A DNA stretch of 64,000 bases, taken from NCBI RefSeq assembly GCF_000169175.1, contig NZ_AAWS01000011.1:62001-126000 (forward strand), read 5' to 3'. Below, one piece after another: positions 1 to 64,000 of the stretch (positions within the stretch are counted from its first letter, which is position 1; every line of letters begins with the position of its first letter). The translations under genes were made by a program, and so were the position numbers. This DNA comes from Microscilla marina ATCC 23134. Lineage in GTDB: Bacteria; Bacteroidota; Bacteroidia; Cytophagales; Microscillaceae. Below the pieces are notes generated by a model that was not told the origin of the DNA, ran no database searches, and saw only the letters and a list, made by a program, of their open reading frames with translations.

Positions 1-157
1 ACAGTCTAATGGCAGCTTTAACACGTTGTTCCTCTACTTTTTCATCTCCTTTACTCACCAATGCTTTAGCTGCTTCAGTGTCTTGAGCCTGCACAGGTTG
101 CATAAGGCAAAATATGAATAGAAAAAATATTCCTGCTGTACGAATGAATTTTGGCAT
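1..157 (-). CDS. Secreted protein, N-terminal fragment
   Basis: Only the first 52 codons lie in the window; the gene runs off the left edge. It starts at an ATG (minus strand, bases 155-157) and encodes a basic start (MPKFIRTAG), a hydrophobic core (IFFLFIFCLM) and a likely signal peptidase I site at VQAQD. The mature part is charged (KGDEKVEEQ). This shows export to the envelope or beyond; the function cannot be told from the fragment. Confidence 0.65.
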   Translation of the reverse strand, partial: MPKFIRTAGIFFLFIFCLMQPVQAQDTEAAKALVSKGDEKVEEQRVKAAIRL

Positions 158-558
158 TATTTCAAATAATTGTAATGATTGTTGAAAAGTCGTATGAAAT
201 TGTACGCTGAATTACCTTGGAGTATTTGTCCCTGTGAGAAAATTCAGTGCTTTTATAATCCAGAAGAAACCCAGGATAACTTCTCTCACTAAAATAAACT
301 ATTTGATTGTGAAAACAGAAAATATGTAAGAAGGATTGTATAATTCAAGAAAAGGTTTGAATAAAAGCCCTGCTAAAAAAATAAACAAGGAGTGCCCAAA
401 GTTAATAAGTGCTTGATAAGCAGTAATTTGATTACTATTGTGAATTATTTGCAAAGCAAAAAGCCACCCACGATCAAAAGATGACCATGGGTGGCTTTAG
501 TTACATTTATAACGTATTCATTCACAGGTTTTTTGAGGTGGCACACCTGTGGATTAAT
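158..558. other. Intergenic region, 401 bp
   Basis: AT-rich spacer between two minus-strand genes. Apart from the terminator hairpin at 460-498 I see no gene, RNA or repeat in it. Confidence 0.5.
460..498 (-). terminator. Rho-independent terminator of the S8 protease gene
   Basis: AAGCCACCCA (461-470) pairs perfectly with TGGGTGGCTT (488-497) around a 17-nt loop. An A-rich run on the left gives a U-rich tail on the minus strand. It lies about 60 bp after the protease stop codon. Confidence 0.8.
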
Positions 559-2115
559 TTATTGTACACTTGCCACAGCCTTATAAGCATCTACCTTGCC
601 CCAACCAAAGCTAGAGTTACGATTAGGATAAAACTCAGCACTACTTTTCAAGCGTTGCAATACAGTAGCACGAGACTGTGAAGGGTTGGTAGACCAAACC
701 AAAGCCGCAATACCTGCCATAGTAGCAGTGGCTACCGAAGAGCCACCCACCTGATCGGGCGAGTTACCGCTCATAGGCAAGGTCAAGGCAGTGCGGCTGC
801 TGCTGCCATCTCTTTGCATGACCAATACAAAATCTACCTTTCTACCATAGTGACAATTATGACACTCTTTGTAACCATTGCGGTCTGTTACCCCAGTTAC
901 TGCTAAAATTTCTGACATAGTAGCTGGAAAAATCACCCCTACAATATTGTTAGCCCACGAGAATGAAGTACCTGCGGCACTAAAAATCATTTTACCTTTG
1001 CCATAAGCATACCTTACTGCATCGGCAATTTGCCCTACCGACCATAAGTTACCCAACGACATACTAATGATGTGTGTATTTTTGTTGGCAAGTAGTACCA
1101 AAGCATCACTCACCCCATCTTGCTCATCACCACTGTTTAGCATTACGTCGTCGGTTCCACGTACTGCATATAAGTTAGACTCATAAGCTACTCCAGTAGG
1201 AGTGCCATCGGTAGTTCTTGGGGCAGCCATTACTCCCGACATAGACGTACCGTGTCCACAGTCGTCATTAGGACCATCTATTTTACGTTTTTGCCAAAAC
1301 CATACGCTTGGAGCAAACGTGCCATAACGTTGAATTCTTCTGCCAACATTAGAGTAACCCCCATTAAAAGAACTACCTAATTTAGGCTGTGCCGGAGATG
1401 TTCCCGTATCAATCACCCCCAGGTTAATGTTGCGTCCTTTGCCGCTGATTCCCCAAGCTTGAGTTACCCGGTTTTTTTCTAAGTGCCATGACACTAAAGC
1501 ATTGTCCGAAGCCCTGAAATAATCAGCCGATGGAATGGTACCACTGGTTTCTGAACCACATCCTGGCGAACCAGTAATTCGGTGATTGTTTTGTCCTGGC
1601 ATAGTAAAATTATAGGTAGATGGTTCAGCATAACGTACCTTGGGTGAGTTACGTACCAGATCTACTACTTGGACGATAGAAACCGATACTTTAAAGAAAG
1701 GCAACACGTCATGTTCTCTAAGCACCAATTCTTTTCTGGTTTTGTTGATTCCATACTTTTTGTAAACGGCTTGAATATCGCTGATAAGCTGTTCTTTAGC
1801 TTTTACCCATTCGCTAGACTTTACGTCAATCTCATGCATGCGGGTATTGATATTTTTGAAGCCTTCGGGCATGTAGCCCACCGTCATTGAGCCATCGTTG
1901 CCATCTGTAATGGCCGAAAACAAAGTAGCATTGTCTACCCAAGCCCATTCAAACTCACCTTTAGTTTTAAGGTTGTCAGCAATGATCTTGTCTCTGGTGG
2001 CTTTGTTTACCAATTCCACACTTTGCTGAGGGTCAGGAGTAACATTATCCTCTGTTCGGGTTGAGCAACTACCCATTAAGAAGGCAGTCACTGCAATTAA
2101 CATGTACTTTTTCAT
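559..2115 (-). CDS. S8 (subtilisin-like) serine peptidase, lipoprotein
   Basis: A secreted serine endopeptidase of the subtilase family. I start it at the ATG at 2115 (518 aa), because this gives a clean lipoprotein signal (MKKYMLIAVTAFLMGSC, lipobox MGSC); an upstream in-frame ATG would bury the signal. The triad is visible: Asp236 in GVIDTG, His288 in CGHGTS and Ser460 in GGSSVATA. Residues 30-200 look like a pro- or accessory region. Oddity: after the SAAG stretch the family's oxyanion-hole Asn (AAGN) is replaced by Thr (SAAGTS), which may lower activity. It is followed by its own terminator and seems monocistronic. The family call is secure; substrates are unknown. Confidence 0.9.
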   Translation of the reverse strand: MKKYMLIAVTAFLMGSCSTRTEDNVTPDPQQSVELVNKATRDKIIADNLKTKGEFEWAWVDNATLFSAITDGNDGSMTVGYMPEGFKNINTRMHEIDVKSSEWVKAKEQLISDIQAVYKKYGINKTRKELVLREHDVLPFFKVSVSIVQVVDLVRNSPKVRYAEPSTYNFTMPGQNNHRITGSPGCGSETSGTIPSADYFRASDNALVSWHLEKNRVTQAWGISGKGRNINLGVIDTGTSPAQPKLGSSFNGGYSNVGRRIQRYGTFAPSVWFWQKRKIDGPNDDCGHGTSMSGVMAAPRTTDGTPTGVAYESNLYAVRGTDDVMLNSGDEQDGVSDALVLLANKNTHIISMSLGNLWSVGQIADAVRYAYGKGKMIFSAAGTSFSWANNIVGVIFPATMSEILAVTGVTDRNGYKECHNCHYGRKVDFVLVMQRDGSSSRTALTLPMSGNSPDQVGGSSVATATMAGIAALVWSTNPSQSRATVLQRLKSSAEFYPNRNSSFGWGKVDAYKAVASVQ

Positions 2116-2823
2116 CTGTGTAAAGAGTGTAATATAAATTGTAAATTTAGTTGTGTATTGGTCATGTAACATTTTCGATACAGAACCAAGTAATGTAATT
2201 GGGGTATTAGTGATTTTTCTGTGTATAAATTGTGAGTTATACTACTGTTTTATTTAAATATCCCAGTTGAAAATATAACTCAATGGCAAAAATATAATAT
2301 TTTATTGTTTTTAAGTACTATTGCGTGGAAATTTTTTGACGCTTAGTCAAAAAAATGACTAAAAGGAAGTTCTTGTGTTTAAGAAAATATTGTGTGTAAG
2401 TTTTAAAAGCTTTTTTGATTTTTATAGAAATAACTGCTTCGAACATTTATATAACATCTCTGAAATGTTAAAAATTAACAACACTCAAAACTTTGTATAT
2501 TTTAAAGATTACTTAAAAGGAGAGGTTGTACGACTCTAGTGGTAGTAAGAATGGCAAGACAATAAAAATTGGAATCAATTGTGGGAAAATAATGCATCGA
2601 TTATTCTCAAATTAGAGATATTAAGAATAAGACCGTCCACCAAACAATGTCCACCATTTAAAACATCAAAGTAAAAGAAACGGTAGGTAGAGCTTAGTAG
2701 TCAATGGCAAATGATGGTAATTAAATAAGTTAGAAACAATGACCTGTGGGTAAACAATAAGAGGGGTGCTTCTGAAGACAAGAAAACCCATTCAGAATAC
2801 CTGAATGGGCTTTTTAAAATAAG
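2116..2823. other. Intergenic region, 708 bp
   Basis: Very AT-rich stretch upstream of the protease and downstream of tRNA-Phe 1. The only clear structure is the tRNA terminator at 2783-2815. No coding sequence is supported. Confidence 0.4.
2783..2815 (-). terminator. Terminator after tRNA-Phe copy 1
   Basis: CCCATTCAG (2787-2795) and CTGAATGGG (2801-2809) form a perfect 9-bp stem with a 5-nt loop. It is flanked by A/T runs so it can work on either strand; it lies just 3' of the minus-strand tRNA. Confidence 0.75.
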
Positions 2824-2896
2824 TGGTGACACCTGGATTCGAACCAGGGACACACGGATTTTCAGTCCGATGCTCTACCAACTGAGCTATGTCACC
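2824..2896 (-). tRNA. tRNA-Phe (GAA), copy 1
   Basis: A 73-nt cloverleaf on the minus strand with a GGTGACA/TGTCACC acceptor stem, discriminator A, D-loop AGCTCAGTTGGTAGAGC, anticodon arm CGGACTGAAAATCCG (anticodon GAA) and T-arm CCTGG-TTCGAAT-CCAGG with five perfect pairs. CCA is not encoded. A promoter and a terminator flank it closely, so it is a single-gene transcript. Confidence 0.97.
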
Positions 2897-2919
2897 ATTG
2901 TTTTTCTTAGTTGGGAGTG

Positions 2920-2950
2920 CAAAGGTAATAAGCCACTGATTAATTGCAAA
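2920..2950 (-). promoter_or_regulatory. Bacteroidota-type promoter of tRNA-Phe copy 1
   Basis: Read on the minus strand: TTTG (2950-2947), 19 bp, TACCTTTG (2927-2920). This fits the TTTG-N19-TAnnTTTG consensus of Bacteroidota housekeeping promoters exactly. The -7 box ends 24 nt before the tRNA 5' end. Confidence 0.8.
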
Positions 2951-3474
2951 CATTTTCTATCTTTTTTTTATTTTTTTTAAATCACTTATGATAAAAATTT
3001 TTGTCAAATATGATTTCTTTTATTTTTACTTTCATTATTCTATAAAAAAAGTGTAGTAGCCAAAAGTTAAACAAAACAAGGCCAATGTTTTATCACTGCT
3101 TGGGTATTCATCACAGAAATAATGTGGCTGTACTCAAGCCTAAAAAAGGGAAAGTAGCTGGCAAAGTCGATAAAAATAGGGGCTCAAAACTTACAGAAAA
3201 AAAATGTAGCACCTTCAGATATTTGATACTTAAAAAGAAGGTATTTAGAATGATTCAAAATTAATCTATCAGACTATGAAAGTTGTTTAAATAACCACTG
3301 AATTACGTAGATTTGTTTTGAGAATAGTATGCTAACCGAGTATTTTTAGAATAATTATATACAAGGATATAAAAATACAAAATTTACTGAAGAGGTGAGT
3401 ACAATTATGTATATTGACACAATAAAAACTAAAATAAGGAAGGGATTATGGCGTGAAGTTACAGCTTTAATCCA
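2951..3474. other. Intergenic region between the tRNA-Phe genes
   Basis: AT-rich DNA separating the two tRNA-Phe transcription units. I find no gene, strong hairpin or repeat here. Confidence 0.4.
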
Positions 3475-3511
3475 GAAAACAAAAAAGCCTTTCTTAATTA
3501 AAAGAAAGGCT
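3475..3511 (-). terminator. Terminator after tRNA-Phe copy 2
   Basis: AGCCTTTCTT (3486-3495) and AAGAAAGGCT (3502-3511) form a perfect 10-bp stem. A run of A on the left gives a U tail on the minus strand. Confidence 0.75.
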
Positions 3512-3525
3512 CAACGAATAAAAAG

Positions 3526-3598
3526 TGGTGACACCAGGATTCGAACCAGGGACACACGGATTTTCAGTCCGATGCTCTACCAACTGAGCTATGTCACC
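3526..3598 (-). tRNA. tRNA-Phe (GAA), copy 2, with a T-stem mismatch
   Basis: The same 73-nt tRNA as copy 1 except for one base in the 3' strand of the T-stem. The stem strands are CCTGG and CCTGG, so the middle pair becomes U51-U63 instead of U-A. The anticodon is GAA and CCA is not encoded. Promoter and terminator are intact, so it is probably transcribed, but the T-arm is weakened. Confidence 0.93.
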
Positions 3599-3619
3599 AT
3601 TGTTTTTCAATCGGGAGTG

Positions 3620-3650
3620 CAAAGGTAACCACGCGATTGGTTATTCCAAA
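3620..3650 (-). promoter_or_regulatory. Bacteroidota-type promoter of tRNA-Phe copy 2
   Basis: Minus strand TTTG (3650-3647), 19 bp, TACCTTTG (3627-3620), with the same GGGAGTG-type flank as copy 1. Conservation of the boxes while the rest of the upstream DNA differs supports promoter function. Confidence 0.8.
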
Positions 3651-3710
3651 CTTTTAACGAAAAAAATATTTATTTTTAAAAAATTAGACACGTAAATACA
3701 ATTCAATATT

Positions 3711-5039
3711 ATGAAATTTTTACCGCAGGTTGCTTTTTTGATTGCATTGGGGGTGACGGCTTACCTGATTTACCGCAGGGTTTCCCGCATTAGTGCCAAC
3801 ATTAAGTTGGGAAGGTCACTGGATCGTACAGATAACCCATCGACTCGCTGGAAAACAATGTTACGTATAGCCTTTGGGCAACAAAAAATGTTTGACAAAC
3901 CTTTAGTAGGGATACTTCACTTTTTGGTATACGCCGGGTTTGTACTCATCAATATAGAAGTATTAGAGATTATTATAGACGGAGTAACAGGTACACACCG
4001 GATTTTTGCCGGGGTGTTGGGCGGTTTTTATACCGTACTCATCAGTTTCTTTGAATTTTTGGCAGTAGGCGTATTACTTGCCTGTGTTATCTTTCTTATT
4101 CGTCGTAACCTACTTAAGGTACCTCGTTTTGGTAGCCCCGAAATGAAAGGCTGGCCAACCCTTGATGCCACTGTAATCTTGGTGGTGGAGATTACCCTGA
4201 TGGCTGCCATCTTGCTGATGAATGCTGCCGATACTGTATTACAGGCTAAAGGCGCAGCGCACTATACCCAAACTGGCGCATTTTTATTTAGCCAAATGCT
4301 TACCCCTGTGCTAGAGGGTTTGTCTATTAACGCTTTGGTAGTGATAGAGCGTGTGGGCTGGTGGTTTCATATTTTAGGTATCTTTGCTTTTGCTGTATAT
4401 GTTACCTACTCTAAACACCTTCATATTGCACTGGCTTTTCCAAACACCTACTTCTCGAACCTACAGCCCAAAGGCTATATGGACAATATGGAGTCGGTAA
4501 CCAATGAAGTACAGCTTGCTTTGGGGCTCAAAGAAGACGATGGCAACATGCCAGAAATTGATCGTTTTGGTGCCAAAGACATCAACGACCTGACCTGGAA
4601 AAACCTCATGGACGCCTACTCTTGTACCGAGTGCGGCAGGTGTACTTCTAACTGTCCGGCAAACATTACTGGCAAAAAACTATCGCCACGTAAAGTAATG
4701 ATGGATACCCGCGACCGAATGGAAGAAATAGGGGAGTATATAGCCAAAGGAGGAGAGCTTGAAAAGGCCCTTGCAGAAGGCCACGGACTATACAGCGATG
4801 AGCGCATTTCTAAACAAGAATTGATGGCTTGTACTACTTGCAATGCTTGTACAGATGCCTGCCCGATCAATATAGACCCATTGTCTATTATTTTACAAAT
4901 GCGTCGTTACATTGCCCTGGAAGAAGCCGATACCCCACAATCGTGGAACTCAATGTTTACCAATATTGAGAACAATATGGCTCCCTGGCAGTTTTCGCCC
5001 ACTGACCGTTTCAACTGGGCTGAGAACCTGAATGACTAA
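3711..5039 (+). CDS. Membrane Fe-S oxidoreductase subunit (HdrE/HdrC-like fusion)
   Basis: 442 aa. The N-terminal half (about 1-250) has five or more hydrophobic segments and resembles the cytochrome-b/NarI-like HdrE anchor. The C-terminal half carries two [4Fe-4S] motifs, Cys305-308-311-315 (CTECGRCTSNCP) and Cys374-377-380-384 (CTTCNACTDACP). Family knowledge: such proteins pass electrons between the quinone pool and a CCG-domain partner. That partner is very probably the gene at 7247-8047; the two are normally adjacent in Bacteroidota but here lie 2.2 kb apart. The natural substrate is unknown. The start ATG follows directly on an AT-rich leader. Confidence 0.88.
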   Translation: MKFLPQVAFLIALGVTAYLIYRRVSRISANIKLGRSLDRTDNPSTRWKTMLRIAFGQQKMFDKPLVGILHFLVYAGFVLINIEVLEIIIDGVTGTHRIFAGVLGGFYTVLISFFEFLAVGVLLACVIFLIRRNLLKVPRFGSPEMKGWPTLDATVILVVEITLMAAILLMNAADTVLQAKGAAHYTQTGAFLFSQMLTPVLEGLSINALVVIERVGWWFHILGIFAFAVYVTYSKHLHIALAFPNTYFSNLQPKGYMDNMESVTNEVQLALGLKEDDGNMPEIDRFGAKDINDLTWKNLMDAYSCTECGRCTSNCPANITGKKLSPRKVMMDTRDRMEEIGEYIAKGGELEKALAEGHGLYSDERISKQELMACTTCNACTDACPINIDPLSIILQMRRYIALEEADTPQSWNSMFTNIENNMAPWQFSPTDRFNWAENLND

Positions 5040-5254
5040 CAAACAGGTAAGCATAAGTTTGTTTTTGAGCTGTATGTAGTATTGTTCAAAAACAAACTTT
5101 TTAGGTTTGGACTATCTATGATCAAAGTTTTAGTAGGTTGGAAAGTTTAAAGTATAAAAATGAGGTAGGCAAACTAATGATACGCTAAAACCACCGTGTT
5201 GTTAGTCACTCAGCCAGTTGAGTGCCCTTAGTAAGGGGAACAGTGAGTGGAAGT

Positions 5255-5330
5255 AAGTACCAAGGCAGCATTAAACATGTCTAATGAGTAGGTATAACTA
5301 CCTTATGATGAGCAAGTTGCTCTTACTTGT
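5255..5330 (+). repeat. R2 palindromic repeat, copy 1 (right end missing)
   Basis: Begins AAGTACCAAGGCAGCATTAAA and follows copy 2 through TGATGAGCAAGTTGCTCTTACTTGT. It lacks the closing TACTT end and diverges at about 5331. It includes the internal GAGCAA/TTGCTC hairpin. Confidence 0.75.
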
Positions 5331-5380
5331 GGCGTTTTATTTGAACAATTGTACAGTTTATGTATGTATAATTTAGTTGT

Positions 5381-5477
5381 AAGTACCAAGGCAGCATAAA
5401 CACACCTAATGAGTAGGTGTAACTACCTTATGATGAGCAAGTTGCTCTTACTTGTAGCTAATTGCTTGCGGCTACTT
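5381..5477 (+). repeat. R2 palindromic repeat, copy 2 (complete)
   Basis: 97-bp element with short terminal inverted repeats (AAGTACC at the left, GCTACTT at the right) and two internal hairpins: ACACCTA/TAGGTGT and GAGCAA/TTGCTC. Related copies lie at 5255, 21863 and 42356. Its right end is 35 bp before the next start codon. Confidence 0.8.
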
Positions 5478-5511
5478 ACCATTGATTTGTTTACTCAAAA
5501 ATTAAAAACTT

Positions 5512-6495
5512 ATGGGACTTTTTCGGTTCATTGGTCGCTTGTTCAAGCTCATCCTTACTTTGGGAGTAGTGCTTGTAGCATTGTTGGCATTGGCAGGAGG
5601 GTTAAGCGAAAACTTCAAAGAATTTGTAGATACAGGGTCAGAAAATGACCACCACGGTGACTATAGCTATCTTTTCAAAGACGGTAACAGCGGCTCAAGC
5701 GACGGTTCGTCTGGTGACAATACCCGTGTTGACCCAGCTCCAAGTTTTGCCGCCATTATTCAACTTACTAAAGAGCGTAACCACCAAAGGGTAGATGTAG
5801 AATCGGACAACTATGTGTTTGACTATGTGTACCGTGACGTGGCAAACCGGGGAACTAAAATGAAATGGGGCAATCGCAAGTTGTCTATTGACAATATTAA
5901 CGATAGATTTGGTTTGCCCCCTGACTTTTTTAAACGTTCTTTTTCTTCAGAAGAAGAAATACGTGAAATTGCCGAACGAGGGTATTTTAAAGTGCAAAAC
6001 AATACCGCAAGTCCCGACTACAACCGAATGATCCATATCAGCCGAAACATTACCCGCCCTATTTATGAGATGATCATGAAAAAAGTAGGGAGTGATGCGT
6101 CTTACCAAAAACCAATAGACGAGTTGTTGAAATTTTGTCAGGATATACCTTATAAAATTCCGGCAGATTTGTATAACAATAAACAGACAGGGGGAATATT
6201 TCCACCTTCATTGGCTTTAACTAAGGGCTATGCCGACTGCGATACCAAAGCAGTATTGTTTGCCAGCGTGCTTTTGCACAACCCTCGTTACAAAATTGTT
6301 TTTGTGACTATTCCAGGGCATTTGTTTCTGGCAATTAAGGGGGTACCCAAGCCTTATCAAAAATATGTGACCTATAGGGGCGAGAAATATATTTTGTGTG
6401 AACCTACCGGACCCGCCAGACTTGCTTTTGGCAAAGATGGTTTCAGTAATTACACAATTAATAAAATAGAGCCAGCCAAAGGTTATTATAACTAA
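5512..6495 (+). CDS. Membrane-anchored transglutaminase-like protein
   Basis: 327 aa. One N-terminal hydrophobic segment (about 11-30) is followed by a Gly/Ser/Asp-rich linker (55-75) and a papain-like transglutaminase fold. Candidate triad: Cys243 in GYADCDTKA, His270 in PGHLFLA and an acidic residue at Glu297 in CEPTGP, where most family members have Asp. It could be a peptidase or cross-linking enzyme facing the periplasm; the substrate is unknown. The next gene begins 34 bp later and encodes a DUF350-type membrane protein, so the two are likely one transcript. The pair lies inside an otherwise split Fe-S oxidoreductase operon. The start ATG gives MGLFRFIGRLFK, a typical signal anchor. Confidence 0.75.
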   Translation: MGLFRFIGRLFKLILTLGVVLVALLALAGGLSENFKEFVDTGSENDHHGDYSYLFKDGNSGSSDGSSGDNTRVDPAPSFAAIIQLTKERNHQRVDVESDNYVFDYVYRDVANRGTKMKWGNRKLSIDNINDRFGLPPDFFKRSFSSEEEIREIAERGYFKVQNNTASPDYNRMIHISRNITRPIYEMIMKKVGSDASYQKPIDELLKFCQDIPYKIPADLYNNKQTGGIFPPSLALTKGYADCDTKAVLFASVLLHNPRYKIVFVTIPGHLFLAIKGVPKPYQKYVTYRGEKYILCEPTGPARLAFGKDGFSNYTINKIEPAKGYYN

Positions 6496-6529
6496 AGCCA
6501 AAACTCATCAATTAAACAAAACCTGAAGT

Positions 6530-7120
6530 ATGGATACCAACAGAATCATTTTTTCTATTTATGACGTTTCTCTGTCGCTGGTTTTTGGGTTGCTTACCAT
6601 CTACATTGCCTTAAAGGTGATAGACAAGCTGGTGCTGAAGGTAAACACACTGAAAATGGTCAAAGAAGGCAATATTTCTATTGCGCTGTTCAAAGCAATT
6701 TTAATCATTTGTACCTTGTTGTTGATCCAAACCAGCATAAAATCATCCAACAGTGCTTTGCAAACAATGGCAGAGGCGCATAACAAAATCACGATCAAGA
6801 TATTTATGATTTCGTTGGGGTATTTCTTTTTGTTCTATGTTATTTCTTTGACGTTTAGCGTCTTGCTAATTCTTATCAGCTTTTTTGTATACATCAAAGC
6901 CACTATAGACCTGGACGAAATAGCCGAAATAAAGAAGAACAATATTGCAGTATCTATATCCTTATCTCTGATTATATTTGGAATGACCCTATTTATCCGC
7001 CCTGCTTTTCATAACCTCATTGGCAGCTTTGTAAACTACAACGCCCTGCAGGTAGAGCAGGTAGATACTAAAAATAAAGGGGGAGGAGTTGTGCCCAAAA
7101 GGATAGCACCGCCACGTTAG
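6530..7120 (+). CDS. Tandem DUF350-like four-helix membrane protein
   Basis: 196 aa with four hydrophobic helices (about 12-30, 50-68, 90-118, 138-156). The pattern E-x-GN-(I/V)-x-x-A that marks DUF350 occurs twice: KEGNISIALFKA near residue 45 and KKNNIAVSISLS near residue 136, so I read it as a duplicated DUF350 unit. DUF350 proteins are small envelope proteins, known to me as neighbours of membrane spermidine synthases and envelope-stress genes; no activity is established. A single-unit DUF350 gene occurs at 27147-27401. The tail (NKGGGVVPKRIAPPR) is basic. Assignment to DUF350 is inference from the motif. Confidence 0.6.
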   Translation: MDTNRIIFSIYDVSLSLVFGLLTIYIALKVIDKLVLKVNTLKMVKEGNISIALFKAILIICTLLLIQTSIKSSNSALQTMAEAHNKITIKIFMISLGYFFLFYVISLTFSVLLILISFFVYIKATIDLDEIAEIKKNNIAVSISLSLIIFGMTLFIRPAFHNLIGSFVNYNALQVEQVDTKNKGGGVVPKRIAPPR

Positions 7121-7246
7121 GCGATGCAGATTGCACCGAATATTAGCATTAATTTTTTATATATAGTTAATGCAAGTACTGTTTTGATGTGCTTGCACTG
7201 AGTAAAAACCGGCAGTGTATATAAGCCGGTATTAAACGTAAAAAAA

Positions 7247-8047
7247 ATGAGCGAAATGACATATAAAGTGCCTTTGATGGCGGATTTGGCAGCAGAAGGC
7301 AAGACCCCAGAGGTACTTTTCTGGGTAGGTTGTGCAGGATCATTTGATGATCGTTACAAAAAAGTAACCATTGCTATGGTGAAAATATTGAACAAAGTGG
7401 GCATTGACTTTGCCGTGCTGGGCACCGAAGAGTCTTGTACTGGTGATCCTGCCAAACGTGCTGGACGCGAAGACCTTTTTCAAATGCAGGCGATTGGCAA
7501 CATTGAGTTGTTGAATGCTTACAACATCAAAAAAATAGTAACCGCTTGTCCCCATTGCTTTAATATTCTCAAAAATGAATACAAAGAATTGGGCGGCGAC
7601 TATGAAGTAATTCACCACTCTACGTTTTTGCAGCAATTGATTGACGCTGGAAAAGTAAAAATGTCAGAAGGAGGAGAGTTTAAAGGCAAAAAAATTACCT
7701 ACCATGACTCTTGTTACCTAGGCCGAGCCAACGACATTTACGAAGCTCCTCGCAAGGTACTTGAGCAACTCGATGCCGACCTGGTAGAAATGAAGCGTTG
7801 CCGTACCAAAGGTTTATGCTGTGGAGCAGGAGGGGCGCAAATGTTTAAAGACGCCGAAAAAGGCAGCAAAGAGATCAATGTAGAGCGTATAGAAGACGCC
7901 CTTGAAACGGGTGCCAATGTGGTAGCAGCGGCTTGTCCTTTCTGTATGACTATGATGACCGATGGAGTGAAAAGCAAAGAGCGCGAGCACGATGTAAAGG
8001 TGTTTGACCTTGCCGAGATTGTGGCAGACGCAGAAGGGCTTTCGTAG
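7247..8047 (+). CDS. HdrB-like CCG-domain Fe-S subunit
   Basis: 266 aa, soluble, with two cysteine-rich CCG domains: Cys29, Cys64, Cys101 and Cys104 (CPHC), then Cys156, Cys191-192 (LCCGAGG), Cys230 and Cys233 (CPFC). In HdrB/GlpC/LutA relatives such sites bind a catalytic iron-sulfur cluster and work in disulfide, lactate or glycerol-3-phosphate redox chemistry. It should pair with the membrane Fe-S subunit at 3711-5039. A 126-bp gap separates it from the DUF350-like gene. The substrate cannot be told. Confidence 0.9.
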   Translation: MSEMTYKVPLMADLAAEGKTPEVLFWVGCAGSFDDRYKKVTIAMVKILNKVGIDFAVLGTEESCTGDPAKRAGREDLFQMQAIGNIELLNAYNIKKIVTACPHCFNILKNEYKELGGDYEVIHHSTFLQQLIDAGKVKMSEGGEFKGKKITYHDSCYLGRANDIYEAPRKVLEQLDADLVEMKRCRTKGLCCGAGGAQMFKDAEKGSKEINVERIEDALETGANVVAAACPFCMTMMTDGVKSKEREHDVKVFDLAEIVADAEGLS

Positions 8048-8055
8048 CCATTTAC

Positions 8056-8145
8056 GATAACGTTTCATTTTGTGTGTTTTTTTCGTCTAAACTTCTGGTA
8101 ATCAGTACTCAAAAATCGAGTTTACACAAACTCTGAAACGTTATC
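8056..8145. repeat. Long-spaced 12-bp inverted repeat
   Basis: GATAACGTTTCA (8056-8067) and TGAAACGTTATC (8134-8145) are perfect inverted repeats 66 bp apart, directly after the CCG-domain gene. They could be a hairpin in the 3' UTR, the ends of a small palindromic element or an operator pair; the sequence does not decide. Confidence 0.6.
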
Positions 8146-8165
8146 CTGTTTACTCATTAAAATCT

Positions 8166-8208
8166 AAAAAAGCCGTTGCTACACGAGAGAAGCAACGGCT
8201 TTTGTTTT
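8166..8208. terminator. Bidirectional terminator
   Basis: AAAAGCCGTTGCT (8168-8180) pairs perfectly with AGCAACGGCTTTT (8191-8203), with T-rich tails in both directions. It lies between convergent genes (ends 8047 and 8208). Confidence 0.85.
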
Positions 8209-8960
8209 TACATAATATCTAAACCCTGGTCACTGCTTTCGGTAAACAAAGTAATGGTGTCGATGTACCGATGGTTGAACGCAACAGAGGGGGTATGGGT
8301 CAAGGCTTGCTTGGCCAGGTATACCATCTGGGCTTTTAGTTTTTGGGTAAAAGAAGGTTTGTTAAAAGTGTATACATCCTTAGAGTAAATGGCTGTATTG
8401 TTTTTGAGAATACGAAAACCTTCACTTTTGACCAAAAACCTGAGCGAGCTGGGAGTATACATATTGATGTGACCATAAGCCAGAAAATGCTTGAGTTTTT
8501 TGTCTACCCCAAAACGATAATCTTTAGGAACCTCAATTACCTGATGCTTTGCCAACCTTTTCAACTCCCGCAAAAGCAAACGTTCAAACTCTACGTGCTC
8601 CAGCACATGAGTCAGTATTACCAAATCAAAACTATGGTCTTCAAAGGGTACCTTATATCCATCAAAAAGTTGTACACTTTTAAGCTGTGGTATATTGCGT
8701 GCTTGAATGGCCTCAAGGCCACTCTGGGAGATTTCTACTGAGTAAAGCTCCTGAGCGAAATTTTGGCGAGAAAGTTCCTGCAAAATACTTCCATCGCCTG
8801 ACCCTACTTCCAACACCCTGTCAAAAGAGTGGCCTTGGGTAATATTGATGATATTCTGAACTTTATTTTTAGCACCCAGTTCCCGCCATTTTTTTATATG
8901 AGGATCTTTATATTGGGCATCGTATGAATCTTTCAGTTCTTGAGCAATGTTTGACTTCAT
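8208..8960 (-). CDS. Class I SAM-dependent methyltransferase
   Basis: 250 aa, soluble. The SAM-binding motif I is VLEVGSGDGS (49-58), followed by the acidic strand-2 end (SVEIS) and the motif DLVILTHVLEHVE near residue 118. It belongs to the Methyltransf_11/25 type. No substrate-specific feature is visible and the neighbours (a sugar dehydrogenase upstream, divergent metabolism genes beyond) do not help. It may share a transcript with the PQQ-type dehydrogenase, whose stop lies 85 bp upstream on the same strand. Confidence 0.8.
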   Translation of the reverse strand: MKSNIAQELKDSYDAQYKDPHIKKWRELGAKNKVQNIINITQGHSFDRVLEVGSGDGSILQELSRQNFAQELYSVEISQSGLEAIQARNIPQLKSVQLFDGYKVPFEDHSFDLVILTHVLEHVEFERLLLRELKRLAKHQVIEVPKDYRFGVDKKLKHFLAYGHINMYTPSSLRFLVKSEGFRILKNNTAIYSKDVYTFNKPSFTQKLKAQMVYLAKQALTHTPSVAFNHRYIDTITLFTESSDQGLDIM

Positions 8961-9044
8961 CTGTCTGTGGCTAAAGTTAACGTATAATATACCCAGCCCA
9001 ATAGTATTGAACCCATAGAGCCAGGGGAGAAATTGATTAAAAGT

Positions 9045-10202
9045 TTACTTATAAGTAATCCGATAAATTACATTGGCCATGTCATCAGACACCAACAAAG
9101 AACCATCAGGCATTTGCAGTACATCTACTGGACGCCCCCAGGCAAGTTGTTTTTCATGATCAAGCCAACCTTCAGCAAATGTCTCAAAATCAGTTACTTT
9201 ACCTTCTTTGGTTTGCACCAAAGCCAACTTATACCCTACTTTTTTGCTGCGGTTCCAAGAGCCATGCATCGCAATGAAAGCTTTTTTGTTATAATCATTG
9301 GGAAACATTTTGCCTGTATAAAATCGCATCCCCAGAGCTGCCACATGTGCCCCTAGTTTTTGGGCAGGAGGAGTAAAGTCACTGCAAGGGCGTTTATCGC
9401 CAAACTTAGGATCTTTGGTGTCGCCCTGGTGGCAATAGGGGTAGCCAAAGTGCATCCCTTTCTTAGGCGCATGGTTCAACTCATCAGACGGCAAGTCATC
9501 GCCTAACATATCACGTCCATTATCTGTAAACCACAACTCTTTGGTATCAGGGTGCCAGTCGAACCCCACACTATTGCGTACACCACTGGCAAATACCTTC
9601 ATACCAGAACCGTCTGGGTTCATACGGGTAATAGAAGCATATGTAGGGTTTTCTAAACGTTCACAGATATTGCAGGGAGCCCCTACAGGTACATAAAGTT
9701 TATCATCAGGACCAAACGCGATGAATTTCCAGCCGTGGTGCCTATCAGTAGGGTACTTATCATAGACTACTACAGGTTTGGGTGGTTTGTCCAAGTTGGC
9801 TTCTATATTGTCATACCTCAAAATACGACTTACCTCTGCCACATATAAGCTTCCCTTGCGAAAAGCCACCCCACAAGGCATGTTGAGCCCAGAAGCAATG
9901 GTGTAAACTTTGTCGGCTTTATAGTCATTATCATTGTCTACTACAGCATATACATTACCACCACCACGGTTGCCCACAAAAATAGTCCCTTTATCGCCTC
10001 TTACCATCGAGCGGGCTTCGTTTACTCCATTGGCAAAAATAGAAATCTGAAAACCTTTAGGTAATTTTATTTTCTCTAAGGGCAGGTTTTGAGGGTTGTT
10101 TGAGGTAGCATTGCTTTTACTGGTTTTAGAGCTGGAGTTGCAGCCCTGCATAAAAACGGTAGTAAGTAGCAGAAATAATATAGGAGTAATTTTTTTGCGC
10201 AT
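9045..10202 (-). CDS. PQQ-dependent sugar (sorbosone-type) dehydrogenase, lipoprotein
   Basis: 385 aa with a lipoprotein signal (MRKKITPILFLLLTTVFMQGC, acylated Cys21) and a Ser/Asn-rich tether, so it is an envelope enzyme. The rest is a six-bladed propeller of the glucose/sorbosone dehydrogenase family, with VARSMV-, HHGWKFIAFGPDDKLYV-, SVGFDWHPDTKELWFTDNGRD- and WNRSKKVGYKL-type blade motifs. In the family PQQ oxidises aldose sugars. No PQQ synthesis genes lie in this window. Alternative: a structural propeller without PQQ. Confidence 0.85.
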   Translation of the reverse strand: MRKKITPILFLLLTTVFMQGCNSSSKTSKSNATSNNPQNLPLEKIKLPKGFQISIFANGVNEARSMVRGDKGTIFVGNRGGGNVYAVVDNDNDYKADKVYTIASGLNMPCGVAFRKGSLYVAEVSRILRYDNIEANLDKPPKPVVVYDKYPTDRHHGWKFIAFGPDDKLYVPVGAPCNICERLENPTYASITRMNPDGSGMKVFASGVRNSVGFDWHPDTKELWFTDNGRDMLGDDLPSDELNHAPKKGMHFGYPYCHQGDTKDPKFGDKRPCSDFTPPAQKLGAHVAALGMRFYTGKMFPNDYNKKAFIAMHGSWNRSKKVGYKLALVQTKEGKVTDFETFAEGWLDHEKQLAWGRPVDVLQMPDGSLLVSDDMANVIYRITYK

Positions 10203-10576
10203 GCGATATGTTTTTTTTGAATTTAGACAAAATGTACCATAAGTGATCTGGAAAAAATAAGCTGTGCCAATTCAAGAAAATATATTGTTCTCAAACGATT
10301 CAAAAAAAACGGTGCATAGCCAAAGCTATGAAACTTTTTTTTTTGAGAAGAATGAGGGCAGTAGATACACTTTAATGGCTCGAATTATTTATGAAAGATC
10401 ACTAAAGAAAAACACCTGTCCTTCAACAAGTGTTTTACAGCGGTTGTTTGATTAGAATATGTTCAAACTCTTTAAGTTCTGCACAAAACAGCCACTTTAA
10501 ACCTATTGTTACATTATTTTGGTCTTTTTTTGTGAAAAATGTCTCTAATTTTAGCGAACGATTCTGTATTGGATGT
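10203..10576. other. Intergenic region with an R1 repeat, 374 bp
   Basis: Between two minus-strand genes. It holds R1 copy A (10242-10403) and, 5 bp further, a hairpin AAAACAC/GTGTTTT (about 10409-10436) that may terminate aroC transcription. Confidence 0.6.
10242..10403 (+). repeat. R1 MITE-like palindromic repeat, copy A
   Basis: 162 bp with perfect 8-bp terminal inverted repeats AGTGATCT / AGATCACT. The centre folds: TTCTCAA...TTGAGAA arms, opposed A8 and T9 tracts, and a core CATAGC-CAA-AGCTATG hairpin. Copies B (28638) and C (58139, inverted) are nearly identical throughout. It encodes no protein, so any transposition would depend on an enzyme acting in trans. Confidence 0.9.
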
Positions 10577-11662
10577 TTAGGGTTTTATTTCAACAGTTTG
10601 TTGGTTTCTCAGGTAAAAATCAAGCAATACCAAAGCTGCCATCGCCTCTACAATCACCACTGCACGAGGCACCACACAAGGGTCGTGTCTACCTTTACCA
10701 GTGACAGTGACACTATCACCCTGAGTATTTAGGCTTTCCTGGTCTTGCATAAGTGTAGCTACAGGTTTAAAAGCCACCCTAAAATAAATATCTTCACCGT
10801 TGGAAATGCCTCCCTGAATACCCCCAGAGTAGTTAGATCGGGTGCGGGCTTCGCCAGATTCATCTTTATATATCAGGTCATTATGAGCCGATCCGAGCAT
10901 TTCTACCCCATCAAACCCACTACCATACTCAAAACCCTTCACTGCATTTATGCTGAGCATTGCTTTGCCCAATTCAGCGTGTAGTTTGTCAAATACAGGC
11001 TCGCCTAACCCTGAAGGTGTGTTTTCTATTACTGCATTTACTACTCCACCTATAGTGTCTCCTTGTTTGCGCACCTCTTTTATGCATTCTATCATTTGGG
11101 TAGCAAGCGTTGGGTCAGGGCAGCGCACATCGTTTTGCTCTATTTGAGAAAAATCAAGGTGTTGATAAGGAGTGGTAAGTTTGATACTGCCCACTTGCGA
11201 GGTATAAGCGGTGATTTTGATTCCTTGTTGCCACAAAATTTGCTTGGCAATGGCACCTGCTGCCACACGCGCGGCTGTTTCACGGGCAGAGCTTCTGCCG
11301 CCTCCGCGATAATCACGAATACCATATTTTTGCTGATAAGTATAGTCAGCGTGAGAAGGGCGAAACTGATTGGCTATGTGCGAGTAATCCTTGCTTTTGG
11401 CGTCTTGGTTCCAAATAACCAAAGTAAGAGGGGTTCCAGTGGTTTTTCCTTCAAATATTCCTGAAATGACCTGCACTTGATCAGGTTCTTTGCGTTGCGT
11501 CACTATTTTAGACTGCCCTGGACGACGGCGGTTTAGTTCACGTTGAATAAACTCCATATCCAGTGCAAGGTTTGAAGGGCAACCATCAATGATTACACCA
11601 ATAGCATCGCCGTGCGATTCGCCAAAGGTGGTAATTCTAAAAGCTTTTCCGTAAGTATTCAT
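10577..11662 (-). CDS. aroC: Chorismate synthase
   Basis: 361 aa, the usual length. It converts 5-enolpyruvylshikimate-3-phosphate to chorismate with reduced FMN, the last step of the shikimate pathway. Family signatures: [16 protein letters not shown] near the start, [28 protein letters not shown] and [14 protein letters not shown], and the C-terminal [18 protein letters not shown] place the start at the ATG at 11662 (MNTYGKAF); a TTG three codons upstream is less likely. It lies alone among minus-strand housekeeping genes. Confidence 0.97.
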
Positions 11663-11747
11663 GTTTGACAATCAACAGATAAAGGTTGATAATTTTGGCA
11701 AAGTAATAGAAAATTGCTGAAAACTATCAACCTTCAATTGATTGATC

Positions 11748-12713
11748 TTAAAAGTATTTTTGCTCCATCAGGTAATTTTTTACGTAATCTTGCACACCTT
11801 CTTCAAGAGAATGGAAAGGTTTGTCATACCCAATATTGATCAACTTTTGCATATTAGCCTCAGTAAAGTACTGATATTTGTCTCTAATATCTTCGGGTGT
11901 ATCAATAAACGAAATGTCTTCTTCTTTGCCCATTCCTTTAAAAGTATTGCGAACCAAGTCAAGAAAAGTACGTGCCTGACCAGTACCCAGGTTGTAAATA
12001 CCAGAGTCTTTGCGGTGTTTCATCAAAAACATCATTACCTCCACCACGTCTTTTACATACACAAAGTCACGGCTTTGCTCTCCGTCTTTAAAATCGGCAC
12101 GGTGCGAGCGAAAAAGCTTCATTTTATCAGTAGCTTTTATTTGATTAAAAGCATGCAAAATTACCGATGCCATACGCTTTTTGTGGTACTCGTTGGGACC
12201 GTACACATTAAAAAACTTAAGACCTGCCCAGAACCAAGGTTTTTTGTCTTGTTGCAGTGCCCAAAGGTCAAAGTCATTTTTTGAATCTCCGTAAGGATTC
12301 AAAGGTTTTAGCTTAGGTATAACCTCTTCGCTATCGTCGTAGCCGTGTTCGCCACCACCATAAGTAGCAGCAGAAGATGCATAAACTAGCGGGATGTGAT
12401 ATTTACAGCAGTATTGCCAAAGTTTTTTGGTATAGTTAAGATTTAGTTCGTTGAAGATATCAACATTAAACTCGGTCGTATCTGTGCGCGCACCAATGTG
12501 AAAAATGAATTCTACTTCTTCGTGGTGTTTGTCAAACCAGTCAAAGAACTTGTTGCGTTCAACGCGCTCTTTGATGGTCTTTCCTTCCAGGTTTTTATTC
12601 TTAGCTTCGTTGTCAAACTTGTCTACTGCGATTACCGCCTGATAGTTTTCGGAGTTTAGTTTACTAATTAAACAACTTCCTATAAAACCAGCGGCACCTG
12701 TAACTACAATCAT
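11748..12713 (-). CDS. hldD: ADP-L-glycero-D-manno-heptose 6-epimerase
   Basis: 321 aa, extended SDR enzyme of LPS heptose synthesis. It shows the NAD(P)-binding GAAGFIG (6-12), IGARTDTTE, the SSAATYGGG serine/threonine motif (114-121) and the catalytic Tyr141-x3-Lys145 in NPYGDSKN. FFNVYGPNEYHKKRMASV and RDFVYVKDV are typical of HldD. It makes the L,D-heptose precursor in the cytoplasm. No other LPS core genes are next to it; an intergenic gap of 85 bp separates it from aroC. Confidence 0.95.
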   Translation of the reverse strand: MIVVTGAAGFIGSCLISKLNSENYQAVIAVDKFDNEAKNKNLEGKTIKERVERNKFFDWFDKHHEEVEFIFHIGARTDTTEFNVDIFNELNLNYTKKLWQYCCKYHIPLVYASSAATYGGGEHGYDDSEEVIPKLKPLNPYGDSKNDFDLWALQQDKKPWFWAGLKFFNVYGPNEYHKKRMASVILHAFNQIKATDKMKLFRSHRADFKDGEQSRDFVYVKDVVEVMMFLMKHRKDSGIYNLGTGQARTFLDLVRNTFKGMGKEEDISFIDTPEDIRDKYQYFTEANMQKLINIGYDKPFHSLEEGVQDYVKNYLMEQKYF

Positions 12714-13261
12714 ATTACAATCGAATTAACTATTTATTTTATATTAATGAGGGACATTCAATCATCTCTTCTCACTTATTTTTATAGGCCTTTTTAGTGT
12801 TTTAAAAGTACCTATTTTAATACGATATAGTGAAAAATAAGAAGCAAATTTAAAGGTTATTTGTGAATAACCTGCGATAAACACTTTTTTAGCTACGAAT
12901 TAATCCCATTTTTTGATATTAGCAGGCATAGTTTCTATTAATATTATAGAAATAGTGCTAAAAAAACTTAGCTTTATATAGCGGTAGGGTAGCGGATGGT
13001 GTACTATATACAAACAATCATCACTTGATTTACTGGCCACCCAATCAATTTAAGGTGTATCCATCAACATAAAAGACCATTTGTCTGTAGGTTTGTAAAC
13101 TTATTCTAAGACGAAAAATTATGCATAAGTGCTACTTTTAATCCCAAATTGAAATACAACATCTTGATTAACAGTTAATTAAAGCCTTGAAACAAGACAA
13201 AGCCCCCTTTCTGGTAAAATTTCTTATATTTGTGACCTTCATTTAAAAATTAGTATAAAAA
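12714..13261. other. Divergent intergenic region hldD/trpS, 548 bp
   Basis: AT-rich DNA between divergent genes. The only element I can support is a TATATTTG box upstream of trpS. No repeat of the R1 or R2 families is present. Confidence 0.45.
13225..13232 (+). promoter_or_regulatory. Candidate -7 box of trpS
   Basis: TATATTTG matches the Bacteroidota -7 box TAnnTTTG and lies 30 bp before the start codon. No clear TTTG box is found 19 bp upstream, so this is a weak prediction. Confidence 0.4.
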
Positions 13262-14251
13262 ATGGCAAGGATACTCACTGGCATTCAAAGTTCAGGAAGA
13301 CCACATTTGGGAAACATTCTAGGTGCAATTCAGCCTGGTATTGAACTATCAGAAGACCCAAAAAATGAATCTTTCTTTTTTATTGCAGACCTGCACTCGC
13401 TTACTACCATAAGAGACCCAAAAGTGCGTGAAGGAAATGTAAATGCAGTAGCTGCTGCTTGGTTGGCGCTTGGTTTCGATACTGACAAGAACACCTTTTA
13501 CCGTCAATCGAGGGTACCTGAAGTAACCGAACTTGCCTGGTACTTGAGTTGTTTTATGCCGTTTTCACGGATGGAACTTGCCCACTCGTTCAAAGACAAG
13601 TCAGAAGCATTGGGAGGTGAAGGCGACGAAAATGTAAATTCAGGTTTATTTACTTACCCTATGCTAATGGCCGCCGATATATTGTTGTATGATGCCGATG
13701 TGGTACCAGTAGGCAAAGATCAAAAGCAACACCTGGAGTTTACCCGTTTTGTGGCAAAAAGAATAAATAATCACTATGGTGAAGAGATTTTTGTATTGCC
13801 AGAAGCGCGTATTGATGCTGATCTGATGACCATTCCAGGAACCGATGGACGAAAAATGAGCAAGTCTTATAACAACTATATAGACATGTTTTTGCCCAAG
13901 GGAAAGCTCAAAAAGCAGGTGATGGGTATAGAAACAGACAGCACCCCGCTAGAAGACCCCAAAGATCCTGACAAGTGCAACGTATTTGCACTGTATGGTT
14001 TGTTGGCCAATGATACCCAAGCGACCAAAATGCGTGAAAACTATACAGGCGGGAATTATGGTTATGGACATGCCAAAAAAGAATTGCTAGAGTTGATAAT
14101 GACCAAATACGAAAAACAGCGCGAACTATTTGATCATTATATGAATAACCTGACCGACTTGCACAGTAAACTGGCAGAAGGTGAAACCAAAGCCCGTGAC
14201 ATAGCCACACCAGTGCTTAATCGGGCAAGAAAAGCGATGGGCTTTAGGTAG
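13262..14251 (+). CDS. trpS: Tryptophan--tRNA ligase
   Basis: 329 aa class Ic aminoacyl-tRNA synthetase. The HIGH-like motif is PHLGN (14-18), TGIQSSGRPHLGN being diagnostic, and the KMSKS loop is GRKMSKSYNN (about 197-206). DADVVPVGKDQKQHLE and AHSFKDKS lie in the Rossmann core. It charges tRNA-Trp in the cytoplasm. Transcribed alone, with its own terminator. Confidence 0.97.
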   Translation: MARILTGIQSSGRPHLGNILGAIQPGIELSEDPKNESFFFIADLHSLTTIRDPKVREGNVNAVAAAWLALGFDTDKNTFYRQSRVPEVTELAWYLSCFMPFSRMELAHSFKDKSEALGGEGDENVNSGLFTYPMLMAADILLYDADVVPVGKDQKQHLEFTRFVAKRINNHYGEEIFVLPEARIDADLMTIPGTDGRKMSKSYNNYIDMFLPKGKLKKQVMGIETDSTPLEDPKDPDKCNVFALYGLLANDTQATKMRENYTGGNYGYGHAKKELLELIMTKYEKQRELFDHYMNNLTDLHSKLAEGETKARDIATPVLNRARKAMGFR

Positions 14252-14277
14252 GTTTATCAAACTATTGGCTGTAAATA

Positions 14278-14318
14278 CAAAGGCAAGATTTTTTATCATA
14301 AAAAATCTTGCCTTTTTT
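14278..14318. terminator. Terminator after trpS
   Basis: AAAGGCAAGATTTTTT (14279-14294) and its perfect complement (14300-14315) form a 16-bp stem with a 5-nt loop, followed by T7. Confidence 0.85.
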
Positions 14319-14639
14319 TGTAAATATAAATATTTGACTGTCAATGCTTTATGTTTTTGTTAATTCATAAAGTAATATTTTATGTATGAGATTGTCATTT
14401 TCTCTGATAGAAAGCATTGTACTATATGAAACTCCCAAGTTCCTACTAGCAACCAAACATCTTTCAACAACATTATTTCTGAAACTAAGTTTTGTATATC
14501 TTTCAATTTGCTATTGTAGATATTGATTTAACCCAAGAGTTATTTGTGTAAGTACAAATTGGCTTGGGTTTTTTTTGTTTTTTAGCGCAATTGCTCCAAA
14601 AACTTCGTATTATAGAATAATTAACTAAGCAATTGTCTT
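14319..14639. other. Intergenic region with an orphan terminator-like hairpin
   Basis: Between trpS and the DUF4476 gene. It contains the strong hairpin at 14530-14578 listed separately; no coding sequence is visible. Confidence 0.45.
14530..14578 (+). terminator. Terminator-like hairpin in the DUF4476 leader
   Basis: AACCCAAG (14530-14537) pairs with CTTGGGTT (14563-14570) and an inner ATTTGT/ACAAAT stem extends it, followed by a T8 run. trpS already has a terminator 215 bp upstream, so this one may end a short RNA or act as an attenuator. Confidence 0.7.
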
Positions 14640-15032
14640 ATGAAACATTTAATAAAAACTGGTTTTCTTGCCTTGGCACTGTTGGCCTGTATAGAAGCAG
14701 TAGGTTTAGGGCAACTTGTTCATGCCCAAAAATGCGCAAAACCACTAAGTGAGGCAACCTTTAATACCCATAAGCAACAATTACAGCAAGAGTCGTTTGA
14801 AGAAGAGCGAATGACTATGGCCACCTCATTTATAAAGCAAAAGCAATGCATAAAGGTGAGCCAGATTAAAACTGTGATCCAATTGTTTAATTTTGAAGAC
14901 AACAAACTAGAGTTTGCCAAACTGGCGTACAACTATGTACACGACCCCGAAAATTATCGCGAGATTGTGTCGTTGTTTACCTACTCATCTACCCGCAAAA
15001 CATTGGCGAGGTACATCAATAAGAGAAAATAA
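14640..15032 (+). CDS. Secreted DUF4476 protein
   Basis: 130 aa. The signal peptide spans about residues 1-29 (hydrophobic GFLALALLACIEAV, cleavage after VHA-Q). The rest has the helical DUF4476 pattern: F-x-x-x-K-x-x-I-x-x (near 40), MATSFIKQKQCIKVSQIKTV, LFNFEDNKLEFAKLAYNYVHDPENY and a final FTYSSTRKTLARYI. The domain is common in Bacteroidota envelope proteins and its function is not known. A terminator follows directly. Confidence 0.8.
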   Translation: MKHLIKTGFLALALLACIEAVGLGQLVHAQKCAKPLSEATFNTHKQQLQQESFEEERMTMATSFIKQKQCIKVSQIKTVIQLFNFEDNKLEFAKLAYNYVHDPENYREIVSLFTYSSTRKTLARYINKRK

Positions 15033-15049
15033 CTAATTTATTTGACATA

Positions 15050-15095
15050 ATAAAAGGGGCTGATTTATCATTCAGATTAAATCAGTCCCTTTGTG
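15050..15095. terminator. Bidirectional terminator
   Basis: AAAGGGGCTGATTT (15053-15066) pairs with AAATCAGTCCCTTT (15079-15092) with one G-T contact; it separates the DUF4476 gene from the minus-strand ORF at 15194. Confidence 0.75.
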
Positions 15096-15193
15096 CTTGT
15101 TGTAAAGTGGAGTATATTTTTTTATAGCAATGGTTGTACCCTCTTGCTTTTCATCATTATAACTGGTGACTAATGATGATTGATGCTTATTTC

Positions 15194-15436
15194 TCAAATA
15201 CTCGACAATACCACTTTGTTGTCTTGTACTGTAGTAATTACCCATCGGTGAAAGCACCCCTTGGCAAACGAATACTCAATCAATTCATCGCCATCTACCT
15301 CGTACTCTACATTTTTCTTGTGACTTCTATGTGCAATGGCCCAAGCTATCTCATACTCATTAAGCGAAGTAGCATCGGGTACATAATGTATTTGATTTTT
15401 GGCAGCCTTACCTTTTTTTAGTTGAACATTTCTCAT
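15194..15436 (-). CDS. Small hypothetical protein
   Basis: 80 aa from the ATG at 15436 (MRNVQLKKGKAAKNQ); an upstream ATG at 15493 would add 19 residues of atypical sequence. It is soluble, with mixed charge (HKKNVEYEVDGDELIEYSF), and no recognised domain. Amino-acid composition looks protein-like and the bidirectional terminator at its 3' side supports a real minus-strand gene. Function unknown. Confidence 0.5.
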   Translation of the reverse strand: MRNVQLKKGKAAKNQIHYVPDATSLNEYEIAWAIAHRSHKKNVEYEVDGDELIEYSFAKGCFHRWVITTVQDNKVVLSSI

Positions 15437-16004
15437 AGCATATAGTGTTATTTGTGTTGGTTTACCGTAGTATATTTGGTGCAAGCATATCAAAACTTAC
15501 ATCCAGCAATCAGGTATTGGGTTGAACATTGCCTGAAAACTTCCACAAATCTTGGCTTTAAACAATGGTATTGAAGTGATTGTCAAGCTTTAAAAGTGGA
15601 ATACTTTAAATTAAAGTAGTATATTTTGTATTATTATGAGAGGTGGTCAGCTTTATACTATATATCTACGGATCAAAAAAGAATATGTTTATATCTTATG
15701 CATGTAATTTCTTTGCTTGACTTGCGCCATATTTTTCTTTGATTTAAACCATTATTTTTTGCCAAATAAGGCGATTTATCGAATTGCAACCTTGTTTATT
15801 CGACAAATTCATTCGAATCATTTAACTTGATCAAATTTTATAAGAGGTAGATTTGATCTTCATGCCTTTGTTGCCTCAATTGCACAATAAATTAAAGTGA
15901 AAACCTCCTCTGCTGTATGCTGTCTAATTCTTTAAAATTTTGGTTTCTCCGACGTTTGCTTCAATAAATCGGGAGGTTTTCCATTGTATTATCATGAGTT
16001 TGTT
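15437..16004. other. Divergent intergenic region, 568 bp
   Basis: AT-rich leader of the SNF2 helicase gene. Apart from the long-spaced inverted repeat at 15899-15981 nothing is recognised. Confidence 0.45.
15899..15981 (+). promoter_or_regulatory. Inverted repeat in the SNF2 helicase leader
   Basis: GAAAACCTCC (15899-15908) and GGAGGTTTTC (15972-15981) are perfect complements 63 nt apart, ending 23 nt before the ATG at 16005. If transcribed, the right arm, which holds the only GGAGG near the start, would be sequestered by pairing. A regulatory role is inference. Confidence 0.4.
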
Positions 16005-18929
16005 ATGAAAGTATCCACTACACAACCCTTTCAGTTAGTATATTCGTTGTTCGAGCACCAATACCTGGGATATTTGTTTGACTCTTATGTAGTGCAGCGA
16101 AACTCCAAAGGTGAGCTTACTTATCAGCATCAAAACATTTCATCGCAAAACGCCCGCGAGTTTGGGCGGGGGCTCAATGAGGTAGACTATGAACTGATAG
16201 AGCTGATTGATGCCATTCAACAAGAAACCATTGTTAAGAAGTTTTATAACAAGAAAATAAAAACCAATGATTTTTTTCTAAAGATATACGATCCCGAAAA
16301 AGGCGATAAAGCACTACAAGAGAGTATTGCCAACTATGTAAAAGTGCGTCGGGCAAAAATTTTATCATTGCTTGAAGACAAAATGGTGTTTGAAATGGGA
16401 CGTGATGGAGAACCCACCTGGAAACAACTCGAAATAGCCTCCGAAGCCGCTACTGTGTTATTTCATTTTCGTAGAAACGAAGAAAATACCCATTATTTTC
16501 CTACGATCAAGTACCAAGGAGAAAAGCTTGATTTTCAATATAAAAATGCCATTGTGGTGTGTAATGAGCCTGCGTGGTTGTTGTTAGACAAAACGCTGCA
16601 CTACTTTGCCAATGGCATAGATGGGAAAAAGATTCAGCCTTTTTTGAACAAAAAATTTATATTGATACCTCGCAAGGTAGAAGACACCTACTATCGCAAA
16701 TTTGTAGCACCCCTGGTAGCATCATTTGACGTTTATGCCAAGGGATTTAAAATCGTTTCGCGCAGCTTCGAGGCACAACCTGTGCTTACTTTTTCTGAGT
16801 ATTATACCGATGATGCTGCGGGTGATTTGTTTGGTAATAATGACAAGGATGCACCGCGTAACTATAAGGTATTGTTTGAGTTAAGTTTTCAGTACGATCG
16901 GTTTAGGTTCAAAGCTGATAAACAACCAGAAGTAAATGTAGAGGTAGAGCAAGAAGGTACTGATTATACTTTTTTTAGAATACGCCGCAAGACAAATTAT
17001 GAAACTAACATTATAAAATTGCTCAAAGACCAAGAGTTGCCGCTCAAAAACGGCTATGTACTCTTGGGCAAAGAGGCGGCCTTTAGTTGGATCAATGAGC
17101 ATACCCAATTGCTAGAAGAACACGGTTTTAGGGTAGAACAAAACACCCGTAACACCAAAAAATATTTTTTGGGCAAAGCAGAAATCAAGGTGGAGATCAA
17201 AGAGAACAAAGACTGGTTTGATATTTATGCTACGGTAAGGTTTGGTGAGTTCGCAATTCCATTTTTTGAACTGCGTCAGCTTATTTTGCAAAAGAAAACC
17301 GAGTTTGCTTTGCCCAATGGCGAAATTGCCATTATACCCGAAGCCTGGCTGGCACAATATGCCGAATTGCTTGCTTTTTCGGAAGCGCGTGATGCAGAGA
17401 ATATCCAATTAAAAAAGCACCATTTGTCTTTGATTCAAGACCTCAAAAATGGAAAACATGCCAAGGTAACTCTGAACCGCAAACTGGCGCAGTTCCGCGA
17501 CTTTGAGAAAATAGCCAAAGCCGAACCCCCGCAAAGTTTTAATGGTAGTTTGCGTCCCTATCAGCAAGCGGGCTATGACTGGCTCAATTTCTTGAACGAG
17601 TATCGTTTTGGTGGTTGCCTTGCCGATGATATGGGCTTAGGTAAAACCATTCAGGCGCTTGCCTTGCTCCAGGCTCAAAAAGAGCAAGGAATTACTCAGG
17701 CATCGTTGCTTATTATTCCTACTTCGTTGATTTACAATTGGCAGTTAGAAGCCCATAAGTTTGTGCCCAACCTCAAAATATTTGTATACACAGGTACCAC
17801 CCGGAAAAAAAATGTAGCGCAGTTTCAGCATTACGACCTAGTGGTTACTTCGTATGGCATTACACGCATCGATATTGACATTTTGATGGACTACCAGTTC
17901 AACTATGTCATTCTGGACGAGTCACAGGCAATCAAAAACCCCTCCGCCGCAGTTACCAAAGCCGTGAAGCAATTGCGCTCAAAACATCGTTTAATTTTAA
18001 CCGGAACCCCACTTGAAAATACCACACTGGATTTATGGTCACAAATTTCATTTATTAATCCTGGTTTATTAGGCTCACAGGCATTTTTTAAGAAAGAGTA
18101 TTTGTTGCCCATTGAGAAGAAAAACGACATGGAGAAACTAGCCAAGCTCAAGAGCGTTATCAAACCTTTTATTTTACGTCGTTTGAAAAGCCAGGTGGCG
18201 ACTGAGTTGCCCGAAAAAATAGAGAATGTACAGTATTGTGCCATGACCCACGAACAAGAAAAAGCCTACGAAAAAGTAAAGTCACAGTACCGTAACGAGA
18301 TTCTTAAGCAAATAGAAAGCAGTGGAATGGCAAAAACCCAGTTTTTATTATTGCAGGGACTTACTAAGTTGCGTCAACTTGCCAACCACCCACGTATGAT
18401 TGATCAAGGCTATGAGGAGAGTTCGGGTAAGATGGATGATATTTTATATAAGCTGGAGAGCATCATTGGCAATGGGCACAAAGTGTTGGTGTTTAGCCAG
18501 TTTGTAAAACATTTACAGTTGCTAAAAAATGCGTTTGAAGAAAGACAATGGCGATTTGCTTACTTAGATGGTTCTACCAAAAATCGCCAGCAACAAGTAG
18601 AGCAGTTTCAGACCAATGACGAAATCCAATTGTTTTTGATCTCGCTCAAAGCGGGTGGGGTAGGGCTCAACCTTACGGCTGCCGAGTATGTGTTTTTGTT
18701 GGATCCCTGGTGGAATCCTGCCATTGAAGCACAAGCGGTTGATCGTGCTCACCGCATAGGGCAAGAAAACACGGTGTTTACCTATAAATTTATTACCAAG
18801 GGTACCGTAGAAGAAAAGATTCTTGCTTTGCAAACCAACAAAAGGCGCTTAGCGCAAGACCTGATTACTACCGAAGAGAGCTTTATCAAGAGTTTGACTA
18901 AAGAAGATGTATTGAGTTTGCTGGATTAA
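16005..18929 (+). CDS. SNF2-family DEAD/DEAH-box helicase
   Basis: 974 aa from the ATG at 16005; a TTG seven codons upstream is possible but less likely. Residues 1-500 form an N-terminal region with little known similarity, as in other bacterial Snf2 proteins. The ATPase core has LADDMGLGKTIQ (Walker A, near 540), LDESQAIKN (DEAH-like box, near 638), LTGTPLENT, and a C-terminal helicase lobe with SLKAGGVGLNLT, DPWWNPAIEAQAVDRAHRIGQ. It is an ATP-driven DNA translocase or remodeller; the bacterial role is generally unknown. Monocistronic; the next gene follows after 73 bp. Confidence 0.93.
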   Translation: MKVSTTQPFQLVYSLFEHQYLGYLFDSYVVQRNSKGELTYQHQNISSQNAREFGRGLNEVDYELIELIDAIQQETIVKKFYNKKIKTNDFFLKIYDPEKGDKALQESIANYVKVRRAKILSLLEDKMVFEMGRDGEPTWKQLEIASEAATVLFHFRRNEENTHYFPTIKYQGEKLDFQYKNAIVVCNEPAWLLLDKTLHYFANGIDGKKIQPFLNKKFILIPRKVEDTYYRKFVAPLVASFDVYAKGFKIVSRSFEAQPVLTFSEYYTDDAAGDLFGNNDKDAPRNYKVLFELSFQYDRFRFKADKQPEVNVEVEQEGTDYTFFRIRRKTNYETNIIKLLKDQELPLKNGYVLLGKEAAFSWINEHTQLLEEHGFRVEQNTRNTKKYFLGKAEIKVEIKENKDWFDIYATVRFGEFAIPFFELRQLILQKKTEFALPNGEIAIIPEAWLAQYAELLAFSEARDAENIQLKKHHLSLIQDLKNGKHAKVTLNRKLAQFRDFEKIAKAEPPQSFNGSLRPYQQAGYDWLNFLNEYRFGGCLADDMGLGKTIQALALLQAQKEQGITQASLLIIPTSLIYNWQLEAHKFVPNLKIFVYTGTTRKKNVAQFQHYDLVVTSYGITRIDIDILMDYQFNYVILDESQAIKNPSAAVTKAVKQLRSKHRLILTGTPLENTTLDLWSQISFINPGLLGSQAFFKKEYLLPIEKKNDMEKLAKLKSVIKPFILRRLKSQVATELPEKIENVQYCAMTHEQEKAYEKVKSQYRNEILKQIESSGMAKTQFLLLQGLTKLRQLANHPRMIDQGYEESSGKMDDILYKLESIIGNGHKVLVFSQFVKHLQLLKNAFEERQWRFAYLDGSTKNRQQQVEQFQTNDEIQLFLISLKAGGVGLNLTAAEYVFLLDPWWNPAIEAQAVDRAHRIGQENTVFTYKFITKGTVEEKILALQTNKRRLAQDLITTEESFIKSLTKEDVLSLLD

Positions 18930-19002
18930 GCAAGGGAGAGGATAAGTAGCCGAAAGTATTCGTAGTTGATTATTATTATGTTGATCATTCATATTTTATT
19001 TC

Positions 19003-20160
19003 ATGAAAAAAGTACTTCAATATTTTCTTTTTTTTGCGGGGTGTTTGGGTTGGGTATTGCCTCTACCTGCGCAACAAATGTTTGATTATAGTAAGCGTGA
19101 ATACACACGTGATTTTAAGTTAGATTTCTTGATCAGTCAAAATATACCAGACCAAGAAATTTTGTATAAAGACCGGTTGAGGGTATTGGATCAAACATTA
19201 AAAGCACAATCCACTATTTTTCTAGGAGACTTTGTAGCTGAAAGAGTTAAATTTGAAAAGACTGTCAATTTATCAAATGCTACTTTCAGCAAAAACGCTA
19301 ATTTTTATGGGGCAAGATTTGATAGCCTGGTCAATTTTTCTAAAGCCAGTTTTCAAGACCTTGCCATATTTGAAGCGGTGTCGTTTCGAGATACGGTAGA
19401 CTTTAGTAAAGCAGTATTTCAGAAGAAGCTATTGCTTTCTGATGCTTCTTTTGCAAAAGTGGTTAGCTTTAGTGGGGCTCAGTTGCCTCAGCATATATTG
19501 TTGGTAAACGTAAAGGTAAAAAACGGGGCTGTTCTTGACTTTCGGAAAGTAAAGCAAGCAAAGGTGTTATACAAAATCGATATAAGGAAGGCTGACGTTC
19601 AATCCATGATTTTTGATTATACTAAGTTTCAAATATATTTCGATTCAGAGTATGCATCGAGTGAGCTAGACGATTACACTTATATGAGGCAAGCTTACCA
19701 ACAACTTATAAAACAACAAGAAAAATATGGTTTTGAGGCAGGCTACCATAAGGCATTGGCAGAATACAATGCGTGGAAAAGTGGCATACAGGGATACCTT
19801 GACGAAACAGGAGAGACCGAAGAAAAAAAATATAAAAGTTTTCTCGAATTTTTTGAGAGTAACAATTTTTGGGTAAACTTTTGGCCATTTATAATCTTAC
19901 TCATTATTTATGTATGGGGCATAAAGTATCGTAAGGCGATCATGAGAGCTGGGCGAACCTCTGCTGCTTTGTCTACCCCGACTATATCAACTTCTCCTCC
20001 CTCACCTTCAAAAACAGTAGTGTTGGAAAATGAGATCGTGCAAAATGTAAAGCAGGGAACCCAACTCTGGCAAAGCTACCAACCTGATTTGACCGATCAG
20101 CAGACTAATTTTTGGACACAATATGAAAGTTTGGTCAGAAAAGCCAAAAACCAAAGGTGA
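19003..20160 (+). CDS. Pentapeptide-repeat membrane protein
   Basis: 385 aa. A signal peptide or anchor (1-23, FFLFFAGCLGWVLPLPAQQ) is followed by degenerate pentapeptide repeats with F or L at the centre (about 60-170, e.g. VNLSNATFSKNANFYGARFDSLVNFSKASF), a helical stretch with TYMRQAYQQLIKQQEKYGFEAGYHKALAEY, one transmembrane helix (NFWVNFWPFIILLIIYVWG, about 288-306) and a Ser/Pro-rich cytoplasmic tail. The repeat region should be periplasmic and form a right-handed beta-helix. Function unknown; it may be co-transcribed with the helicase. Confidence 0.78.
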   Translation: MKKVLQYFLFFAGCLGWVLPLPAQQMFDYSKREYTRDFKLDFLISQNIPDQEILYKDRLRVLDQTLKAQSTIFLGDFVAERVKFEKTVNLSNATFSKNANFYGARFDSLVNFSKASFQDLAIFEAVSFRDTVDFSKAVFQKKLLLSDASFAKVVSFSGAQLPQHILLVNVKVKNGAVLDFRKVKQAKVLYKIDIRKADVQSMIFDYTKFQIYFDSEYASSELDDYTYMRQAYQQLIKQQEKYGFEAGYHKALAEYNAWKSGIQGYLDETGETEEKKYKSFLEFFESNNFWVNFWPFIILLIIYVWGIKYRKAIMRAGRTSAALSTPTISTSPPSPSKTVVLENEIVQNVKQGTQLWQSYQPDLTDQQTNFWTQYESLVRKAKNQR

Positions 20161-20235
20161 TGCGTGTTTTTAGTGTGCCCAAAAACTGTCATATTGCTCG
20201 AAACTTATTACCTTAACTACCGTATACAACCACTT

Positions 20236-20243
20236 TATATTTG
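20236..20243 (+). promoter_or_regulatory. Candidate -7 box of the WGR gene
   Basis: TATATTTG, a TAnnTTTG box, 87 bp before the start at 20330; no clear -33 TTTG at 19 bp spacing. Confidence 0.35.
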
Positions 20244-20329
20244 CCAGCCAACTAAATTTATTAAAACATCTCAACTGTGGTTGGTAAGAATAAAATTTTA
20301 CTCAAACCACCCAAATTAAAACCAACACC

Positions 20330-21754
20330 ATGACCAAAACATACCTGGAGCTTTCAGAAGATACTGGAGCTGCCCACAAGTTTTATGAAGTAGTAATAGA
20401 TGACACCGAACTTACTATTCGCTATGGGCGCATAGGCACTGACGGCACCAAGTCTACCAAAAGCTTTGCTACCAACGACGCAGCGGTAAAAGAAGCCAAC
20501 AAAAAAATAAAAGCCAAAAAGAGCAAAGGATATGCTGAGGCGGTAATAGGGCAAAGAAAAAAACGGGCAATTTCGCGCCGTAGCATAGCTTCTACCAAAT
20601 CTACCGCCAAAAAGTCACCTGTATTATGGAAGTTTGACTCAGGCTCGGCAGCCTTTGGTATTTACATAGATGACCGCTTTTGCTGGATGGGCAACGAAGA
20701 TGGTGCGGTGTATAAACTCAACCATCAGGGCGAAGTGCTCAACCAATATAAATTGCCCGATGGGGTGAAATGTATCATTGCCGACAGCGACTGGATTTAT
20801 GTGGGTTGTGACGATGGCAACGTATATGACCTCACTGGCAAGCTTCCACGCAAAGCGTATGAGATCAAAGAAGATGTAGATATCTATTGGCTAGACATCA
20901 ACAGTGGGCTGCTGGGGGTGTCGGACAGTGCTGGACAGGTAACTGTGATTGATTACGATGACGAAGAGCAATGGAGCAAGAAAAGCACTGGTTCCAGTGG
21001 TTGGATGGTGCGTTGCGACGATGCTGGGCGTGTATACCACGGGCATAGCAGCGGTGTGAGTTGTTACGATGGACAAACGGGTAACAACCTGTGGAACCAA
21101 GGCACCAAGGGCAGCGTAATGTTTGGTTGGCGTACTCAAGATACTGTATTAACGGGCTCTAGTAGTGCTTGGCTGGAGTTGTTTGACAAGGAAGGAGCAA
21201 AACTTGCCGAAATGAAGGGCGAAGGGGCTTTTTATTCTTGTGCTGCGTCTGACAATAACGAATTTATCTTTGGTGGTGATAGTTCCTCGTCGGTGTATTG
21301 CTTTGACAAAGCTGGCAAACGTCTCTGGAAACTTGCCACCACTTGTGGTTCGGCTTACTCTATGCAATACCACAACGAAAAGCTCTATATTGTGACTACC
21401 CATGGGGTACTTACTTGTATAGACGCCAGCGCCGAGGCAATCAAAAAGGCAGAAGAGGGAGAGTTACCACAGGTAAAAGATATTAAGGCGCCCAAAAAAC
21501 AAGTAGCCGTAGTAAATACTGATGTGCTCGAAGAGGCTGCCGATGATGCCCAGGGGGTATTGCTGAAGTGCATCAAAGAAGGGGGCAAACTAAGAGTAAG
21601 AGCTTTGTCGCCAGGGCATGAAGCCAACTGGAACGTGCAATTTCCGAAAAACCTGCGCAAAGAAGGCGCTACCTATTTGGTAGACGAAATCAGAGAATCG
21701 GGGCAGGGTGGTTTTTACCGTGTGTTTGGCAATATTTTTACTAAAAGCGAATAG
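20330..21754 (+). CDS. WGR domain plus beta-propeller protein
   Basis: 474 aa, cytoplasmic. Residues 1-70 are a WGR domain (FYEVVIDDTELTIRYGRIGTDGTKSTKSF; the WGR tripeptide reads YGR), a DNA- or nucleic-acid-binding module known from PARPs and bacterial MolR-type proteins. A Lys-rich linker (60-100) leads to about 300 residues of PQQ/WD-like repeats (VLWKFDSGSAAFGIYIDDRFCWMG, DWIYVGCDDGNVYDL, GWMVRCDDAGRVYHGHSSGVSCYDGQTGNNLWNQG, FIFGGDSSSSVYCFDKAGKRLWKL). The C-terminus (SPGHEANWNVQFPKNLRKEGATYLVDEI) may be another small domain. Role unknown. Confidence 0.82.
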   Translation: MTKTYLELSEDTGAAHKFYEVVIDDTELTIRYGRIGTDGTKSTKSFATNDAAVKEANKKIKAKKSKGYAEAVIGQRKKRAISRRSIASTKSTAKKSPVLWKFDSGSAAFGIYIDDRFCWMGNEDGAVYKLNHQGEVLNQYKLPDGVKCIIADSDWIYVGCDDGNVYDLTGKLPRKAYEIKEDVDIYWLDINSGLLGVSDSAGQVTVIDYDDEEQWSKKSTGSSGWMVRCDDAGRVYHGHSSGVSCYDGQTGNNLWNQGTKGSVMFGWRTQDTVLTGSSSAWLELFDKEGAKLAEMKGEGAFYSCAASDNNEFIFGGDSSSSVYCFDKAGKRLWKLATTCGSAYSMQYHNEKLYIVTTHGVLTCIDASAEAIKKAEEGELPQVKDIKAPKKQVAVVNTDVLEEAADDAQGVLLKCIKEGGKLRVRALSPGHEANWNVQFPKNLRKEGATYLVDEIRESGQGGFYRVFGNIFTKSE

Positions 21755-21862
21755 GTGAAAGCTTTTGTCTATACCTGGCAGGTTTTTTTAAACATGTCAG
21801 GTATAAATAACTGTAAAACACCTGTTTTCTTAAAGCAAACTTGGTAGGGTTTGATTTATAAT

Positions 21863-21960
21863 AAGTACCAAGACAGAATTAAATATACCTAATGAGTAGG
21901 TGTAATAGCCATATTATGAATGAGTTACCCTTACTTGTAGCTAATTACTTGCTGCTACTT
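21863..21960 (+). repeat. R2 palindromic repeat, copy 3
   Basis: 98 bp, from AAGTACCAAGACAG to GCTGCTACTT, with the shared core CCTAATGAGTAGGTGTAA and CTTACTTGTAGCTAATTAC. It ends 26 bp before the VanW gene start, much as copy 2 ends just before a start codon. Confidence 0.8.
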
Positions 21961-21986
21961 ATAACCTCTTAATCAGGTAAAAAAAA

Positions 21987-22805
21987 GTGACAAAATCGCG
22001 TAAACTGTTATCGCAAAGGCACCCTTGGTTGTACTTTATATCGGTGTGGGAAAAACGCCTGCGCAGGCAATTGAGTTGGCGCATAGACGGCAAAAGATAT
22101 ACCCAACAACTACAAGCCGAAAAGCTACCCTTTCGGGTAAAAAAGCATCAATCTAAATTATTGAAAAAGCTAGGTGAAACCGATATGCAACTGCAGTACA
22201 ACAAGGTAGACAACCTTAAGATTGTAGTAAGTAAAATCAATGGGATGATTATTCATCCTGGCGAAACCTTTTCCTTTTGTAAAACAGTAGGTTTGCCCAC
22301 TCGCAAAAAGGGATACAAAGAAGGAATGGAGCTGTCGTTTGGTAAACCTAGAGCTGGCGTAGGAGGGGGCATTTGCCAAAGTACCAACTTATTGCACTGG
22401 TTGGCGCTCCATTCTCCGCTCACCATTACCGAAAGGCACCACCATAGCATAGATCCTTTTCCCGACAATGGCAGGGTATTGCCTTGGGCAAGTGGGGCAG
22501 CAGTATTTTATAATTACATCGATTTTCAGCTCACCAACGACACCTCCTGGGCTTTTCAGATTAACCTTTGGCTGACTGATAAACTATTGGAAGGGGAGAT
22601 AAGGGTAAACGAAGAACTGGACTTTGCTTACCATGTAAAAGAACGCAACCATCGGTTTATAAAAAAAGAAGGTGCCTATTTTAGAACCAATGAGATATGG
22701 CGTCATAAAATTGCCAAGTTTAGAAGCGGAGCGTTGCTAGAGGAAGAGCTCATGTACAAAAACTATGGTAAGGTGATGTATGTGCCCAAAACATACCAAG
22801 AGTAG
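21987..22805 (+). CDS. VanW-family protein
   Basis: 272 aa from a GTG start (no ATG lies in a better place). The VanW core is plain: INGMIIHPGETFSFCKTVG, RAGVGGGICQSTNLLHWLALHSPL and ERHHHSIDPFPDNGRVLPWASGA. VanW was named from vancomycin-resistance clusters, but its biochemical role is unknown and no other van genes lie here. No signal peptide is seen. The transcript may start in or after the R2 repeat immediately upstream. Confidence 0.87.
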   Translation: MTKSRKLLSQRHPWLYFISVWEKRLRRQLSWRIDGKRYTQQLQAEKLPFRVKKHQSKLLKKLGETDMQLQYNKVDNLKIVVSKINGMIIHPGETFSFCKTVGLPTRKKGYKEGMELSFGKPRAGVGGGICQSTNLLHWLALHSPLTITERHHHSIDPFPDNGRVLPWASGAAVFYNYIDFQLTNDTSWAFQINLWLTDKLLEGEIRVNEELDFAYHVKERNHRFIKKEGAYFRTNEIWRHKIAKFRSGALLEEELMYKNYGKVMYVPKTYQE

Positions 22806-22843
22806 GCTTGACCAATGGTAAGGGAACTATTTTTAAACACTCA

Positions 22844-23257
22844 TTATTTTATAATCCCTTCAAGTTTTTTAGCTTTTTCATCTTCGTTCATTGACTTTAG
22901 TTTTTCTACAATATCTGCCAAACCTGAGTCTTTAGACATCCCCAACCGCTGCGCAACGGTTTTGCGAATCCAATTGCTTTGTGGGTTACTTTCTCTGTTG
23001 GCTTTGAGCTTTGCAAATCTGTGGCGAGTTCTTACCAACTCATCATATAAAATATTTTCCAATGTTTTCATAAATTCATCTTCTATTACTTTAACGGATT
23101 GTTGCCATTGAGTGACATTCATTTCGGCTTCAATCCGGTTTCTTCCTGCCAACTCACTTCGTTCCAGAAGATCACGAAAAAAATCAATTTTACTCTCGAA
23201 CTCCATTTTTTCGTCTTCTCTCCTGTCAATGATACCCTGTAACTCCTCTTTTTCCAT
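22844..23257 (-). CDS. Hypothetical coiled-coil protein
   Basis: 137 aa, highly charged, almost entirely helical (EKEELQGIIDRREDEKMEFESKIDFF; KVIEDEFMKTLENILYDELVRTRHRFAKLKANRE). No signal or membrane segment. I do not recognise the family. It is convergent with the VanW gene, 38 bp apart. Composition and length speak for a real gene. Confidence 0.65.
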   Translation of the reverse strand: MEKEELQGIIDRREDEKMEFESKIDFFRDLLERSELAGRNRIEAEMNVTQWQQSVKVIEDEFMKTLENILYDELVRTRHRFAKLKANRESNPQSNWIRKTVAQRLGMSKDSGLADIVEKLKSMNEDEKAKKLEGIIK

Positions 23258-23362
23258 AAACTATTTGTTTTAAAGGTTGGACAAGATTACATAGTCTAAT
23301 GAAAAGACAAAACACGATTTGGCACAAGCCTACACAACTTTCTTTGTTGGTTAAAGCAGGCA

Positions 23363-23395
23363 TTGACACAATTCCTAAAAACTTTTCTATATTTG
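23363..23395 (+). promoter_or_regulatory. Candidate promoter of glnS
   Basis: TTGACA (23363-23368) and TATATTTG (23388-23395). The -7 box fits the Bacteroidota consensus; the spacing is longer than the usual 19 bp. Confidence 0.45.
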
Positions 23396-23405
23396 TAAAT
23401 CACCT

Positions 23406-23442
23406 AAAGGTAAAGGCTTATAAGCATAAAGTCTTTACCTTT
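23406..23442 (+). terminator. Hairpin in the glnS leader
   Basis: AAAGGTAAAG (23406-23415) and CTTTACCTTT (23433-23442) form a perfect 10-bp stem; the loop contains its own small palindrome GCTTATAAGC. A T-rich tail follows. It begins about 11 nt after the -7 box, so it would lie at the extreme 5' end of the glnS mRNA; attenuation or mRNA protection are both possible. Confidence 0.55.
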
Positions 23443-23579
23443 ATTTATTATCAATACTTTGCTGTTTTTCAGTTGAATAGTGCTTGGCACCTAAGGACTT
23501 GCGACTTGTAGCTAATTGCTAGCAGCTGAATACTGTGGGTTATTATGTTTTATCAGAAAAAATTTAATCAAAGCGAAAA

Positions 23580-25424
23580 ATGAGTACCGCAACCGAAGAA
23601 AAAGAACCGAAGGAATCGCTCAACTTTATCGAGATAAAGATTGAGGAAGACATTGCCAATAATAAGCACGGTGGCAAAGTCCAGACAAGATTTCCGCCCG
23701 AACCAAATGGTTTTTTGCACATTGGACACGCCAAGTCTATTGTGGTAAACTTTGGGATTGCACAAAAGTACCAGGGGGCTTGTAACCTGCGCTTTGACGA
23801 CACCAACCCTCTTACCGAAGACACCAAGTATGTAGAGGCGATCAAAAAAGACATTGAGTGGTTGGGCTACAAGTGGAACGGCAGTGTGTGCTATACTTCC
23901 GACTATTTTGATCAATTATACGAATTTGCTATCAAGCTCATCAAAGCTGGTTTGGCGTATGTTGACGACTCAGATGCTGAAACCATTGCCAAAGAAAAAG
24001 GAACGCCTACCCAGCCTGGGGTAGAGAACGAATACCGCTCGCGCTCGATTGCCGAAAACCTGCAATTGTTTGAAGAAATGAGACAGGGCAACCACCCCAA
24101 CGGCTCTAAGGTGTTGCGGGCAAAAATAGACATGGCTTCGCCCAATATGCATTTGCGTGACCCTTATTTGTACCGCATCATTACCGATAAACCCCACCAC
24201 CGCACGGGCGACAAGTGGAAGATTTACCCTACCTATGACTTTGCCCATGGGCAGTCAGATGCTATAGAAGAGGTTACTCACTCGTTGTGTACGCTAGAGT
24301 TTGAGGTGCACCGTCCTTTGTATGAGTGGTTGATAGAAAAGTTGGGCATTTTCCCCTCTAAGCAAACTGAATTTGCCCGTTTGAACTTGTCGTATACAAT
24401 GATGAGTAAGCGCAACTTGCGACAGCTAGTAAACGAGCAAGTGGTAGACGGTTGGGACGACCCTCGTATGCCTACCATCTCGGCTTTGCGTCGCCGTGGG
24501 TATACTTCATCCTCTATTCGCAACTTTGCCGAAAAAGTAGGGGTGGCACGCCGCGAAAACCTGATAGATGTGTCGTTGCTAGAGCACAGCATTCGCGAAG
24601 ACCTCAACAAAACAGTGCCTAGAGTAATGGCAGTGCTTAAGCCGCTCAAGGTGGTGATAACGAACTACCCCGAAGACAAAACCGAAACTTTGGTGCTAGA
24701 AAACAGCCCCGAAGACGAGAGTTTGGGCAAACGTGAGGTGCCTTTTGGCAGAGAGCTATACATAGAGCAAGACGACTTTATGGAAGATGCACCTAAGAAG
24801 TTTTTCCGCTTGGCACCCGAGCGCGAAGTACGCCTTAAGGGGGCTTACATCATTAAGTGTGAAGAGGTGATCAAAGACGACACGGGCAAAGTGATAGAGC
24901 TGCGTTGTACTTATGATGAAAACTCGAAAAGTGGAGAAGACACCAGCGGTAAGAAAGTAAAAGGCGTGTTGCATTGGGTGTCGGCAAGCCACGCCATAGA
25001 TGCCGAAGTACGCTTATACGACCGTTTGTTTAATGTAGAGCAGCCGGGCAGCCAAGCCAAAAAAGAAGGCAAAGAATTTACTGCATTTTTGAATCCCGAT
25101 TCGTTAGAAATATTGCAAAACTGCAAGCTGGAGCCCAGCCTCAAAAGCTCGAAACCAGGCGACCAAATGCAATTTCAGCGTTTGGGTTATTTTTGTGTAG
25201 ACACTCAGTTTACTACCAACGACAAGTTGGTGTTTAACCGTACCGTGTCGTTGAAAGATGGATGGGCAAAAAAGAACAAGCCCGCCCAAAATCAACCAAA
25301 ACAAGGACAGCCCAACCCTAATAAGAAAAAGAAGAAGAAAAAAGAAAAGAACCGAGGTACGCAGTTTCCCGGAGCACAAAACCAAGCCCCTGGTAAGCCA
25401 AATGAACCAAAAACAGACAGTTAA
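23580..25424 (+). CDS. glnS: Glutamine--tRNA ligase with a lysine-rich tail
   Basis: 614 aa, class Ib synthetase that charges tRNA-Gln. HIGH is at 47-50 (PPEPNGFLHIGHAKS), the KMSKS-like loop is MMSKRNLR (about 274-281), and GWDDPRMPTISALRRRGYT and the two anticodon-binding beta-barrels follow. Residues from about 560 on are an extra low-complexity tail rich in Pro, Asn, Gln and Lys with a run of seven Lys; E. coli GlnRS, about 60 residues shorter, has no such tail. The tail might help RNA binding. Confidence 0.95.
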   Translation: MSTATEEKEPKESLNFIEIKIEEDIANNKHGGKVQTRFPPEPNGFLHIGHAKSIVVNFGIAQKYQGACNLRFDDTNPLTEDTKYVEAIKKDIEWLGYKWNGSVCYTSDYFDQLYEFAIKLIKAGLAYVDDSDAETIAKEKGTPTQPGVENEYRSRSIAENLQLFEEMRQGNHPNGSKVLRAKIDMASPNMHLRDPYLYRIITDKPHHRTGDKWKIYPTYDFAHGQSDAIEEVTHSLCTLEFEVHRPLYEWLIEKLGIFPSKQTEFARLNLSYTMMSKRNLRQLVNEQVVDGWDDPRMPTISALRRRGYTSSSIRNFAEKVGVARRENLIDVSLLEHSIREDLNKTVPRVMAVLKPLKVVITNYPEDKTETLVLENSPEDESLGKREVPFGRELYIEQDDFMEDAPKKFFRLAPEREVRLKGAYIIKCEEVIKDDTGKVIELRCTYDENSKSGEDTSGKKVKGVLHWVSASHAIDAEVRLYDRLFNVEQPGSQAKKEGKEFTAFLNPDSLEILQNCKLEPSLKSSKPGDQMQFQRLGYFCVDTQFTTNDKLVFNRTVSLKDGWAKKNKPAQNQPKQGQPNPNKKKKKKKEKNRGTQFPGAQNQAPGKPNEPKTDS

Positions 25425-25451
25425 GTTATTACTTACCGTATTGTAATAGAA

Positions 25452-25498
25452 AACTAAACCACCCTGTGCTTTGCTTTCAGTACAGGGTGGTTTAGTTT
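25452..25498. terminator. Bidirectional terminator after glnS
   Basis: CTAAACCACCCTGT (25454-25467) pairs perfectly with ACAGGGTGGTTTAG (25482-25495). It lies between convergent genes. Confidence 0.8.
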
Positions 25499-25539
25499 GG
25501 TACCATTCCTAAGCCATTACTTAACTTAGCCTTATTTCA

Positions 25540-27150
25540 TTATCGGTTATAATTGCGCCAACCCTCTTCATAATACTGCACCAGTTTTTGGGTGTTCAGC
25601 GTGTTTACCTCGGTAGGTAGCCGGGTCATGTCTTTGTCAAAGTACATAAAGCTGTTGAGTACTGCGGGGGTCAGGTAACGCAGTTTACCCTTGAGGTGTG
25701 GGTGTTCATCAAACAATTGGCGGTTGAGGTAATTAGCCATTCCTTCTTTGCTAAACTGTTTGCCTTGGGGGGCAAGTGGATAAGACAAGGCAATGTTGAA
25801 CCCCCACTGTCCAAACGAAGGAACATTGACTGTATAAGGCACCACGGCCGGAAATACTGATTGCAGGGTTTGGTTGACGCACCAAAAAGCTTTGCGGGCA
25901 AAAAACGGAGAGGTAGATTGGGTTACCATGGCGCCATCTTTGGCCAGGCGACGCTTGACCAGTGAATAAAACTCACGGGTATACAGTTTCCCTACGTTTA
26001 TGTCGTTGGGGTCGGGCAAGTCTATGATAATGAGCGAATACAGTTGCTTGGCGTCTTTTTCTACAAACTTAAATGCATCTTGGTTAAAAACTTTCACCTT
26101 GGGGTTGTAAAAAGCACTTTGGTTCAGGCGCTTAAATACAGGGTGACTTTTACCTAGTTTAGTCATTTCGGGGTCAAGGTCTACCACGTGTATTTGTTGA
26201 ATGTGGGGGTGTTTCAATATTTCACGGATAGCCAACCCGTCGCCTGCCCCCAAAAACAGCACCGATTCGGGTTTTTTGGCAAGAGCCAAAGGTATATGTA
26301 CCAGCGGTTCGTGGTAGCGGTATTCATCTACGGACGAAAACTGCAGGTTGCCATCAATGTACAAGCGAGTGTCGTTTTTCCATTGGGTTACTACCAACCT
26401 TTGGTAACGCGACTGTTTGGTAAATACGATGTCGTCTTGGTAAAGAAACTGTTCAAAGTAGCCACTGATGGTAAACGCCGAAAAGAAACCGATGATATAT
26501 AATGCCGTGATGAGCAAAGTAAAGGTGAGTTTTCGTTTAAAACGAACCAACTGCTTTTTGAACACCAACATATTGAATATACCCACGCTTAGGTTGAGCA
26601 AACCTATAAAAAACGAGGTACGGGTAAGCCCCAGATAAGGCAACAAGAATAAAGGAAATAAAATAGAGGCAATCAAAGCACCCAAATAGTCAAACGATAA
26701 CACCTGGGCCAGGGTATCTTTGAGGTTAAAATAGCCTCGGATAATGCGGGTTAAAATAGGGATTTCGATGCCTACCAGCGTACCTATGCTGCCCAGCAAC
26801 AAAAAAGCAATGAGGTAGTAGTTTTCGGTAATGGCATAGCTTACATAGAGCAAAGCCCCCGAAGCTCCACCAATGATACCCAGCCATACTTCTATCATAA
26901 TGAAACGGTCTAGCAAGTGCTTGTCAGGAATAAACTTAGACAAGTAAGCTCCCAGACCCATAAATGATAAAAATAACCCGATGGTAAGTGAAAAATGAAG
27001 TACACTGCTCCCCAAAAAATAAGACGAGATGCTACTAATGAGCAACTCGTACAAAATACCACAGATGGCAATAATAAAAACCGATACTAAGAGTATCGGC
27101 ACTGATGCTTTTTGAGTAAGACTTGTTTGAATATTTGAAGGTTTGTTCAT
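25540..27150 (-). CDS. Membrane-anchored spermidine-synthase-like aminopropyltransferase
   Basis: 536 aa from the ATG at 27150. About seven transmembrane helices (residues 15-230) precede a Rossmann-fold spermidine-synthase domain with DEYRYHEPLVH (275-285), LFLGAGDGLAIREIL (298-312), VVDLDPEMT and IIDLPDPND, the last carrying the family's catalytic Asp. The canonical enzyme moves an aminopropyl group from decarboxylated SAM to putrescine; membrane forms have uncertain substrates. Its ATG overlaps the DUF350 stop codon (ATGA), so translation is coupled. An alternative start 10 codons upstream would run far into the DUF350 gene and is less likely. Confidence 0.85.
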   Translation of the reverse strand: MNKPSNIQTSLTQKASVPILLVSVFIIAICGILYELLISSISSYFLGSSVLHFSLTIGLFLSFMGLGAYLSKFIPDKHLLDRFIMIEVWLGIIGGASGALLYVSYAITENYYLIAFLLLGSIGTLVGIEIPILTRIIRGYFNLKDTLAQVLSFDYLGALIASILFPLFLLPYLGLTRTSFFIGLLNLSVGIFNMLVFKKQLVRFKRKLTFTLLITALYIIGFFSAFTISGYFEQFLYQDDIVFTKQSRYQRLVVTQWKNDTRLYIDGNLQFSSVDEYRYHEPLVHIPLALAKKPESVLFLGAGDGLAIREILKHPHIQQIHVVDLDPEMTKLGKSHPVFKRLNQSAFYNPKVKVFNQDAFKFVEKDAKQLYSLIIIDLPDPNDINVGKLYTREFYSLVKRRLAKDGAMVTQSTSPFFARKAFWCVNQTLQSVFPAVVPYTVNVPSFGQWGFNIALSYPLAPQGKQFSKEGMANYLNRQLFDEHPHLKGKLRYLTPAVLNSFMYFDKDMTRLPTEVNTLNTQKLVQYYEEGWRNYNR

Positions 27151-27401
27151 GAACTTAATACCGCCGCAATAATAATACACACACCTAAAATTAACGCTCC
27201 GGCTAAAATAGCTTGTGCTACATTGCCATCCGCGATTTGTTTTGAAAGGTTGCCTGGGGTAATCAGGTCGATAAGCTTGAAGGCAAGAAAAGCTATAGCC
27301 ATGCCTACGGCCACAAAAATAAGTGTTTCCAGAATGCCATCCTGAATGGATATGCGACTAGTTGCGTTAGACGCTTGCAAGAAAATGCTGAGTAAGTTCA
27401 T
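27147..27401 (-). CDS. DUF350 membrane protein
   Basis: 84 aa, two transmembrane helices (about 22-45 and 62-82) joined by the DUF350 signature ITPGNLSKQIADGNVAQAILAGALILG. Function is not known; the family commonly sits beside membrane spermidine synthases, as here. The stop codon overlaps the synthase start by 4 bp. A duplicated version of the family is at 6530-7120. Confidence 0.82.
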   Translation of the reverse strand: MNLLSIFLQASNATSRISIQDGILETLIFVAVGMAIAFLAFKLIDLITPGNLSKQIADGNVAQAILAGALILGVCIIIAAVLSS

Positions 27402-27443
27402 ATTTTGTAAGTTTAAAATAGTTTAGTTTTCTTATATAATCAT

Positions 27444-27677
27444 TTATTTGCCTCCCCGGCGACTCCCCCCTCTGAAACTCCTTGAGCCATTTCTTAATCT
27501 GCCGCTTTTGCCATATACACCTCTGCTACCATAAACACGTTGTTCTTTTTGGTATGCTTGTATTACAGTAGCGTTTCTGAAAGATGCCACCCACCAACCT
27601 TGCGATGCTGCAGCGTATAGTGTGGCAAGTATGAGTAAAGTAATTGCTACAACAAGCATGCGGGTATATGGCTTCAT
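27444..27677 (-). CDS. Small membrane protein with an RGG-rich tail
   Basis: 77 aa: one N-terminal hydrophobic segment (MLVVAITLLILATLYAAASQGWW, about 7-29) and a basic, Gly/Ser/Arg-rich tail ending SRSFRGGSRRGGK. It lies 42 bp upstream of the DUF350 gene on the same strand. I do not recognise it from sequence; short proteins of this build occur in DUF350/spermidine synthase neighbourhoods, but this link is inference. The tail could bind nucleic acid, membrane lipids or a partner. Confidence 0.65.
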   Translation of the reverse strand: MKPYTRMLVVAITLLILATLYAAASQGWWVASFRNATVIQAYQKEQRVYGSRGVYGKSGRLRNGSRSFRGGSRRGGK

Positions 27678-27823
27678 AATTTATATTGATCGTAATGTTA
27701 AAATACTAAATTTACTGTTTTTTCAACAATTAACAAATACTACCTACCACAAAAAACCTGCTCATTTTATTCATAGCAACTAAATGTATAAACCACCCTA
27801 TCTTGTTTTAATGTTCAGGAGTT

Positions 27824-28441
27824 TTATTCATTGTCCCCATACGCTATAATAATTGTGAGGAAAAACAGACCACTAAATATCCAAAATATATACTGGAAGT
27901 ACTTTGCCACCAATGCTCTTCCTGCTTTTTTTACGGTAAAATAGATTGAAGTTGATTTACGTTCATATATTAAATGATCTTTGCGCCAAAAATCATTTTC
28001 GTTGTCGGTGATCCAATATACTTCTACTGAAATATCTTCAGTCTTGGGAGCTTTGAAATGAAATACTTCTATGTCATCACGTTCACTCCAGTAGCCATCA
28101 GAGTCGCGACCGCTTTCGTGCCAAAACTCAGCCTCTTTTTCATTGATCACCCCTTCTTCTTCATCCAAAATGCCAATGCCTATCACGGTCCAACTATTAT
28201 TGGGCACCTTATTTTTAAACTCTAAGCGATATACCTGCCCTGTGTTTACCCTAAACTGAGGTGAAGTAAAAGAGGAGTCTTTGGTATAATTATCCAGCAG
28301 ATGCTCATAAGTAGTGCCTATTTGTTTGCCAGGCGTGCCAAAGATCCACACTAAGAGACTGATTAAAGCGAGCCCACCGGTAAACCAAAGAAAAAATGCC
28401 AAGCCACTCATATTGGCAAAAGGGTCTTTGAATGTATTCAT
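27824..28441 (-). CDS. Beta-sandwich protein with two membrane helices
   Basis: 205 aa with a TM helix at each end (about 14-31 and 183-201). The 150-residue loop between them is beta-rich, with YRLEFKNKVPNNSWTVIGIGILDEEE, a tryptophan-rich HESGRDSDGYWSERDDIEVFHF and ISVEVYWITDNEND. It recalls the domain following DUF4178 modules in DUF350/spermidine synthase clusters, but I cannot confirm this. It is the first gene of the minus-strand cluster 28441 to 25540, 146 bp before the RGG-tailed gene. Confidence 0.68.
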   Translation of the reverse strand: MNTFKDPFANMSGLAFFLWFTGGLALISLLVWIFGTPGKQIGTTYEHLLDNYTKDSSFTSPQFRVNTGQVYRLEFKNKVPNNSWTVIGIGILDEEEGVINEKEAEFWHESGRDSDGYWSERDDIEVFHFKAPKTEDISVEVYWITDNENDFWRKDHLIYERKSTSIYFTVKKAGRALVAKYFQYIFWIFSGLFFLTIIIAYGDNE

Positions 28442-29175
28442 GTTTGCAGGTTTTTAGTAAGTAAAGTGATCCAGCCCTGGCTTTTATAGGTAAAGTACTG
28501 GTTAGTTGTATGATGATTTTATCTAAGGGAAACATATTTGAATATATCCTCGTCAAATAAGATAGTGCTCATCATTGTAATGAGCCCTGCTCCAGACACT
28601 ACCAATCTTTTCCACAAAAAAAATATTATTTTACTTAAGTGATCTGGAAAAAATAAGATGTGCCAATTTAAGAAAATATATTGTTCTCAGACGATTCAAA
28701 AAAAATGGTGCATAGCCAAAGCTATGAGGCTTTTTTTTTGAGAAGAATGAGGGCAATAGATACACTTTAATGGCTCAAATTATTTATGAAAGATCACTAA
28801 ATCTAAAAAATAGTAAGATTATCAGCGAATAATCTGCAAAATATTTGTTGAGTAGTTATTCACGGTGTTTTTGGCGAAAACCACTCGCCCAAAAAGGAGT
28901 AAGAAAATAAAGCGAAAAGTAAATTGTTAGCCTATTACGCGTTATGCGCACTAAAAAATTGCATTGCCGGACGTTTAAAGAAGCTTTTTTAACATAAAAT
29001 TATATTCTTTATGGCACCTGAGGCAAAATAATTGCATAAGTTTTAACCCAAATCACAAAGCAAATTATCAGTAAAAAATTTCAGATCAGCCAAATGAATG
29101 ACATCATTATGCTGGAATAAGGTGTGTTGATGCACAATTTTGAGAGACTAAAACCTTGTAATCAGTAACATTATT
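28442..29175. other. Divergent intergenic region with an R1 repeat, 734 bp
   Basis: Holds R1 copy B (28638-28798) and a small hairpin AGATTA/TAATCT (about 28816-28835). The remaining 370 bp before the cyclase gene show nothing I can name. Confidence 0.5.
28638..28798 (+). repeat. R1 MITE-like palindromic repeat, copy B
   Basis: 161 bp, same orientation as copy A, termini AGTGATCT / AGATCACT intact. It differs from copy A at only about ten positions. It retains the opposed A and T tracts and the CATAGC-CAA-AGCTATG core. Confidence 0.92.
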
Positions 29176-31137
29176 ATGGATAATTTACGAATTTATTTGC
29201 TTTGCCTAATGATTTGTGGGCTATTGCCTCAAGTAAGCCTTGGGCAATCAAACGATGTAGTGGTGCTTAAAGCCACTGTTGCCCAAAATAAAAAAGACAA
29301 AGCCCAGGTAGATGCTTTGAACAAACTTGCCGTAATTGAAAGCGGTAGAAAACCAAGGCAAGCGTTTGATTATGCCCAAAAAGCAGAAAAAATCGCCAAT
29401 GCTATCAACTACAAATGGGGCTATGCTGTGGCCAACCAAACAATGGGTGACTTACAGGTGAGAAATAACCGTTTCTTGCGGGCTGCCCGTTATCACGAAG
29501 AAGCCTTTAACACCATGGAGGCGTTGTTTAAAGCCCAAAAAATTTCCCAACAAAAACTCGTTCACTTTATTTCTAAAAGCTTATTGCCAACTTACCGGTT
29601 GTTGAAAAGTAAAAAATCTCCGGTTCGTCGCGAACGTCGGGCAATTAGGCGTTATCAAAAACTTTATGGACAGGCAGGCCCTTACCACTCTGAGCACGCA
29701 AAAATTGTGAAAGAAGAGCTACAGAGGAAAAAAGAAGAGCTTAGAAAAAAGGAAGAAGCCATCAGAGCCAAAGACAAAACCATTTCGGACAAAGACCGGG
29801 CTATTTCAACCAAAAACAGTGAACTGGAAGGCAAGGCATCCGCATTGAAAAGAACAAAGTATCAAAAGTATTTATTGTCGCAACAAAAACTTATTCTTTC
29901 GCTTGAAAAAGACTCTTTGTCGAGTCAGACTGATACATTGACACGTAATCTTAGGATCAAAGAAATGAAAGAGAAAGCCTTGATGGATAGTTTAATTTTG
30001 CAAGACTTAGAGAAGAAAGGGCTTGCTTTGAAGGCAGCCCAGCACAAAGTAGAGCAAGAAAAGTTGACCGCTGAAAACAAGCAAAAAAAGCTGATTATCA
30101 ATTTTGCTATTGGTGGAGCTGTAGTAATAATTTTGTCTATGCTTTTTATTATCAGGAGTTATCTGGCACAAAAGAAAGCCAACAAACTGCTTGCTTTGCA
30201 AAAAGAAGCCCTGGCCGAACGCACCGATAAGATTATGAAGCAAAAAGAAGTTTTATCTAAAAAGAACGAAGAGATAACCAAGCAAAAAGACGAGCTTGCT
30301 ACCATGAATGAAGAGGTACAACAACGCAACGAAGAAATAAACACCCAGATGGAATTGATTGAAACTCAGAACGAAACCATCAAACAGGAACAACAAATAT
30401 CGGATGCTTTGTTGCTCAATATTTTGCCTGAACAGGTGGCAAACGAACTCAAAGAACATGGTAAAGCTAAAATACGTCACCACGAAATGGTATCGGTGTT
30501 GTTTACAGACTTTAAAGGGTTTACCAAGCTGGCTGAGACTATGCCGCCGCAAGAGTTGGTACAAGAACTCGAAAAATGCTTTACCTTGTTTGACGAAATC
30601 ATGGAAAAGCATAACCTCGAAAAAATTAAAACTATAGGTGATGCCTACATGGCTGTAGGTGGTTTGCCTGTACCTAATACTACTAATTTTGTAGACATTG
30701 TGCTTGCCGGGCTTGAGATACAACGCTCGATGGACCAACTAAAGGCCGAAAAGGAAGCCAAAGGAGAGCCATTTTGGGAAACCCGTCTGGGTATCAATAC
30801 CGGAAAACTGATTGCCGGAGTCATTGGTAAAAACAAGTTTGCTTACGATGTGTGGGGTGACACAGTAAATACTGCAAGCCGGATGGAATCAAGTGGAGAG
30901 ATAGGGCGAGTAAACATTTCAGGGGTAACTTACGAGTTGGTCAAAGACTTTTTTGAGTGTGAGTACCGAGGAAAAATTATGGCAAAAAACAAAGGCGCAA
31001 TAGATATGTATTTTGTCAATTCTATCAAGGCCGAATTGTCGATAAGTGGAGAAGGGATAGCGCCCAACGAAAGATTTAAAGCAATGCTGGAAGAAAAAAG
31101 TAAAGAAGTAGCTAGTAACCCCACTATGGCAGCCTAA
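29176..31137 (+). CDS. Class III adenylate cyclase with periplasmic TPR-like sensor
   Basis: 653 aa. Signal peptide (1-23), a TPR-like helical region (40-125), a long coiled coil with repeats of RKKEEx and KDxxIS (175-300), one TM helix (305-328), a second coiled coil (335-408) and the cyclase domain (435-615). Metal-binding Asp445 (FTDFKGFT) and Asp489 (TIGDAYM); adenine-selecting Lys485 and Asp558 (YDVWGD) fit ATP, not GTP; Asn565 and Arg569 stabilise the transition state. It likely forms a dimer and makes cAMP on an external or envelope signal. Its stop codon overlaps that of the convergent gene. Confidence 0.92.
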   Translation: MDNLRIYLLCLMICGLLPQVSLGQSNDVVVLKATVAQNKKDKAQVDALNKLAVIESGRKPRQAFDYAQKAEKIANAINYKWGYAVANQTMGDLQVRNNRFLRAARYHEEAFNTMEALFKAQKISQQKLVHFISKSLLPTYRLLKSKKSPVRRERRAIRRYQKLYGQAGPYHSEHAKIVKEELQRKKEELRKKEEAIRAKDKTISDKDRAISTKNSELEGKASALKRTKYQKYLLSQQKLILSLEKDSLSSQTDTLTRNLRIKEMKEKALMDSLILQDLEKKGLALKAAQHKVEQEKLTAENKQKKLIINFAIGGAVVIILSMLFIIRSYLAQKKANKLLALQKEALAERTDKIMKQKEVLSKKNEEITKQKDELATMNEEVQQRNEEINTQMELIETQNETIKQEQQISDALLLNILPEQVANELKEHGKAKIRHHEMVSVLFTDFKGFTKLAETMPPQELVQELEKCFTLFDEIMEKHNLEKIKTIGDAYMAVGGLPVPNTTNFVDIVLAGLEIQRSMDQLKAEKEAKGEPFWETRLGINTGKLIAGVIGKNKFAYDVWGDTVNTASRMESSGEIGRVNISGVTYELVKDFFECEYRGKIMAKNKGAIDMYFVNSIKAELSISGEGIAPNERFKAMLEEKSKEVASNPTMAA

Positions 31138-31706
31138 AATATATAGGTCTCTGTAGGGGTGATACAGTGGCTCAAAGGAATATCATATTGATCAGTATCA
31201 CTGATAAGTGCCACAGGGGAAAACAATGACACCCCTGTTTTTTTTGTTTTTGGAGTACAGCGTGCCAAAAAACGATCGTAAAACCCTCCTCCATACCCTA
31301 CTCTATAGCCGTGTTGATCGAAACAAAGCAAAGGCACAATTACCCAATCTATAAGCGCATCTGCTACGGGGGTGCCTCCTTGTGGTTCTGTAATTCCCCA
31401 ACTATTCTCTATCAAAACGGTGTCTGGTTTTAGCAAATAATTGAGCATTACCTTGCGCTTAAAATCAGTGACCGAAGTCACAACTTGAGTCTGAGGCATA
31501 TTGTACCATATATGTTGAATCACTTGCCAGGTGTCTATTTCGTTGTTTTTGAGGATGGGTAAAAACACATGTAAATAAGCAGGCGGCTTGTCTTTAAGTA
31601 GCTCTATCAGCTTAAGTTGAATAGCAGTACTTTGTGTATTTACTTCTTGTGGAGCCAGTTTTTTCCGTTGGTTTAGGTAGTACTTTCTTAATTCGGTTTT
31701 TGTCAT
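31134..31706 (-). CDS. 5-formyltetrahydrofolate cyclo-ligase
   Basis: 190 aa. It converts 5-formyl-THF to 5,10-methenyl-THF with ATP, in the cytoplasm. The N-terminus MTKTELRKYYLNQRKKL and the ATP/folate motif GYGGGFYDRFLAR (137-149) are typical of the MTHFS/YgfA family, with PLLCFDQHGYRVG just before. The gene overlaps the 3' end of the cyclase gene by 4 bp (CTAA read both ways), so neither gene has room for a terminator between them. Confidence 0.92.
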   Translation of the reverse strand: MTKTELRKYYLNQRKKLAPQEVNTQSTAIQLKLIELLKDKPPAYLHVFLPILKNNEIDTWQVIQHIWYNMPQTQVVTSVTDFKRKVMLNYLLKPDTVLIENSWGITEPQGGTPVADALIDWVIVPLLCFDQHGYRVGYGGGFYDRFLARCTPKTKKTGVSLFSPVALISDTDQYDIPLSHCITPTETYIF

Positions 31707-31728
31707 CGTCTCTCGTTTTCAGGAGCTG

Positions 31729-31818
31729 TTAGCCAATTCGTCATTCAAAAACATTTGCTACCAATCTGACACCTACCTTCCCCTTCTATTCGTTATTGAA
31801 CTATTCGTCATTGGCTAA
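31729..31818. repeat. Small inverted repeat between two minus-strand genes
   Basis: TTAGCCAAT (31729-31737) and ATTGGCTAA (31810-31818), with the decamer ATTCGTCATT repeated inside both ends. Possibly a worn palindromic element. Confidence 0.4.
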
Positions 31819-31831
31819 TTGCCCACCTCTT

Positions 31832-32728
31832 TTACTTATTTGCTTTTATAAACTCTACTACAATTTTTCCAAGCTCTTCGCCACGATCTTCTTGAATAAA
31901 ATGCCCACCTCCGGCTACAGTAGTATGGGCTTGTCCTTTGGTACCTGGAATCATCTGCTGGAAAAACTTATCAGCCCCTTTTGTGATAGGATCAGCGTCG
32001 CCAAAGCAAGTTAAAAACGGCTTAGTCCACTGGCTGAGTACCTTCCACGCGTTGCGGTTGGCTTCTGACTCAGGGCTGGTGGGGGAGTCGGGCACTAGTG
32101 CAGGAAATACTCTTGCTCCAGCCTTGTACGATTCATCAGGAAAAGGTGCGTTATAAGCTGCCACAATGTCGGAACTAAGTTCGGTAGTAGTGGCTTTTTG
32201 GATAATGTTGCCTACCGGAAACTCAGGTACCGTTTGCGAAAATTGTTTCCATTGTACAAACGATTCTGGCATTTTTATATCGCCAGTAGGCAAAAAAGTA
32301 TTAGAAGCTACTACTCTTTTAAACTTGTCAGAGTTTTCGGCCACCATACGCAAACCTAGCAAGCCTCCCCAGTCTTGACAAAACAAAGTAATATTGTTTA
32401 AGCCCAGGTGATCAATAAAAGCCTGCATCCAGTCGAGGTGACGCTTATAGCTATAGTCTTGAATATTAGCAGGCTTGTCTGATTTGCCAAACCCAATCAG
32501 GTCAGGTGCAATGGCTCTGTAGCCTGCTTTGGTGATCACTGGAATCATTTTGCGGTATAAAAACGACCATGAAGGTTCACCATGTAGCAGCAATACCACC
32601 TCGGCGTTGGGGCTACCTTCGTCTACATAATGCATTTGCAAATTGGATGCTACTGGCGCATAATGTGGCGCAAAAGGATACTCAGGTAAGTGTTCAAATT
32701 GATGATCAGGTGTTTGTAATACTTGCAT
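31832..32728 (-). CDS. Haloalkane dehalogenase (HLD-I type)
   Basis: 298 aa alpha/beta-hydrolase. HGEPSWSFLYRKMIP (49-63), the nucleophile elbow CQDWGG with Asp119 and the halide-binding Trp120 right behind it, and base His276 in GGGHFIQED match DhlA/DmmA-type dehalogenases; Asp246 is the likely acid and Trp160 the candidate second halide ligand. The enzyme hydrolyses C-halogen bonds to an alcohol plus halide without cofactors. No signal peptide. It stands alone; no haloacid dehalogenase or alcohol dehydrogenase lies beside it. An epoxide hydrolase is the main alternative, but lid Tyr pairs are not evident. Confidence 0.88.
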   Translation of the reverse strand: MQVLQTPDHQFEHLPEYPFAPHYAPVASNLQMHYVDEGSPNAEVVLLLHGEPSWSFLYRKMIPVITKAGYRAIAPDLIGFGKSDKPANIQDYSYKRHLDWMQAFIDHLGLNNITLFCQDWGGLLGLRMVAENSDKFKRVVASNTFLPTGDIKMPESFVQWKQFSQTVPEFPVGNIIQKATTTELSSDIVAAYNAPFPDESYKAGARVFPALVPDSPTSPESEANRNAWKVLSQWTKPFLTCFGDADPITKGADKFFQQMIPGTKGQAHTTVAGGGHFIQEDRGEELGKIVVEFIKANK

Positions 32729-32883
32729 AATATTTTATGGTTTTTTATGTTTAACTCCTTTTAAACCAATAGTTTAATGGCGGATGGTTTGGTGAGTGTA
32801 CCTGTACAATACCTACCTGCCAAGGGAGAAATAATAATTAGGATAACTTGGGGAAATTCATATCACTTTCCCAATAAATTGAT

Positions 32884-32891
32884 TATATTTG
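32884..32891 (+). promoter_or_regulatory. Candidate -7 box of the lipoprotein gene
   Basis: TATATTTG 31 bp before the start at 32923; spacing to the start suits a Bacteroidota promoter, but no TTTG box is seen 19 bp upstream. Confidence 0.4.
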
Positions 32892-32922
32892 ATTACTCAA
32901 ACAGCCGTAAACTTAACTAAAA

Positions 32923-33870
32923 ATGACCCAATTAATCAATTACTTGAAGCAACCTATTGCAAATTTTTTGTGGCTAGGCTTGTTGTGTTTATGGGCATGT
33001 GGTAGTGCCGACAACACAGGTACCCAACAAACCGACAGCATTGTTGAGGTAGATTCAGGTAACAACCCTGACCTAGTAAGTAGCCCGTCAGCCTCTAGCC
33101 AAAAGCGCTCTCCCGGATCTATTCCTCTTGATTTTCCATTGGTTAATACCACTGCCAAGGCCAACGAGTATGTATTGGCACCTATGCTTCAATGGGTAGA
33201 AGATGGTTTTATCAAAGGAAAAGATCAAATGGTTTTGATTTTTTATGGTCGCAAAATGGTAGCACCTGGCAAGGTAGAGTCAAAACTTAAGGCTATAGGC
33301 AAAGAGGTGATGATGCCTAATTCAATGATAATACCTGTACCTGTGGGTGAAAAAGTGCTCAAAGGAGAAGTAGTGCTTACCTGGGAACAAAACCGAGGCT
33401 CAAGTATGCGTACAGCAATTGTAACCGATGCAAGCAATCCGGCAAGCCCCAAAATACAGTACCTCGATACCCCTTACACCCCGGGAGTGTCTGATGTACA
33501 AGCCCAACCCAATACATTTGTAGCTTTGCGCAAACCCTGGCAACCAGGAGTTTATCTTGCGGTAAAAGAGGACTTTGGGTACAATTATGCCCAAATTATT
33601 AGAGAGGCAGACAACAAAGTACTGACCATTGGCTTTACCGGAAAGGTAAAGGTGTATAATAAAAATAACTGTGTGCCAGTGCCCTTTAAACCTCAGCTAA
33701 AGCCAGGCGACAAAGTGCATGTGGTAAAAATTGCTGCTTTTATAGAAGGAGTAGTAAAAAAAGTGTTGCCCGAAATCGGAAGAGTGATGGTAGAAATAGA
33801 TTTTGGAGGAAAGCCTGAGACGGTCGTCGCAGGATACGGGAAAATTATCAAAGACTTAAAAATTAGGTAG
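32923..33870 (+). CDS. Hypothetical lipoprotein
   Basis: 315 aa. Signal with lipobox LWACG (Cys27) and a Ser/Thr/Pro-rich tether to about residue 65. The mature part is beta-rich and repeats an ELKPGDKVHVV.../GKVKVY-type pattern like SH3- or KOW-like barrels, especially VRIAAF-like KIAAFIEGVVKKVLPEIGRVMVEID near the C-terminus. No family recognised. Divergent from the dehalogenase gene and followed by 280 bp without a gene. Confidence 0.75.
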   Translation: MTQLINYLKQPIANFLWLGLLCLWACGSADNTGTQQTDSIVEVDSGNNPDLVSSPSASSQKRSPGSIPLDFPLVNTTAKANEYVLAPMLQWVEDGFIKGKDQMVLIFYGRKMVAPGKVESKLKAIGKEVMMPNSMIIPVPVGEKVLKGEVVLTWEQNRGSSMRTAIVTDASNPASPKIQYLDTPYTPGVSDVQAQPNTFVALRKPWQPGVYLAVKEDFGYNYAQIIREADNKVLTIGFTGKVKVYNKNNCVPVPFKPQLKPGDKVHVVKIAAFIEGVVKKVLPEIGRVMVEIDFGGKPETVVAGYGKIIKDLKIR

Positions 33871-34150
33871 GAGTATTGTTATTTTCTGTTCAATTTTTTA
33901 TACCTTATCTCAAAATACAAAGTTTAATGTTTAATTTATACAAACAAATAAACACTGCTGTCAAAATTGCGTAATTTTTGTTCGGTAACTTAACAGCTTA
34001 AGTATATCTGGCAATTTGCGCGTTTGTAGAATAGTCAGTGTGTAAAGATTATACCCGGCAACATCTGAACAAATGCCCCTTGACGTAATCAAATCCAAGG
34101 GTTTGATTCAGCAAACTAATATTATCAAATTAATGCATGTAGTATAAACA

Positions 34151-34693
34151 ATGTCTGAAAAAATCAACTTTTTTGCATATCAATCTGATTACTACAGTGA
34201 ACACGAGATACTCCTATCCTATAAAGGACCGGTTACAGACATTATTCTTGCCGAAATAAGCCTTGAGATACAAAAAAAAATAAAAGAAAATCCAAGGATT
34301 TTTAGAAAACTTCATGCAATCTTTATAGAATTAGCCCAAAATATTTTATATTATTCAAACGAATACAATCACTTTCGTAAACAAGAGAAGGTGGGTTGTA
34401 TTATCATAGCTCGTTCCGAAGATTATTATCACCTTGAAACCGGCAATTTAGCAAACACTGTGTCTATAAAGCTTTTACGGGAGCGTTGTAAGGTAATCAA
34501 CGATATGGACGCAAAGTCGTTGAGAATGTACAAACGACACATGCGTAAGTTGTCATTGATGGCGGGTGCTAGAGGAGCAGGCATTGGGCTTATCCAGTCT
34601 GCTTTGCTTTCTGAAAACCCTTTGGAAATGAGGAGTAGAAAAATTGATGATGATTATACATTTTTTACTTTATCCGTTAAAATTGCAAGATAA
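34151..34693 (+). CDS. siaB: SiaB-family protein kinase (DUF6272)
   Basis: 180 aa, GHKL-like fold. FIELAQNILYYSNEY holds the N-box (Glu60, Asn64) and GARGAGIGLIQSAL (about 140-153) a glycine-rich lid. In Pseudomonas SiaB phosphorylates SiaC, and the SiaA PP2C phosphatase reverses it, controlling a diguanylate cyclase and biofilm formation. The SiaC gene follows after 11 bp. Hence the assignment rests on both sequence and neighbour. The downstream target in this organism is unknown. Confidence 0.82.
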   Translation: MSEKINFFAYQSDYYSEHEILLSYKGPVTDIILAEISLEIQKKIKENPRIFRKLHAIFIELAQNILYYSNEYNHFRKQEKVGCIIIARSEDYYHLETGNLANTVSIKLLRERCKVINDMDAKSLRMYKRHMRKLSLMAGARGAGIGLIQSALLSENPLEMRSRKIDDDYTFFTLSVKIAR

Positions 34694-34704
34694 ATAAAGT
34701 TGTT

Positions 34705-35100
34705 ATGGAAAACTTATATATCAAGGGGCAAAGAGGCATTTATTTTACGCCAACCGTCAAGTTGGATGCTGAAGCTTCCATTTGCGAAATTTCGGGAGAG
34801 TCATACCTTGAAGATACGGTAGATTTTTATGATCCTATTATCAAATGGCTGAATGCCTATAATGAGGAATCATACAAAACTCTTACGTTTAATTTTAAGC
34901 TTACTTATTTTAATACCAGTTCTTCAAAGGCAATTCTGAATATTCTGAAATCGCTGAAAAAATTTAAAGAAAAGGGCGGAGAAATCGTCATCAATTGGTA
35001 TTATCCAGACGATGACTATGATATTCTTGCTGAAGCTGAAGATTTTATGGAAGATAGTAAACTCAGCTTTAACCTGATTCCTTACAAATTAGAGTATTAG
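34705..35100 (+). CDS. siaC: SiaC-family regulatory phosphoprotein (DUF1987)
   Basis: 131 aa, single DUF1987 domain with a STAS-like fold. It starts with YIKGQRGIYFTPTVKLD and carries the phospho-acceptor region FNTSSSKAILNIL (Thr71, Ser72-74); the family is phosphorylated on the Thr of this motif. It ends PDDDYDILAEAEDFMEDSKLSFNLI, as in homologues. Expected to be the substrate of the SiaB kinase at 34151 and to switch a partner protein by phosphorylation. Confidence 0.88.
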   Translation: MENLYIKGQRGIYFTPTVKLDAEASICEISGESYLEDTVDFYDPIIKWLNAYNEESYKTLTFNFKLTYFNTSSSKAILNILKSLKKFKEKGGEIVINWYYPDDDYDILAEAEDFMEDSKLSFNLIPYKLEY

Positions 35101-35221
35101 CTGCGGTGTAACATAGTCTTTGGCTCAAAGATGTTTTCTAAATATATTGTAGTTTTTTAAATATTAGTTTATATTTAAAATCATTCGAAATTCTGTAATC
35201 GCTACCTTACCATATAGTTTT

Positions 35222-36769
35222 ATGGATACTAAAGTATCACTCGATTTATCTTCTGAAATGCATTGTGTACTTGATCCCTCAGGTAAAATTGTGGAGATAA
35301 ATGCTATATTTTTAAAAAACCTTCAATACCTCAAAGACGAGTTAATTGGAAGGGATTTTATAGATTTAGTAGCCGAGAATGACCTTGGAACTATTCAGGA
35401 AACTTTTGACCAGTTAGCACCACAACCCCTGGAGCAAGCCCAAGATACAGACATTAAGTTCTCTACTTTTAATTGTCAATTAAAAAGCAAGAATAATAAT
35501 ATACAGCAGTTTAGAGGCAAATTTGCCAAGTCAGAAGATGGCTACATCTATGTACTGGCAAGCATTGCTATTATGCAAGACGCCCCCCTTGCTCGTTTCC
35601 GCCGCTTTTTTGATATGTCGTTGCTTGCCATTGTGATTATCACCGACAAAGAAGGCAATCTTGTATTTGCCAACAAAGGATTTTCTGATACGCTGGGTTA
35701 TAACTGGCAAGAAATGACAGAGTATCCTTTGTTTCACTTTGTATATGAAGATGACAAGCAGGCCACTTTAGACTATTTCAAAGAGTTGCAGGACAATATT
35801 GGAGTAACCCAAGAGATGATTAATCGTTGTGTTTGTAAAGATGGTGGTTACAAGTGGATAGACTGGAGAGCCATTTATGTAAGAGATCATGTGTATGCTG
35901 TAGCCAATGACATTACCGCGCGTAAACAACAAGAGATCAAGATTCAGGAATTGCTGGAGCAAACCATTCATACGAATAAAGAGTTGTCGGCATCACGAGA
36001 TAACCTTGAAAAAACCTTGGAAGAGCTCGAAATACGCAATTTTGAACTTGATCAGTTTGTGTACAAAGTATCACACGATTTGCGCGCTCCACTTACGTCT
36101 ATTTTGGGTTTGGTAAACTTGTCGAAACTTGACAGTGGTAATGCCGAACGGTTGATAGGTTATATTGAGTTGATTGAAAAAAGTACCCTTAAGCTTGATA
36201 AATTTATTAAGTCGTTGCTTGAATACTCGCGCAGTGGGCGGGCTGATGTAGTAACCGAAAAAATTGACTTTGAGGCGATGATTAGTGATTGCATTGAAGA
36301 CCTTAAGTTTATGAAAAACTATGAGCGGATACAACGCGATATATCTCTCGAAGGCAACCAGCCGTTTTACAGCGAACCATTACGGTTGCGTATTATTCTT
36401 AATAATATAGTCTCTAATGCGATTAAGTATCAAAATACTTCAACTGAAAACAGTTTTCTGAAAGTAAAGATTGACTTATCAACCCCCGATACCGCAAGAC
36501 TTATTTTTCAGGACAATGGCATAGGCATAGCTCAAGAGTACCAAGGAGATGTATTTAATATGTTTTTTAGAGGCACCGAAAATGCCGAAGGCTCAGGACT
36601 AGGGCTGTACATTGTAAAACAGACTGTGGAGAAAATGCATGGTAGTATTTCGCTGAGTAGCGACTATGGCAAAGGGACTCATATTATTTTGGAGGTGCCC
36701 AACCAATACGAGCAGTTTAAAGACAAAGAGAGTAATAATAGCCACGCCGATCAAGCCAAAACCTCCTGA
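35222..36769 (+). CDS. PAS-containing sensor histidine kinase
   Basis: 515 aa, no membrane helix. Two PAS domains (about 12-115 and 125-240), a coiled coil (240-275), the H-box YKVSHDLRAPL with His285, and a HATPase domain: N-box NNIVSNAIKY, G1 DNGIGIA, F-box MFFRG and G2 GSGLGLYIV. It is cytoplasmic and may sense a redox, light or metabolite cue. It lies 121 bp after siaC and is probably part of the same regulatory unit; no response regulator is adjacent. Confidence 0.9.
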   Translation: MDTKVSLDLSSEMHCVLDPSGKIVEINAIFLKNLQYLKDELIGRDFIDLVAENDLGTIQETFDQLAPQPLEQAQDTDIKFSTFNCQLKSKNNNIQQFRGKFAKSEDGYIYVLASIAIMQDAPLARFRRFFDMSLLAIVIITDKEGNLVFANKGFSDTLGYNWQEMTEYPLFHFVYEDDKQATLDYFKELQDNIGVTQEMINRCVCKDGGYKWIDWRAIYVRDHVYAVANDITARKQQEIKIQELLEQTIHTNKELSASRDNLEKTLEELEIRNFELDQFVYKVSHDLRAPLTSILGLVNLSKLDSGNAERLIGYIELIEKSTLKLDKFIKSLLEYSRSGRADVVTEKIDFEAMISDCIEDLKFMKNYERIQRDISLEGNQPFYSEPLRLRIILNNIVSNAIKYQNTSTENSFLKVKIDLSTPDTARLIFQDNGIGIAQEYQGDVFNMFFRGTENAEGSGLGLYIVKQTVEKMHGSISLSSDYGKGTHIILEVPNQYEQFKDKESNNSHADQAKTS

Positions 36770-37306
36770 TAACAGGCGTAAGGTATCCCCTTTAAGGCAA
36801 CTGAGGCAACTCATTTTCTTTTATTTCCCAACCATTTCAGCTCATTTTATTTCTTTTTAGCAAAAAAATCATTATTATTTGGCTTAGTAAAACTACAAAA
36901 ATAACCTAATCCATAGAACTTCGTCTTTGAGCACTGTGCTTCTTCAAAAAATAGTTCTGTAGCTCTTGCTACGCAAAGATTTTTTTCATTGCTCAGCACA
37001 CAAATACTGTTTTCTTTTGGATCACTTTATTTTTTCCGTTTTACTTAGTAAAACTACCAAAATAATCTACTCCATCGAACAACATTTTTGACAAGTATAC
37101 TTCTTCAAAAAGTATTTTGTTCACTTGAACTACTTTATTTTTTATGTTTTACTTAGTTTTTTAACCTTGTGTGTGGTAGTGCAGTCAGTGGATTTTTAAA
37201 ACACCTGATACAAATATTAAAACCCAGCTGTTTATACTTAGAGGCTACCCACAAGCGTCCCATAAACTATTATTACCTTAATCATCAATCATATTTACTT
37301 GATGCG
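36770..37306. other. Intergenic region with imperfect direct repeats, 537 bp
   Basis: TTAGTAAAACTAC-type sequence begins at 36884 and 37045; each copy continues with TCCAT(A/C)GAAC and ACTTCTTCAAAAA. A second motif, ACTTTATTTTTT..GTTTTACTTAGT, occurs at about 37024 and 37132. No gene is supported. Confidence 0.5.
36884..37129 (+). repeat. Imperfect tandem direct repeat (two units)
   Basis: Unit 1 about 36884-36961 and unit 2 about 37045-37129, offset 161 bp, sharing TTAGTAAAACTAC(A/C)AAAATAA and ACTTCTTCAAAAA-type blocks (GCTTCTTCAAAAA in unit 1). Units are diverged in the middle. Confidence 0.55.
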
Positions 37307-38143
37307 ATGGAAAGCAAGCACCCAGAAAAAGACCAAGAGGTTGGTAAAAATGCCGAAAACCTCAAAGCAATGAACCTTGAGCTTGAAAAAATTGTACAGG
37401 AACGTACCGAAAGTTTGCTAAAAATGAATAATCACCTTGAGTTGGCAAACCGAGAACTAGATGCTTTTATCTATCGGGCTTCACACGATTTCAGAGCACC
37501 CATTGCATCTATCAATGGTTTGATTAATCTTGCCAGGTTGGAGGTAAAAGATACATCGGCCCTGGATTTTTTGGAAGAAATAGGCAAGGTGGTGAATAAA
37601 ACTGATAACATGCTGCGCAAGTTGTTGATGGTAAATATAATCAATCGTTATTCAACTGAGCGGGTGCTGGAGCCCATCGACTTTAAAGCCATATTGAGCA
37701 ACTTGCAAGAAGCTTTTGGCAGCCAGATGTATTCGGTAGGCATGCACATGGAGTTTGATGTAGCACCTGAACTCCACTACCTGGCAGAGCCTGACCTGAT
37801 TCAGATTATTTTTTATAATATGATTGAAAACTCCATTGCTTTTCGCTCTCATCGTTCTGATAGTTCCCCTTTTATTAAGGTTTTGGTGGAAGATGTAGCC
37901 GCAGATAATTGTATTAAAATTGTGTTTAGTGACAATGGGATGGGGATTCCTAATAAATATTTTCGAAAAGTTTTTAGAATGTTTTTCCGGGGAAACGAAG
38001 CTGCCACCCAAGGCAATGGTTTGGGCTTGTATGTGATAAAAAAAGTAATCCAAAAGCTTAAGGGACGCATTAAGGTAGAAAGCGAAGAAGGGCAGTATAC
38101 TAATTTTTATATATTTTTACCCTATCTAAGGGGCACCAGTTGA
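37307..38143 (+). CDS. Sensor histidine kinase without a sensor domain
   Basis: 278 aa from the ATG at 37307 (MESKHPEKDQ); a GTG 46 codons upstream would give an implausible extension. A coiled coil (about 8-50, QERTESLLKMNNHLELANREL) leads to the H-box RASHDFRAPI with His60 and a HATPase domain: YNMIENSIAF, SDNGMGIP, MFFRGNE and GNGLGLYVIKK. It resembles the C-terminal half of the kinase at 35222 and may be a duplicate that lost its PAS part; a soluble input partner is likely. Confidence 0.85.
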   Translation: MESKHPEKDQEVGKNAENLKAMNLELEKIVQERTESLLKMNNHLELANRELDAFIYRASHDFRAPIASINGLINLARLEVKDTSALDFLEEIGKVVNKTDNMLRKLLMVNIINRYSTERVLEPIDFKAILSNLQEAFGSQMYSVGMHMEFDVAPELHYLAEPDLIQIIFYNMIENSIAFRSHRSDSSPFIKVLVEDVAADNCIKIVFSDNGMGIPNKYFRKVFRMFFRGNEAATQGNGLGLYVIKKVIQKLKGRIKVESEEGQYTNFYIFLPYLRGTS

Positions 38144-38150
38144 TACAGGT

Positions 38151-39179
38151 ATGTATACATTCGTTATAAGAAATGTACTTTTAATTGTTTTTTTATCTGT
38201 TTGGACTTGTTCCTCAGTTGTTGCACTTTCTGTAGTAGGTACCTGGACTTCTGAAACCTATCGTTATACTGCTCACCAAAATATTGTCAGGCAAAAAATA
38301 CAGTACATTATTTCTGACTCCATTGTTCAGCTAAAGCTACACACTTTTGTTTTCAGCGAGTTTTACACCACTAGGCCACTTGTGATTCCCCCCTTAACTT
38401 ATCACTTTCGTATTCATCGGTTCATCATTACTTCACGTGCCAAAGGGCGTATCATTGTGCAGTCGCCAGCAGGGGCCTATCAGGTGATTCATTGTTATTC
38501 TAAGGCAAAAAACAGTTTAAGGATTCATTTTATCCCTGGAAAAACCTATACTTTGGCGCAGGCAACAAGTATAACACCTGTCTCAATGGGGCAACTATTT
38601 TTTCGAGAGGCGTATTATTGGCAACAACAACAGCTGCCAGTAGTGCCTGCCATTACAGCACGTAGTTTTGCCCAGCTTCAGAAAGCGGTAAAAAAGCAAT
38701 TGAAGAAGCGTAAGGTAAAAAAGATGAAAGCAGCAGGGGTAGATGAATCAAACTTAAAGAATGAAGCATTAAAAACCGTGTTTTTGCTACAGGGGTTTAA
38801 CCCTTATTTGAGTTGGTGTGAAATGATTAAATGGCAACAACAGCAAATGGAGCAGCGAGCAATGGCATTGCTCAAAAGACAATTGAAAAAGCAAAAGGAG
38901 CGTTTAGTAGTGTTAAAAGCTACCCCTACCCAGTCTGTTGCCAATAAAAATCGCTACAAGGCAGCGCGTCAGTCCACCCAATTGGCTTGGACGCTCACCA
39001 ATAAAAAATTAGAATATTTGATTTTGCGGCAGCAGATAAGACTAAAGCAAGCCCCAACCCCTCAGGAACTTGCCCACATTAAACAAATCAAGCAAGTCAT
39101 CGAAGGGTTGACCCAGCAACAGTTTGTCTTGCCTCAGGAGCACACCAGGTTTGCACCAGTGAAAGTAGGTAAGGATTAG
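38151..39179 (+). CDS. Hypothetical exported protein
   Basis: 342 aa. An N-terminal signal sequence (about 1-26, LLIVFLSVWTCSSVVALS) is followed by a beta-rich part (about 27-150) and a basic helical C-terminal half with KKQLKKRKVKKMKAAG, QQQMEQRAMALLKRQLKKQKER and KKLEYLILRQQIRLKQ. It starts 8 bp after the histidine kinase stop, so they are likely one operon. No family recognised. Its stop overlaps that of the convergent DUF2805 gene. Confidence 0.65.
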   Translation: MYTFVIRNVLLIVFLSVWTCSSVVALSVVGTWTSETYRYTAHQNIVRQKIQYIISDSIVQLKLHTFVFSEFYTTRPLVIPPLTYHFRIHRFIITSRAKGRIIVQSPAGAYQVIHCYSKAKNSLRIHFIPGKTYTLAQATSITPVSMGQLFFREAYYWQQQQLPVVPAITARSFAQLQKAVKKQLKKRKVKKMKAAGVDESNLKNEALKTVFLLQGFNPYLSWCEMIKWQQQQMEQRAMALLKRQLKKQKERLVVLKATPTQSVANKNRYKAARQSTQLAWTLTNKKLEYLILRQQIRLKQAPTPQELAHIKQIKQVIEGLTQQQFVLPQEHTRFAPVKVGKD

Positions 39180-39478
39180 TGGTTTCTTTTGGCGATTTTA
39201 TTTTGACTAATGCTTTTTTGGCGGCTGCAATGAAAGCGATTTACGTCAGGGGCACGTAGTTGTTTATGTTTGGTCTTACGCCCTTGTACCCGTTTGCGCC
39301 ACATTTTCCACGACCTGGATTTCATTTCTTTACGCATTAACCGAATGACTTCTTGCTCGGTGAGTTCAAACTGTTGCCAAATGGCTTCAAAGGGTGTGCG
39401 ATCTTCCCAAGCCATTTCTATGATCCGATCAATACTTTCATTGTCCAGGTTTTTGAGTTTTTGTTTTAGTGTATTCAT
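39176..39478 (-). CDS. DUF2805 / TIGR03643 family protein
   Basis: 100 aa. The conserved core is ESIDRIIEMAWEDRTPFEAIWQQFELTEQEVIRLMRKEMK (14-53), followed by SRSWKMWRKRVQGRKTKHKQ and a basic tail. The N-terminal region resembles a helix-turn-helix of the transposase-like type, so DNA binding is possible; the family has no known function. Overlaps the convergent gene by 4 bp at the stop codons. Confidence 0.87.
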   Translation of the reverse strand: MNTLKQKLKNLDNESIDRIIEMAWEDRTPFEAIWQQFELTEQEVIRLMRKEMKSRSWKMWRKRVQGRKTKHKQLRAPDVNRFHCSRQKSISQNKIAKRNH

Positions 39479-39876
39479 AGCCTTTTAACAGTTTGTAGGG
39501 GGAAAGGTTTTGTGTGCAGGAAATGTATATCTTAATGCTTAAAAAGCATACTTGCCTGAACTCTTGGTTTTTTTATTTGAGGGCATTTTTATAAAGCCTA
39601 ATCATTGATTACTTTAACTTACAATAGTTTTATTTGGTGGGGTATTACCCAATATTAAGACTTGTAAAAAAGTTTTTTCAAAAAGTATTAAAAAATTAAG
39701 TATTTGATAATAAGCTTGTTATGTGTTTGCCTTGACAAATGTTATTTTTTTTCTCATCCCCACGCAACCTTTGCCATTGCATTTGTATCTACCCTATAGA
39801 AACAAGCATATAACCAAGTTTTAGAGGTTAGATACCTCTCACTCTTTATTTAAAAACTAATAGCATATAACGCACA
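39479..39876. other. Divergent intergenic region, 398 bp
   Basis: AT-rich leader of the ECF sigma gene; contains no repeat or hairpin that I can support. TTGACA occurs near 39733 but lacks a matching -7 box. Confidence 0.4.
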
Positions 39877-40440
39877 ATGTCGAAACTTTCGTCAGAAAAA
39901 GCATTGGTAAAAGGATGCCGTAAAGGTAAGCGACAAGCGCAGCAAAAGGTGTATGAGTTATATTCACCTAAAATGTTTGCGGTATGTCTCCGTTATGTGC
40001 GCCATCAATTTGATGCTGAGGAAGTAATGACCAATGGTTTTCTGAAGGTTTTCAGTAAAATAGATCAATTCAAAGAGGAGGGTAGTTTTGAGGGATGGAT
40101 TCGGCGAATTGTGGTAAATGAAGCACTGAATCACTTGCGTAAAAACAAGCGACACCAGGCAGAGGTAGACATAGAAAATATAAGCGAAGCTGCCGAGCTT
40201 GCCAGTGCCGAAGATAACCTAAATGCGCAAGACTTGATGAAATGTATTGATCAATTGCCCGAGGGTTACCGAACAGTATTCAACTTGTACGCCATAGAGG
40301 GCTATTCGCATAAAGAAATAGGCGAGCAATTAGGTATCAGTACCAATACTTCTAAGTCTCAGTTATCACGAGCACGTGTTCTGTTACAGAAATATGTGCG
40401 TAACCAGGAAAAAAAAACTTATAGTATAGATCATGAGTAA
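39877..40440 (+). CDS. ECF-type RNA polymerase sigma factor
   Basis: 187 aa. Sigma region 2 (about 24-90: YSPKMFAVCLRYVRHQFDAEEVMTNGFLKVFSKIDQF, EGSFEGWIRRIVVNEALNHLRK) and region 4 (about 125-178: CIDQLPEGYRTVFNLYAIEGYSHKEIGEQLGISTNTSKSQLSRARVLLQKY) with no region 3, hence ECF. The C-terminus overlaps the start of the next gene by 8 bp, which couples it to a single-TM protein that is the likely anti-sigma factor. Confidence 0.94.
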   Translation: MSKLSSEKALVKGCRKGKRQAQQKVYELYSPKMFAVCLRYVRHQFDAEEVMTNGFLKVFSKIDQFKEEGSFEGWIRRIVVNEALNHLRKNKRHQAEVDIENISEAAELASAEDNLNAQDLMKCIDQLPEGYRTVFNLYAIEGYSHKEIGEQLGISTNTSKSQLSRARVLLQKYVRNQEKKTYSIDHE

Positions 40441-41227
40441 ACACCCAATAGACAAAATTTTTGAGGAGAAGTTGAAAGACTTTGAGCAGATGCCACGTGC
40501 TGTCGTCTGGGACAAACTCAATGCAGCACTTGATAAAAAAGTGCCTGTGTCGTGGTGGAAACGCAAAGTAGTGTGGTGGTCGTCAGGCATTTCAATTACA
40601 TTATTAAGCATAGGTTTGGCGTTGTGGCAGCCGCAAGTGTCACCACCTCCAGCACAAGTAGCTGCCAAAATGGTAGACCTTCAATTGAAACTGGCAGGAA
40701 ACCCTCTTGCTCGTTTTGACAATAAAAAAACAACAAAAGCACAGGCATCAACCACCCAAAACAATACTTTAACGAAAAAGAATTTTACAGAAACAAAGGC
40801 AAACCAAGCCAGGCAGAATACCCAAAAACCAGACGTAACACCTAAAGGCCATTTTGCGCGCCCCAAGCAAGGCAATACAAACAAAATGACCGTAAAAACA
40901 GGTGCCAAACCTAGGGCTAACATTACAACGGCTCAACGCAAAAGCTTTGGTGATTACTTTACACCACTACGCATCAAAAGTGTGTGGCTGAGTGTGGCAG
41001 CGCCAGAGCCAAAGTCGCATTTGCCTAAACCAAACAAGCAATTTCAAGTGACCGTCACCTTGAAGCTATCAGAAAACATGGCCGCAGAGCGTGCGCAGGA
41101 CGAAGGGGGCAAAGGCTTGAAAAAAATCTGGAAAAAACTAAAAGGCTTGGATCACAATAAAACCAAAACTAAAAAGGCGGAGAAGAAACGAAGCATTTTG
41201 AGATTTTTAGGCGATCGTGACGATTAA
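40433..41227 (+). CDS. Putative anti-sigma factor, single-pass membrane protein
   Basis: 264 aa. The N-terminus (KHPIDKIFEEKLKDFEQMPRAVVWDKLNAAL, about 3-35) is a cytoplasmic helical segment of the type found in Bacteroidota anti-sigma proteins. One TM helix follows (VVWWSSGISITLLSIGLALW, about 44-63). The remainder is a basic, Thr/Lys/Gln-rich periplasmic region with no recognised domain and a Lys-rich end. Overlap with the sigma gene supports the pairing; function is inferred from that and the topology. Confidence 0.68.
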   Translation: MSKHPIDKIFEEKLKDFEQMPRAVVWDKLNAALDKKVPVSWWKRKVVWWSSGISITLLSIGLALWQPQVSPPPAQVAAKMVDLQLKLAGNPLARFDNKKTTKAQASTTQNNTLTKKNFTETKANQARQNTQKPDVTPKGHFARPKQGNTNKMTVKTGAKPRANITTAQRKSFGDYFTPLRIKSVWLSVAAPEPKSHLPKPNKQFQVTVTLKLSENMAAERAQDEGGKGLKKIWKKLKGLDHNKTKTKKAEKKRSILRFLGDRDD

Positions 41228-41383
41228 TTACTGTCTGTAATTTGGGCAGATTTAACTATGAGTTTTTAATAATTGCAAGCACCGGTGTAAATCATAAAAA
41301 CTGAAAAATTGTTTGTGGTAGTGTATAAAACACAAACGTGTAGGATGAATCATTGACCATACAACCAAAAAAATGAAAAAAAC

Positions 41384-42331
41384 ATGAAATTATTCACTAT
41401 GAAAAAAACAAGATGTATTGCACTGGTGTTGCTGTTGTTGGGTAGTGTGGGTGCAAAAGCCCAGGACACTGTAAAAGTAGATGTAGGAGGCACTAAAGTC
41501 ATTATTGTTACCAAAGACAAAGATGGTTTGAAAGATTTGTCGAAGGTAGACTTGAATAAGATTATAGCTGAGGCGGTAAAAAAAGCAGACTCTAGCCGAA
41601 GTGGAAGCGAAAAAACCGTGATTGTATATCAACCCAACGAAAATTTCAACGATTACTATACCAGCGAGTACGAAAATCAGCGAAACAGGCATCGAAAATA
41701 CAAGCGTCGCAGACGTTCACGGGTGCGCAACTACCTTTCGCTTGATTTAGGGTTTAATAATTACCTCGAAAATGGGAGGTTTCCAGATGAAGCCGGAAAG
41801 GCATACGGACTAGATGTTTTTGGGTCGAGGTATATTTCGGTAGGTTGGTACCGACGCACTAGTTTGTTTGGATCTCCTTTACGTTTAACGATGGGGATAG
41901 AAGTAAGCTGGAATAATTTTATGTTTACCAATGACACCTACATTACGCAAGACTCGGCAGGTGTAAACTTTAGAGATTATCTCGAAGATAATAATGTAAC
42001 TATAGATAAAAGCAAGCTAACCACCATTTATGCCAATGTGCCCATATTATTGGGGCTTAGGTTTCAAAATCCTTTTGGGCGTACTACTTTTCGGTTCGAC
42101 ATAGGAGGTTACTTTGGTTATCGTTTAGATAGCTACGCCAAGATTAAACCCAGTGGGCAAAACGTACAACGCCCTCATAGAAGTTATTTCTTGAATAACT
42201 GGCGTTATGGTTTGGTTACTTACCTTGGGTTTGATGGCTTTCAGTTGTTTGCCAAGTATGACCTCAACCCCTTATTTGTAGAGGGTAAAGGACCTTCTCT
42301 TAATGCATTTAGTTTTGGTATAAGATTGTAA
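41384..42331 (+). CDS. Predicted outer-membrane beta-barrel protein
   Basis: 315 aa; a second possible ATG at 41399 (MKKTRCIALVLLLLG) would give a cleaner signal peptide ending GAKAQ. A basic linker (about residues 95-118, RHRKYKRRRRSR) precedes alternating strands such as LSLDLGFNNYLENG, LRLTMGIEVSWNNFMF, ANVPILLGLRFQNPFGRTTFRFDIGGYFGYRL and a final SFGIRL, typical of small PorT/OmpA-like barrels. Downstream of the sigma/anti-sigma pair, 156 bp apart, so it may be in the same unit. Confidence 0.75.
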   Translation: MKLFTMKKTRCIALVLLLLGSVGAKAQDTVKVDVGGTKVIIVTKDKDGLKDLSKVDLNKIIAEAVKKADSSRSGSEKTVIVYQPNENFNDYYTSEYENQRNRHRKYKRRRRSRVRNYLSLDLGFNNYLENGRFPDEAGKAYGLDVFGSRYISVGWYRRTSLFGSPLRLTMGIEVSWNNFMFTNDTYITQDSAGVNFRDYLEDNNVTIDKSKLTTIYANVPILLGLRFQNPFGRTTFRFDIGGYFGYRLDSYAKIKPSGQNVQRPHRSYFLNNWRYGLVTYLGFDGFQLFAKYDLNPLFVEGKGPSLNAFSFGIRL

Positions 42332-42355
42332 GTAATACCATCGTATTTAGAATAT

Positions 42356-42443
42356 AAGTACCAAGGCAGAAATATATCTAATGATTAGATTACTATCATA
42401 CTATGAATGAGTTATTCTTATAGCTAATTATTTGCTGCTACTT
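42356..42443 (+). repeat. R2 palindromic repeat, copy 4
   Basis: 88 bp, from AAGTACCAAGGCAG to GCTGCTACTT; the internal hairpin now reads ATCTAATGATTAGAT, i.e. the stem sequence differs from the other copies yet still pairs (ATCTAAT/ATTAGAT). Confidence 0.75.
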
Positions 42444-42470
42444 AGATCCAATAAATTACCTGTTTTGAGT

Positions 42471-42500
42471 TGCAAAATCTTTGATTTTTGCAGCTTTTTT
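42471..42500 (+). terminator. Terminator-like hairpin
   Basis: TGCAAAA (42471-42477) and TTTTGCA (42486-42492), then GC and T6. Possibly the 3' end of the sigma-operon transcript. Confidence 0.55.
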
Positions 42501-42944
42501 AGTTTTTGACCTTCTTTGAAAAGTCCATAAAGTGGGTTTTTATGAAAATGGTTTTTTGTAAATAAAAAGTTTAGGTTCCATTGTGCTTAAAGCTACAAAA
42601 AACCTTAGTTTAGTCAAGCTTTTGTTACCATTGTACTTAGTTATTACACTTTTGTGATAGGAGTTACTATAGAGAGTGCCGCACATTTGTTTTTAAGTAA
42701 CCAATTTATAGCCAGTTGTTTACTTATTGATCTGCCTGATAGATAAAACAGTTAAACCCTATAAAACCTACATGTTTAACTTATGACAAAGTTTAGCCAA
42801 GATTGTGTTTTTTCTGGTTCACTTTCAGTAGTTTAACTTACGTTTGCTTTATTGCCCTTATTTGTAATCACAGGTTTTATTCCCTACCATTGCATTGCAA
42901 TTAAGCAACAACTTTATATTCCAAACCCATCCAACTTTTTAACA

Positions 42945-43343
42945 ATGACTGTATTGAAAAGAACAAGCGGTATCAACTTCGTCAAAATTGAACACTGTAA
43001 AAATACAAACACCGTAATTACCAAATGGCAAGGATACTGCCCCCACGACAATATTATGGAAGGCATGCAAGCTGGCCTTACTGTTCTTAAGTCATCTAAG
43101 GCAAAACGTTGGATTATGGATACTGAAATGATGGAGGGTTCTCTGTCTGATTCGTTGAGTTGGCTTATTAAAATATGGCTACCAGCAGCACGTTATGCTG
43201 GTTTAGAAACAATGGCTTTTGTAACCTCACGCAATATATTTACAGAGCTGTCAACTAAAGAATATGCGATAAAAAGCAATAAAACAGGTAATGAGCATTT
43301 TTTGAGCCTGGAAGACGCTAAACGTTGGATTGTGAAGCAATAA
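42945..43343 (+). CDS. Small STAS/SpoIIAA-like protein
   Basis: 132 aa from the ATG at 42945 (MTVLKRTSGINFVKIEHC); the open frame extends upstream without another good start. Pattern: a short beta sheet with TKWQGYCPHDNIMEGMQAGLTVL, KRWIMDTEMMEGSLSDSLSW and LETMAFVTSRNIFTELSTKEYAI, which recalls SpoIIAA/STAS-like proteins of Bacteroidota. Not a certain match. Convergent with the SpoIIE-type phosphatase gene, 95 bp away, which fits a phospho-regulator but does not prove it. Confidence 0.62.
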   Translation: MTVLKRTSGINFVKIEHCKNTNTVITKWQGYCPHDNIMEGMQAGLTVLKSSKAKRWIMDTEMMEGSLSDSLSWLIKIWLPAARYAGLETMAFVTSRNIFTELSTKEYAIKSNKTGNEHFLSLEDAKRWIVKQ

Positions 43344-43360
43344 ATACTATAGAAAGTGAT

Positions 43361-43397
43361 TCCCTGAGCTTTTTTATAAAAAGCCAGGGGATTTTTG
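43361..43397. terminator. Terminator between convergent genes
   Basis: CCCTGAGCTTTTT (43362-43374) pairs with AAAAAGCCAGGGG (43378-43390) with one mismatch; T5 follows on the plus strand. Confidence 0.7.
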
Positions 43398-43437
43398 TCT
43401 TTTAAAGCCCCCTACAGAAATACGAGTTTTCAATGGC

Positions 43438-46400
43438 TCAATACTTAATCCCCATCACCAATATATCATCAGTTTGAGAAGCATCACCTTGCCATTCAGT
43501 AATTTCTTTCTCAAGGTACTTTCCCTGCGCCTCCATTGGCAAGTGGCTGATAGACAGTAATAAACTTCGAAAACGTTTGGTAAGGTATTTTTTACCATTT
43601 TTTCCTCCAAATTGGTCTTGAAAACCATCTGAAATCATATAAAATATATCACCAGGTTGTATATCTATTGTATGAGTTTCGAACACCTTCTGAAGTTTAT
43701 ATTGAGTATTGCTACCAATCGGAAACTTGGAGCCTCTTACTTGATGAATTTCGCCACCTCTTACATAAAGTAGGGGATTTTTTGCTGCGGCAAAGCGTAA
43801 TTGTTTTTGGTCTTCGTCTATTACCATAATGCTTATGTCCATCCCATCATTTACCTTGCTGTCTTCAGGAGAATCACTGTTGGCGTGGAGTGTCTCTACC
43901 AGCTGATTGTCAAGCTCATATAAAATCTGATCGGGTTCGAGTATTTGTTGTTTGTTGATTACATCGTCCAAAATATTGTTACCTATAATGGTCATCAATG
44001 CCCCTGGTACCCCGTGCCCGGTACAATCAGCTGCAATCAACACCTTTTTATTACCCTGTCCGTTTTTTTCTATTTCCGAATACCAGTAAAAATCACCCGA
44101 TACAATGTCTTTGGGCAAGTACAATATAAAAGCTTCCTTAAAGCTATCAATTATTTTTTGTTCACGTGTAAGCAAAGCCCGCTGAATACGGCTGGCGTAG
44201 TTGATACTGTCAGTAATGTTTTTGTTTTGCTTGGTAAGCTTCTGGCTTTGTTCTGCCAACTGTACCCTACTTGACTCTATGCGGGCATTACTTGCACTCA
44301 GTATGCGCTTAGAGGCTTCCAGTATTTCATTTTTTGCTTTCAGCTCTTCCAGCGAGTCTTCCAATATGTCACGGGCTGCCACCAATTCTTGCTGTTGGTT
44401 TTTTAATTCACTAATATCAAAAGCTACTGTAGAGAAATATTTGATAGAGCCATTAGCATTTTTGTGTGCCACTATAATCTGACTGGTGGGTACTTCGTGC
44501 CCATCTTTGTGCACCCATTCGGTTTCGCCTACCCACACTCCATGTTCTTTGGCATAAGGGGTCCCTTCGGTTCTGATCAGCTCCATACTTTCTGCTGTCT
44601 GGAAATCGATGGTTTCCCTGTTATAAAACTCATCAAACTCTGGTGGGTAACCCAGCATGTCTTTGCCCCCTTGATTGATATAGATAACCCGTCCTTTGTT
44701 ATCGTTCATTGCCACCAGATTGGGCGATGCTTCTAAAATAGACACCAAACGATCTTGTTGTTCTTCTATCTCTTTGCGTTCGGTAATGTCTTGAATTGTA
44801 CCAGACAGGCGTACTGTTTTGCCTCGTCGCTGCTGTGCTTTGCCAATAGCCCTTACCCATATTTCTTTGCCCTTGGCAGATACCATTTGTAGCTCCAGCT
44901 CATAGGAGTCACCGTTTTTCAATGCACTATTAAAGTGTTCTTTGATTATTTGAGCATCTCCTTCTTTATAATATTTAAAGAAGTCGTCCAGTGTGGGCTC
45001 CATGTTAAATGGCACCTCGTATACCCTAAACATTTGATCGCTCCATACCAAACGATGCCCTTTTTCGTCTCGCAAGTCATACTCCCAGGCACCTACCTTA
45101 GCCGTTTTTTCCATACGGCTCAGCATGTTTTGTTGCTGTTTTGCCTCTTTGAGCAGAATACTTACTTTTTGGCGTTGTTTAAACTCCTCAGTAATATCAT
45201 TAGCCACTGCCAAAAAACCAATGATTTCATCGTTATCATTCTGAATACCAGAAACAGTCAACAACACCCTAAACTGTGACCTATCTTTGCGTATATAGGT
45301 CCATTCATTTCTATCTACCTGGCCTTGCAGGGCTTTGCCAAGCAACACATCCATGCTTTGTACTTCTTTCTTTTGAGTTTTGGCTACTTCCAAGGTTTTT
45401 GCTTCAATCTCAGTGGCATCATGAAATAGCAACAAATCTTTTTTGTCTATCAATTCTGATGCTTCATACCCCAACCACTTAGCAGCGGCTGGATTAAAAC
45501 TGGTAATGATGCCGTGTAGGTTGGTAGATATAATAGAAAGCTCAGCACTTTGAAGAATACTTTTTTGAAAAGAGGTGATTTCTTCGAGGTGTTGTTTGGC
45601 TTTTGATATGTCCTCATTGGCAGACAACAGTTGGTCTGCATTGCGCCTTAATTCTTGTTCCGATGTTTTTATTTGCTCTATTTGCTCTTGTGCCTGTTTT
45701 TCCAGTAGTTTTTCGTTCGACACATCCTGAGCAAACTTAATGACTTTGAGCGGTTCACCATCGTGGTTTTTCAACACTGAATATACCCCTCTGAACCACA
45801 GGTCTTCACCGTGTTTTGATATCCAACGAAATACTCCATCGTAGAACCCAGCGCGTTTTACACTGCTCCAAAAACGTTTATAAACCTCTCTTTTTTCTTC
45901 CCGGTCGGGCAAAAAGAAAGCATAATCCTGTCCGATCACATCCTCAAGCTCATAACCACTCATTCTTATGAAAAAGTCATTGGCATGAACCACTTTGCCT
46001 TCCAAAGAAAACTCTACGATAGTATTGAATCTGGCAAAAGCATCGCTACGGGCGCGGTACTCTATATTTTGTTGTTCAGTAGCGGTAATGTCATTGGCAA
46101 GTTGTACAATCTTAATTACGTTGTCGTTATCGTCGGTAATGGGAGTATAAGAACTGTTGATCCAGACATCTTCATGGTATTGATTCACTCGTTTGAAATC
46201 GCCCGAATGTGGAATACCCTCTCGAAGCTCTTCCCAAAAATGAGTATAACTCTCCTCGTTTTTACCATACTCATCTATCAATACATCATGGTGCTTGCCC
46301 AGCAAGTCTTCTCTCTCATACTTCATCAAATACAAAAAAGAAGTATTTGCCTCGATAATATTACCTTTTACATCGTACTCAGCTACTGCAAGTGTACGGT

Positions 46401-47496
46401 TGATAGCAGCAAGGTGCCCGCGTTGTTCTGTTTCTACCCGGCGTAAGTGTTCTTGAGTAGCCAAAAGTTCTTCCATGTTTTGGCGTAACTCTTCTTCCGA
46501 TGAGTACAGTCGTTGGTTAGACTCCTCTATTTCTTGTTTTTTACGATTGTTTTCGGTGATATTATTCGCAATTACAATCACCTTTATTAATTGGTTTTCG
46601 CTGCTAAATACAGGGGTAAAAGTCATCGCTAACCAATAGCTGCCATCACGTTGGGTCGGGTATTCAAATTCGCCCGATTGACTGATGCCTTGTTTGAGAG
46701 TAGACCAAAATATCTTGTAGTGGGTTTTGTTATCCCAGCGTTGCGACTGGAGGAATGTTTTGGGGCGTTTGCCTAACAACCGTTTTTTTTTGATGTTTAA
46801 AAAACGGCAAAACAAATCATTGGCAAAAGTAATGCGCCCATGTTTGTCTAGTTCCAGTGTGCCCATGCTATAGTTAAGCGCCGACAATTGCCCCCTTAGT
46901 ACCCTTTGTAGTTGTACACTGCTATTGACAAATTGACTGGCCACAAAGGCAACTACCAACATGATAATGGCTAAGTTGACGGAGAAGAAGTAAGGGTGTT
47001 GTTGAGGTGCTTGCTGAAGGTTGAGTAAGGTAGTGAGTTGGTTGTCTATGATAATAGATACAAAAATGCCCAACAAAAACACATAGAGCCAATAAGCCGC
47101 TTGACGAAAAGGTGTACAGGTGAGCCCTCCCAGCGCACTGGGCAATGCCCACAGCAAAAATGTGCCAGAAGCCTGAAAACCACCCATTAACCATTGAAAT
47201 ACAAAGGGTAGTAGTACACCACTGGCTACTTGAAATGTGCGGGGAAACAGCAAGGACTTTTTCTTGAAGAAAAGGCGGAGGTTGCCCAAAGTAAGCAATA
47301 GGTATACTGCCGAGGTAATGCCTAACCAATAATAGCCTAACACAAAACCCGCAATAGACCAATATGCTCCGGCAAAAACCATAAAGCAACCATAAAGTGT
47401 GAAGGCATACTTATGATTTTTGACAAAGAATGAGTCATCTTCGGTGCTACCTGCTGTAGCCAACGATTTTAAACTTTTTTGAAAAGCTTTAATCAT
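43438..47496 (-). CDS. Membrane multi-PAS SpoIIE-type phosphatase
   Basis: 1352 aa. Six TM helices (about 30-190), six PAS/PAC units (about 200-315, 362-475, 483-600, 645-770, 798-910, 918-1030; several contain the PAC ending NDIT), coiled coils between units and before the catalytic part, the linker ITDSINYASRIQRALL (1094-1109) and a C-terminal PP2C/SpoIIE phosphatase domain. Metal-binding acids are Asp1135 (GDFYW), Asp1157 (ADCTGHGVPG), Asp1290 (SDGFQDQ) and Asp1344 (TDDILVMG). It dephosphorylates Ser/Thr in a partner such as a STAS or SiaC protein. It could act on the SiaC product at 34705, 9 kb away; this is inference. Confidence 0.94.
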   Translation of the reverse strand: MIKAFQKSLKSLATAGSTEDDSFFVKNHKYAFTLYGCFMVFAGAYWSIAGFVLGYYWLGITSAVYLLLTLGNLRLFFKKKSLLFPRTFQVASGVLLPFVFQWLMGGFQASGTFLLWALPSALGGLTCTPFRQAAYWLYVFLLGIFVSIIIDNQLTTLLNLQQAPQQHPYFFSVNLAIIMLVVAFVASQFVNSSVQLQRVLRGQLSALNYSMGTLELDKHGRITFANDLFCRFLNIKKKRLLGKRPKTFLQSQRWDNKTHYKIFWSTLKQGISQSGEFEYPTQRDGSYWLAMTFTPVFSSENQLIKVIVIANNITENNRKKQEIEESNQRLYSSEEELRQNMEELLATQEHLRRVETEQRGHLAAINRTLAVAEYDVKGNIIEANTSFLYLMKYEREDLLGKHHDVLIDEYGKNEESYTHFWEELREGIPHSGDFKRVNQYHEDVWINSSYTPITDDNDNVIKIVQLANDITATEQQNIEYRARSDAFARFNTIVEFSLEGKVVHANDFFIRMSGYELEDVIGQDYAFFLPDREEKREVYKRFWSSVKRAGFYDGVFRWISKHGEDLWFRGVYSVLKNHDGEPLKVIKFAQDVSNEKLLEKQAQEQIEQIKTSEQELRRNADQLLSANEDISKAKQHLEEITSFQKSILQSAELSIISTNLHGIITSFNPAAAKWLGYEASELIDKKDLLLFHDATEIEAKTLEVAKTQKKEVQSMDVLLGKALQGQVDRNEWTYIRKDRSQFRVLLTVSGIQNDNDEIIGFLAVANDITEEFKQRQKVSILLKEAKQQQNMLSRMEKTAKVGAWEYDLRDEKGHRLVWSDQMFRVYEVPFNMEPTLDDFFKYYKEGDAQIIKEHFNSALKNGDSYELELQMVSAKGKEIWVRAIGKAQQRRGKTVRLSGTIQDITERKEIEEQQDRLVSILEASPNLVAMNDNKGRVIYINQGGKDMLGYPPEFDEFYNRETIDFQTAESMELIRTEGTPYAKEHGVWVGETEWVHKDGHEVPTSQIIVAHKNANGSIKYFSTVAFDISELKNQQQELVAARDILEDSLEELKAKNEILEASKRILSASNARIESSRVQLAEQSQKLTKQNKNITDSINYASRIQRALLTREQKIIDSFKEAFILYLPKDIVSGDFYWYSEIEKNGQGNKKVLIAADCTGHGVPGALMTIIGNNILDDVINKQQILEPDQILYELDNQLVETLHANSDSPEDSKVNDGMDISIMVIDEDQKQLRFAAAKNPLLYVRGGEIHQVRGSKFPIGSNTQYKLQKVFETHTIDIQPGDIFYMISDGFQDQFGGKNGKKYLTKRFRSLLLSISHLPMEAQGKYLEKEITEWQGDASQTDDILVMGIKY

Positions 47497-47814
47497 ATCA
47501 AATTATTGCATAGAAATCTCAACTGTAATTTTTGCAGCAAAACTGCCCACTTTGTGTTAGCTAATTCTAATAGCAGAAGTCAATAAAGATAATATTTTTA
47601 TGCAAATATATACTAAATGTATCTGAAGCCTTGATAAAGTATTACAAAATTCAGGCAATGTTTAGGTAATCATGAACCTTATGCAGTCAAAATTTAAATT
47701 TATGCATATTTTTACAAGCTGTTGGATGAGCCTTACAAGGTACAGTAGATCTTTTACAAAAAAATTTGTAAACAAGCTCTAAAACTACAAAAATAATCTT
47801 ATCAGTCAATAACA
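47497..47814. other. Divergent intergenic region, 318 bp
   Basis: AT-rich. On the minus strand TATATTTG (47610-47603) is a candidate -7 box for the phosphatase gene, 107 bp from its start. Nothing else is recognised. Confidence 0.4.
47603..47610 (-). promoter_or_regulatory. Candidate -7 box of the phosphatase gene
   Basis: Minus-strand TATATTTG, matching TAnnTTTG. No TTTG box exactly 19 bp upstream. Confidence 0.35.
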
Positions 47815-48549
47815 ATGAATTATACTAAACAATTCACTTATATTTTGATAGTGGTTTGCCTGATCATTTTGCCAGGGTGTCAGAATGGTTGCCTCAAAGG
47901 GCAGGGCAAAACCATTAGCCAGACAAGAAGTATTGATAGCTTTAGCGCGCTAGAGGTAGATGGTTGGGTAGACGTAGTGCTTGAGCAAGGTAGTGCGCCC
48001 GAAGTAGAAGTAATTTCGGGTAAAAACCTTATTGGTAACATTCGTACTGAGGTAAACGCCGAAAGCGGTAAACTCATGATTACCAACAATAATAAATGCC
48101 ATTGGTCGAGGGGAGGAAGCCAACCAACTGTAAGGGTAAAATATCAGACACTGGCGCAAATAGACCACTTGGGTTTTGGCAATATTTTGTCGGTTGATAC
48201 GCTAAGAAATGCCAACTTGCTGGTAAATATAAAAGGCAATGGCAATGTGAAGCTATTGGTAAATGTGACAAATTTTAGCTGTACTATGCTAGAGTTGGGC
48301 GATTTGGAGGTGCATGGCAAAAGCGAGCGCAGCAACTTGTTTTCGCATAATGTAGGTTTTTTTAAGGGTAAAAACTTTGTGACTACCCATTGTACTGCCC
48401 GCACCCGCGACGAGGGACAGTTTGAGGTAACCGTGTTGGACTCGCTCGTTGCCACGGTAGAGAGTACAGGCGATATTATTTATTATGGCAACCCCTCTTA
48501 TGTAAAAAGCAATGTGACAGGACCTGGCAGAGTGGTGGCAGGTAAATGA
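47815..48549 (+). CDS. Head GIN domain lipoprotein (DUF2807)
   Basis: 244 aa. Lipoprotein signal with lipobox ILPGC (Cys22). The mature part is the DUF2807 right-handed beta-helix: ISQTRSIDSFSALEVDGWVDVVLEQG, EVEVISGKNLIGNIRTEVNAESGKLMI, VKYQTLAQIDHLGFGNI and repeated N-G-N-V-type strands. Members lie on the outer face of the envelope; their ligand is unknown. It begins 11 bp before the PagL-like gene, so both form an operon. Confidence 0.87.
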   Translation: MNYTKQFTYILIVVCLIILPGCQNGCLKGQGKTISQTRSIDSFSALEVDGWVDVVLEQGSAPEVEVISGKNLIGNIRTEVNAESGKLMITNNNKCHWSRGGSQPTVRVKYQTLAQIDHLGFGNILSVDTLRNANLLVNIKGNGNVKLLVNVTNFSCTMLELGDLEVHGKSERSNLFSHNVGFFKGKNFVTTHCTARTRDEGQFEVTVLDSLVATVESTGDIIYYGNPSYVKSNVTGPGRVVAGK

Positions 48550-48559
48550 TGAATTAAGT

Positions 48560-49648
48560 ATGATGACACAAAAAAATAAATTGATACAATGCGTGTACTG
48601 CTTGCTGATAGGGGTGTTTTGGCAAGGTACCCTCAAGGCGCAAAACTTGAGTGTAGACGCTCAGGCACTTACGGGTTTACTTATTCCCATTAGCCTTACC
48701 TCGCCTCAACTGACTACCGCAAGCCCAAAAGGGGTAGAGCTGAGGCTAATGAAACAAACATCGGGCAATAAAGACTGGCACCATTGGTATAAATCGCCTC
48801 GTTTTGGGGTTACATTTATCCACTATGACTTTCGCAACGAGTTTTTGGGCAAAGCCTATAGCTTACAAGGAGTGGGAGACTTTCCGTTGAAGCAAAGAAA
48901 ACGACACGATTGGCACTTGTTGGTGGGCTATGGGGTAGCTTACCTGACCGAAAACTACCGTAAGTTTCGCAACCGAAAAAACACTTATGTAGGTAGCCAG
49001 TTTAACTATTCTTTTGAGCTGATGTTAAGCTATAACTATTACTTAACTCCACGGCTTCAGCTATCTGCCGAAGCAGGCATCATTCACTATTCCAATGCCG
49101 CACTGCAAATGCCCAATGGGGGAATCAATGCTTTGTCGTTGGGTTTAGGGATAAAATACAGGCAAAATAAACCAGTAGAAAACAAGGTAGATACTACCTT
49201 CTATAAACCAAAAAAGTGGCGTTGGAATATATCAGGAGCGTTTGGTATGCTGGAGCAATACCCTACAGGAGGGCGAAAGTATGCGGTATATAATGTGAAC
49301 TTTTTGGGCGAAAAACGCATTAGCCGTAAAGTGAGTTGGTTATTGGGGGTAGAAGCGATCTATAATAATTTGTACAAAGAGTATATTCCTGATGGCAAAA
49401 ACCAACCTGAACCTGCATTGCCCGGAAGGGCGGCGGTGCTTACTGGCATGGATATTTTGGTGGGGCAAATGGCAATTATGATTCAGGCGGGGGTGTATGT
49501 ATACAAACCCCAACCGTTTGACGCGGTATGGTATAATAAATATGGCTTTAAATGGCGTTTTTATCGAGAACTTTTTACTTCATTTGCTATTAAAACCCAA
49601 CTAGGTGCTGCCGATAATTTTGAGCTGGGGCTGGGGTATAGATTCTAG
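48560..49648 (+). CDS. PagL-like acyloxyacyl hydrolase (lipid A 3-O-deacylase)
   Basis: 362 aa outer-membrane barrel with a signal peptide (about 1-28, cleaved near LKAQN). The catalytic motif is AEAGIIHYSNAALQMPNGGIN (about 166-186) with the His-Ser dyad of PagL, and Asn/Pro ligands as in family members. PagL removes an acyl chain from lipid A. The family also includes LpxR-like homologues; PagL itself is about half as long, so this is an extended relative with extra barrel strands. Cotranscribed with the head GIN gene. Confidence 0.78.
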   Translation: MMTQKNKLIQCVYCLLIGVFWQGTLKAQNLSVDAQALTGLLIPISLTSPQLTTASPKGVELRLMKQTSGNKDWHHWYKSPRFGVTFIHYDFRNEFLGKAYSLQGVGDFPLKQRKRHDWHLLVGYGVAYLTENYRKFRNRKNTYVGSQFNYSFELMLSYNYYLTPRLQLSAEAGIIHYSNAALQMPNGGINALSLGLGIKYRQNKPVENKVDTTFYKPKKWRWNISGAFGMLEQYPTGGRKYAVYNVNFLGEKRISRKVSWLLGVEAIYNNLYKEYIPDGKNQPEPALPGRAAVLTGMDILVGQMAIMIQAGVYVYKPQPFDAVWYNKYGFKWRFYRELFTSFAIKTQLGAADNFELGLGYRF

Positions 49649-49759
49649 AGAATGGCTTGATTGCTCTATTGTTTGCGAAGCCACTATACAAACTATATGC
49701 TATCGCCTAAAGCGTAGCTAAAAACTATCGTCTATTGACTATTAAACTATTAACTAAAC

Positions 49760-50317
49760 ATGGCATTAACTCCAACCAAACAAATACCTTTGGGCTTTAT
49801 TGCCCCTGATTTTACCCTGCCCGATACTGTCTCGGGTAAAACAATGAGTTTGGAACAACTCAAATCTGACAAGGCGACGGTAGTAATGTTTATTTGCAAC
49901 CACTGCCCTTATGTAAAACACGTAAATGATGCCTTGGTAGCGCTGGCAAACGACTATATGCCCAAAGGCGTAGCTTTTGTGGCCATTAGCTCGAACGACG
50001 CTGAAGCATACCCTGCCGATGGTCCAGAGCAAATGAAAACAGAAGCCACTCGTTTAGGTTATCCTTTCCCTTATTTGTATGACGAAACTCAGGAGGTGGC
50101 AAAAGCTTATACCGCAGAGTGTACGCCTGATTTTAATATTTTTGACGGCAACCTGCGTTGCGTATATAGAGGACAGTTGGATGGTTCACGCCCTGGAAGC
50201 AATGTACCCGTTACAGGCAAAGACATGCGCCAGGCTTTAGACGCTATTTTGGCGGGCAAACCAGTAAGCACTGACCAAACCCCTAGCGTAGGCTGTAATA
50301 TCAAATGGAAGGGGTAA
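49760..50317 (+). CDS. Thioredoxin-family protein (AhpC/TSA-like)
   Basis: 185 aa, cytoplasmic (no signal peptide). FIAPDFTLPDTVSGKTMSLEQLK, VVMFICNHCPYVKHVN with Cys46 and Cys49, FVAISSNDAEAYPADGPEQMKTEA and TPDFNIFDGNLRCVYRGQLDGSRPG are typical of the CNHCPYV-type redoxins of Bacteroidota. It probably reduces peroxides or disulfides; the partner is unknown. Monocistronic by spacing. Confidence 0.86.
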   Translation: MALTPTKQIPLGFIAPDFTLPDTVSGKTMSLEQLKSDKATVVMFICNHCPYVKHVNDALVALANDYMPKGVAFVAISSNDAEAYPADGPEQMKTEATRLGYPFPYLYDETQEVAKAYTAECTPDFNIFDGNLRCVYRGQLDGSRPGSNVPVTGKDMRQALDAILAGKPVSTDQTPSVGCNIKWKG

Positions 50318-50391
50318 TGATTGCCTTTAAGTGATGTGTTTGTGTCTAAAAAAGGTTATTTTTGGAAACACTTGTTAAACTTGCTTTCAGT

Positions 50392-51234
50392 ATGGAGAAA
50401 TTTATAAACCCTTTTACCGATTTTGGCTTTAAAAAGCTATTTGGTGAAGAGCGCAATAAAGATTTGTTGATTGACTTTATCAATGAATTGCTGCATGAAA
50501 GTATACATGTGCTGACTTATTTGACCAATGAAAGGTTGGCGCAGGACTCGGTAGCTGCTGCAAATACCTTGGTTGTATATTGTGAAAATAAACAAGACGA
50601 AAAGTTTATTGTGCAGCTTCAAAAAGTGCAGCAAGGCTCAAGAATAGACCGTAGCATTTATTATACGACTTTTCCTGTTCAAGAGCAGGCAGAGCCGGGT
50701 AAAAAATGGAACTTTGAATTAAAGGGGGTATATACCATTGCCTTTCTGGACTTTGTCTTCGCCAAAAATGTCTCTACTTTTCACCACAAGGTGCAATTGG
50801 TAGATTTGGAAACCAACGAGGTGTTTAATGATAAACTACAGCTTACTTACCTCGAAATACCCAAATTTAGTAAAGAAAAGCATGAACTTGAGACGCATTA
50901 TGATAAATGGATGTATATTTTTCAGAACTTGGGTAAGTTACAAGAGCGTCCGGCGGCTTTACAAGAGAAAGTTTTTCAAAAACTACTGGATGCTGCTGAG
51001 ATAGCTCACTTTGATAAAAAACAGCAAATTGCTTATCAGGATAGTTTGAAAAATTACCGTGATTGGGATAATGTGATTCAGACTTCTCTTAAAAAGGGGT
51101 TAGAACAAGGCAGAGAAGAAGGTATAGAACAAGGTTTACATCAAACCGTCTTAAGGATGAAAGAAAAAGGTTTTTCACTGAAAGACATAAGCGACGCCAC
51201 TGGGTTAACTTTAGATCAGGTTGAACATATATAA
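50392..51234 (+). CDS. Rpn-family PD-(D/E)XK protein, possibly inactive
   Basis: 280 aa from the ATG at 50392 (MEKFINPFTDFGFKKLFG). It starts with the Rpn signature NPFTDFGFKKLFGEERNKDLLIDFINELL and ends with EQGREEGIEQGLHQTVLRMKEKGFSLKDISDATGL. Family members are recombination-promoting nucleases related to transposases. The catalytic ExQ triplet reads QLQ here (VQLQKVQ) and the upstream Asp region reads YCENKQDEK, so the metal site may be lost. No terminal repeats are seen around it, so it does not look like a mobile element on its own. Confidence 0.83.
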   Translation: MEKFINPFTDFGFKKLFGEERNKDLLIDFINELLHESIHVLTYLTNERLAQDSVAAANTLVVYCENKQDEKFIVQLQKVQQGSRIDRSIYYTTFPVQEQAEPGKKWNFELKGVYTIAFLDFVFAKNVSTFHHKVQLVDLETNEVFNDKLQLTYLEIPKFSKEKHELETHYDKWMYIFQNLGKLQERPAALQEKVFQKLLDAAEIAHFDKKQQIAYQDSLKNYRDWDNVIQTSLKKGLEQGREEGIEQGLHQTVLRMKEKGFSLKDISDATGLTLDQVEHI

Positions 51235-51247
51235 ATAGTATTGTTGT

Positions 51248-51520
51248 ATGGAAGTTGAGGAAATAGTAAAAGAAATTACTACCAAACTTGAAGGTGTGCA
51301 AGCACCAGATAATTTGCCACCCTTTAACCTGGAAACTCAGGCAAACAGTGTACAGAAAAGTGTGTACTGGGTAGTACATAACCATTATGACCTGGGACAG
51401 CCGCTGGAGCCTTTGGTAACTTATGCTGCCAGAGCCAAACAACCGTTAGACAAGTTTTTGGAAGTGTTTCATCCCGATATTTTAGCGGCTTATCAACACG
51501 CTCAAACCCACGCTAAGTAA
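51248..51520 (+). CDS. Small hypothetical protein
   Basis: 90 aa, soluble, 13 bp after the Rpn gene. Sequence reads as an all-helical protein (EEIVKEITTKLEG, NSVQKSVYWVVHNHYDLGQ, ARAKQPLDKFLEVFHPDILAAYQHAQ). No known family. It could be an accessory or partner of the Rpn protein. Confidence 0.65.
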   Translation: MEVEEIVKEITTKLEGVQAPDNLPPFNLETQANSVQKSVYWVVHNHYDLGQPLEPLVTYAARAKQPLDKFLEVFHPDILAAYQHAQTHAK

Positions 51521-51544
51521 CTTGGCAAAGAGGCAGAAATATAA

Positions 51545-51602
51545 TGCATATAAAACAAAGCCCTGAAGCTACGATAAGCTTCAGGGCTTTGTTTTATATG
51601 CA
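51545..51602. terminator. 26-bp perfect hairpin between convergent genes
   Basis: Bases 51545-51570 and 51577-51602 are perfectly complementary, with a 6-nt loop (ACGATA). It contains the terminator core ACAAAGCCCTGAAGCT, with A4/T4 flanks, and serves both strands: the gene ending at 51520 (+) and the gene ending at 51608 (-). Confidence 0.9.
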
Positions 51603-51607
51603 AATGT

Positions 51608-52120
51608 TTACAGTTTTTCGTCATAGCGAAATACACGAACTAACTCTCCTTTTTTGAGCTTAATCATTTTTTTGCTATCAAGCTGCTCTATATCGTACTG
51701 GTCTTTGTACTTTTCATCCTCAGCCCCATCCATTTTTTTTATTCCCTCTATCATCAGCACATTGCCTATTACTTTGTAAGTGCCTGTAATGACTGGCACT
51801 GGAGTGATCTCTTCAAAGGTGCCATCTTCTTTAAAAGTAAACTGGCTCATGTTGGGCTTGTCGCCCCAAACCCCCACCAGAAGTTTTTCTTTATCTGTAT
51901 TTCTTTCTGCTGTTTTATTCCCGTCAGTGGTATCACCCGCTGGTTTAGTGTTGTTTTCTTCTACTTTTGTTTCGGGCGTTTTGTTTTCAGCGTTAGCTGC
52001 AGTGTCTTGTGTGGTTTGGGTAGTATCACCTTCGCTGTTGTTGGCTTTGTCGCCCCCTCCACAAGCTTGTATACCAAATGCTATCAAAGCGGCAAATAAA
52101 AATTTAGAAAATGTTTTCAT
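51608..52120 (-). CDS. Hypothetical lipoprotein (lipocalin-like)
   Basis: 170 aa. Lipobox IQACGGG (Cys20), a long low-complexity tether rich in Thr, Asn, Glu and Lys (22-80), and a small beta-rich domain (VGVWGDKPNMSQFTFKEDGTFEEI, GTYKVIGNVLMIEG, KMIKLKKGELVRVFRYDEKL) of the lipocalin-like type seen in Bacteroidota. Exported to the envelope; function unknown. Confidence 0.75.
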   Translation of the reverse strand: MKTFSKFLFAALIAFGIQACGGGDKANNSEGDTTQTTQDTAANAENKTPETKVEENNTKPAGDTTDGNKTAERNTDKEKLLVGVWGDKPNMSQFTFKEDGTFEEITPVPVITGTYKVIGNVLMIEGIKKMDGAEDEKYKDQYDIEQLDSKKMIKLKKGELVRVFRYDEKL

Positions 52121-52422
52121 ACTGTTTTAGCAAATTTGTGTTTGAAAATATATAAAAAATAATGAGTTCACAGTTTTTCCACAAGCGCTTGTCTAAAGTG
52201 ACTGATGATGCGTTTTGTGTTCAGGCAGATCAAACCAAACTTGATTCGGAGCCCTGTTTCACTGTTGAACATAAAACAACTAATTAATTTTTAAACATAC
52301 TCTTTGATTACTTCCTTCAAAAGTTAGCAAAATCTGTTTTAAACTTGTTATTTTGCCCTAAAATATTCACTTTTATTTCAGTTGGTAAAACCAGGATAAG
52401 CATCCGGCAAACTATAAAAAAT
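52121..52422. other. Divergent intergenic region, 302 bp
   Basis: Between the lipoprotein and DUF4286 genes. The open frame extends into it from the DUF4286 gene, but no conserved start is visible. No hairpin or repeat. Confidence 0.4.
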
Positions 52423-52737
52423 ATGGCAAAAATTGTATACAATGTAACAATATTGATTGAAAATGACGTGCGTGAAGAATGGCTGAACTGGATGAATGAA
52501 CACCATGTGCCCGATGTAATGGCTACTGGCTGTTTTACCGAGAGCAAAGTAATGAAAGTATTGGTAGACGACCCTCAGGCTATAGCCACCACCTATGCTT
52601 GTCATTATGTAGCCAACAGCATGGGCGATTATCAAAGTTATGTAGACAATCACGCCGAAAAATTGCGCAAGGAAGCTGTAGACCGCTACGGCAACAAGAT
52701 GAATGCTTTCCGTACCTTGTTGGAAGTGGTGGAGTAG
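52423..52737 (+). CDS. DUF4286 family protein
   Basis: 104 aa from the ATG at 52423 (MAKIVYNVTILIENDVREEWLNWM). The conserved core follows: EHHVPDVMATGCFTESKV, YACHYVANSMGDYQSYVDNHAEKLRKEAVDRYGNKMNAFRTLLEVVE. A ferredoxin-like small protein of unknown function that is widespread in Bacteroidota. The 5' extension of the frame is not conserved in known members. Confidence 0.9.
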   Translation: MAKIVYNVTILIENDVREEWLNWMNEHHVPDVMATGCFTESKVMKVLVDDPQAIATTYACHYVANSMGDYQSYVDNHAEKLRKEAVDRYGNKMNAFRTLLEVVE

Positions 52738-52897
52738 GTAACAGCATTGGACTTTTAACTAATAAATTTATAACCCATTGAAAATGAGTGTACTATGGAT
52801 TTGTTAGTTGCCTATAGCACAGGGTGTGCCTAGCACCTAGTCCCTAGAACCTTGCCGAGGCTATCGACTAAAAAACTCTTGACTAAAAAAAATACAC

Positions 52898-55765
52898 ATG
52901 AAAAAACTTTTTTTGTTAGACGCCATGGCTATGATCTATCGGGCGCATTTTGCTTTTAGCAAAAACCCCCGGATCAACTCTAAAGGAATGAACACCGGAG
53001 CGGTGCTTGGCTTTACTAACTCATTGGTAGAAGTATTACAAAAAGAAAATCCCACCCACATAGGCATTGCCTTTGATACTGCTGAGCCCACCTTTAGACA
53101 TATAGAATACAAAGAATACAAAGCCAACCGAGAAGAGCAACCCGAAGACATTACCAATGCCATCCCTTATATCTACAAAATGGTAGAGGCGTTTAAGATT
53201 CCGGCGTTGGTGTTGCCTGGTTACGAAGCCGACGATATTATAGGTACCATTGCCAAACGTGCTGCCCGCGAAGGGTTCGACGAGGTATACATGATGACCA
53301 TTGACAAGGATTATGCGCAGTTGGTAGAAGACAAAATATTTTTGTACAAACCCTCGTACATGGGCAATGGCATTGATATTTGGGATGTAAACAAGGTGTT
53401 AGAAAAGTTTGACATTGAGCGGGTAGATCAGGTGATTGACTTTTTGGGCATGCAAGGCGATGCTGTAGATAATATACCAGGCATACCAGGCGTAGGTCCC
53501 AAAACTGCCGTGAAGTTTTTGAAGGCGTATGGCTCGGTAGAAGGCTTGCTGGAAAATACGGATAAACTGAAAGGCAAACAAAAAGAAAAGGTAGAAGCCA
53601 GTCGAGACCAAGCGTTGCTCTCGAAAAAACTTGCCACGATTAATATAGAAGTGCCCATAGACTTTAGCGAAGAAAACCTGAAGTACGAATCGTTTGACAA
53701 AGACAAAGTGAAGGCGTTGTTTGAAGAGCTGGAGTTTAGAACCCTCACCAGACGTTTGTTTAAAGAAGATGCCCCGGCTGGTGCCACCAAGAAAAAGACC
53801 AAGCGTAGCCCCAAAGTAGCCGCCAACCAAATGGGGTTGTTTGGTGATGGCACCCCTGCCGATGATAGCCAAGCCACAGCCCCCGCCACCAGTCTGGCAA
53901 ATATTGGCAACACCGTACACCATTATTATGCTATAGATACTCCCGGAAAACGTACCGAGCTGATTGCCCATCTCAAGCAGCAAGACGAGTTTTGTTTTGA
54001 TACCGAAACTACGAGTTTAGTAGCTCAAGATGCCGAATTGGTAGGAATCGCCTTTGCTACTTATGCGGGCGAGGCGTACTATGTGCCTACACCTGCCGAT
54101 CAAAAAGAAGCCCAGGCAATTGTTGATGAGTTTAAAGAGGTTTTTGAGGACGAAAGCATTGGCAAAATTGCCCAAAACCTAAAATACGATTGGGTGGTGC
54201 TCAAAAACTATGGCATTGAGCCCAAGGGAAAGTTTTTTGATACGATGTTGGCGCATTACCTGCTGCAACCCGACATGCGCCACAATATGGACGTGCTTGC
54301 CAAGAGTTACCTCAACTATGAGCCAGTAGAAATTACGAGTTTGATTGGCAAAAAAGGGAAGAAGCAAGGCAGCATGCGCGATGTGGAACTAGATAAAATA
54401 ACCGAGTATGCAGGCGAAGATGCCGACATTACTTTGCAATTGAAAGAAATTTTTGATGCCCAGATAAAGGCTCAAGACTTGCGCCACCCTGCCCCTGAAG
54501 ATGGTGGCGAAAAAGTAACCCTAGAGAAGTTGCTCGACGAAGTAGAAACCCCTTTGATTGAGGTGCTTGCCACGGTAGAAACCAACGGAGTAAGGCTAGA
54601 CTCGGAGAGCTTGGCAAAATTGTCGAAAGAACTTGCCAAAGAGGTGGTGGTGTTGGAAGAAAAGATTTACAAAATTGCGGGTGAACAGTTCAATATTGCC
54701 TCCCCCAAACAACTGGGCGAAATCTTGTTTGGCAAACTACAGCTAGACCCCAAAGCCAAAAAAACCAAGTCGGGGCAATATGCCACGGGCGAAGAGATTT
54801 TGGTAAAGCTTGCCGACAAAAACGAGATTGTGCAGCACATCTTGGATTTTAGAGGCTTGCAAAAGCTGAAGAACACTTACGTAGATGCTTTGCCTGAATT
54901 GGTCAACAAAAAAACGGGCTTGATTCATACTTCTTATAACCAGGCCGTAGCTGCCACAGGTCGTTTGAGTTCTACCAACCCCAACCTGCAAAACATTCCT
55001 ATCCGTACCGCTCAAGGGCGTGAAGTGCGTCGTGCTTTTATTCCGCGCAGCGATGAGTTTGTATTGTTAGCAGCAGATTATTCTCAAATTGAGTTGCGTA
55101 TTATGGCAGAGTTTAGCCAGGATGCTACTATGATCAAGGCTTTCCAAAATGGCGAAGACATTCACGCCACTACCGCCAGCAAAATATACAAAGTACCGCT
55201 CGACCAAGTAGACAGCGACATGCGACGCAAGGCAAAAACTGCCAACTTTGGGATTATTTACGGTATTTCGGCGCATGGGCTTTCCGAGCGTTTGAACATT
55301 CCACGCAAAGAAGCGGGCGAGATCATCAAAGCCTATTTTGAAGAATTTCCTGCGGTGAAGCAATACATGGATGACATGATCAATAAGGCACGCGAGCAAG
55401 AGTATGTAGAAACCATACTAGGGCGTCGTCGTTATTTGCGCAACATCAATTCACGCAATGCGGTGGAGCGGGGCAATGCCGAACGCAACGCTATCAACGC
55501 GCCCATCCAAGGAAGCGCCGCCGACATGATCAAAATTGCGATGATTCGTTTGCACGAATTTCTCAAAAAAGAGCATCTCAAAAGCAAAATGATTCTGCAA
55601 GTACACGATGAATTGGTGTTTGATGCCCACAAAGATGAACTGGGCATACTAAAACCCGCCATTGTAGACTTGATGAAAAATGCTTTATCTTCTATTAATC
55701 GCACCATGCAAGTGCCTATGGAGGTAGAAGTAGGAGAGGGGACGACTTGGTTGGAGGCGCATTAG
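52898..55765 (+). CDS. polA: DNA polymerase I
   Basis: 955 aa, all three domains: 5'-3' exonuclease (1-290; GYEADDIIGTIAK, GDAVDNIPGIPGVGPKTA), 3'-5' exonuclease (about 345-545; FDTETTSL holds the Asp/Glu pair, so proofreading is probably active) and polymerase (about 560-955; motif A DYSQIELRIMAEFS near 727, motif B RRKAKTANFGIIYG near 775, motif C QVHDELVF near 902). The linker (about 290-335) has QMGLFGDG, common in Bacteroidota PolA. It replaces RNA primers and repairs DNA. Confidence 0.97.
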   Translation: MKKLFLLDAMAMIYRAHFAFSKNPRINSKGMNTGAVLGFTNSLVEVLQKENPTHIGIAFDTAEPTFRHIEYKEYKANREEQPEDITNAIPYIYKMVEAFKIPALVLPGYEADDIIGTIAKRAAREGFDEVYMMTIDKDYAQLVEDKIFLYKPSYMGNGIDIWDVNKVLEKFDIERVDQVIDFLGMQGDAVDNIPGIPGVGPKTAVKFLKAYGSVEGLLENTDKLKGKQKEKVEASRDQALLSKKLATINIEVPIDFSEENLKYESFDKDKVKALFEELEFRTLTRRLFKEDAPAGATKKKTKRSPKVAANQMGLFGDGTPADDSQATAPATSLANIGNTVHHYYAIDTPGKRTELIAHLKQQDEFCFDTETTSLVAQDAELVGIAFATYAGEAYYVPTPADQKEAQAIVDEFKEVFEDESIGKIAQNLKYDWVVLKNYGIEPKGKFFDTMLAHYLLQPDMRHNMDVLAKSYLNYEPVEITSLIGKKGKKQGSMRDVELDKITEYAGEDADITLQLKEIFDAQIKAQDLRHPAPEDGGEKVTLEKLLDEVETPLIEVLATVETNGVRLDSESLAKLSKELAKEVVVLEEKIYKIAGEQFNIASPKQLGEILFGKLQLDPKAKKTKSGQYATGEEILVKLADKNEIVQHILDFRGLQKLKNTYVDALPELVNKKTGLIHTSYNQAVAATGRLSSTNPNLQNIPIRTAQGREVRRAFIPRSDEFVLLAADYSQIELRIMAEFSQDATMIKAFQNGEDIHATTASKIYKVPLDQVDSDMRRKAKTANFGIIYGISAHGLSERLNIPRKEAGEIIKAYFEEFPAVKQYMDDMINKAREQEYVETILGRRRYLRNINSRNAVERGNAERNAINAPIQGSAADMIKIAMIRLHEFLKKEHLKSKMILQVHDELVFDAHKDELGILKPAIVDLMKNALSSINRTMQVPMEVEVGEGTTWLEAH

Positions 55766-57248
55766 ATAGCATTCAGTCGATAGCTTCTACAGCCTCAAGT
55801 CCTTAGATGCCGATGCATATCGGTGCTTCAAGTTTGACGCTGCTCTACAAGCAACTTACCGATTTTATAGGACGTTGATTTTTAGCGGTTTATAAAATCG
55901 GTAGGTAGAAGTTTTATAAACCCAACCAACGCAAGCCAAAAGTAAAACTACTTTTCAAAGCACTGGTGCAAGCTTAGCATGAGCGTAGCTTGTACCTAGT
56001 ATTGGGGAAGCTTGCAGCTTCCATTGCGCAAGCAAAACAAAGCCCAGTTCAGGCAAGCATGAATTGGGCTTTTTGTTATGCTTAGAGTAATTTGTTTTTT
56101 GCAAAAACCTGAAAGCAGGATGCTTTCTCAATAAACTAGCACAAGCTACACTGCGTTAAGCTTGCGCTAGGGGGTGTCTGGCTCAACATCCCCCAACCGA
56201 CGCAAGCCAAAAGTAAAACTACTTTTCAAAGCACTGGTGCAAGCTTAGCGTGAGCGTAGCTTGTACCTAGTATTGGGGAAGCTTGCAGCTTCCATTGCGC
56301 CAGCAAAACAAAGCCCAGTTCAGGCAAACATGAATTGGGCTTTTTGTTATGCTTAGAGTAATTTGTTTTTTGTAAAAACATGAAATCAGGATGCTTTCTC
56401 AATAAACTAGCACAAGCTACACAGCGTTAAGCTTGCGCTAGAGGGGTTTTTCCTAGCCGACGCAAGCCAAAAGTAAAACTACTTTTCAAAGCACTGGTGC
56501 AAGCTTAGCGTGAGCGTAGCTTGTACCTAGTATTGGGGAAGCTTGCAGCTTCCATTGCGCCAGCAAAACAAAGCCCAGTTCAGGCAAGCCTGAATTGGGC
56601 TTTTTGTTATACTTAGAGTAATTTGTTTTTTGCAAAAACATGAAAGCAGGATGCTTTCTCAATAAACTAGCACAAGCTACACTGCGTTAAGCTTGCGCTA
56701 GGGGGTGTTTGATGCCCCAACCAACGCAAGCCAAAAGTAAAACTACTTTTCAAAGCACTGGTGCAAGCTTAGCGTGAGCGTAGCTTGTACCTAGTATTGG
56801 GGAAGCTTGCAGCTTCCATTGCGCCAGCAAAACAAAGCCCAGTTCAGGCAAACATGAATTGGGCTTTTTGTTATGCTTAGAGTAATTTGTTTTTTGCAAA
56901 AACATGAAAGCAGGATGCTTTCTCAATAAACTAGCACAAGCTACACTGCGTTAAGCTTGCGCTAGGGGGTGTCTGGCTCAACATCCCCCAACCGACGCAA
57001 GCCAAAAGTAAAACTACTTTTCAAAGCACTGGTGCAAGCTTAGCGTGAGCGTAGCTTGTACCTAGTCTTGGGGAAGCTTGCAGCTTCCATTGCGCAAGCA
57101 AAACAAAGCCCCAGTTCAGGCAAACATGAATTGGGCTTTTTGTTATGCTTAGAGTAATTTGTTTTTTGCAAAAACATGAAAGCAGGATGCTTTCTCAATA
57201 AACTAGCACAAGCTACACTGCGTTAAGCTTGCACTAGGGGGGGATACC
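55766..57248. other. Repeat-filled intergenic region, 1.48 kb
   Basis: Between polA and the convergent ORF at 57249. Besides the tandem array (55922-57243), a hairpin CCGATTTTATA/TATAAAATCGG lies at about 55858-55902, and CCGAT/ATCGG at about 55810-55825. No open frame of interest. Confidence 0.75.
55922..57243. repeat. Five-unit tandem array of hairpin-rich 256-271-bp units
   Basis: Units: 55922-56192, 56193-56452, 56453-56716, 56717-56987, 56988-57243. They are near-identical apart from short junction differences. Each unit holds, in order: AAAAGTA/TACTTTT; GGTGCAAGCT/AGCTTGTACC (one mismatch); GGAAGCT/AGCTTCC; a terminator-like AAGCCCA...TGGGCTT with T5; AAAGCA/TGCTTT; CTAGC..AAGCT/AAGCTT..GCTAG. 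That is about six hairpins per unit and thirty over the array. There are no spacers of CRISPR type and no coding potential. Confidence 0.95.
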
Positions 57249-57731
57249 TTATTGACAATACTTGATTGTTGTTACATTTACATTTAATATTCCATTTCGT
57301 ACAATGTTCTCTACAGAAAACAAAATATTTCCTACATAGATGTAAGTCTGACCATTAACATCACCGTGCATTTCAGAAATTTGGTTACTAAAATTAATAG
57401 TCGCCTGATTATTTCCAAAAACGTTTAATCTAATAAACCCTCTTACTCCTTGAGGATATGTAGTATTAGAAGCTGATGCTATTAGTGGATCACCTCCAAA
57501 GTCTAGTTGAGTTCCAGGCTCTAATCTTTCTTCCCATGTTCCTTGTGTTGGGTAAAGGAGGCTAGACATTATGGTAATATTCCACTGAACGTTTTTGGGT
57601 AACTCTTTAATCTTGTTGTCAATAGTTACATTTACGCTACGTAAGTAAGTAGAATCATTTATTGGAGTTGGTCCAAGTACACTTAACACTCCTTCTTGTA
57701 TTACATTTAATTTTTTTTTTGAATTTGACAT
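57249..57731 (-). CDS. Hypothetical protein next to the hairpin array
   Basis: 160 aa from the ATG at 57731 (MSNSKKKLNVIQEGVLSVLG); an upstream in-frame ATG would add 14 residues. No signal peptide or membrane helix. It looks beta-rich, with STYLRSVNVTIDNKIKELPKNVQW, QGVRGFIRLNVFGNNQATINFS and QTYIYVGNILFSVENIVRNGILNVNV. Its codons are more AT-rich than those of neighbours and its stop lies 6 bp from the array end, which suggests a recent arrival. No family recognised. Confidence 0.6.
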   Translation of the reverse strand: MSNSKKKLNVIQEGVLSVLGPTPINDSTYLRSVNVTIDNKIKELPKNVQWNITIMSSLLYPTQGTWEERLEPGTQLDFGGDPLIASASNTTYPQGVRGFIRLNVFGNNQATINFSNQISEMHGDVNGQTYIYVGNILFSVENIVRNGILNVNVTTIKYCQ

Positions 57732-58138
57732 GATGTTAATAACTTTTAAGTTGGATTTACCTACTCTCTTCAAGGCTTTTCGGCAACCGCCTATTGAATA
57801 ATCAACATTGCAAACCTAGCCCAAAACTTACCTTCCCATTTTCTCAAAAAGGACAACTACTTGCTGAAAAAGGACTTTTTAACATCATCTCCGTGAAAAC
57901 CCCGAGAAACCTCTGAGAAAACCCCTATTTTGTCAAAATGCCAGTTTCCCCCGATGGTATTAGATGCCCTTAAGTGAGAATTTTACTCCCGATTTAATTT
58001 ACAATAGTCCATAGCATTTAGTCGATAGTCCATAGCTGATTTGAGTAAATATTCACCTTGTTAAATGCTGTAAACCAGTGTTTTATATTAAGATTGTGTA
58101 CTCACTTTATTTTTAAAAGTGTTTCGGTTTTACGCCTA

Positions 58139-58299
58139 AGTGATCTTTCATAAATAATTTGAGCCATTAAAGTGTATCTATTGCCCTCATTCTTCTCAAA
58201 AAAAAAGCTTCATAGCTTTGGCTATGCACCGTTTTTTTTGAATCGTCTGAGAACAATATATTTTCTTGAATTGGCACATCTTATTTTTTCCAGATCACT
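58139..58299 (-). repeat. R1 MITE-like palindromic repeat, copy C (inverted)
   Basis: 161 bp, opposite orientation to copies A and B. Termini AGTGATCT / AGATCACT are intact, and the body matches copy B with few changes, including GATCTTTCATAAATAATTTG and TTTCTTGAATTGGCACATCT. Confidence 0.92.
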
Positions 58300-58428
58300 A
58301 AACACCCAATTAAATAGTTTTTAAATTCATAAATAACTGATAACCAGCAACCAACTTTGACTAAAATCACTGCGGAGTATTGATTTATCTGCAATTTATT
58401 TTTAGAACCCCTGCTCATTCATCTATTA

Positions 58429-58618
58429 GGAATGGTGTAAAAATAAATTTACATAGTTTAGGCTAAGATTTTTTCGTCAGGTGAGGCAGGGCAATATCCA
58501 GTGGATGTTGAGCCAGCCCTGCGGGACGGCGTCATAGCAGCGCTATTGAAAGATTTTACAACGAAACATGGCGGTAAAACATAAGCTTAAGAATGTAAAT
58601 TTATTTCGGTATCATTCC
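58429..58618. mobile_element. R3 palindromic element with TTA target duplication
   Basis: 190 bp, ends GGAATG / CATTCC flanked by TTA on both sides (58426-58428 and 58619-58621). The terminal repeats continue imperfectly for about 30 bp: AAATAAATTTACA occurs in both arms (58441-58453 and its complement near 58594-58606). The core has CAGGGC/GCCCTG, the ATCCAGTGGAT palindrome and an ATAGCAGCGCTAT hairpin. No protein coding. It ends 33 bp before the AraC gene start. Confidence 0.78.
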
Positions 58619-58650
58619 TTAGATGAAAAAGTATACTCAACCTATGTAAA

Positions 58651-59400
58651 ATGATGACCACCGATTTTTTTATCATGATTTTGGGCGAAGCAGTAGCAAG
58701 CCCAAAAGAACTATCAAAATTGAGAGCGTTTCAGCCCGAGCTTTTATGCTTTGCTGCCTCAGAGTTTACAGACCAACACATAAGTTTTTTGCGCACCACC
58801 CAAACCCCAGAGTTGACAGCCAATGACTGTAATATTTGTCAGGAGGCAAAAAATCAAGCAATGAAGAATCCCCAAACGACTGTGATTTTGCATAAATCAG
58901 CCACGGGGCAACTGAACCTGCTATCTTTTAGGCAAGCTGCTGGCGGATGTCACCACAGTAAAAAAAGCTTGGTAGAAAAACTGGCAGAGATAGAAGAAAT
59001 GCTGTTTGGTTACAGGCAAGTGAGTCAGCTACAACCTTTGCTTTGTCAGGCAATTGTGCACCATACCCTAAGCGATAAAGACCGCAACTGGATCAAAAGC
59101 TTAGAAAATGCCATAGAGCAACACTTGAGGCAAGCTTCTCTCAAGGTAGAAGAACTTGCCTCTATTGCCTGCCTGAGCAAACGCCAATTGAACCGACGCT
59201 TGCAATCAGTATTGGGGGTTACCCCAGCCCAATTAATCAGAGAAGTACAACTACAGCTTGCCTGGCAAGAACTCGCCAACGGAAAGCCCGAATCGGTTAT
59301 TCAAGTAGCATTGAACAGCGGCTTTGAGCACGCCAGCACCTTTTCTACTTTGTTTAAACAACGTTTTGGACGTTCACCCAAGCAGTGCTTAGCACAATAG
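58651..59400 (+). CDS. AraC-family transcriptional regulator
   Basis: 249 aa. The C-terminal 95 residues (about 155-249) are two helix-turn-helix units: LKVEELASIACLSKRQLNRRLQSVLGVTPAQLIREVQLQLAWQELANG and VIQVALNSGFEHASTFSTLFKQRFGRSPKQC. The N-terminal 150 residues are of unknown type, with a Cys/His-rich stretch (CNICQEAKNQ, GGCHHSKK) that may bind metal or a partner. Regulated from a short leader: the R3 element lies immediately upstream. Confidence 0.88.
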   Translation: MMTTDFFIMILGEAVASPKELSKLRAFQPELLCFAASEFTDQHISFLRTTQTPELTANDCNICQEAKNQAMKNPQTTVILHKSATGQLNLLSFRQAAGGCHHSKKSLVEKLAEIEEMLFGYRQVSQLQPLLCQAIVHHTLSDKDRNWIKSLENAIEQHLRQASLKVEELASIACLSKRQLNRRLQSVLGVTPAQLIREVQLQLAWQELANGKPESVIQVALNSGFEHASTFSTLFKQRFGRSPKQCLAQ

Positions 59401-59415
59401 AAAAACTGAAGGTGT

Positions 59416-59457
59416 CCTCCGTGTTTATCCTGATTTTTATCAGGGTAAACACGGATA
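59416..59457. terminator. Terminator after the AraC gene
   Basis: TCCGTGTTTA (59418-59427) pairs with TAAACACGGA (59446-59455), continued by CCTGAT/ATCAGG. A/T-rich tail. Confidence 0.65.
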
Positions 59458-59593
59458 TTTGTTGAACAAGTACTTGTTTAATTGATTGACTAATAATGTT
59501 TTATGGTTTTAAAGGCTTGTCAGTAAATTGCTTTACTCGCTAGAAGTAAGCAACTTTACAACAATTTTTTTATTTACTTTAATCTGTTTGCTA

Positions 59594-60310
59594 ATGGCAA
59601 TTATTATTGATAAGCTGGAGCTTGACGAGCTTACCCAATGTTGGGCAGTACACATTGATCGGGACAAACCTGAAGATTTGTCTAAATACTTTATAAATAG
59701 CAATGGGTATTTTATAGAAGGGTATGAAATTTCATTTAATGAATATTTAGAGTTGATTAATTCGGTGGGTACGCACATTTTTAAAGTGCGTTTTGCCTTA
59801 ATGAAAAGCTCATTGTCAACAAACCTTCTGTTTACCATTGTGCTGTGGGGAGAAGATAAAAATGGTAACCCAACCACTGGTTATCTTAAGCTAGAAGAAA
59901 ACGATGCAAGGTTTGGTGGTAAAAAAAATACACCAATACCTGACGTGCTTGCCAACGAACGTTTAAAAGCTTGGGAAGCGTTAAAAGATGTGACCACTCC
60001 TTTAAAAAGGATATTTCAGTTAGATGCCTACGGTGGAATGAATTTGCGGGGGTATAATTATCAGTTAGACGATTTTTTTGATATTCTTAAGGGACTAGAG
60101 AATCAAAAGTCTGAAGATATAAGCATTCATTTTAAGTTTTGTTGCTTGATTTATGATTTCCAAAAGAATGGGAAAACGCAAATAAAGGAACCTCAAAATG
60201 GGTATTTTGATCTGATGATAGCGTCATCTACTGAGGCTTATGATCAAGTCCTTCATAACTTGTTTTATGACGCAGGAGCCCCTTGTCCGCCTATGTGTGG
60301 GGAGAATTAA
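59594..60310 (+). CDS. Hypothetical protein
   Basis: 238 aa from the ATG at 59594 (MAIIIDKLELDELTQC). A TTG at 59528 would add a hydrophobic 22-residue extension (FTTIFLFTLICLLM) and turn the protein into a membrane protein, which I cannot exclude. The rest is soluble, with SFNEYLELINSVGTHIFKV, FTIVLWGEDKNGNPTTGYLKLEEND and a C-terminus with APCPPMCGEN. No family recognised. Confidence 0.62.
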   Translation: MAIIIDKLELDELTQCWAVHIDRDKPEDLSKYFINSNGYFIEGYEISFNEYLELINSVGTHIFKVRFALMKSSLSTNLLFTIVLWGEDKNGNPTTGYLKLEENDARFGGKKNTPIPDVLANERLKAWEALKDVTTPLKRIFQLDAYGGMNLRGYNYQLDDFFDILKGLENQKSEDISIHFKFCCLIYDFQKNGKTQIKEPQNGYFDLMIASSTEAYDQVLHNLFYDAGAPCPPMCGEN

Positions 60311-60357
60311 CCTGCTGGAATTTAGATAAGATATTACCTAATTAATCACCTGCAAAT

Positions 60358-61002
60358 TTGAAAACCCTTGTTTATACTGTATTTGCCTTCATGCTTTTTT
60401 GGGGAGTGGTTCCAATAGTTATAGGACTGTTAAAGTATCACTCCCTTTCATTCCACAAACGTTTAATATTTGTGCTGATGCTTTGCTCTGTGGGTTTAAA
60501 CCTTACGCAAATTATACTGGCATTGCATCACATACCCAACCTGTTTATTGGTCATATATATACATTGTTTGAATTTGTATTGATTGCTTTCATCTACAAA
60601 AGTACATTGAGCAAATTCATCCCAAACATTGCTTTTCCCCTCATTTTGGTTGTTTTTATACTTTTCTCTTTATTGAATGCCTTCTTTATTCAGGGGCTTC
60701 ATGCCAATAATTCTTACCAAAGAACAGTGGAAGGTTTGCTGGTAATTCTATTTGTTTTGCTGTACTTTTACAACACCGCCAAAGAACTCAAGGTAAAAAG
60801 GATTGAACAAGAGCCTATGTTTTGGTTTAGCGTGGGTGCTTTGCTGTATTTTTCGGGTGCTTTATTCATTTTCATTTTCAGCAATTATTTGCTTTATTAC
60901 TCCAAAAATTTAGGGGTCACCTTTTGGGCAGCCCATGCTGTTTTTCTCATCATATTTTACATTAGCGCCGCTATTGCTTTATGGATCAAACCCAAGAAAT
61001 AG
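60358..61002 (+). CDS. Integral membrane protein upstream of a two-component pair
   Basis: 214 aa from a TTG at 60358 (the first ATG is 11 codons later, inside the first helix). About six or seven TM helices cover almost all of it. It overlaps the histidine kinase start by 22 bp, so translation is coupled. Likely the signal-sensing membrane component, since the adjacent kinase has only one TM helix. No family recognised. Confidence 0.68.
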   Translation: MKTLVYTVFAFMLFWGVVPIVIGLLKYHSLSFHKRLIFVLMLCSVGLNLTQIILALHHIPNLFIGHIYTLFEFVLIAFIYKSTLSKFIPNIAFPLILVVFILFSLLNAFFIQGLHANNSYQRTVEGLLVILFVLLYFYNTAKELKVKRIEQEPMFWFSVGALLYFSGALFIFIFSNYLLYYSKNLGVTFWAAHAVFLIIFYISAAIALWIKPKK

Positions 61003-61790
61003 AGTTTGCCTGGTTGCTTACTACTGGCATAGGCATTACCTTTATGTTGGCTGTGGCAATCATCTTATTTGTAGTGTTTTACCAAAAACGCCTCTCTCAA
61101 CAACAGTTGCGCATGCAAGCCCTCAAAAACGAACAACAACAACAATTGATTTCGGTAACCAACCAAGTGCAAGAGAAAGAACGCAAACGCATTGCCCATG
61201 ACTTACACGACGATGTAGGGGTGGTGCTCTCTACCGCCAAGCTCTACCTAAGCCATTTGATGAACCAACCAGAGGCGCAAACCGTTGCCCAAAAGATAGA
61301 CCAACTCGTTGCCACGGCTGCCCAAAGTGTACGGCAAATTTCGCACAACCTAAGCCCACAAAACCTAGAGAAGTTTGGGCTCGTGAGTGCCATCGACGAA
61401 ATGTGCAAGCATATACGAGAGGCGCATCAAACAGAGGTAACGTTTGAACACAATGATGCGCAGCGTTTAGACCTAGACAAAGAACTGGGAGTATATCGCA
61501 TTGTGCAAGAGTTGTTGAACAATACCCTCAAACACGCCCAAGCAACCTATATTAACTTAGCTATCAAATTTGAGAATGAACAATTAATCCTGCAATACCA
61601 TGACAATGGGGTAGGGGTAGACCTTGAAGGCGTGGCAAACACCCATCGTTTTGGCTTAGGTCTGCAAAATATGATAGGCAAAGCTGAGGCACTCAAGGGG
61701 CAAATCAAATTTCAGTCGAGCAAAGGCGAAGGTTTTCAAGCAACCCTAAACATCAAGATAAAAGCTCACTTGTTATCCGATAAATCGTAA
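60981..61790 (+). CDS. NarL-type sensor histidine kinase
   Basis: 269 aa. One TM helix near the start (about 12-32), a linker coiled coil, HisKA_3 H-box ERKRIAHDLHDDVGVVLS with His73, and a HATPase domain: RIVQELLNNTLKHAQA, YHDNGVGVD and GFGLGLQNM-like HRFGLGLQNMIGKAEALKG. It phosphorylates the response regulator encoded 54 bp downstream. Lacking its own large sensor, it probably reads the membrane protein before it. Confidence 0.92.
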   Translation: MDQTQEIEFAWLLTTGIGITFMLAVAIILFVVFYQKRLSQQQLRMQALKNEQQQQLISVTNQVQEKERKRIAHDLHDDVGVVLSTAKLYLSHLMNQPEAQTVAQKIDQLVATAAQSVRQISHNLSPQNLEKFGLVSAIDEMCKHIREAHQTEVTFEHNDAQRLDLDKELGVYRIVQELLNNTLKHAQATYINLAIKFENEQLILQYHDNGVGVDLEGVANTHRFGLGLQNMIGKAEALKGQIKFQSSKGEGFQATLNIKIKAHLLSDKS

Positions 61791-61844
61791 TAATTTGTAC
61801 TTTTAAGGATAGAGTTAACCAATGATCCTTAACGTAGAAAATGT

Positions 61845-62516
61845 ATGAACACCATCACTATAGCTATTGCAGACGACCAGCAGCTCTTTAGAGAAGGGCT
61901 TACTTTTATTATTCACCAACATGCCGATTTAAAAATTGCATTGGAAGCCGAACACGGGCAAGACTTGCTCAACCAACTAGCACAAGCCGATAAACTGCCC
62001 GAGGTGATACTTATGGACATTAAAATGCCCCAAATGGATGGTATGGAATGCGCCAAAATACTCAAACAACGTTACCCAAAAATCAAAATCATAACCTTGA
62101 CTGTATACGACCAAGAAGACTATGTGCTACACTTGCTCGACTTGGGGGTCAATGGCTATTTGCGCAAGCTCACCTCGGGGCAAGACGTGTGCAAGGCTAT
62201 CCGTACAGTGTGCGAAAAGGGCTACTATTTCGACGATTTTGTTACCCAAATTATGTTGAGTGGGCTCAAGCGAAAGCGGCAAATTAGCTCTAAACCCAAG
62301 GTAGACGATGACGTACACATGACCCCTCGAGAGCGTGAAGTATTAGCCTTGATTTTGAAAGAATATACCACCCAAGAAATTGCCGACCAGTTGTTTGTGA
62401 GTATTCGCACTGTAGAAACGCATCGAAAAAATTTATTGACTAAGTTTGGGGTAAAAAACGTAGTGGGTTTGGTAGTCAAAGCTTTGCAAATGGGAGAATT
62501 TTCGGCAGCCTCATGA
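61845..62516 (+). CDS. NarL/FixJ-type response regulator
   Basis: 223 aa. Receiver domain (1-120) with acidic Asp10-Asp11, phospho-acceptor Asp58 in ILMDIKMPQMDG; the conserved Lys is in YLRKLTSG. LuxR-type helix-turn-helix (about 150-215): MTPREREVLALILKEYTTQEIADQLFVSIRTVETHRKNLLTKFGVKNVVGLV. It should activate or repress genes when phosphorylated by the kinase at 60981. Targets unknown. Confidence 0.95.
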   Translation: MNTITIAIADDQQLFREGLTFIIHQHADLKIALEAEHGQDLLNQLAQADKLPEVILMDIKMPQMDGMECAKILKQRYPKIKIITLTVYDQEDYVLHLLDLGVNGYLRKLTSGQDVCKAIRTVCEKGYYFDDFVTQIMLSGLKRKRQISSKPKVDDDVHMTPREREVLALILKEYTTQEIADQLFVSIRTVETHRKNLLTKFGVKNVVGLVVKALQMGEFSAAS

Positions 62517-62595
62517 AGATAGAAGTAAGGCTGAATTGAAACCCAAAGACAAGAACCTTGCGTAAACAAAGGCATTGATCAAACTTTTAAAAATT

Positions 62596-63597
62596 ATGAA
62601 ACATACCATCCAACGTTTTGTCTTGCTTCTATTAACGAGCCTGACTTTTGTCCAATGTAGCAACAATCAGGTGCACACTACTTCTGCTCAAAACACTGTT
62701 TTTATTTGGGACTTTAGCAAGCCTAAAAAGTACATTTATCGCTATACCAAAACAACTACTCAAAAAAAACACCCCTTTTTCTCAGGAGATGACCTAGACA
62801 AAACAGTATCCCAAACTATTCAAGCCCAACTAGTACTTAGTCAAGGTTATATTTAGGGATAACTGCGGCGAATAATTTTGTCATTCTTTGTTGCAAAAAA
62901 AACTTGCGTAGCTACAGCTATGCGCGTTTTTTGCGCCTCGCCTGACTGCATTATTCATCCACATTCTATCCCCAATCCAAGCATTGACTAAGCACTGGTG
63001 GTAAAAGTAAAAAGCAATCAAATGGCAGATTTGATAGTGACTGATATTCGGGAGAAAAACACGATTTTTGATAAAGAGAAAATGTTTGGTAAAGGGCATC
63101 TTGGGTCAAATGTTCAGGTAATTTATCAGGATTATCCAGCAGGTGGGCAAACTCAAATTTTGCGGGGCGACTTTACCTTGAGTACCTTGTTTCCTTTGCC
63201 TCCTTATGACTTTGCCAAGGGGGGAAGCGCCAAAAGCCCCGTAAAACTACCTTTTCGCCTACAGGCTTCTACTTTGTTTGTAAATGGTTATCATAAGTTG
63301 TATTACAAGGAAAAAGCCAAAAAAATGCAACGAAATTGCGCCGTTTTAACCAGTCATTGGAATGTGTCAGACTTGAAAATACCAGAAGAACTGGAGGCTG
63401 AGGCAACATTTGAGGGTAAGGGCAAGGGGACTTACTTTTTTGATTATGAAAATCATTGCTTCGTTTCTTCTCAGGTAACCTTGCACACCAAAATGTATGT
63501 AGACCTGAAAAGCGACACTTTCAAAAGCCTCAATAAAACTACAGTTGATGCCACTATAAAAATAGCGCTGAAGCTGATGAAAGTAGAAGAGGAATGA
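62596..63597 (+). pseudogene. Lipoprotein gene interrupted by a palindromic element
   Basis: The 5' part (62596-62834) encodes MKHTIQRFVLLLLTSLTFVQCS with a lipobox and then QNTVFIWDFSKPKKYIYRY up to TIQAQL. The 3' part (62995-63597) encodes VVKVKSNQMADLIVTD and then beta-rich sequence (TLSTLFPLPPYDFAKGG; ATFEGKGKGTYFFDYENH) to KVEEE. Both parts are in the same frame; the inserted element brings in-frame stops. Removing 165 bp rejoins AQL-VVK and gives 278 codons. A GTG start at 62998 might allow the 3' part to be made alone, without signal peptide. Family not recognised. Confidence 0.82.
62832..62996. mobile_element. R4 palindromic element inserted in a lipoprotein gene
   Basis: About 159 bp between likely direct repeats ACTAGT (62829-62834) and ACTGGT (62994-62999). 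Arms CTTAGTCAA (62836-62844) / TTGACTAAG (62984-62992) begin about 55 bp of imperfect terminal inversion including GGGATA/TATCCC and GAATAAT/ATTATTC. The centre GCGTAGC-TACA-GCTATGCGC resembles the R1 core. No coding sequence. Confidence 0.8.
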
Positions 63598-63770
63598 TCT
63601 ATGGTCATCAAAAGTCATCAAAACATTTGAAAAAAATGTGCACTCCTGCTTAGGTATGACTAAAATGGGTACGATGTGCATGAGCGAGTGCCCAAATCTA
63701 TACTTGACTTTGGTTGATTAAAACCTGTCTAATAAATTGCATTTCAGCCTTGACAAGCCTTAATTTGACC

Positions 63771-64000
63771 ATGCAAAATATGGAACTTTCGGAAGTGGCA
63801 CAACTAGCCGTACATTATGTAAATGCGACCCATCGACATATATTTTTGACAGGCAAAGCAGGGTCGGGTAAAACAACCTTGCTTAAGTACATTATCCAAA
63901 ATACTTACAAAACTACCGCAGTAGCGGCACCCACAGGCATTGCCGCCATCAATGCCGGAGGCGTAAGTTTGCACTCTCTTTTGCAATTGCCCATTGGTAG
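63771..64000 (+). CDS. PIF1-like helicase / AAA ATPase, N-terminal fragment
   Basis: First 76 codons, open at the right edge. MQNMELSEVAQLAVHYVNATHRHIFLTGKAGSGKTTLLKY contains the Walker A loop GKAGSGKTT, followed by TAVAAPTGIAAINAGGVSLHSLLQLP, the helicase Ia motif of PIF1/RecD2-type proteins. Superfamily 1 DNA helicase is very likely; a longer C-terminal part would be needed to name the subfamily. Confidence 0.85.
   Translation, partial: MQNMELSEVAQLAVHYVNATHRHIFLTGKAGSGKTTLLKYIIQNTYKTTAVAAPTGIAAINAGGVSLHSLLQLPIG

Follow-up and report, generated by a model that had tools for sequence, protein, structure and literature searches.

A five-unit hairpin array downstream of polA in Microscilla marina resembles a tandem REPIN cluster and probably derives from a Bacteroidota RAYT element

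The intergenic region downstream of polA in Microscilla marina ATCC 23134 contains a five-unit tandem array, the unit of which is probably (rough probability 0.72) a non-autonomous, REPIN- or MITE-like unit descended from a Bacteroidota RAYT element, with the array grown in place by tandem duplication and its role now passive. For the array as a whole, the most fitting description is a tandem REPIN cluster of the BIME-like type. Coordinates of the array and its surroundings refer to the window, the whole stretch of 64,000 nucleotides that was analysed (contig NZ_AAWS01000011.1, positions 62,001 to 126,000). The sequence evidence for this reading comprises an end hairpin shared with other genomes, its outward polarity, its adjacency to RAYT genes elsewhere, the tip-to-tip homology of copies in genome G003, and the absence of the array from G001, a genome of the same genus.

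The polA ORF (52898–55765, plus strand) is followed by the array (55921–57243) and then by a convergent ORF (57249–57773, minus strand). By repeat finder and alignment, five units lie head to tail on the plus strand at 55921–56191, 56192–56451, 56452–56715, 56716–56986 and 56987–57243, their starts spaced by 271, 260, 264 and 271 bp and the last of them terminating in a G-tract tip. Tandem Repeats Finder reported positions 55921–57241 (period 271, 5.0 copies, 94% matches, 2% indels, score 2344) as one of three rows across the whole window. Any two units differ at 4–9 positions in the first 250 aligned columns, and the most variable part is the linker of 5–15 nt that runs from the G-tract at the end of one unit to the C-tract of the next. 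The linker at the junction of units 1 and 2 (56175–56189, GGGGG to CCCCC) is the same as that of units 4 and 5; linkers 2/3 and 3/4 are unlike it in the alignment. The ORF list of the window has no ORF of at least 80 aa inside the array, no Rfam family reaches its gathering score there, and there are no spacers, only short linkers. The initial annotation, which described five long, nearly identical tandem units that were neither coding nor CRISPR and had a terminator-like stem each, is borne out on all these points; its estimate of about six hairpins per unit was too low, as seven classes were counted, every one present in 5/5 units.

The hairpins follow the order M1, A, B, T, C, B', A' in each unit and were located by pattern. 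M1 (AAAAGTA..TACTTTT) lies at 55938–55955 in unit 1 and at 56209–56226, 56469–56486, 56733–56750 and 57004–57021 in units 2–5. The left end hairpin A, with its G·T mispair, occupies 55963–55996, 56234–56267, 56494–56527, 56758–56791 and 57029–57062 on the plus strand. B (GGAAGCTTGCAGCTTCC; GGAAGC...GCTTCC) lies at 56006–56022 in the first unit and at 56277–56293, 56537–56553, 56801–56817 and 57072–57088 in the others. The T hairpin, AAAGCCCAGTTCA...TGAATTGGGCTTT followed by T-rich DNA, was found by terminator search as well as by pattern on the plus strand at 56039–56072, 56310–56343, 56570–56603, 56834–56867 and, with one extra C, 57105–57139. C (GTTTTTTGCAAAAAC) is at 56094–56108, 56365–56379, 56625–56639, 56889–56903 and 57161–57175, and B' (GAAAGC..GCTTTC) at 56111–56127, 56382–56398, 56642–56658, 56906–56922 and 57178–57194. 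The right end hairpin A', with CTAG outermost, is on the minus strand at 56136–56170, 56407–56441, 56667–56701, 56931–56965 and 57203–57237.

Folding was calculated for unit 4 and compared with 200 dinucleotide shuffles. The plus strand as RNA gave −113.6 kcal/mol (z −7.5), the minus strand z −5.7 and the unit as DNA z −6.7, and in each case 0/200 shuffles folded as well. In the predicted plus-strand fold, the G-tract and C-tract also pair at the junction. The predicted fold of the unit has a long-range pairing between A and A' and a branched loop formed by B, T, C and B'. Between 55500 and 57800 there are 14 terminator-like sites compared with 2.8 (sd 1.7) in shuffles, and promoter-like sites show no excess (2 compared with 4.4 expected).

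The array is surrounded by several other features. Upstream of it, at 55854–55906, there is a further hairpin, ACTTACCGATTTTATA...TATAAAATCGGTAGGT, which by eye resembles one within a nested element on contig C18 of the same genome (L015). A repeat of the type AATAGTCCATAG...GAGTAAATATTCACC lies at 58008–58062 and was also seen by eye downstream of polA in G001 (L329) and in a 91-bp array on C25 of M. marina (L058). A mobile-type gene for a PD-(D/E)XK nuclease family transposase (PF12784) is at 50362–51234 on the plus strand, about 4.7 kb from the array. An exact 14-nt match links polA (55615–55628) with the junction of units 3 and 4 (56704–56717); capture of a polA fragment was considered and not adopted, the chance of such a match being about 2% by a rough hand estimate.

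The ends of the unit are related imperfect hairpins, A (CTGGTGCAAG...CTTGTACC) on the left and A' (CTAGYGCAAG...CTTGTGCTAG) on the right, which are inverted, face outwards and each keep one G·T mispair; A' terminates in CTAG and a G-tract. In the A stem, one position is G·T instead of a Watson-Crick pair, hence A·C on the other strand. With a pattern that accepts G-C or A-T equally at this position, and that takes in a few sites that are not hairpins, the mispair was present at 35/36 A sites in M. marina, at 11/13 in G004 and at all 26 of the sites listed, out of 42, in G003, as counted from the match rows.

Covariation was assessed in 15 distinct 26-nt A hairpins from several genera, four viral-scan sequences having been omitted from 19 distinct 26-mers. 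Paired cells made up 98.0%, five pairs were invariant, the mispair was G·T in 14/15, and 13 cells were changed on both sides compared with 4.3 in shuffles (0/500 as high). Because the pattern largely fixed the outer stem, only two inner pairs carry this covariation, and two of five measures were like the shuffles, namely both-side-changed pairs (420/500 as high) and further pair types (72/500). Among short-loop A matches, which were not chosen for pairing, the first inner position was paired in 60/67 and both inner positions in 53/67. The initial annotation had named random decay of the unit elsewhere, with no compensatory changes, among the outcomes that would refute it. The end hairpin does not show this pattern, as it has been kept in several genera and its inner stem has changed in a compensatory way. 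The DNA outside the CTGG end is C-rich, with C at position −6 in 55/102 cases and at −5 in 50/102. In the window units, the sequence leading up to the left A consists of AAGCA and the M1 segment, with no C-tract directly before the hairpin, and the true left end of the unit is therefore uncertain. A GT[AG]G foot was found in 0/7 distinct window hairpins and 0/45 in other stretches of the same genome, in 16/35 in G003 and in 4/115 among the genome-scan matches listed; assignment to canonical GTAG REPs was rejected on these counts.

The window unit was not found at a second locus or as a closely similar copy dispersed in the genome; the closest sequence outside the array is 93% identical over 56 bp, and the longest match is 73% over 155 bp. 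The unit itself has therefore not spread recently. When the array was compared with 57 genomes, matches at E 0.001 occurred only in M. marina itself and in G001, and a distant-mode search of plasmid records with 55900–57260 gave no match. The end hairpin is more widespread. A strict pattern, CTGGCGCAAGN{3,33}CTTGTGYC, which is too narrow for the variants in the window itself, gave 42 exact matches (CTGGCGCAAG...CTTGTGYC hairpins) in M. marina, 7 in G001, 41 in G003, 7 in G004 and 6 in G037, and none in G007, G008, G018 and G024; a reversed control pattern gave none in all nine genomes. A scan with one genome per species returned at least 119 stretches. Besides Pontibacter, Cytophaga, Flammeovirga, Chitinophagaceae and Cyclobacteriaceae, those listed include members of other phyla, in which the matching sequence often forms no hairpin; by a simple rule of our own, a hairpin-like A is present in 82 of the 119 stretches listed and absent in 37. 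A viral scan gave 73 stretches, some with the hairpin (e.g. L230, L241 and L242) and many without.

Within M. marina the A hairpin is patchy and not frequent everywhere. The full pattern was present in 1/20 sampled stretches (L038), and a k-mer screen of a 400-kb sample did not bring A out, being dominated by a CRISPR array and a ATTACGAA repeat. A CRISPR-like array on C18 (about 40.8 kb) contains, in L054 from about position 820, 28 exact copies of ACAAGGATTGAAAC at a spacing of about 74 bp. As a dispersed, extragenic, imperfect palindrome of 20–40 nt, A agrees with REP/REPIN sequences in the broad sense; by a crude ORF rule, 13/84 sites lie inside an ORF. The string ctggcgcaag does not occur in the papers listed by a search for it, and the A hairpin was not found described in the literature searched, which mostly excludes subscription papers, where it may be in print.

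The A hairpin is linked to RAYT genes. These were sought by tblastn with three RAYT queries, a simple choice of our own. Among the genome-scan matches listed, a RAYT match lies within 1 kb in 10/82 stretches with hairpin A compared with 0/37 without it (Fisher p 0.03), 8 of the 10 are at most 200 bp from A, and, on reading the rows, the A closest to the RAYT match is oriented with CTGG on the outer side in 10/10. Farther A copies in the opposite orientation also occur in L190 and L187, and in L135 the nearest A is about 5 kb from the RAYT match and oppositely oriented. In G003, the RAYT genes on C228 and C510 are bracketed by inverted A/A' at about 80–130 bp. Against NCBIfam NF047646 (REP-associated tyrosine transposase, cut-off 80), two A-bracketed proteins reach 100.4 bits (G003) and 93.9 bits (L177). 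The G003 RAYT also matches solved transposases by sequence (2xm3 and two more, E about 2e-4), all three of which we take to be of the IS200/IS605 kind. A copies at most 300 bp apart in G003 form 9 outward, 0 inward and 5 same-way pairs; in M. marina the corresponding numbers are 7, 4 and 12, much of this inside arrays.

Two RAYT genes were found in the M. marina assembly (98% complete), neither bracketed by A. Their proteins score 72.5 and 69.9 bits on NF047646, below the cut-off of 80, and A-bearing tandem units lie about 0.6 kb from the RAYT gene on C25 (L058). Since these genes are not bracketed by A and score below the cut-off, the partner transposase would be missing or its target changed. 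The physical link to a RAYT gene that is associated with REP/REPIN sequences in the broad sense is found in relatives and not in the M. marina genome, which counts against the RAYT-derived reading. Both its RAYT genes and those of G001 on C202 and C254 lie among tandem repeats of other hairpins; the arrays of such hairpins beside RAYT genes in L351 (G001 C254) and L352 (G000 C5) have periods of 65–175 bp. IS605-family TnpA genes (PF01797) were rejected as the mobiliser, with 0 A-pattern matches in the six surrounding stretches L031–L036.

G003 contains both RAYT-bearing and RAYT-less copies of the element. The two that carry the gene share 92% identity across the 783 bp between their tips, and their alignment runs 3 nt beyond CTGG on one side and 6 nt beyond CCAG on the other. 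The three that lack it (L340, L341 and L342) share 93–98% identity across 281–286 bp, and here the alignment runs 5–6 nt beyond CTGG and 4–8 nt beyond CCAG. In a plus-strand comparison at E 1e-15 or better, the flanks of the three RAYT-less copies had no mutual match, and for the two RAYT elements the one further match reported, at 67%, was to an older RAYT fragment on the left side of one element. By eye, the RAYT element in L345 (G003 C510) seems to be inserted in another RAYT gene, a fragment of which lies to the left. L340–L342 are alike between two fixed ends and have unrelated flanks, as is typical of MITE-like elements, and the G003 copies are taken to have transposed as discrete units, some carrying the RAYT gene and some not. 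In layout the window unit corresponds to the RAYT-less form, with A facing outward on the left, A' facing outward on the right and hairpins between; it is diverged, its matches outside the array being limited to those given above.

In the proposed pathway, a HuH RAYT would recognise the A hairpin as single-stranded DNA and would have moved the ancestral element. The array would then have grown in place by tandem duplication, perhaps set off by cleavage some 6 nt beyond the end hairpin, and exchange between units would keep the copies alike.

The array has the features of a tandem REPIN cluster, namely head-to-tail units, an inverted pair of REP-like hairpins in each and short linkers. As described in the accessible parts of two accounts, the tandem REPIN clusters of Pseudomonas fluorescens SBW25 (PMC3116915) and BIMEs (PMC3733652) are likewise built of inverted pairs of REP-like hairpins, arranged in tandem units with flanking segments and short non-repeated DNA between them, and are extragenic, often between convergent genes. 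Unlike these, as they are described there, the window units lack the GT[AG]G foot, contain seven hairpins each, have a nearly fixed G·T mispair in the end hairpin and belong to a Bacteroidota host. In the portion of the latter account available, TIRtrons (PMC3733652) are RAYT genes bracketed by long terminal inverted repeats that may be partly self-complementary. The elements described here are similar in that a RAYT gene is bracketed by inverted repeats and copies occur in dimers or groups; the window units differ in carrying no RAYT gene. The GGGGWSAS sequence given there for some TIRs (PMC3733652) was not found in the 25 nt next to the tips of six G003 stretches, nor in the window array. 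An excerpt on TnpA_REP proteins (PMC6006769) assigns to Bacteroidetes a subclass 2.6 with the motifs NH[LIV]H, WQ and YIH[QN]NP and a length of 179; atypical secondary structures flank its members and recur at other places in the same genome. By motif only, the M. marina RAYT on C25 (NHIH/WQ/YIHNNP, 189 aa) and that of G003 (NHVH/WQ/YLHNNP, 183 aa) resemble this subclass as defined in that excerpt (PMC6006769), the latter departing by one residue. The A hairpin sequence is not given in the available parts of that account (PMC6006769). Among the candidates first proposed for the array, a BIME-like array and an expanded intergenic repeat thus came closest, the end hairpins belonging to a REP-like family that brackets RAYT genes in other Bacteroidota.

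The corresponding place in G001 has polA (96% identity over the last 254 aa), a minus-strand ORF, and the start of an ORF that reads like the AraC-type gene at window position 58651, a gene with Pfam matches. This syntenic stretch has no A pattern and no blastn match to the array. Either arrival of the array in this lineage or loss in G001 would account for the difference. The recent expansion suggested earlier is in keeping with this absence, which fits a lineage-specific expansion and would fit a loss in G001 too. The polA stretches of G003 and G004 contain no array and say little, as that of G003 covers about 0.35 kb downstream and shared neighbours were not established. In the window, a DUF805b RNA (RF02914, 44.8 bits, over the gathering score) lies at 57758–57793 on the minus strand, where the convergent ORF starts; a similar leader, recognised by eye, stands in the corresponding position of G001 ahead of a different minus-strand ORF, as if the gene behind the DUF805b-type leader had been swapped.

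How the array was amplified is a separate question from where its unit came from. Plain duplication, through slippage or unequal crossing-over and independent of the element ends, is compatible with the mobile origin and has, in our estimate, a little under an even chance of being the whole explanation of this step. Other A-bearing arrays in M. marina have periods of 91, 177, 178, 201, 229, 231, 254, 298 and 400 bp, and those in G003 periods of 55 and 108 bp. The units of some of them contain host DNA, and by eye those on C26 repeat the apparent last codons of a gene. Such a range of periods, often with flanking host DNA included, is what plain duplication would give, as is the identity of the linkers after units 1 and 4, which is expected from unequal exchange. 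Many arrays also lack A arms; among 97 tandem-array edges in the M. marina and G003 stretches, 70 have no tip within 300 bp.

The remaining 27 edges count against this explanation. Compared with random positions in the same neighbourhoods, 14 of them lie 0–12 nt outside a tip (1.43 expected) and 10 lie 5–7 nt outside it (0.33 expected), with the reservation that edges are not independent, five of 12 arrays coming from two loci and the window supplying three edges. At least one edge lies 0–12 nt outside a tip in 10/12 arrays by our own grouping, the 91-bp and 400-bp arrays being the exceptions. The sequence just outside the tip varies (TGGGGG, GTGGGG, CGTGTG, CTAATG), and the distance stays near 6. 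In the wider set, among the genome-scan matches listed, the effect is weaker, with 3/11 edges at tips. Array edges about 6 nt outside the hairpin, which also occur where a unit includes host DNA, suggest cutting at the element tip; slippage induced by the hairpin could be an alternative cause. On this basis we put forward, as a tentative and rather doubtful proposal, that growth is anchored at the tip: a HuH nuclease would cut at a set distance of about 6 nt outside the end hairpin, in largely any sequence, and the cut end would be rejoined upstream, so that the DNA between is duplicated in tandem, even where it is the tail of a neighbouring gene. The polA array would then be a full-length case, and the RAYT elements of Bacteroidota would be functional transposons, each moving as a whole. 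The accessible part of the SBW25 study (PMC3116915) refers to a second, unexplained mechanism for tandem REPIN clusters.

The genomic context of A sites bears on the present role of the array and is in keeping with the RAYT-derived reading as well as with selection on RNA. By the crude ORF rule, which set aside 13 of the 84 sites as lying within an ORF and 11 as lying at an edge, 60 sites were classified, of which 27 are between convergent genes, 26 between genes in the same direction and 7 between divergent genes; the 370 background gaps of at least 60 bp comprise 66, 217 and 87, respectively (chi-square p 1e-5). Either avoidance of promoters or use as terminators would give the convergent excess. 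In 41/62 cases (compared with 21; p 0.015, with copies that are not independent), the strand of A that allows G·U pairing is carried by the transcript of the facing gene closest to it, which hints against a purely DNA-level reading.

A structured ncRNA, or a 3'-UTR array selected at the RNA level for mRNA stability or termination, would draw on this context and strand bias, on the low folding energy of unit 4 on either strand and on the excess of terminator-like sites. We nevertheless regard it as improbable. There is no Rfam match at the gathering score, both strands fold well and so does the unit with DNA parameters, promoter-like sites fall below expectation, and the congener G001 does without the array. 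Moreover, the mispair has opposite polarity at the two ends, and no single transcript would have the G·U form at both. Because the polarity of the mispair follows the ends of the element and not one strand, a dedicated structured ncRNA, one of the candidates initially proposed, is not supported as the main reading; the modest bias of 41/62 leaves room for some role of RNA. The T hairpin is predicted to be a good terminator candidate on the plus strand in each unit, and transcription of the facing genes probably stops at these terminator-like hairpins. Under the preferred reading of a RAYT-derived unit, the present role of the array is most likely passive, with candidate terminators that lie 3' of two convergent genes and would stop their transcription.

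An integron-like attC array or other site-specific recombination array, which the tandem imperfect palindromes might bring to mind, a recombination site having been among the initial candidates, can be dismissed as highly improbable, as 0/18 integrase matches in the M. marina genome exceed the curated cut-off, no ORFs of at least 80 aa lie between the hairpins, and the units are nearly identical, unlike gene cassettes.

The dissemination of REP sequences is called poorly understood in the available section of one account (PMC8266576). The A family provides a handle on this spread, as it combines an end hairpin common to many Bacteroidota and a nearly invariant mispair with bracketed RAYT genes, RAYT-bearing and RAYT-less copies that have the same tips, and a distance between hairpin and array edge that is often near-constant. 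This distance predicts a cut site, and arrays such as that downstream of polA may show how clusters of REP-type repeats grow.
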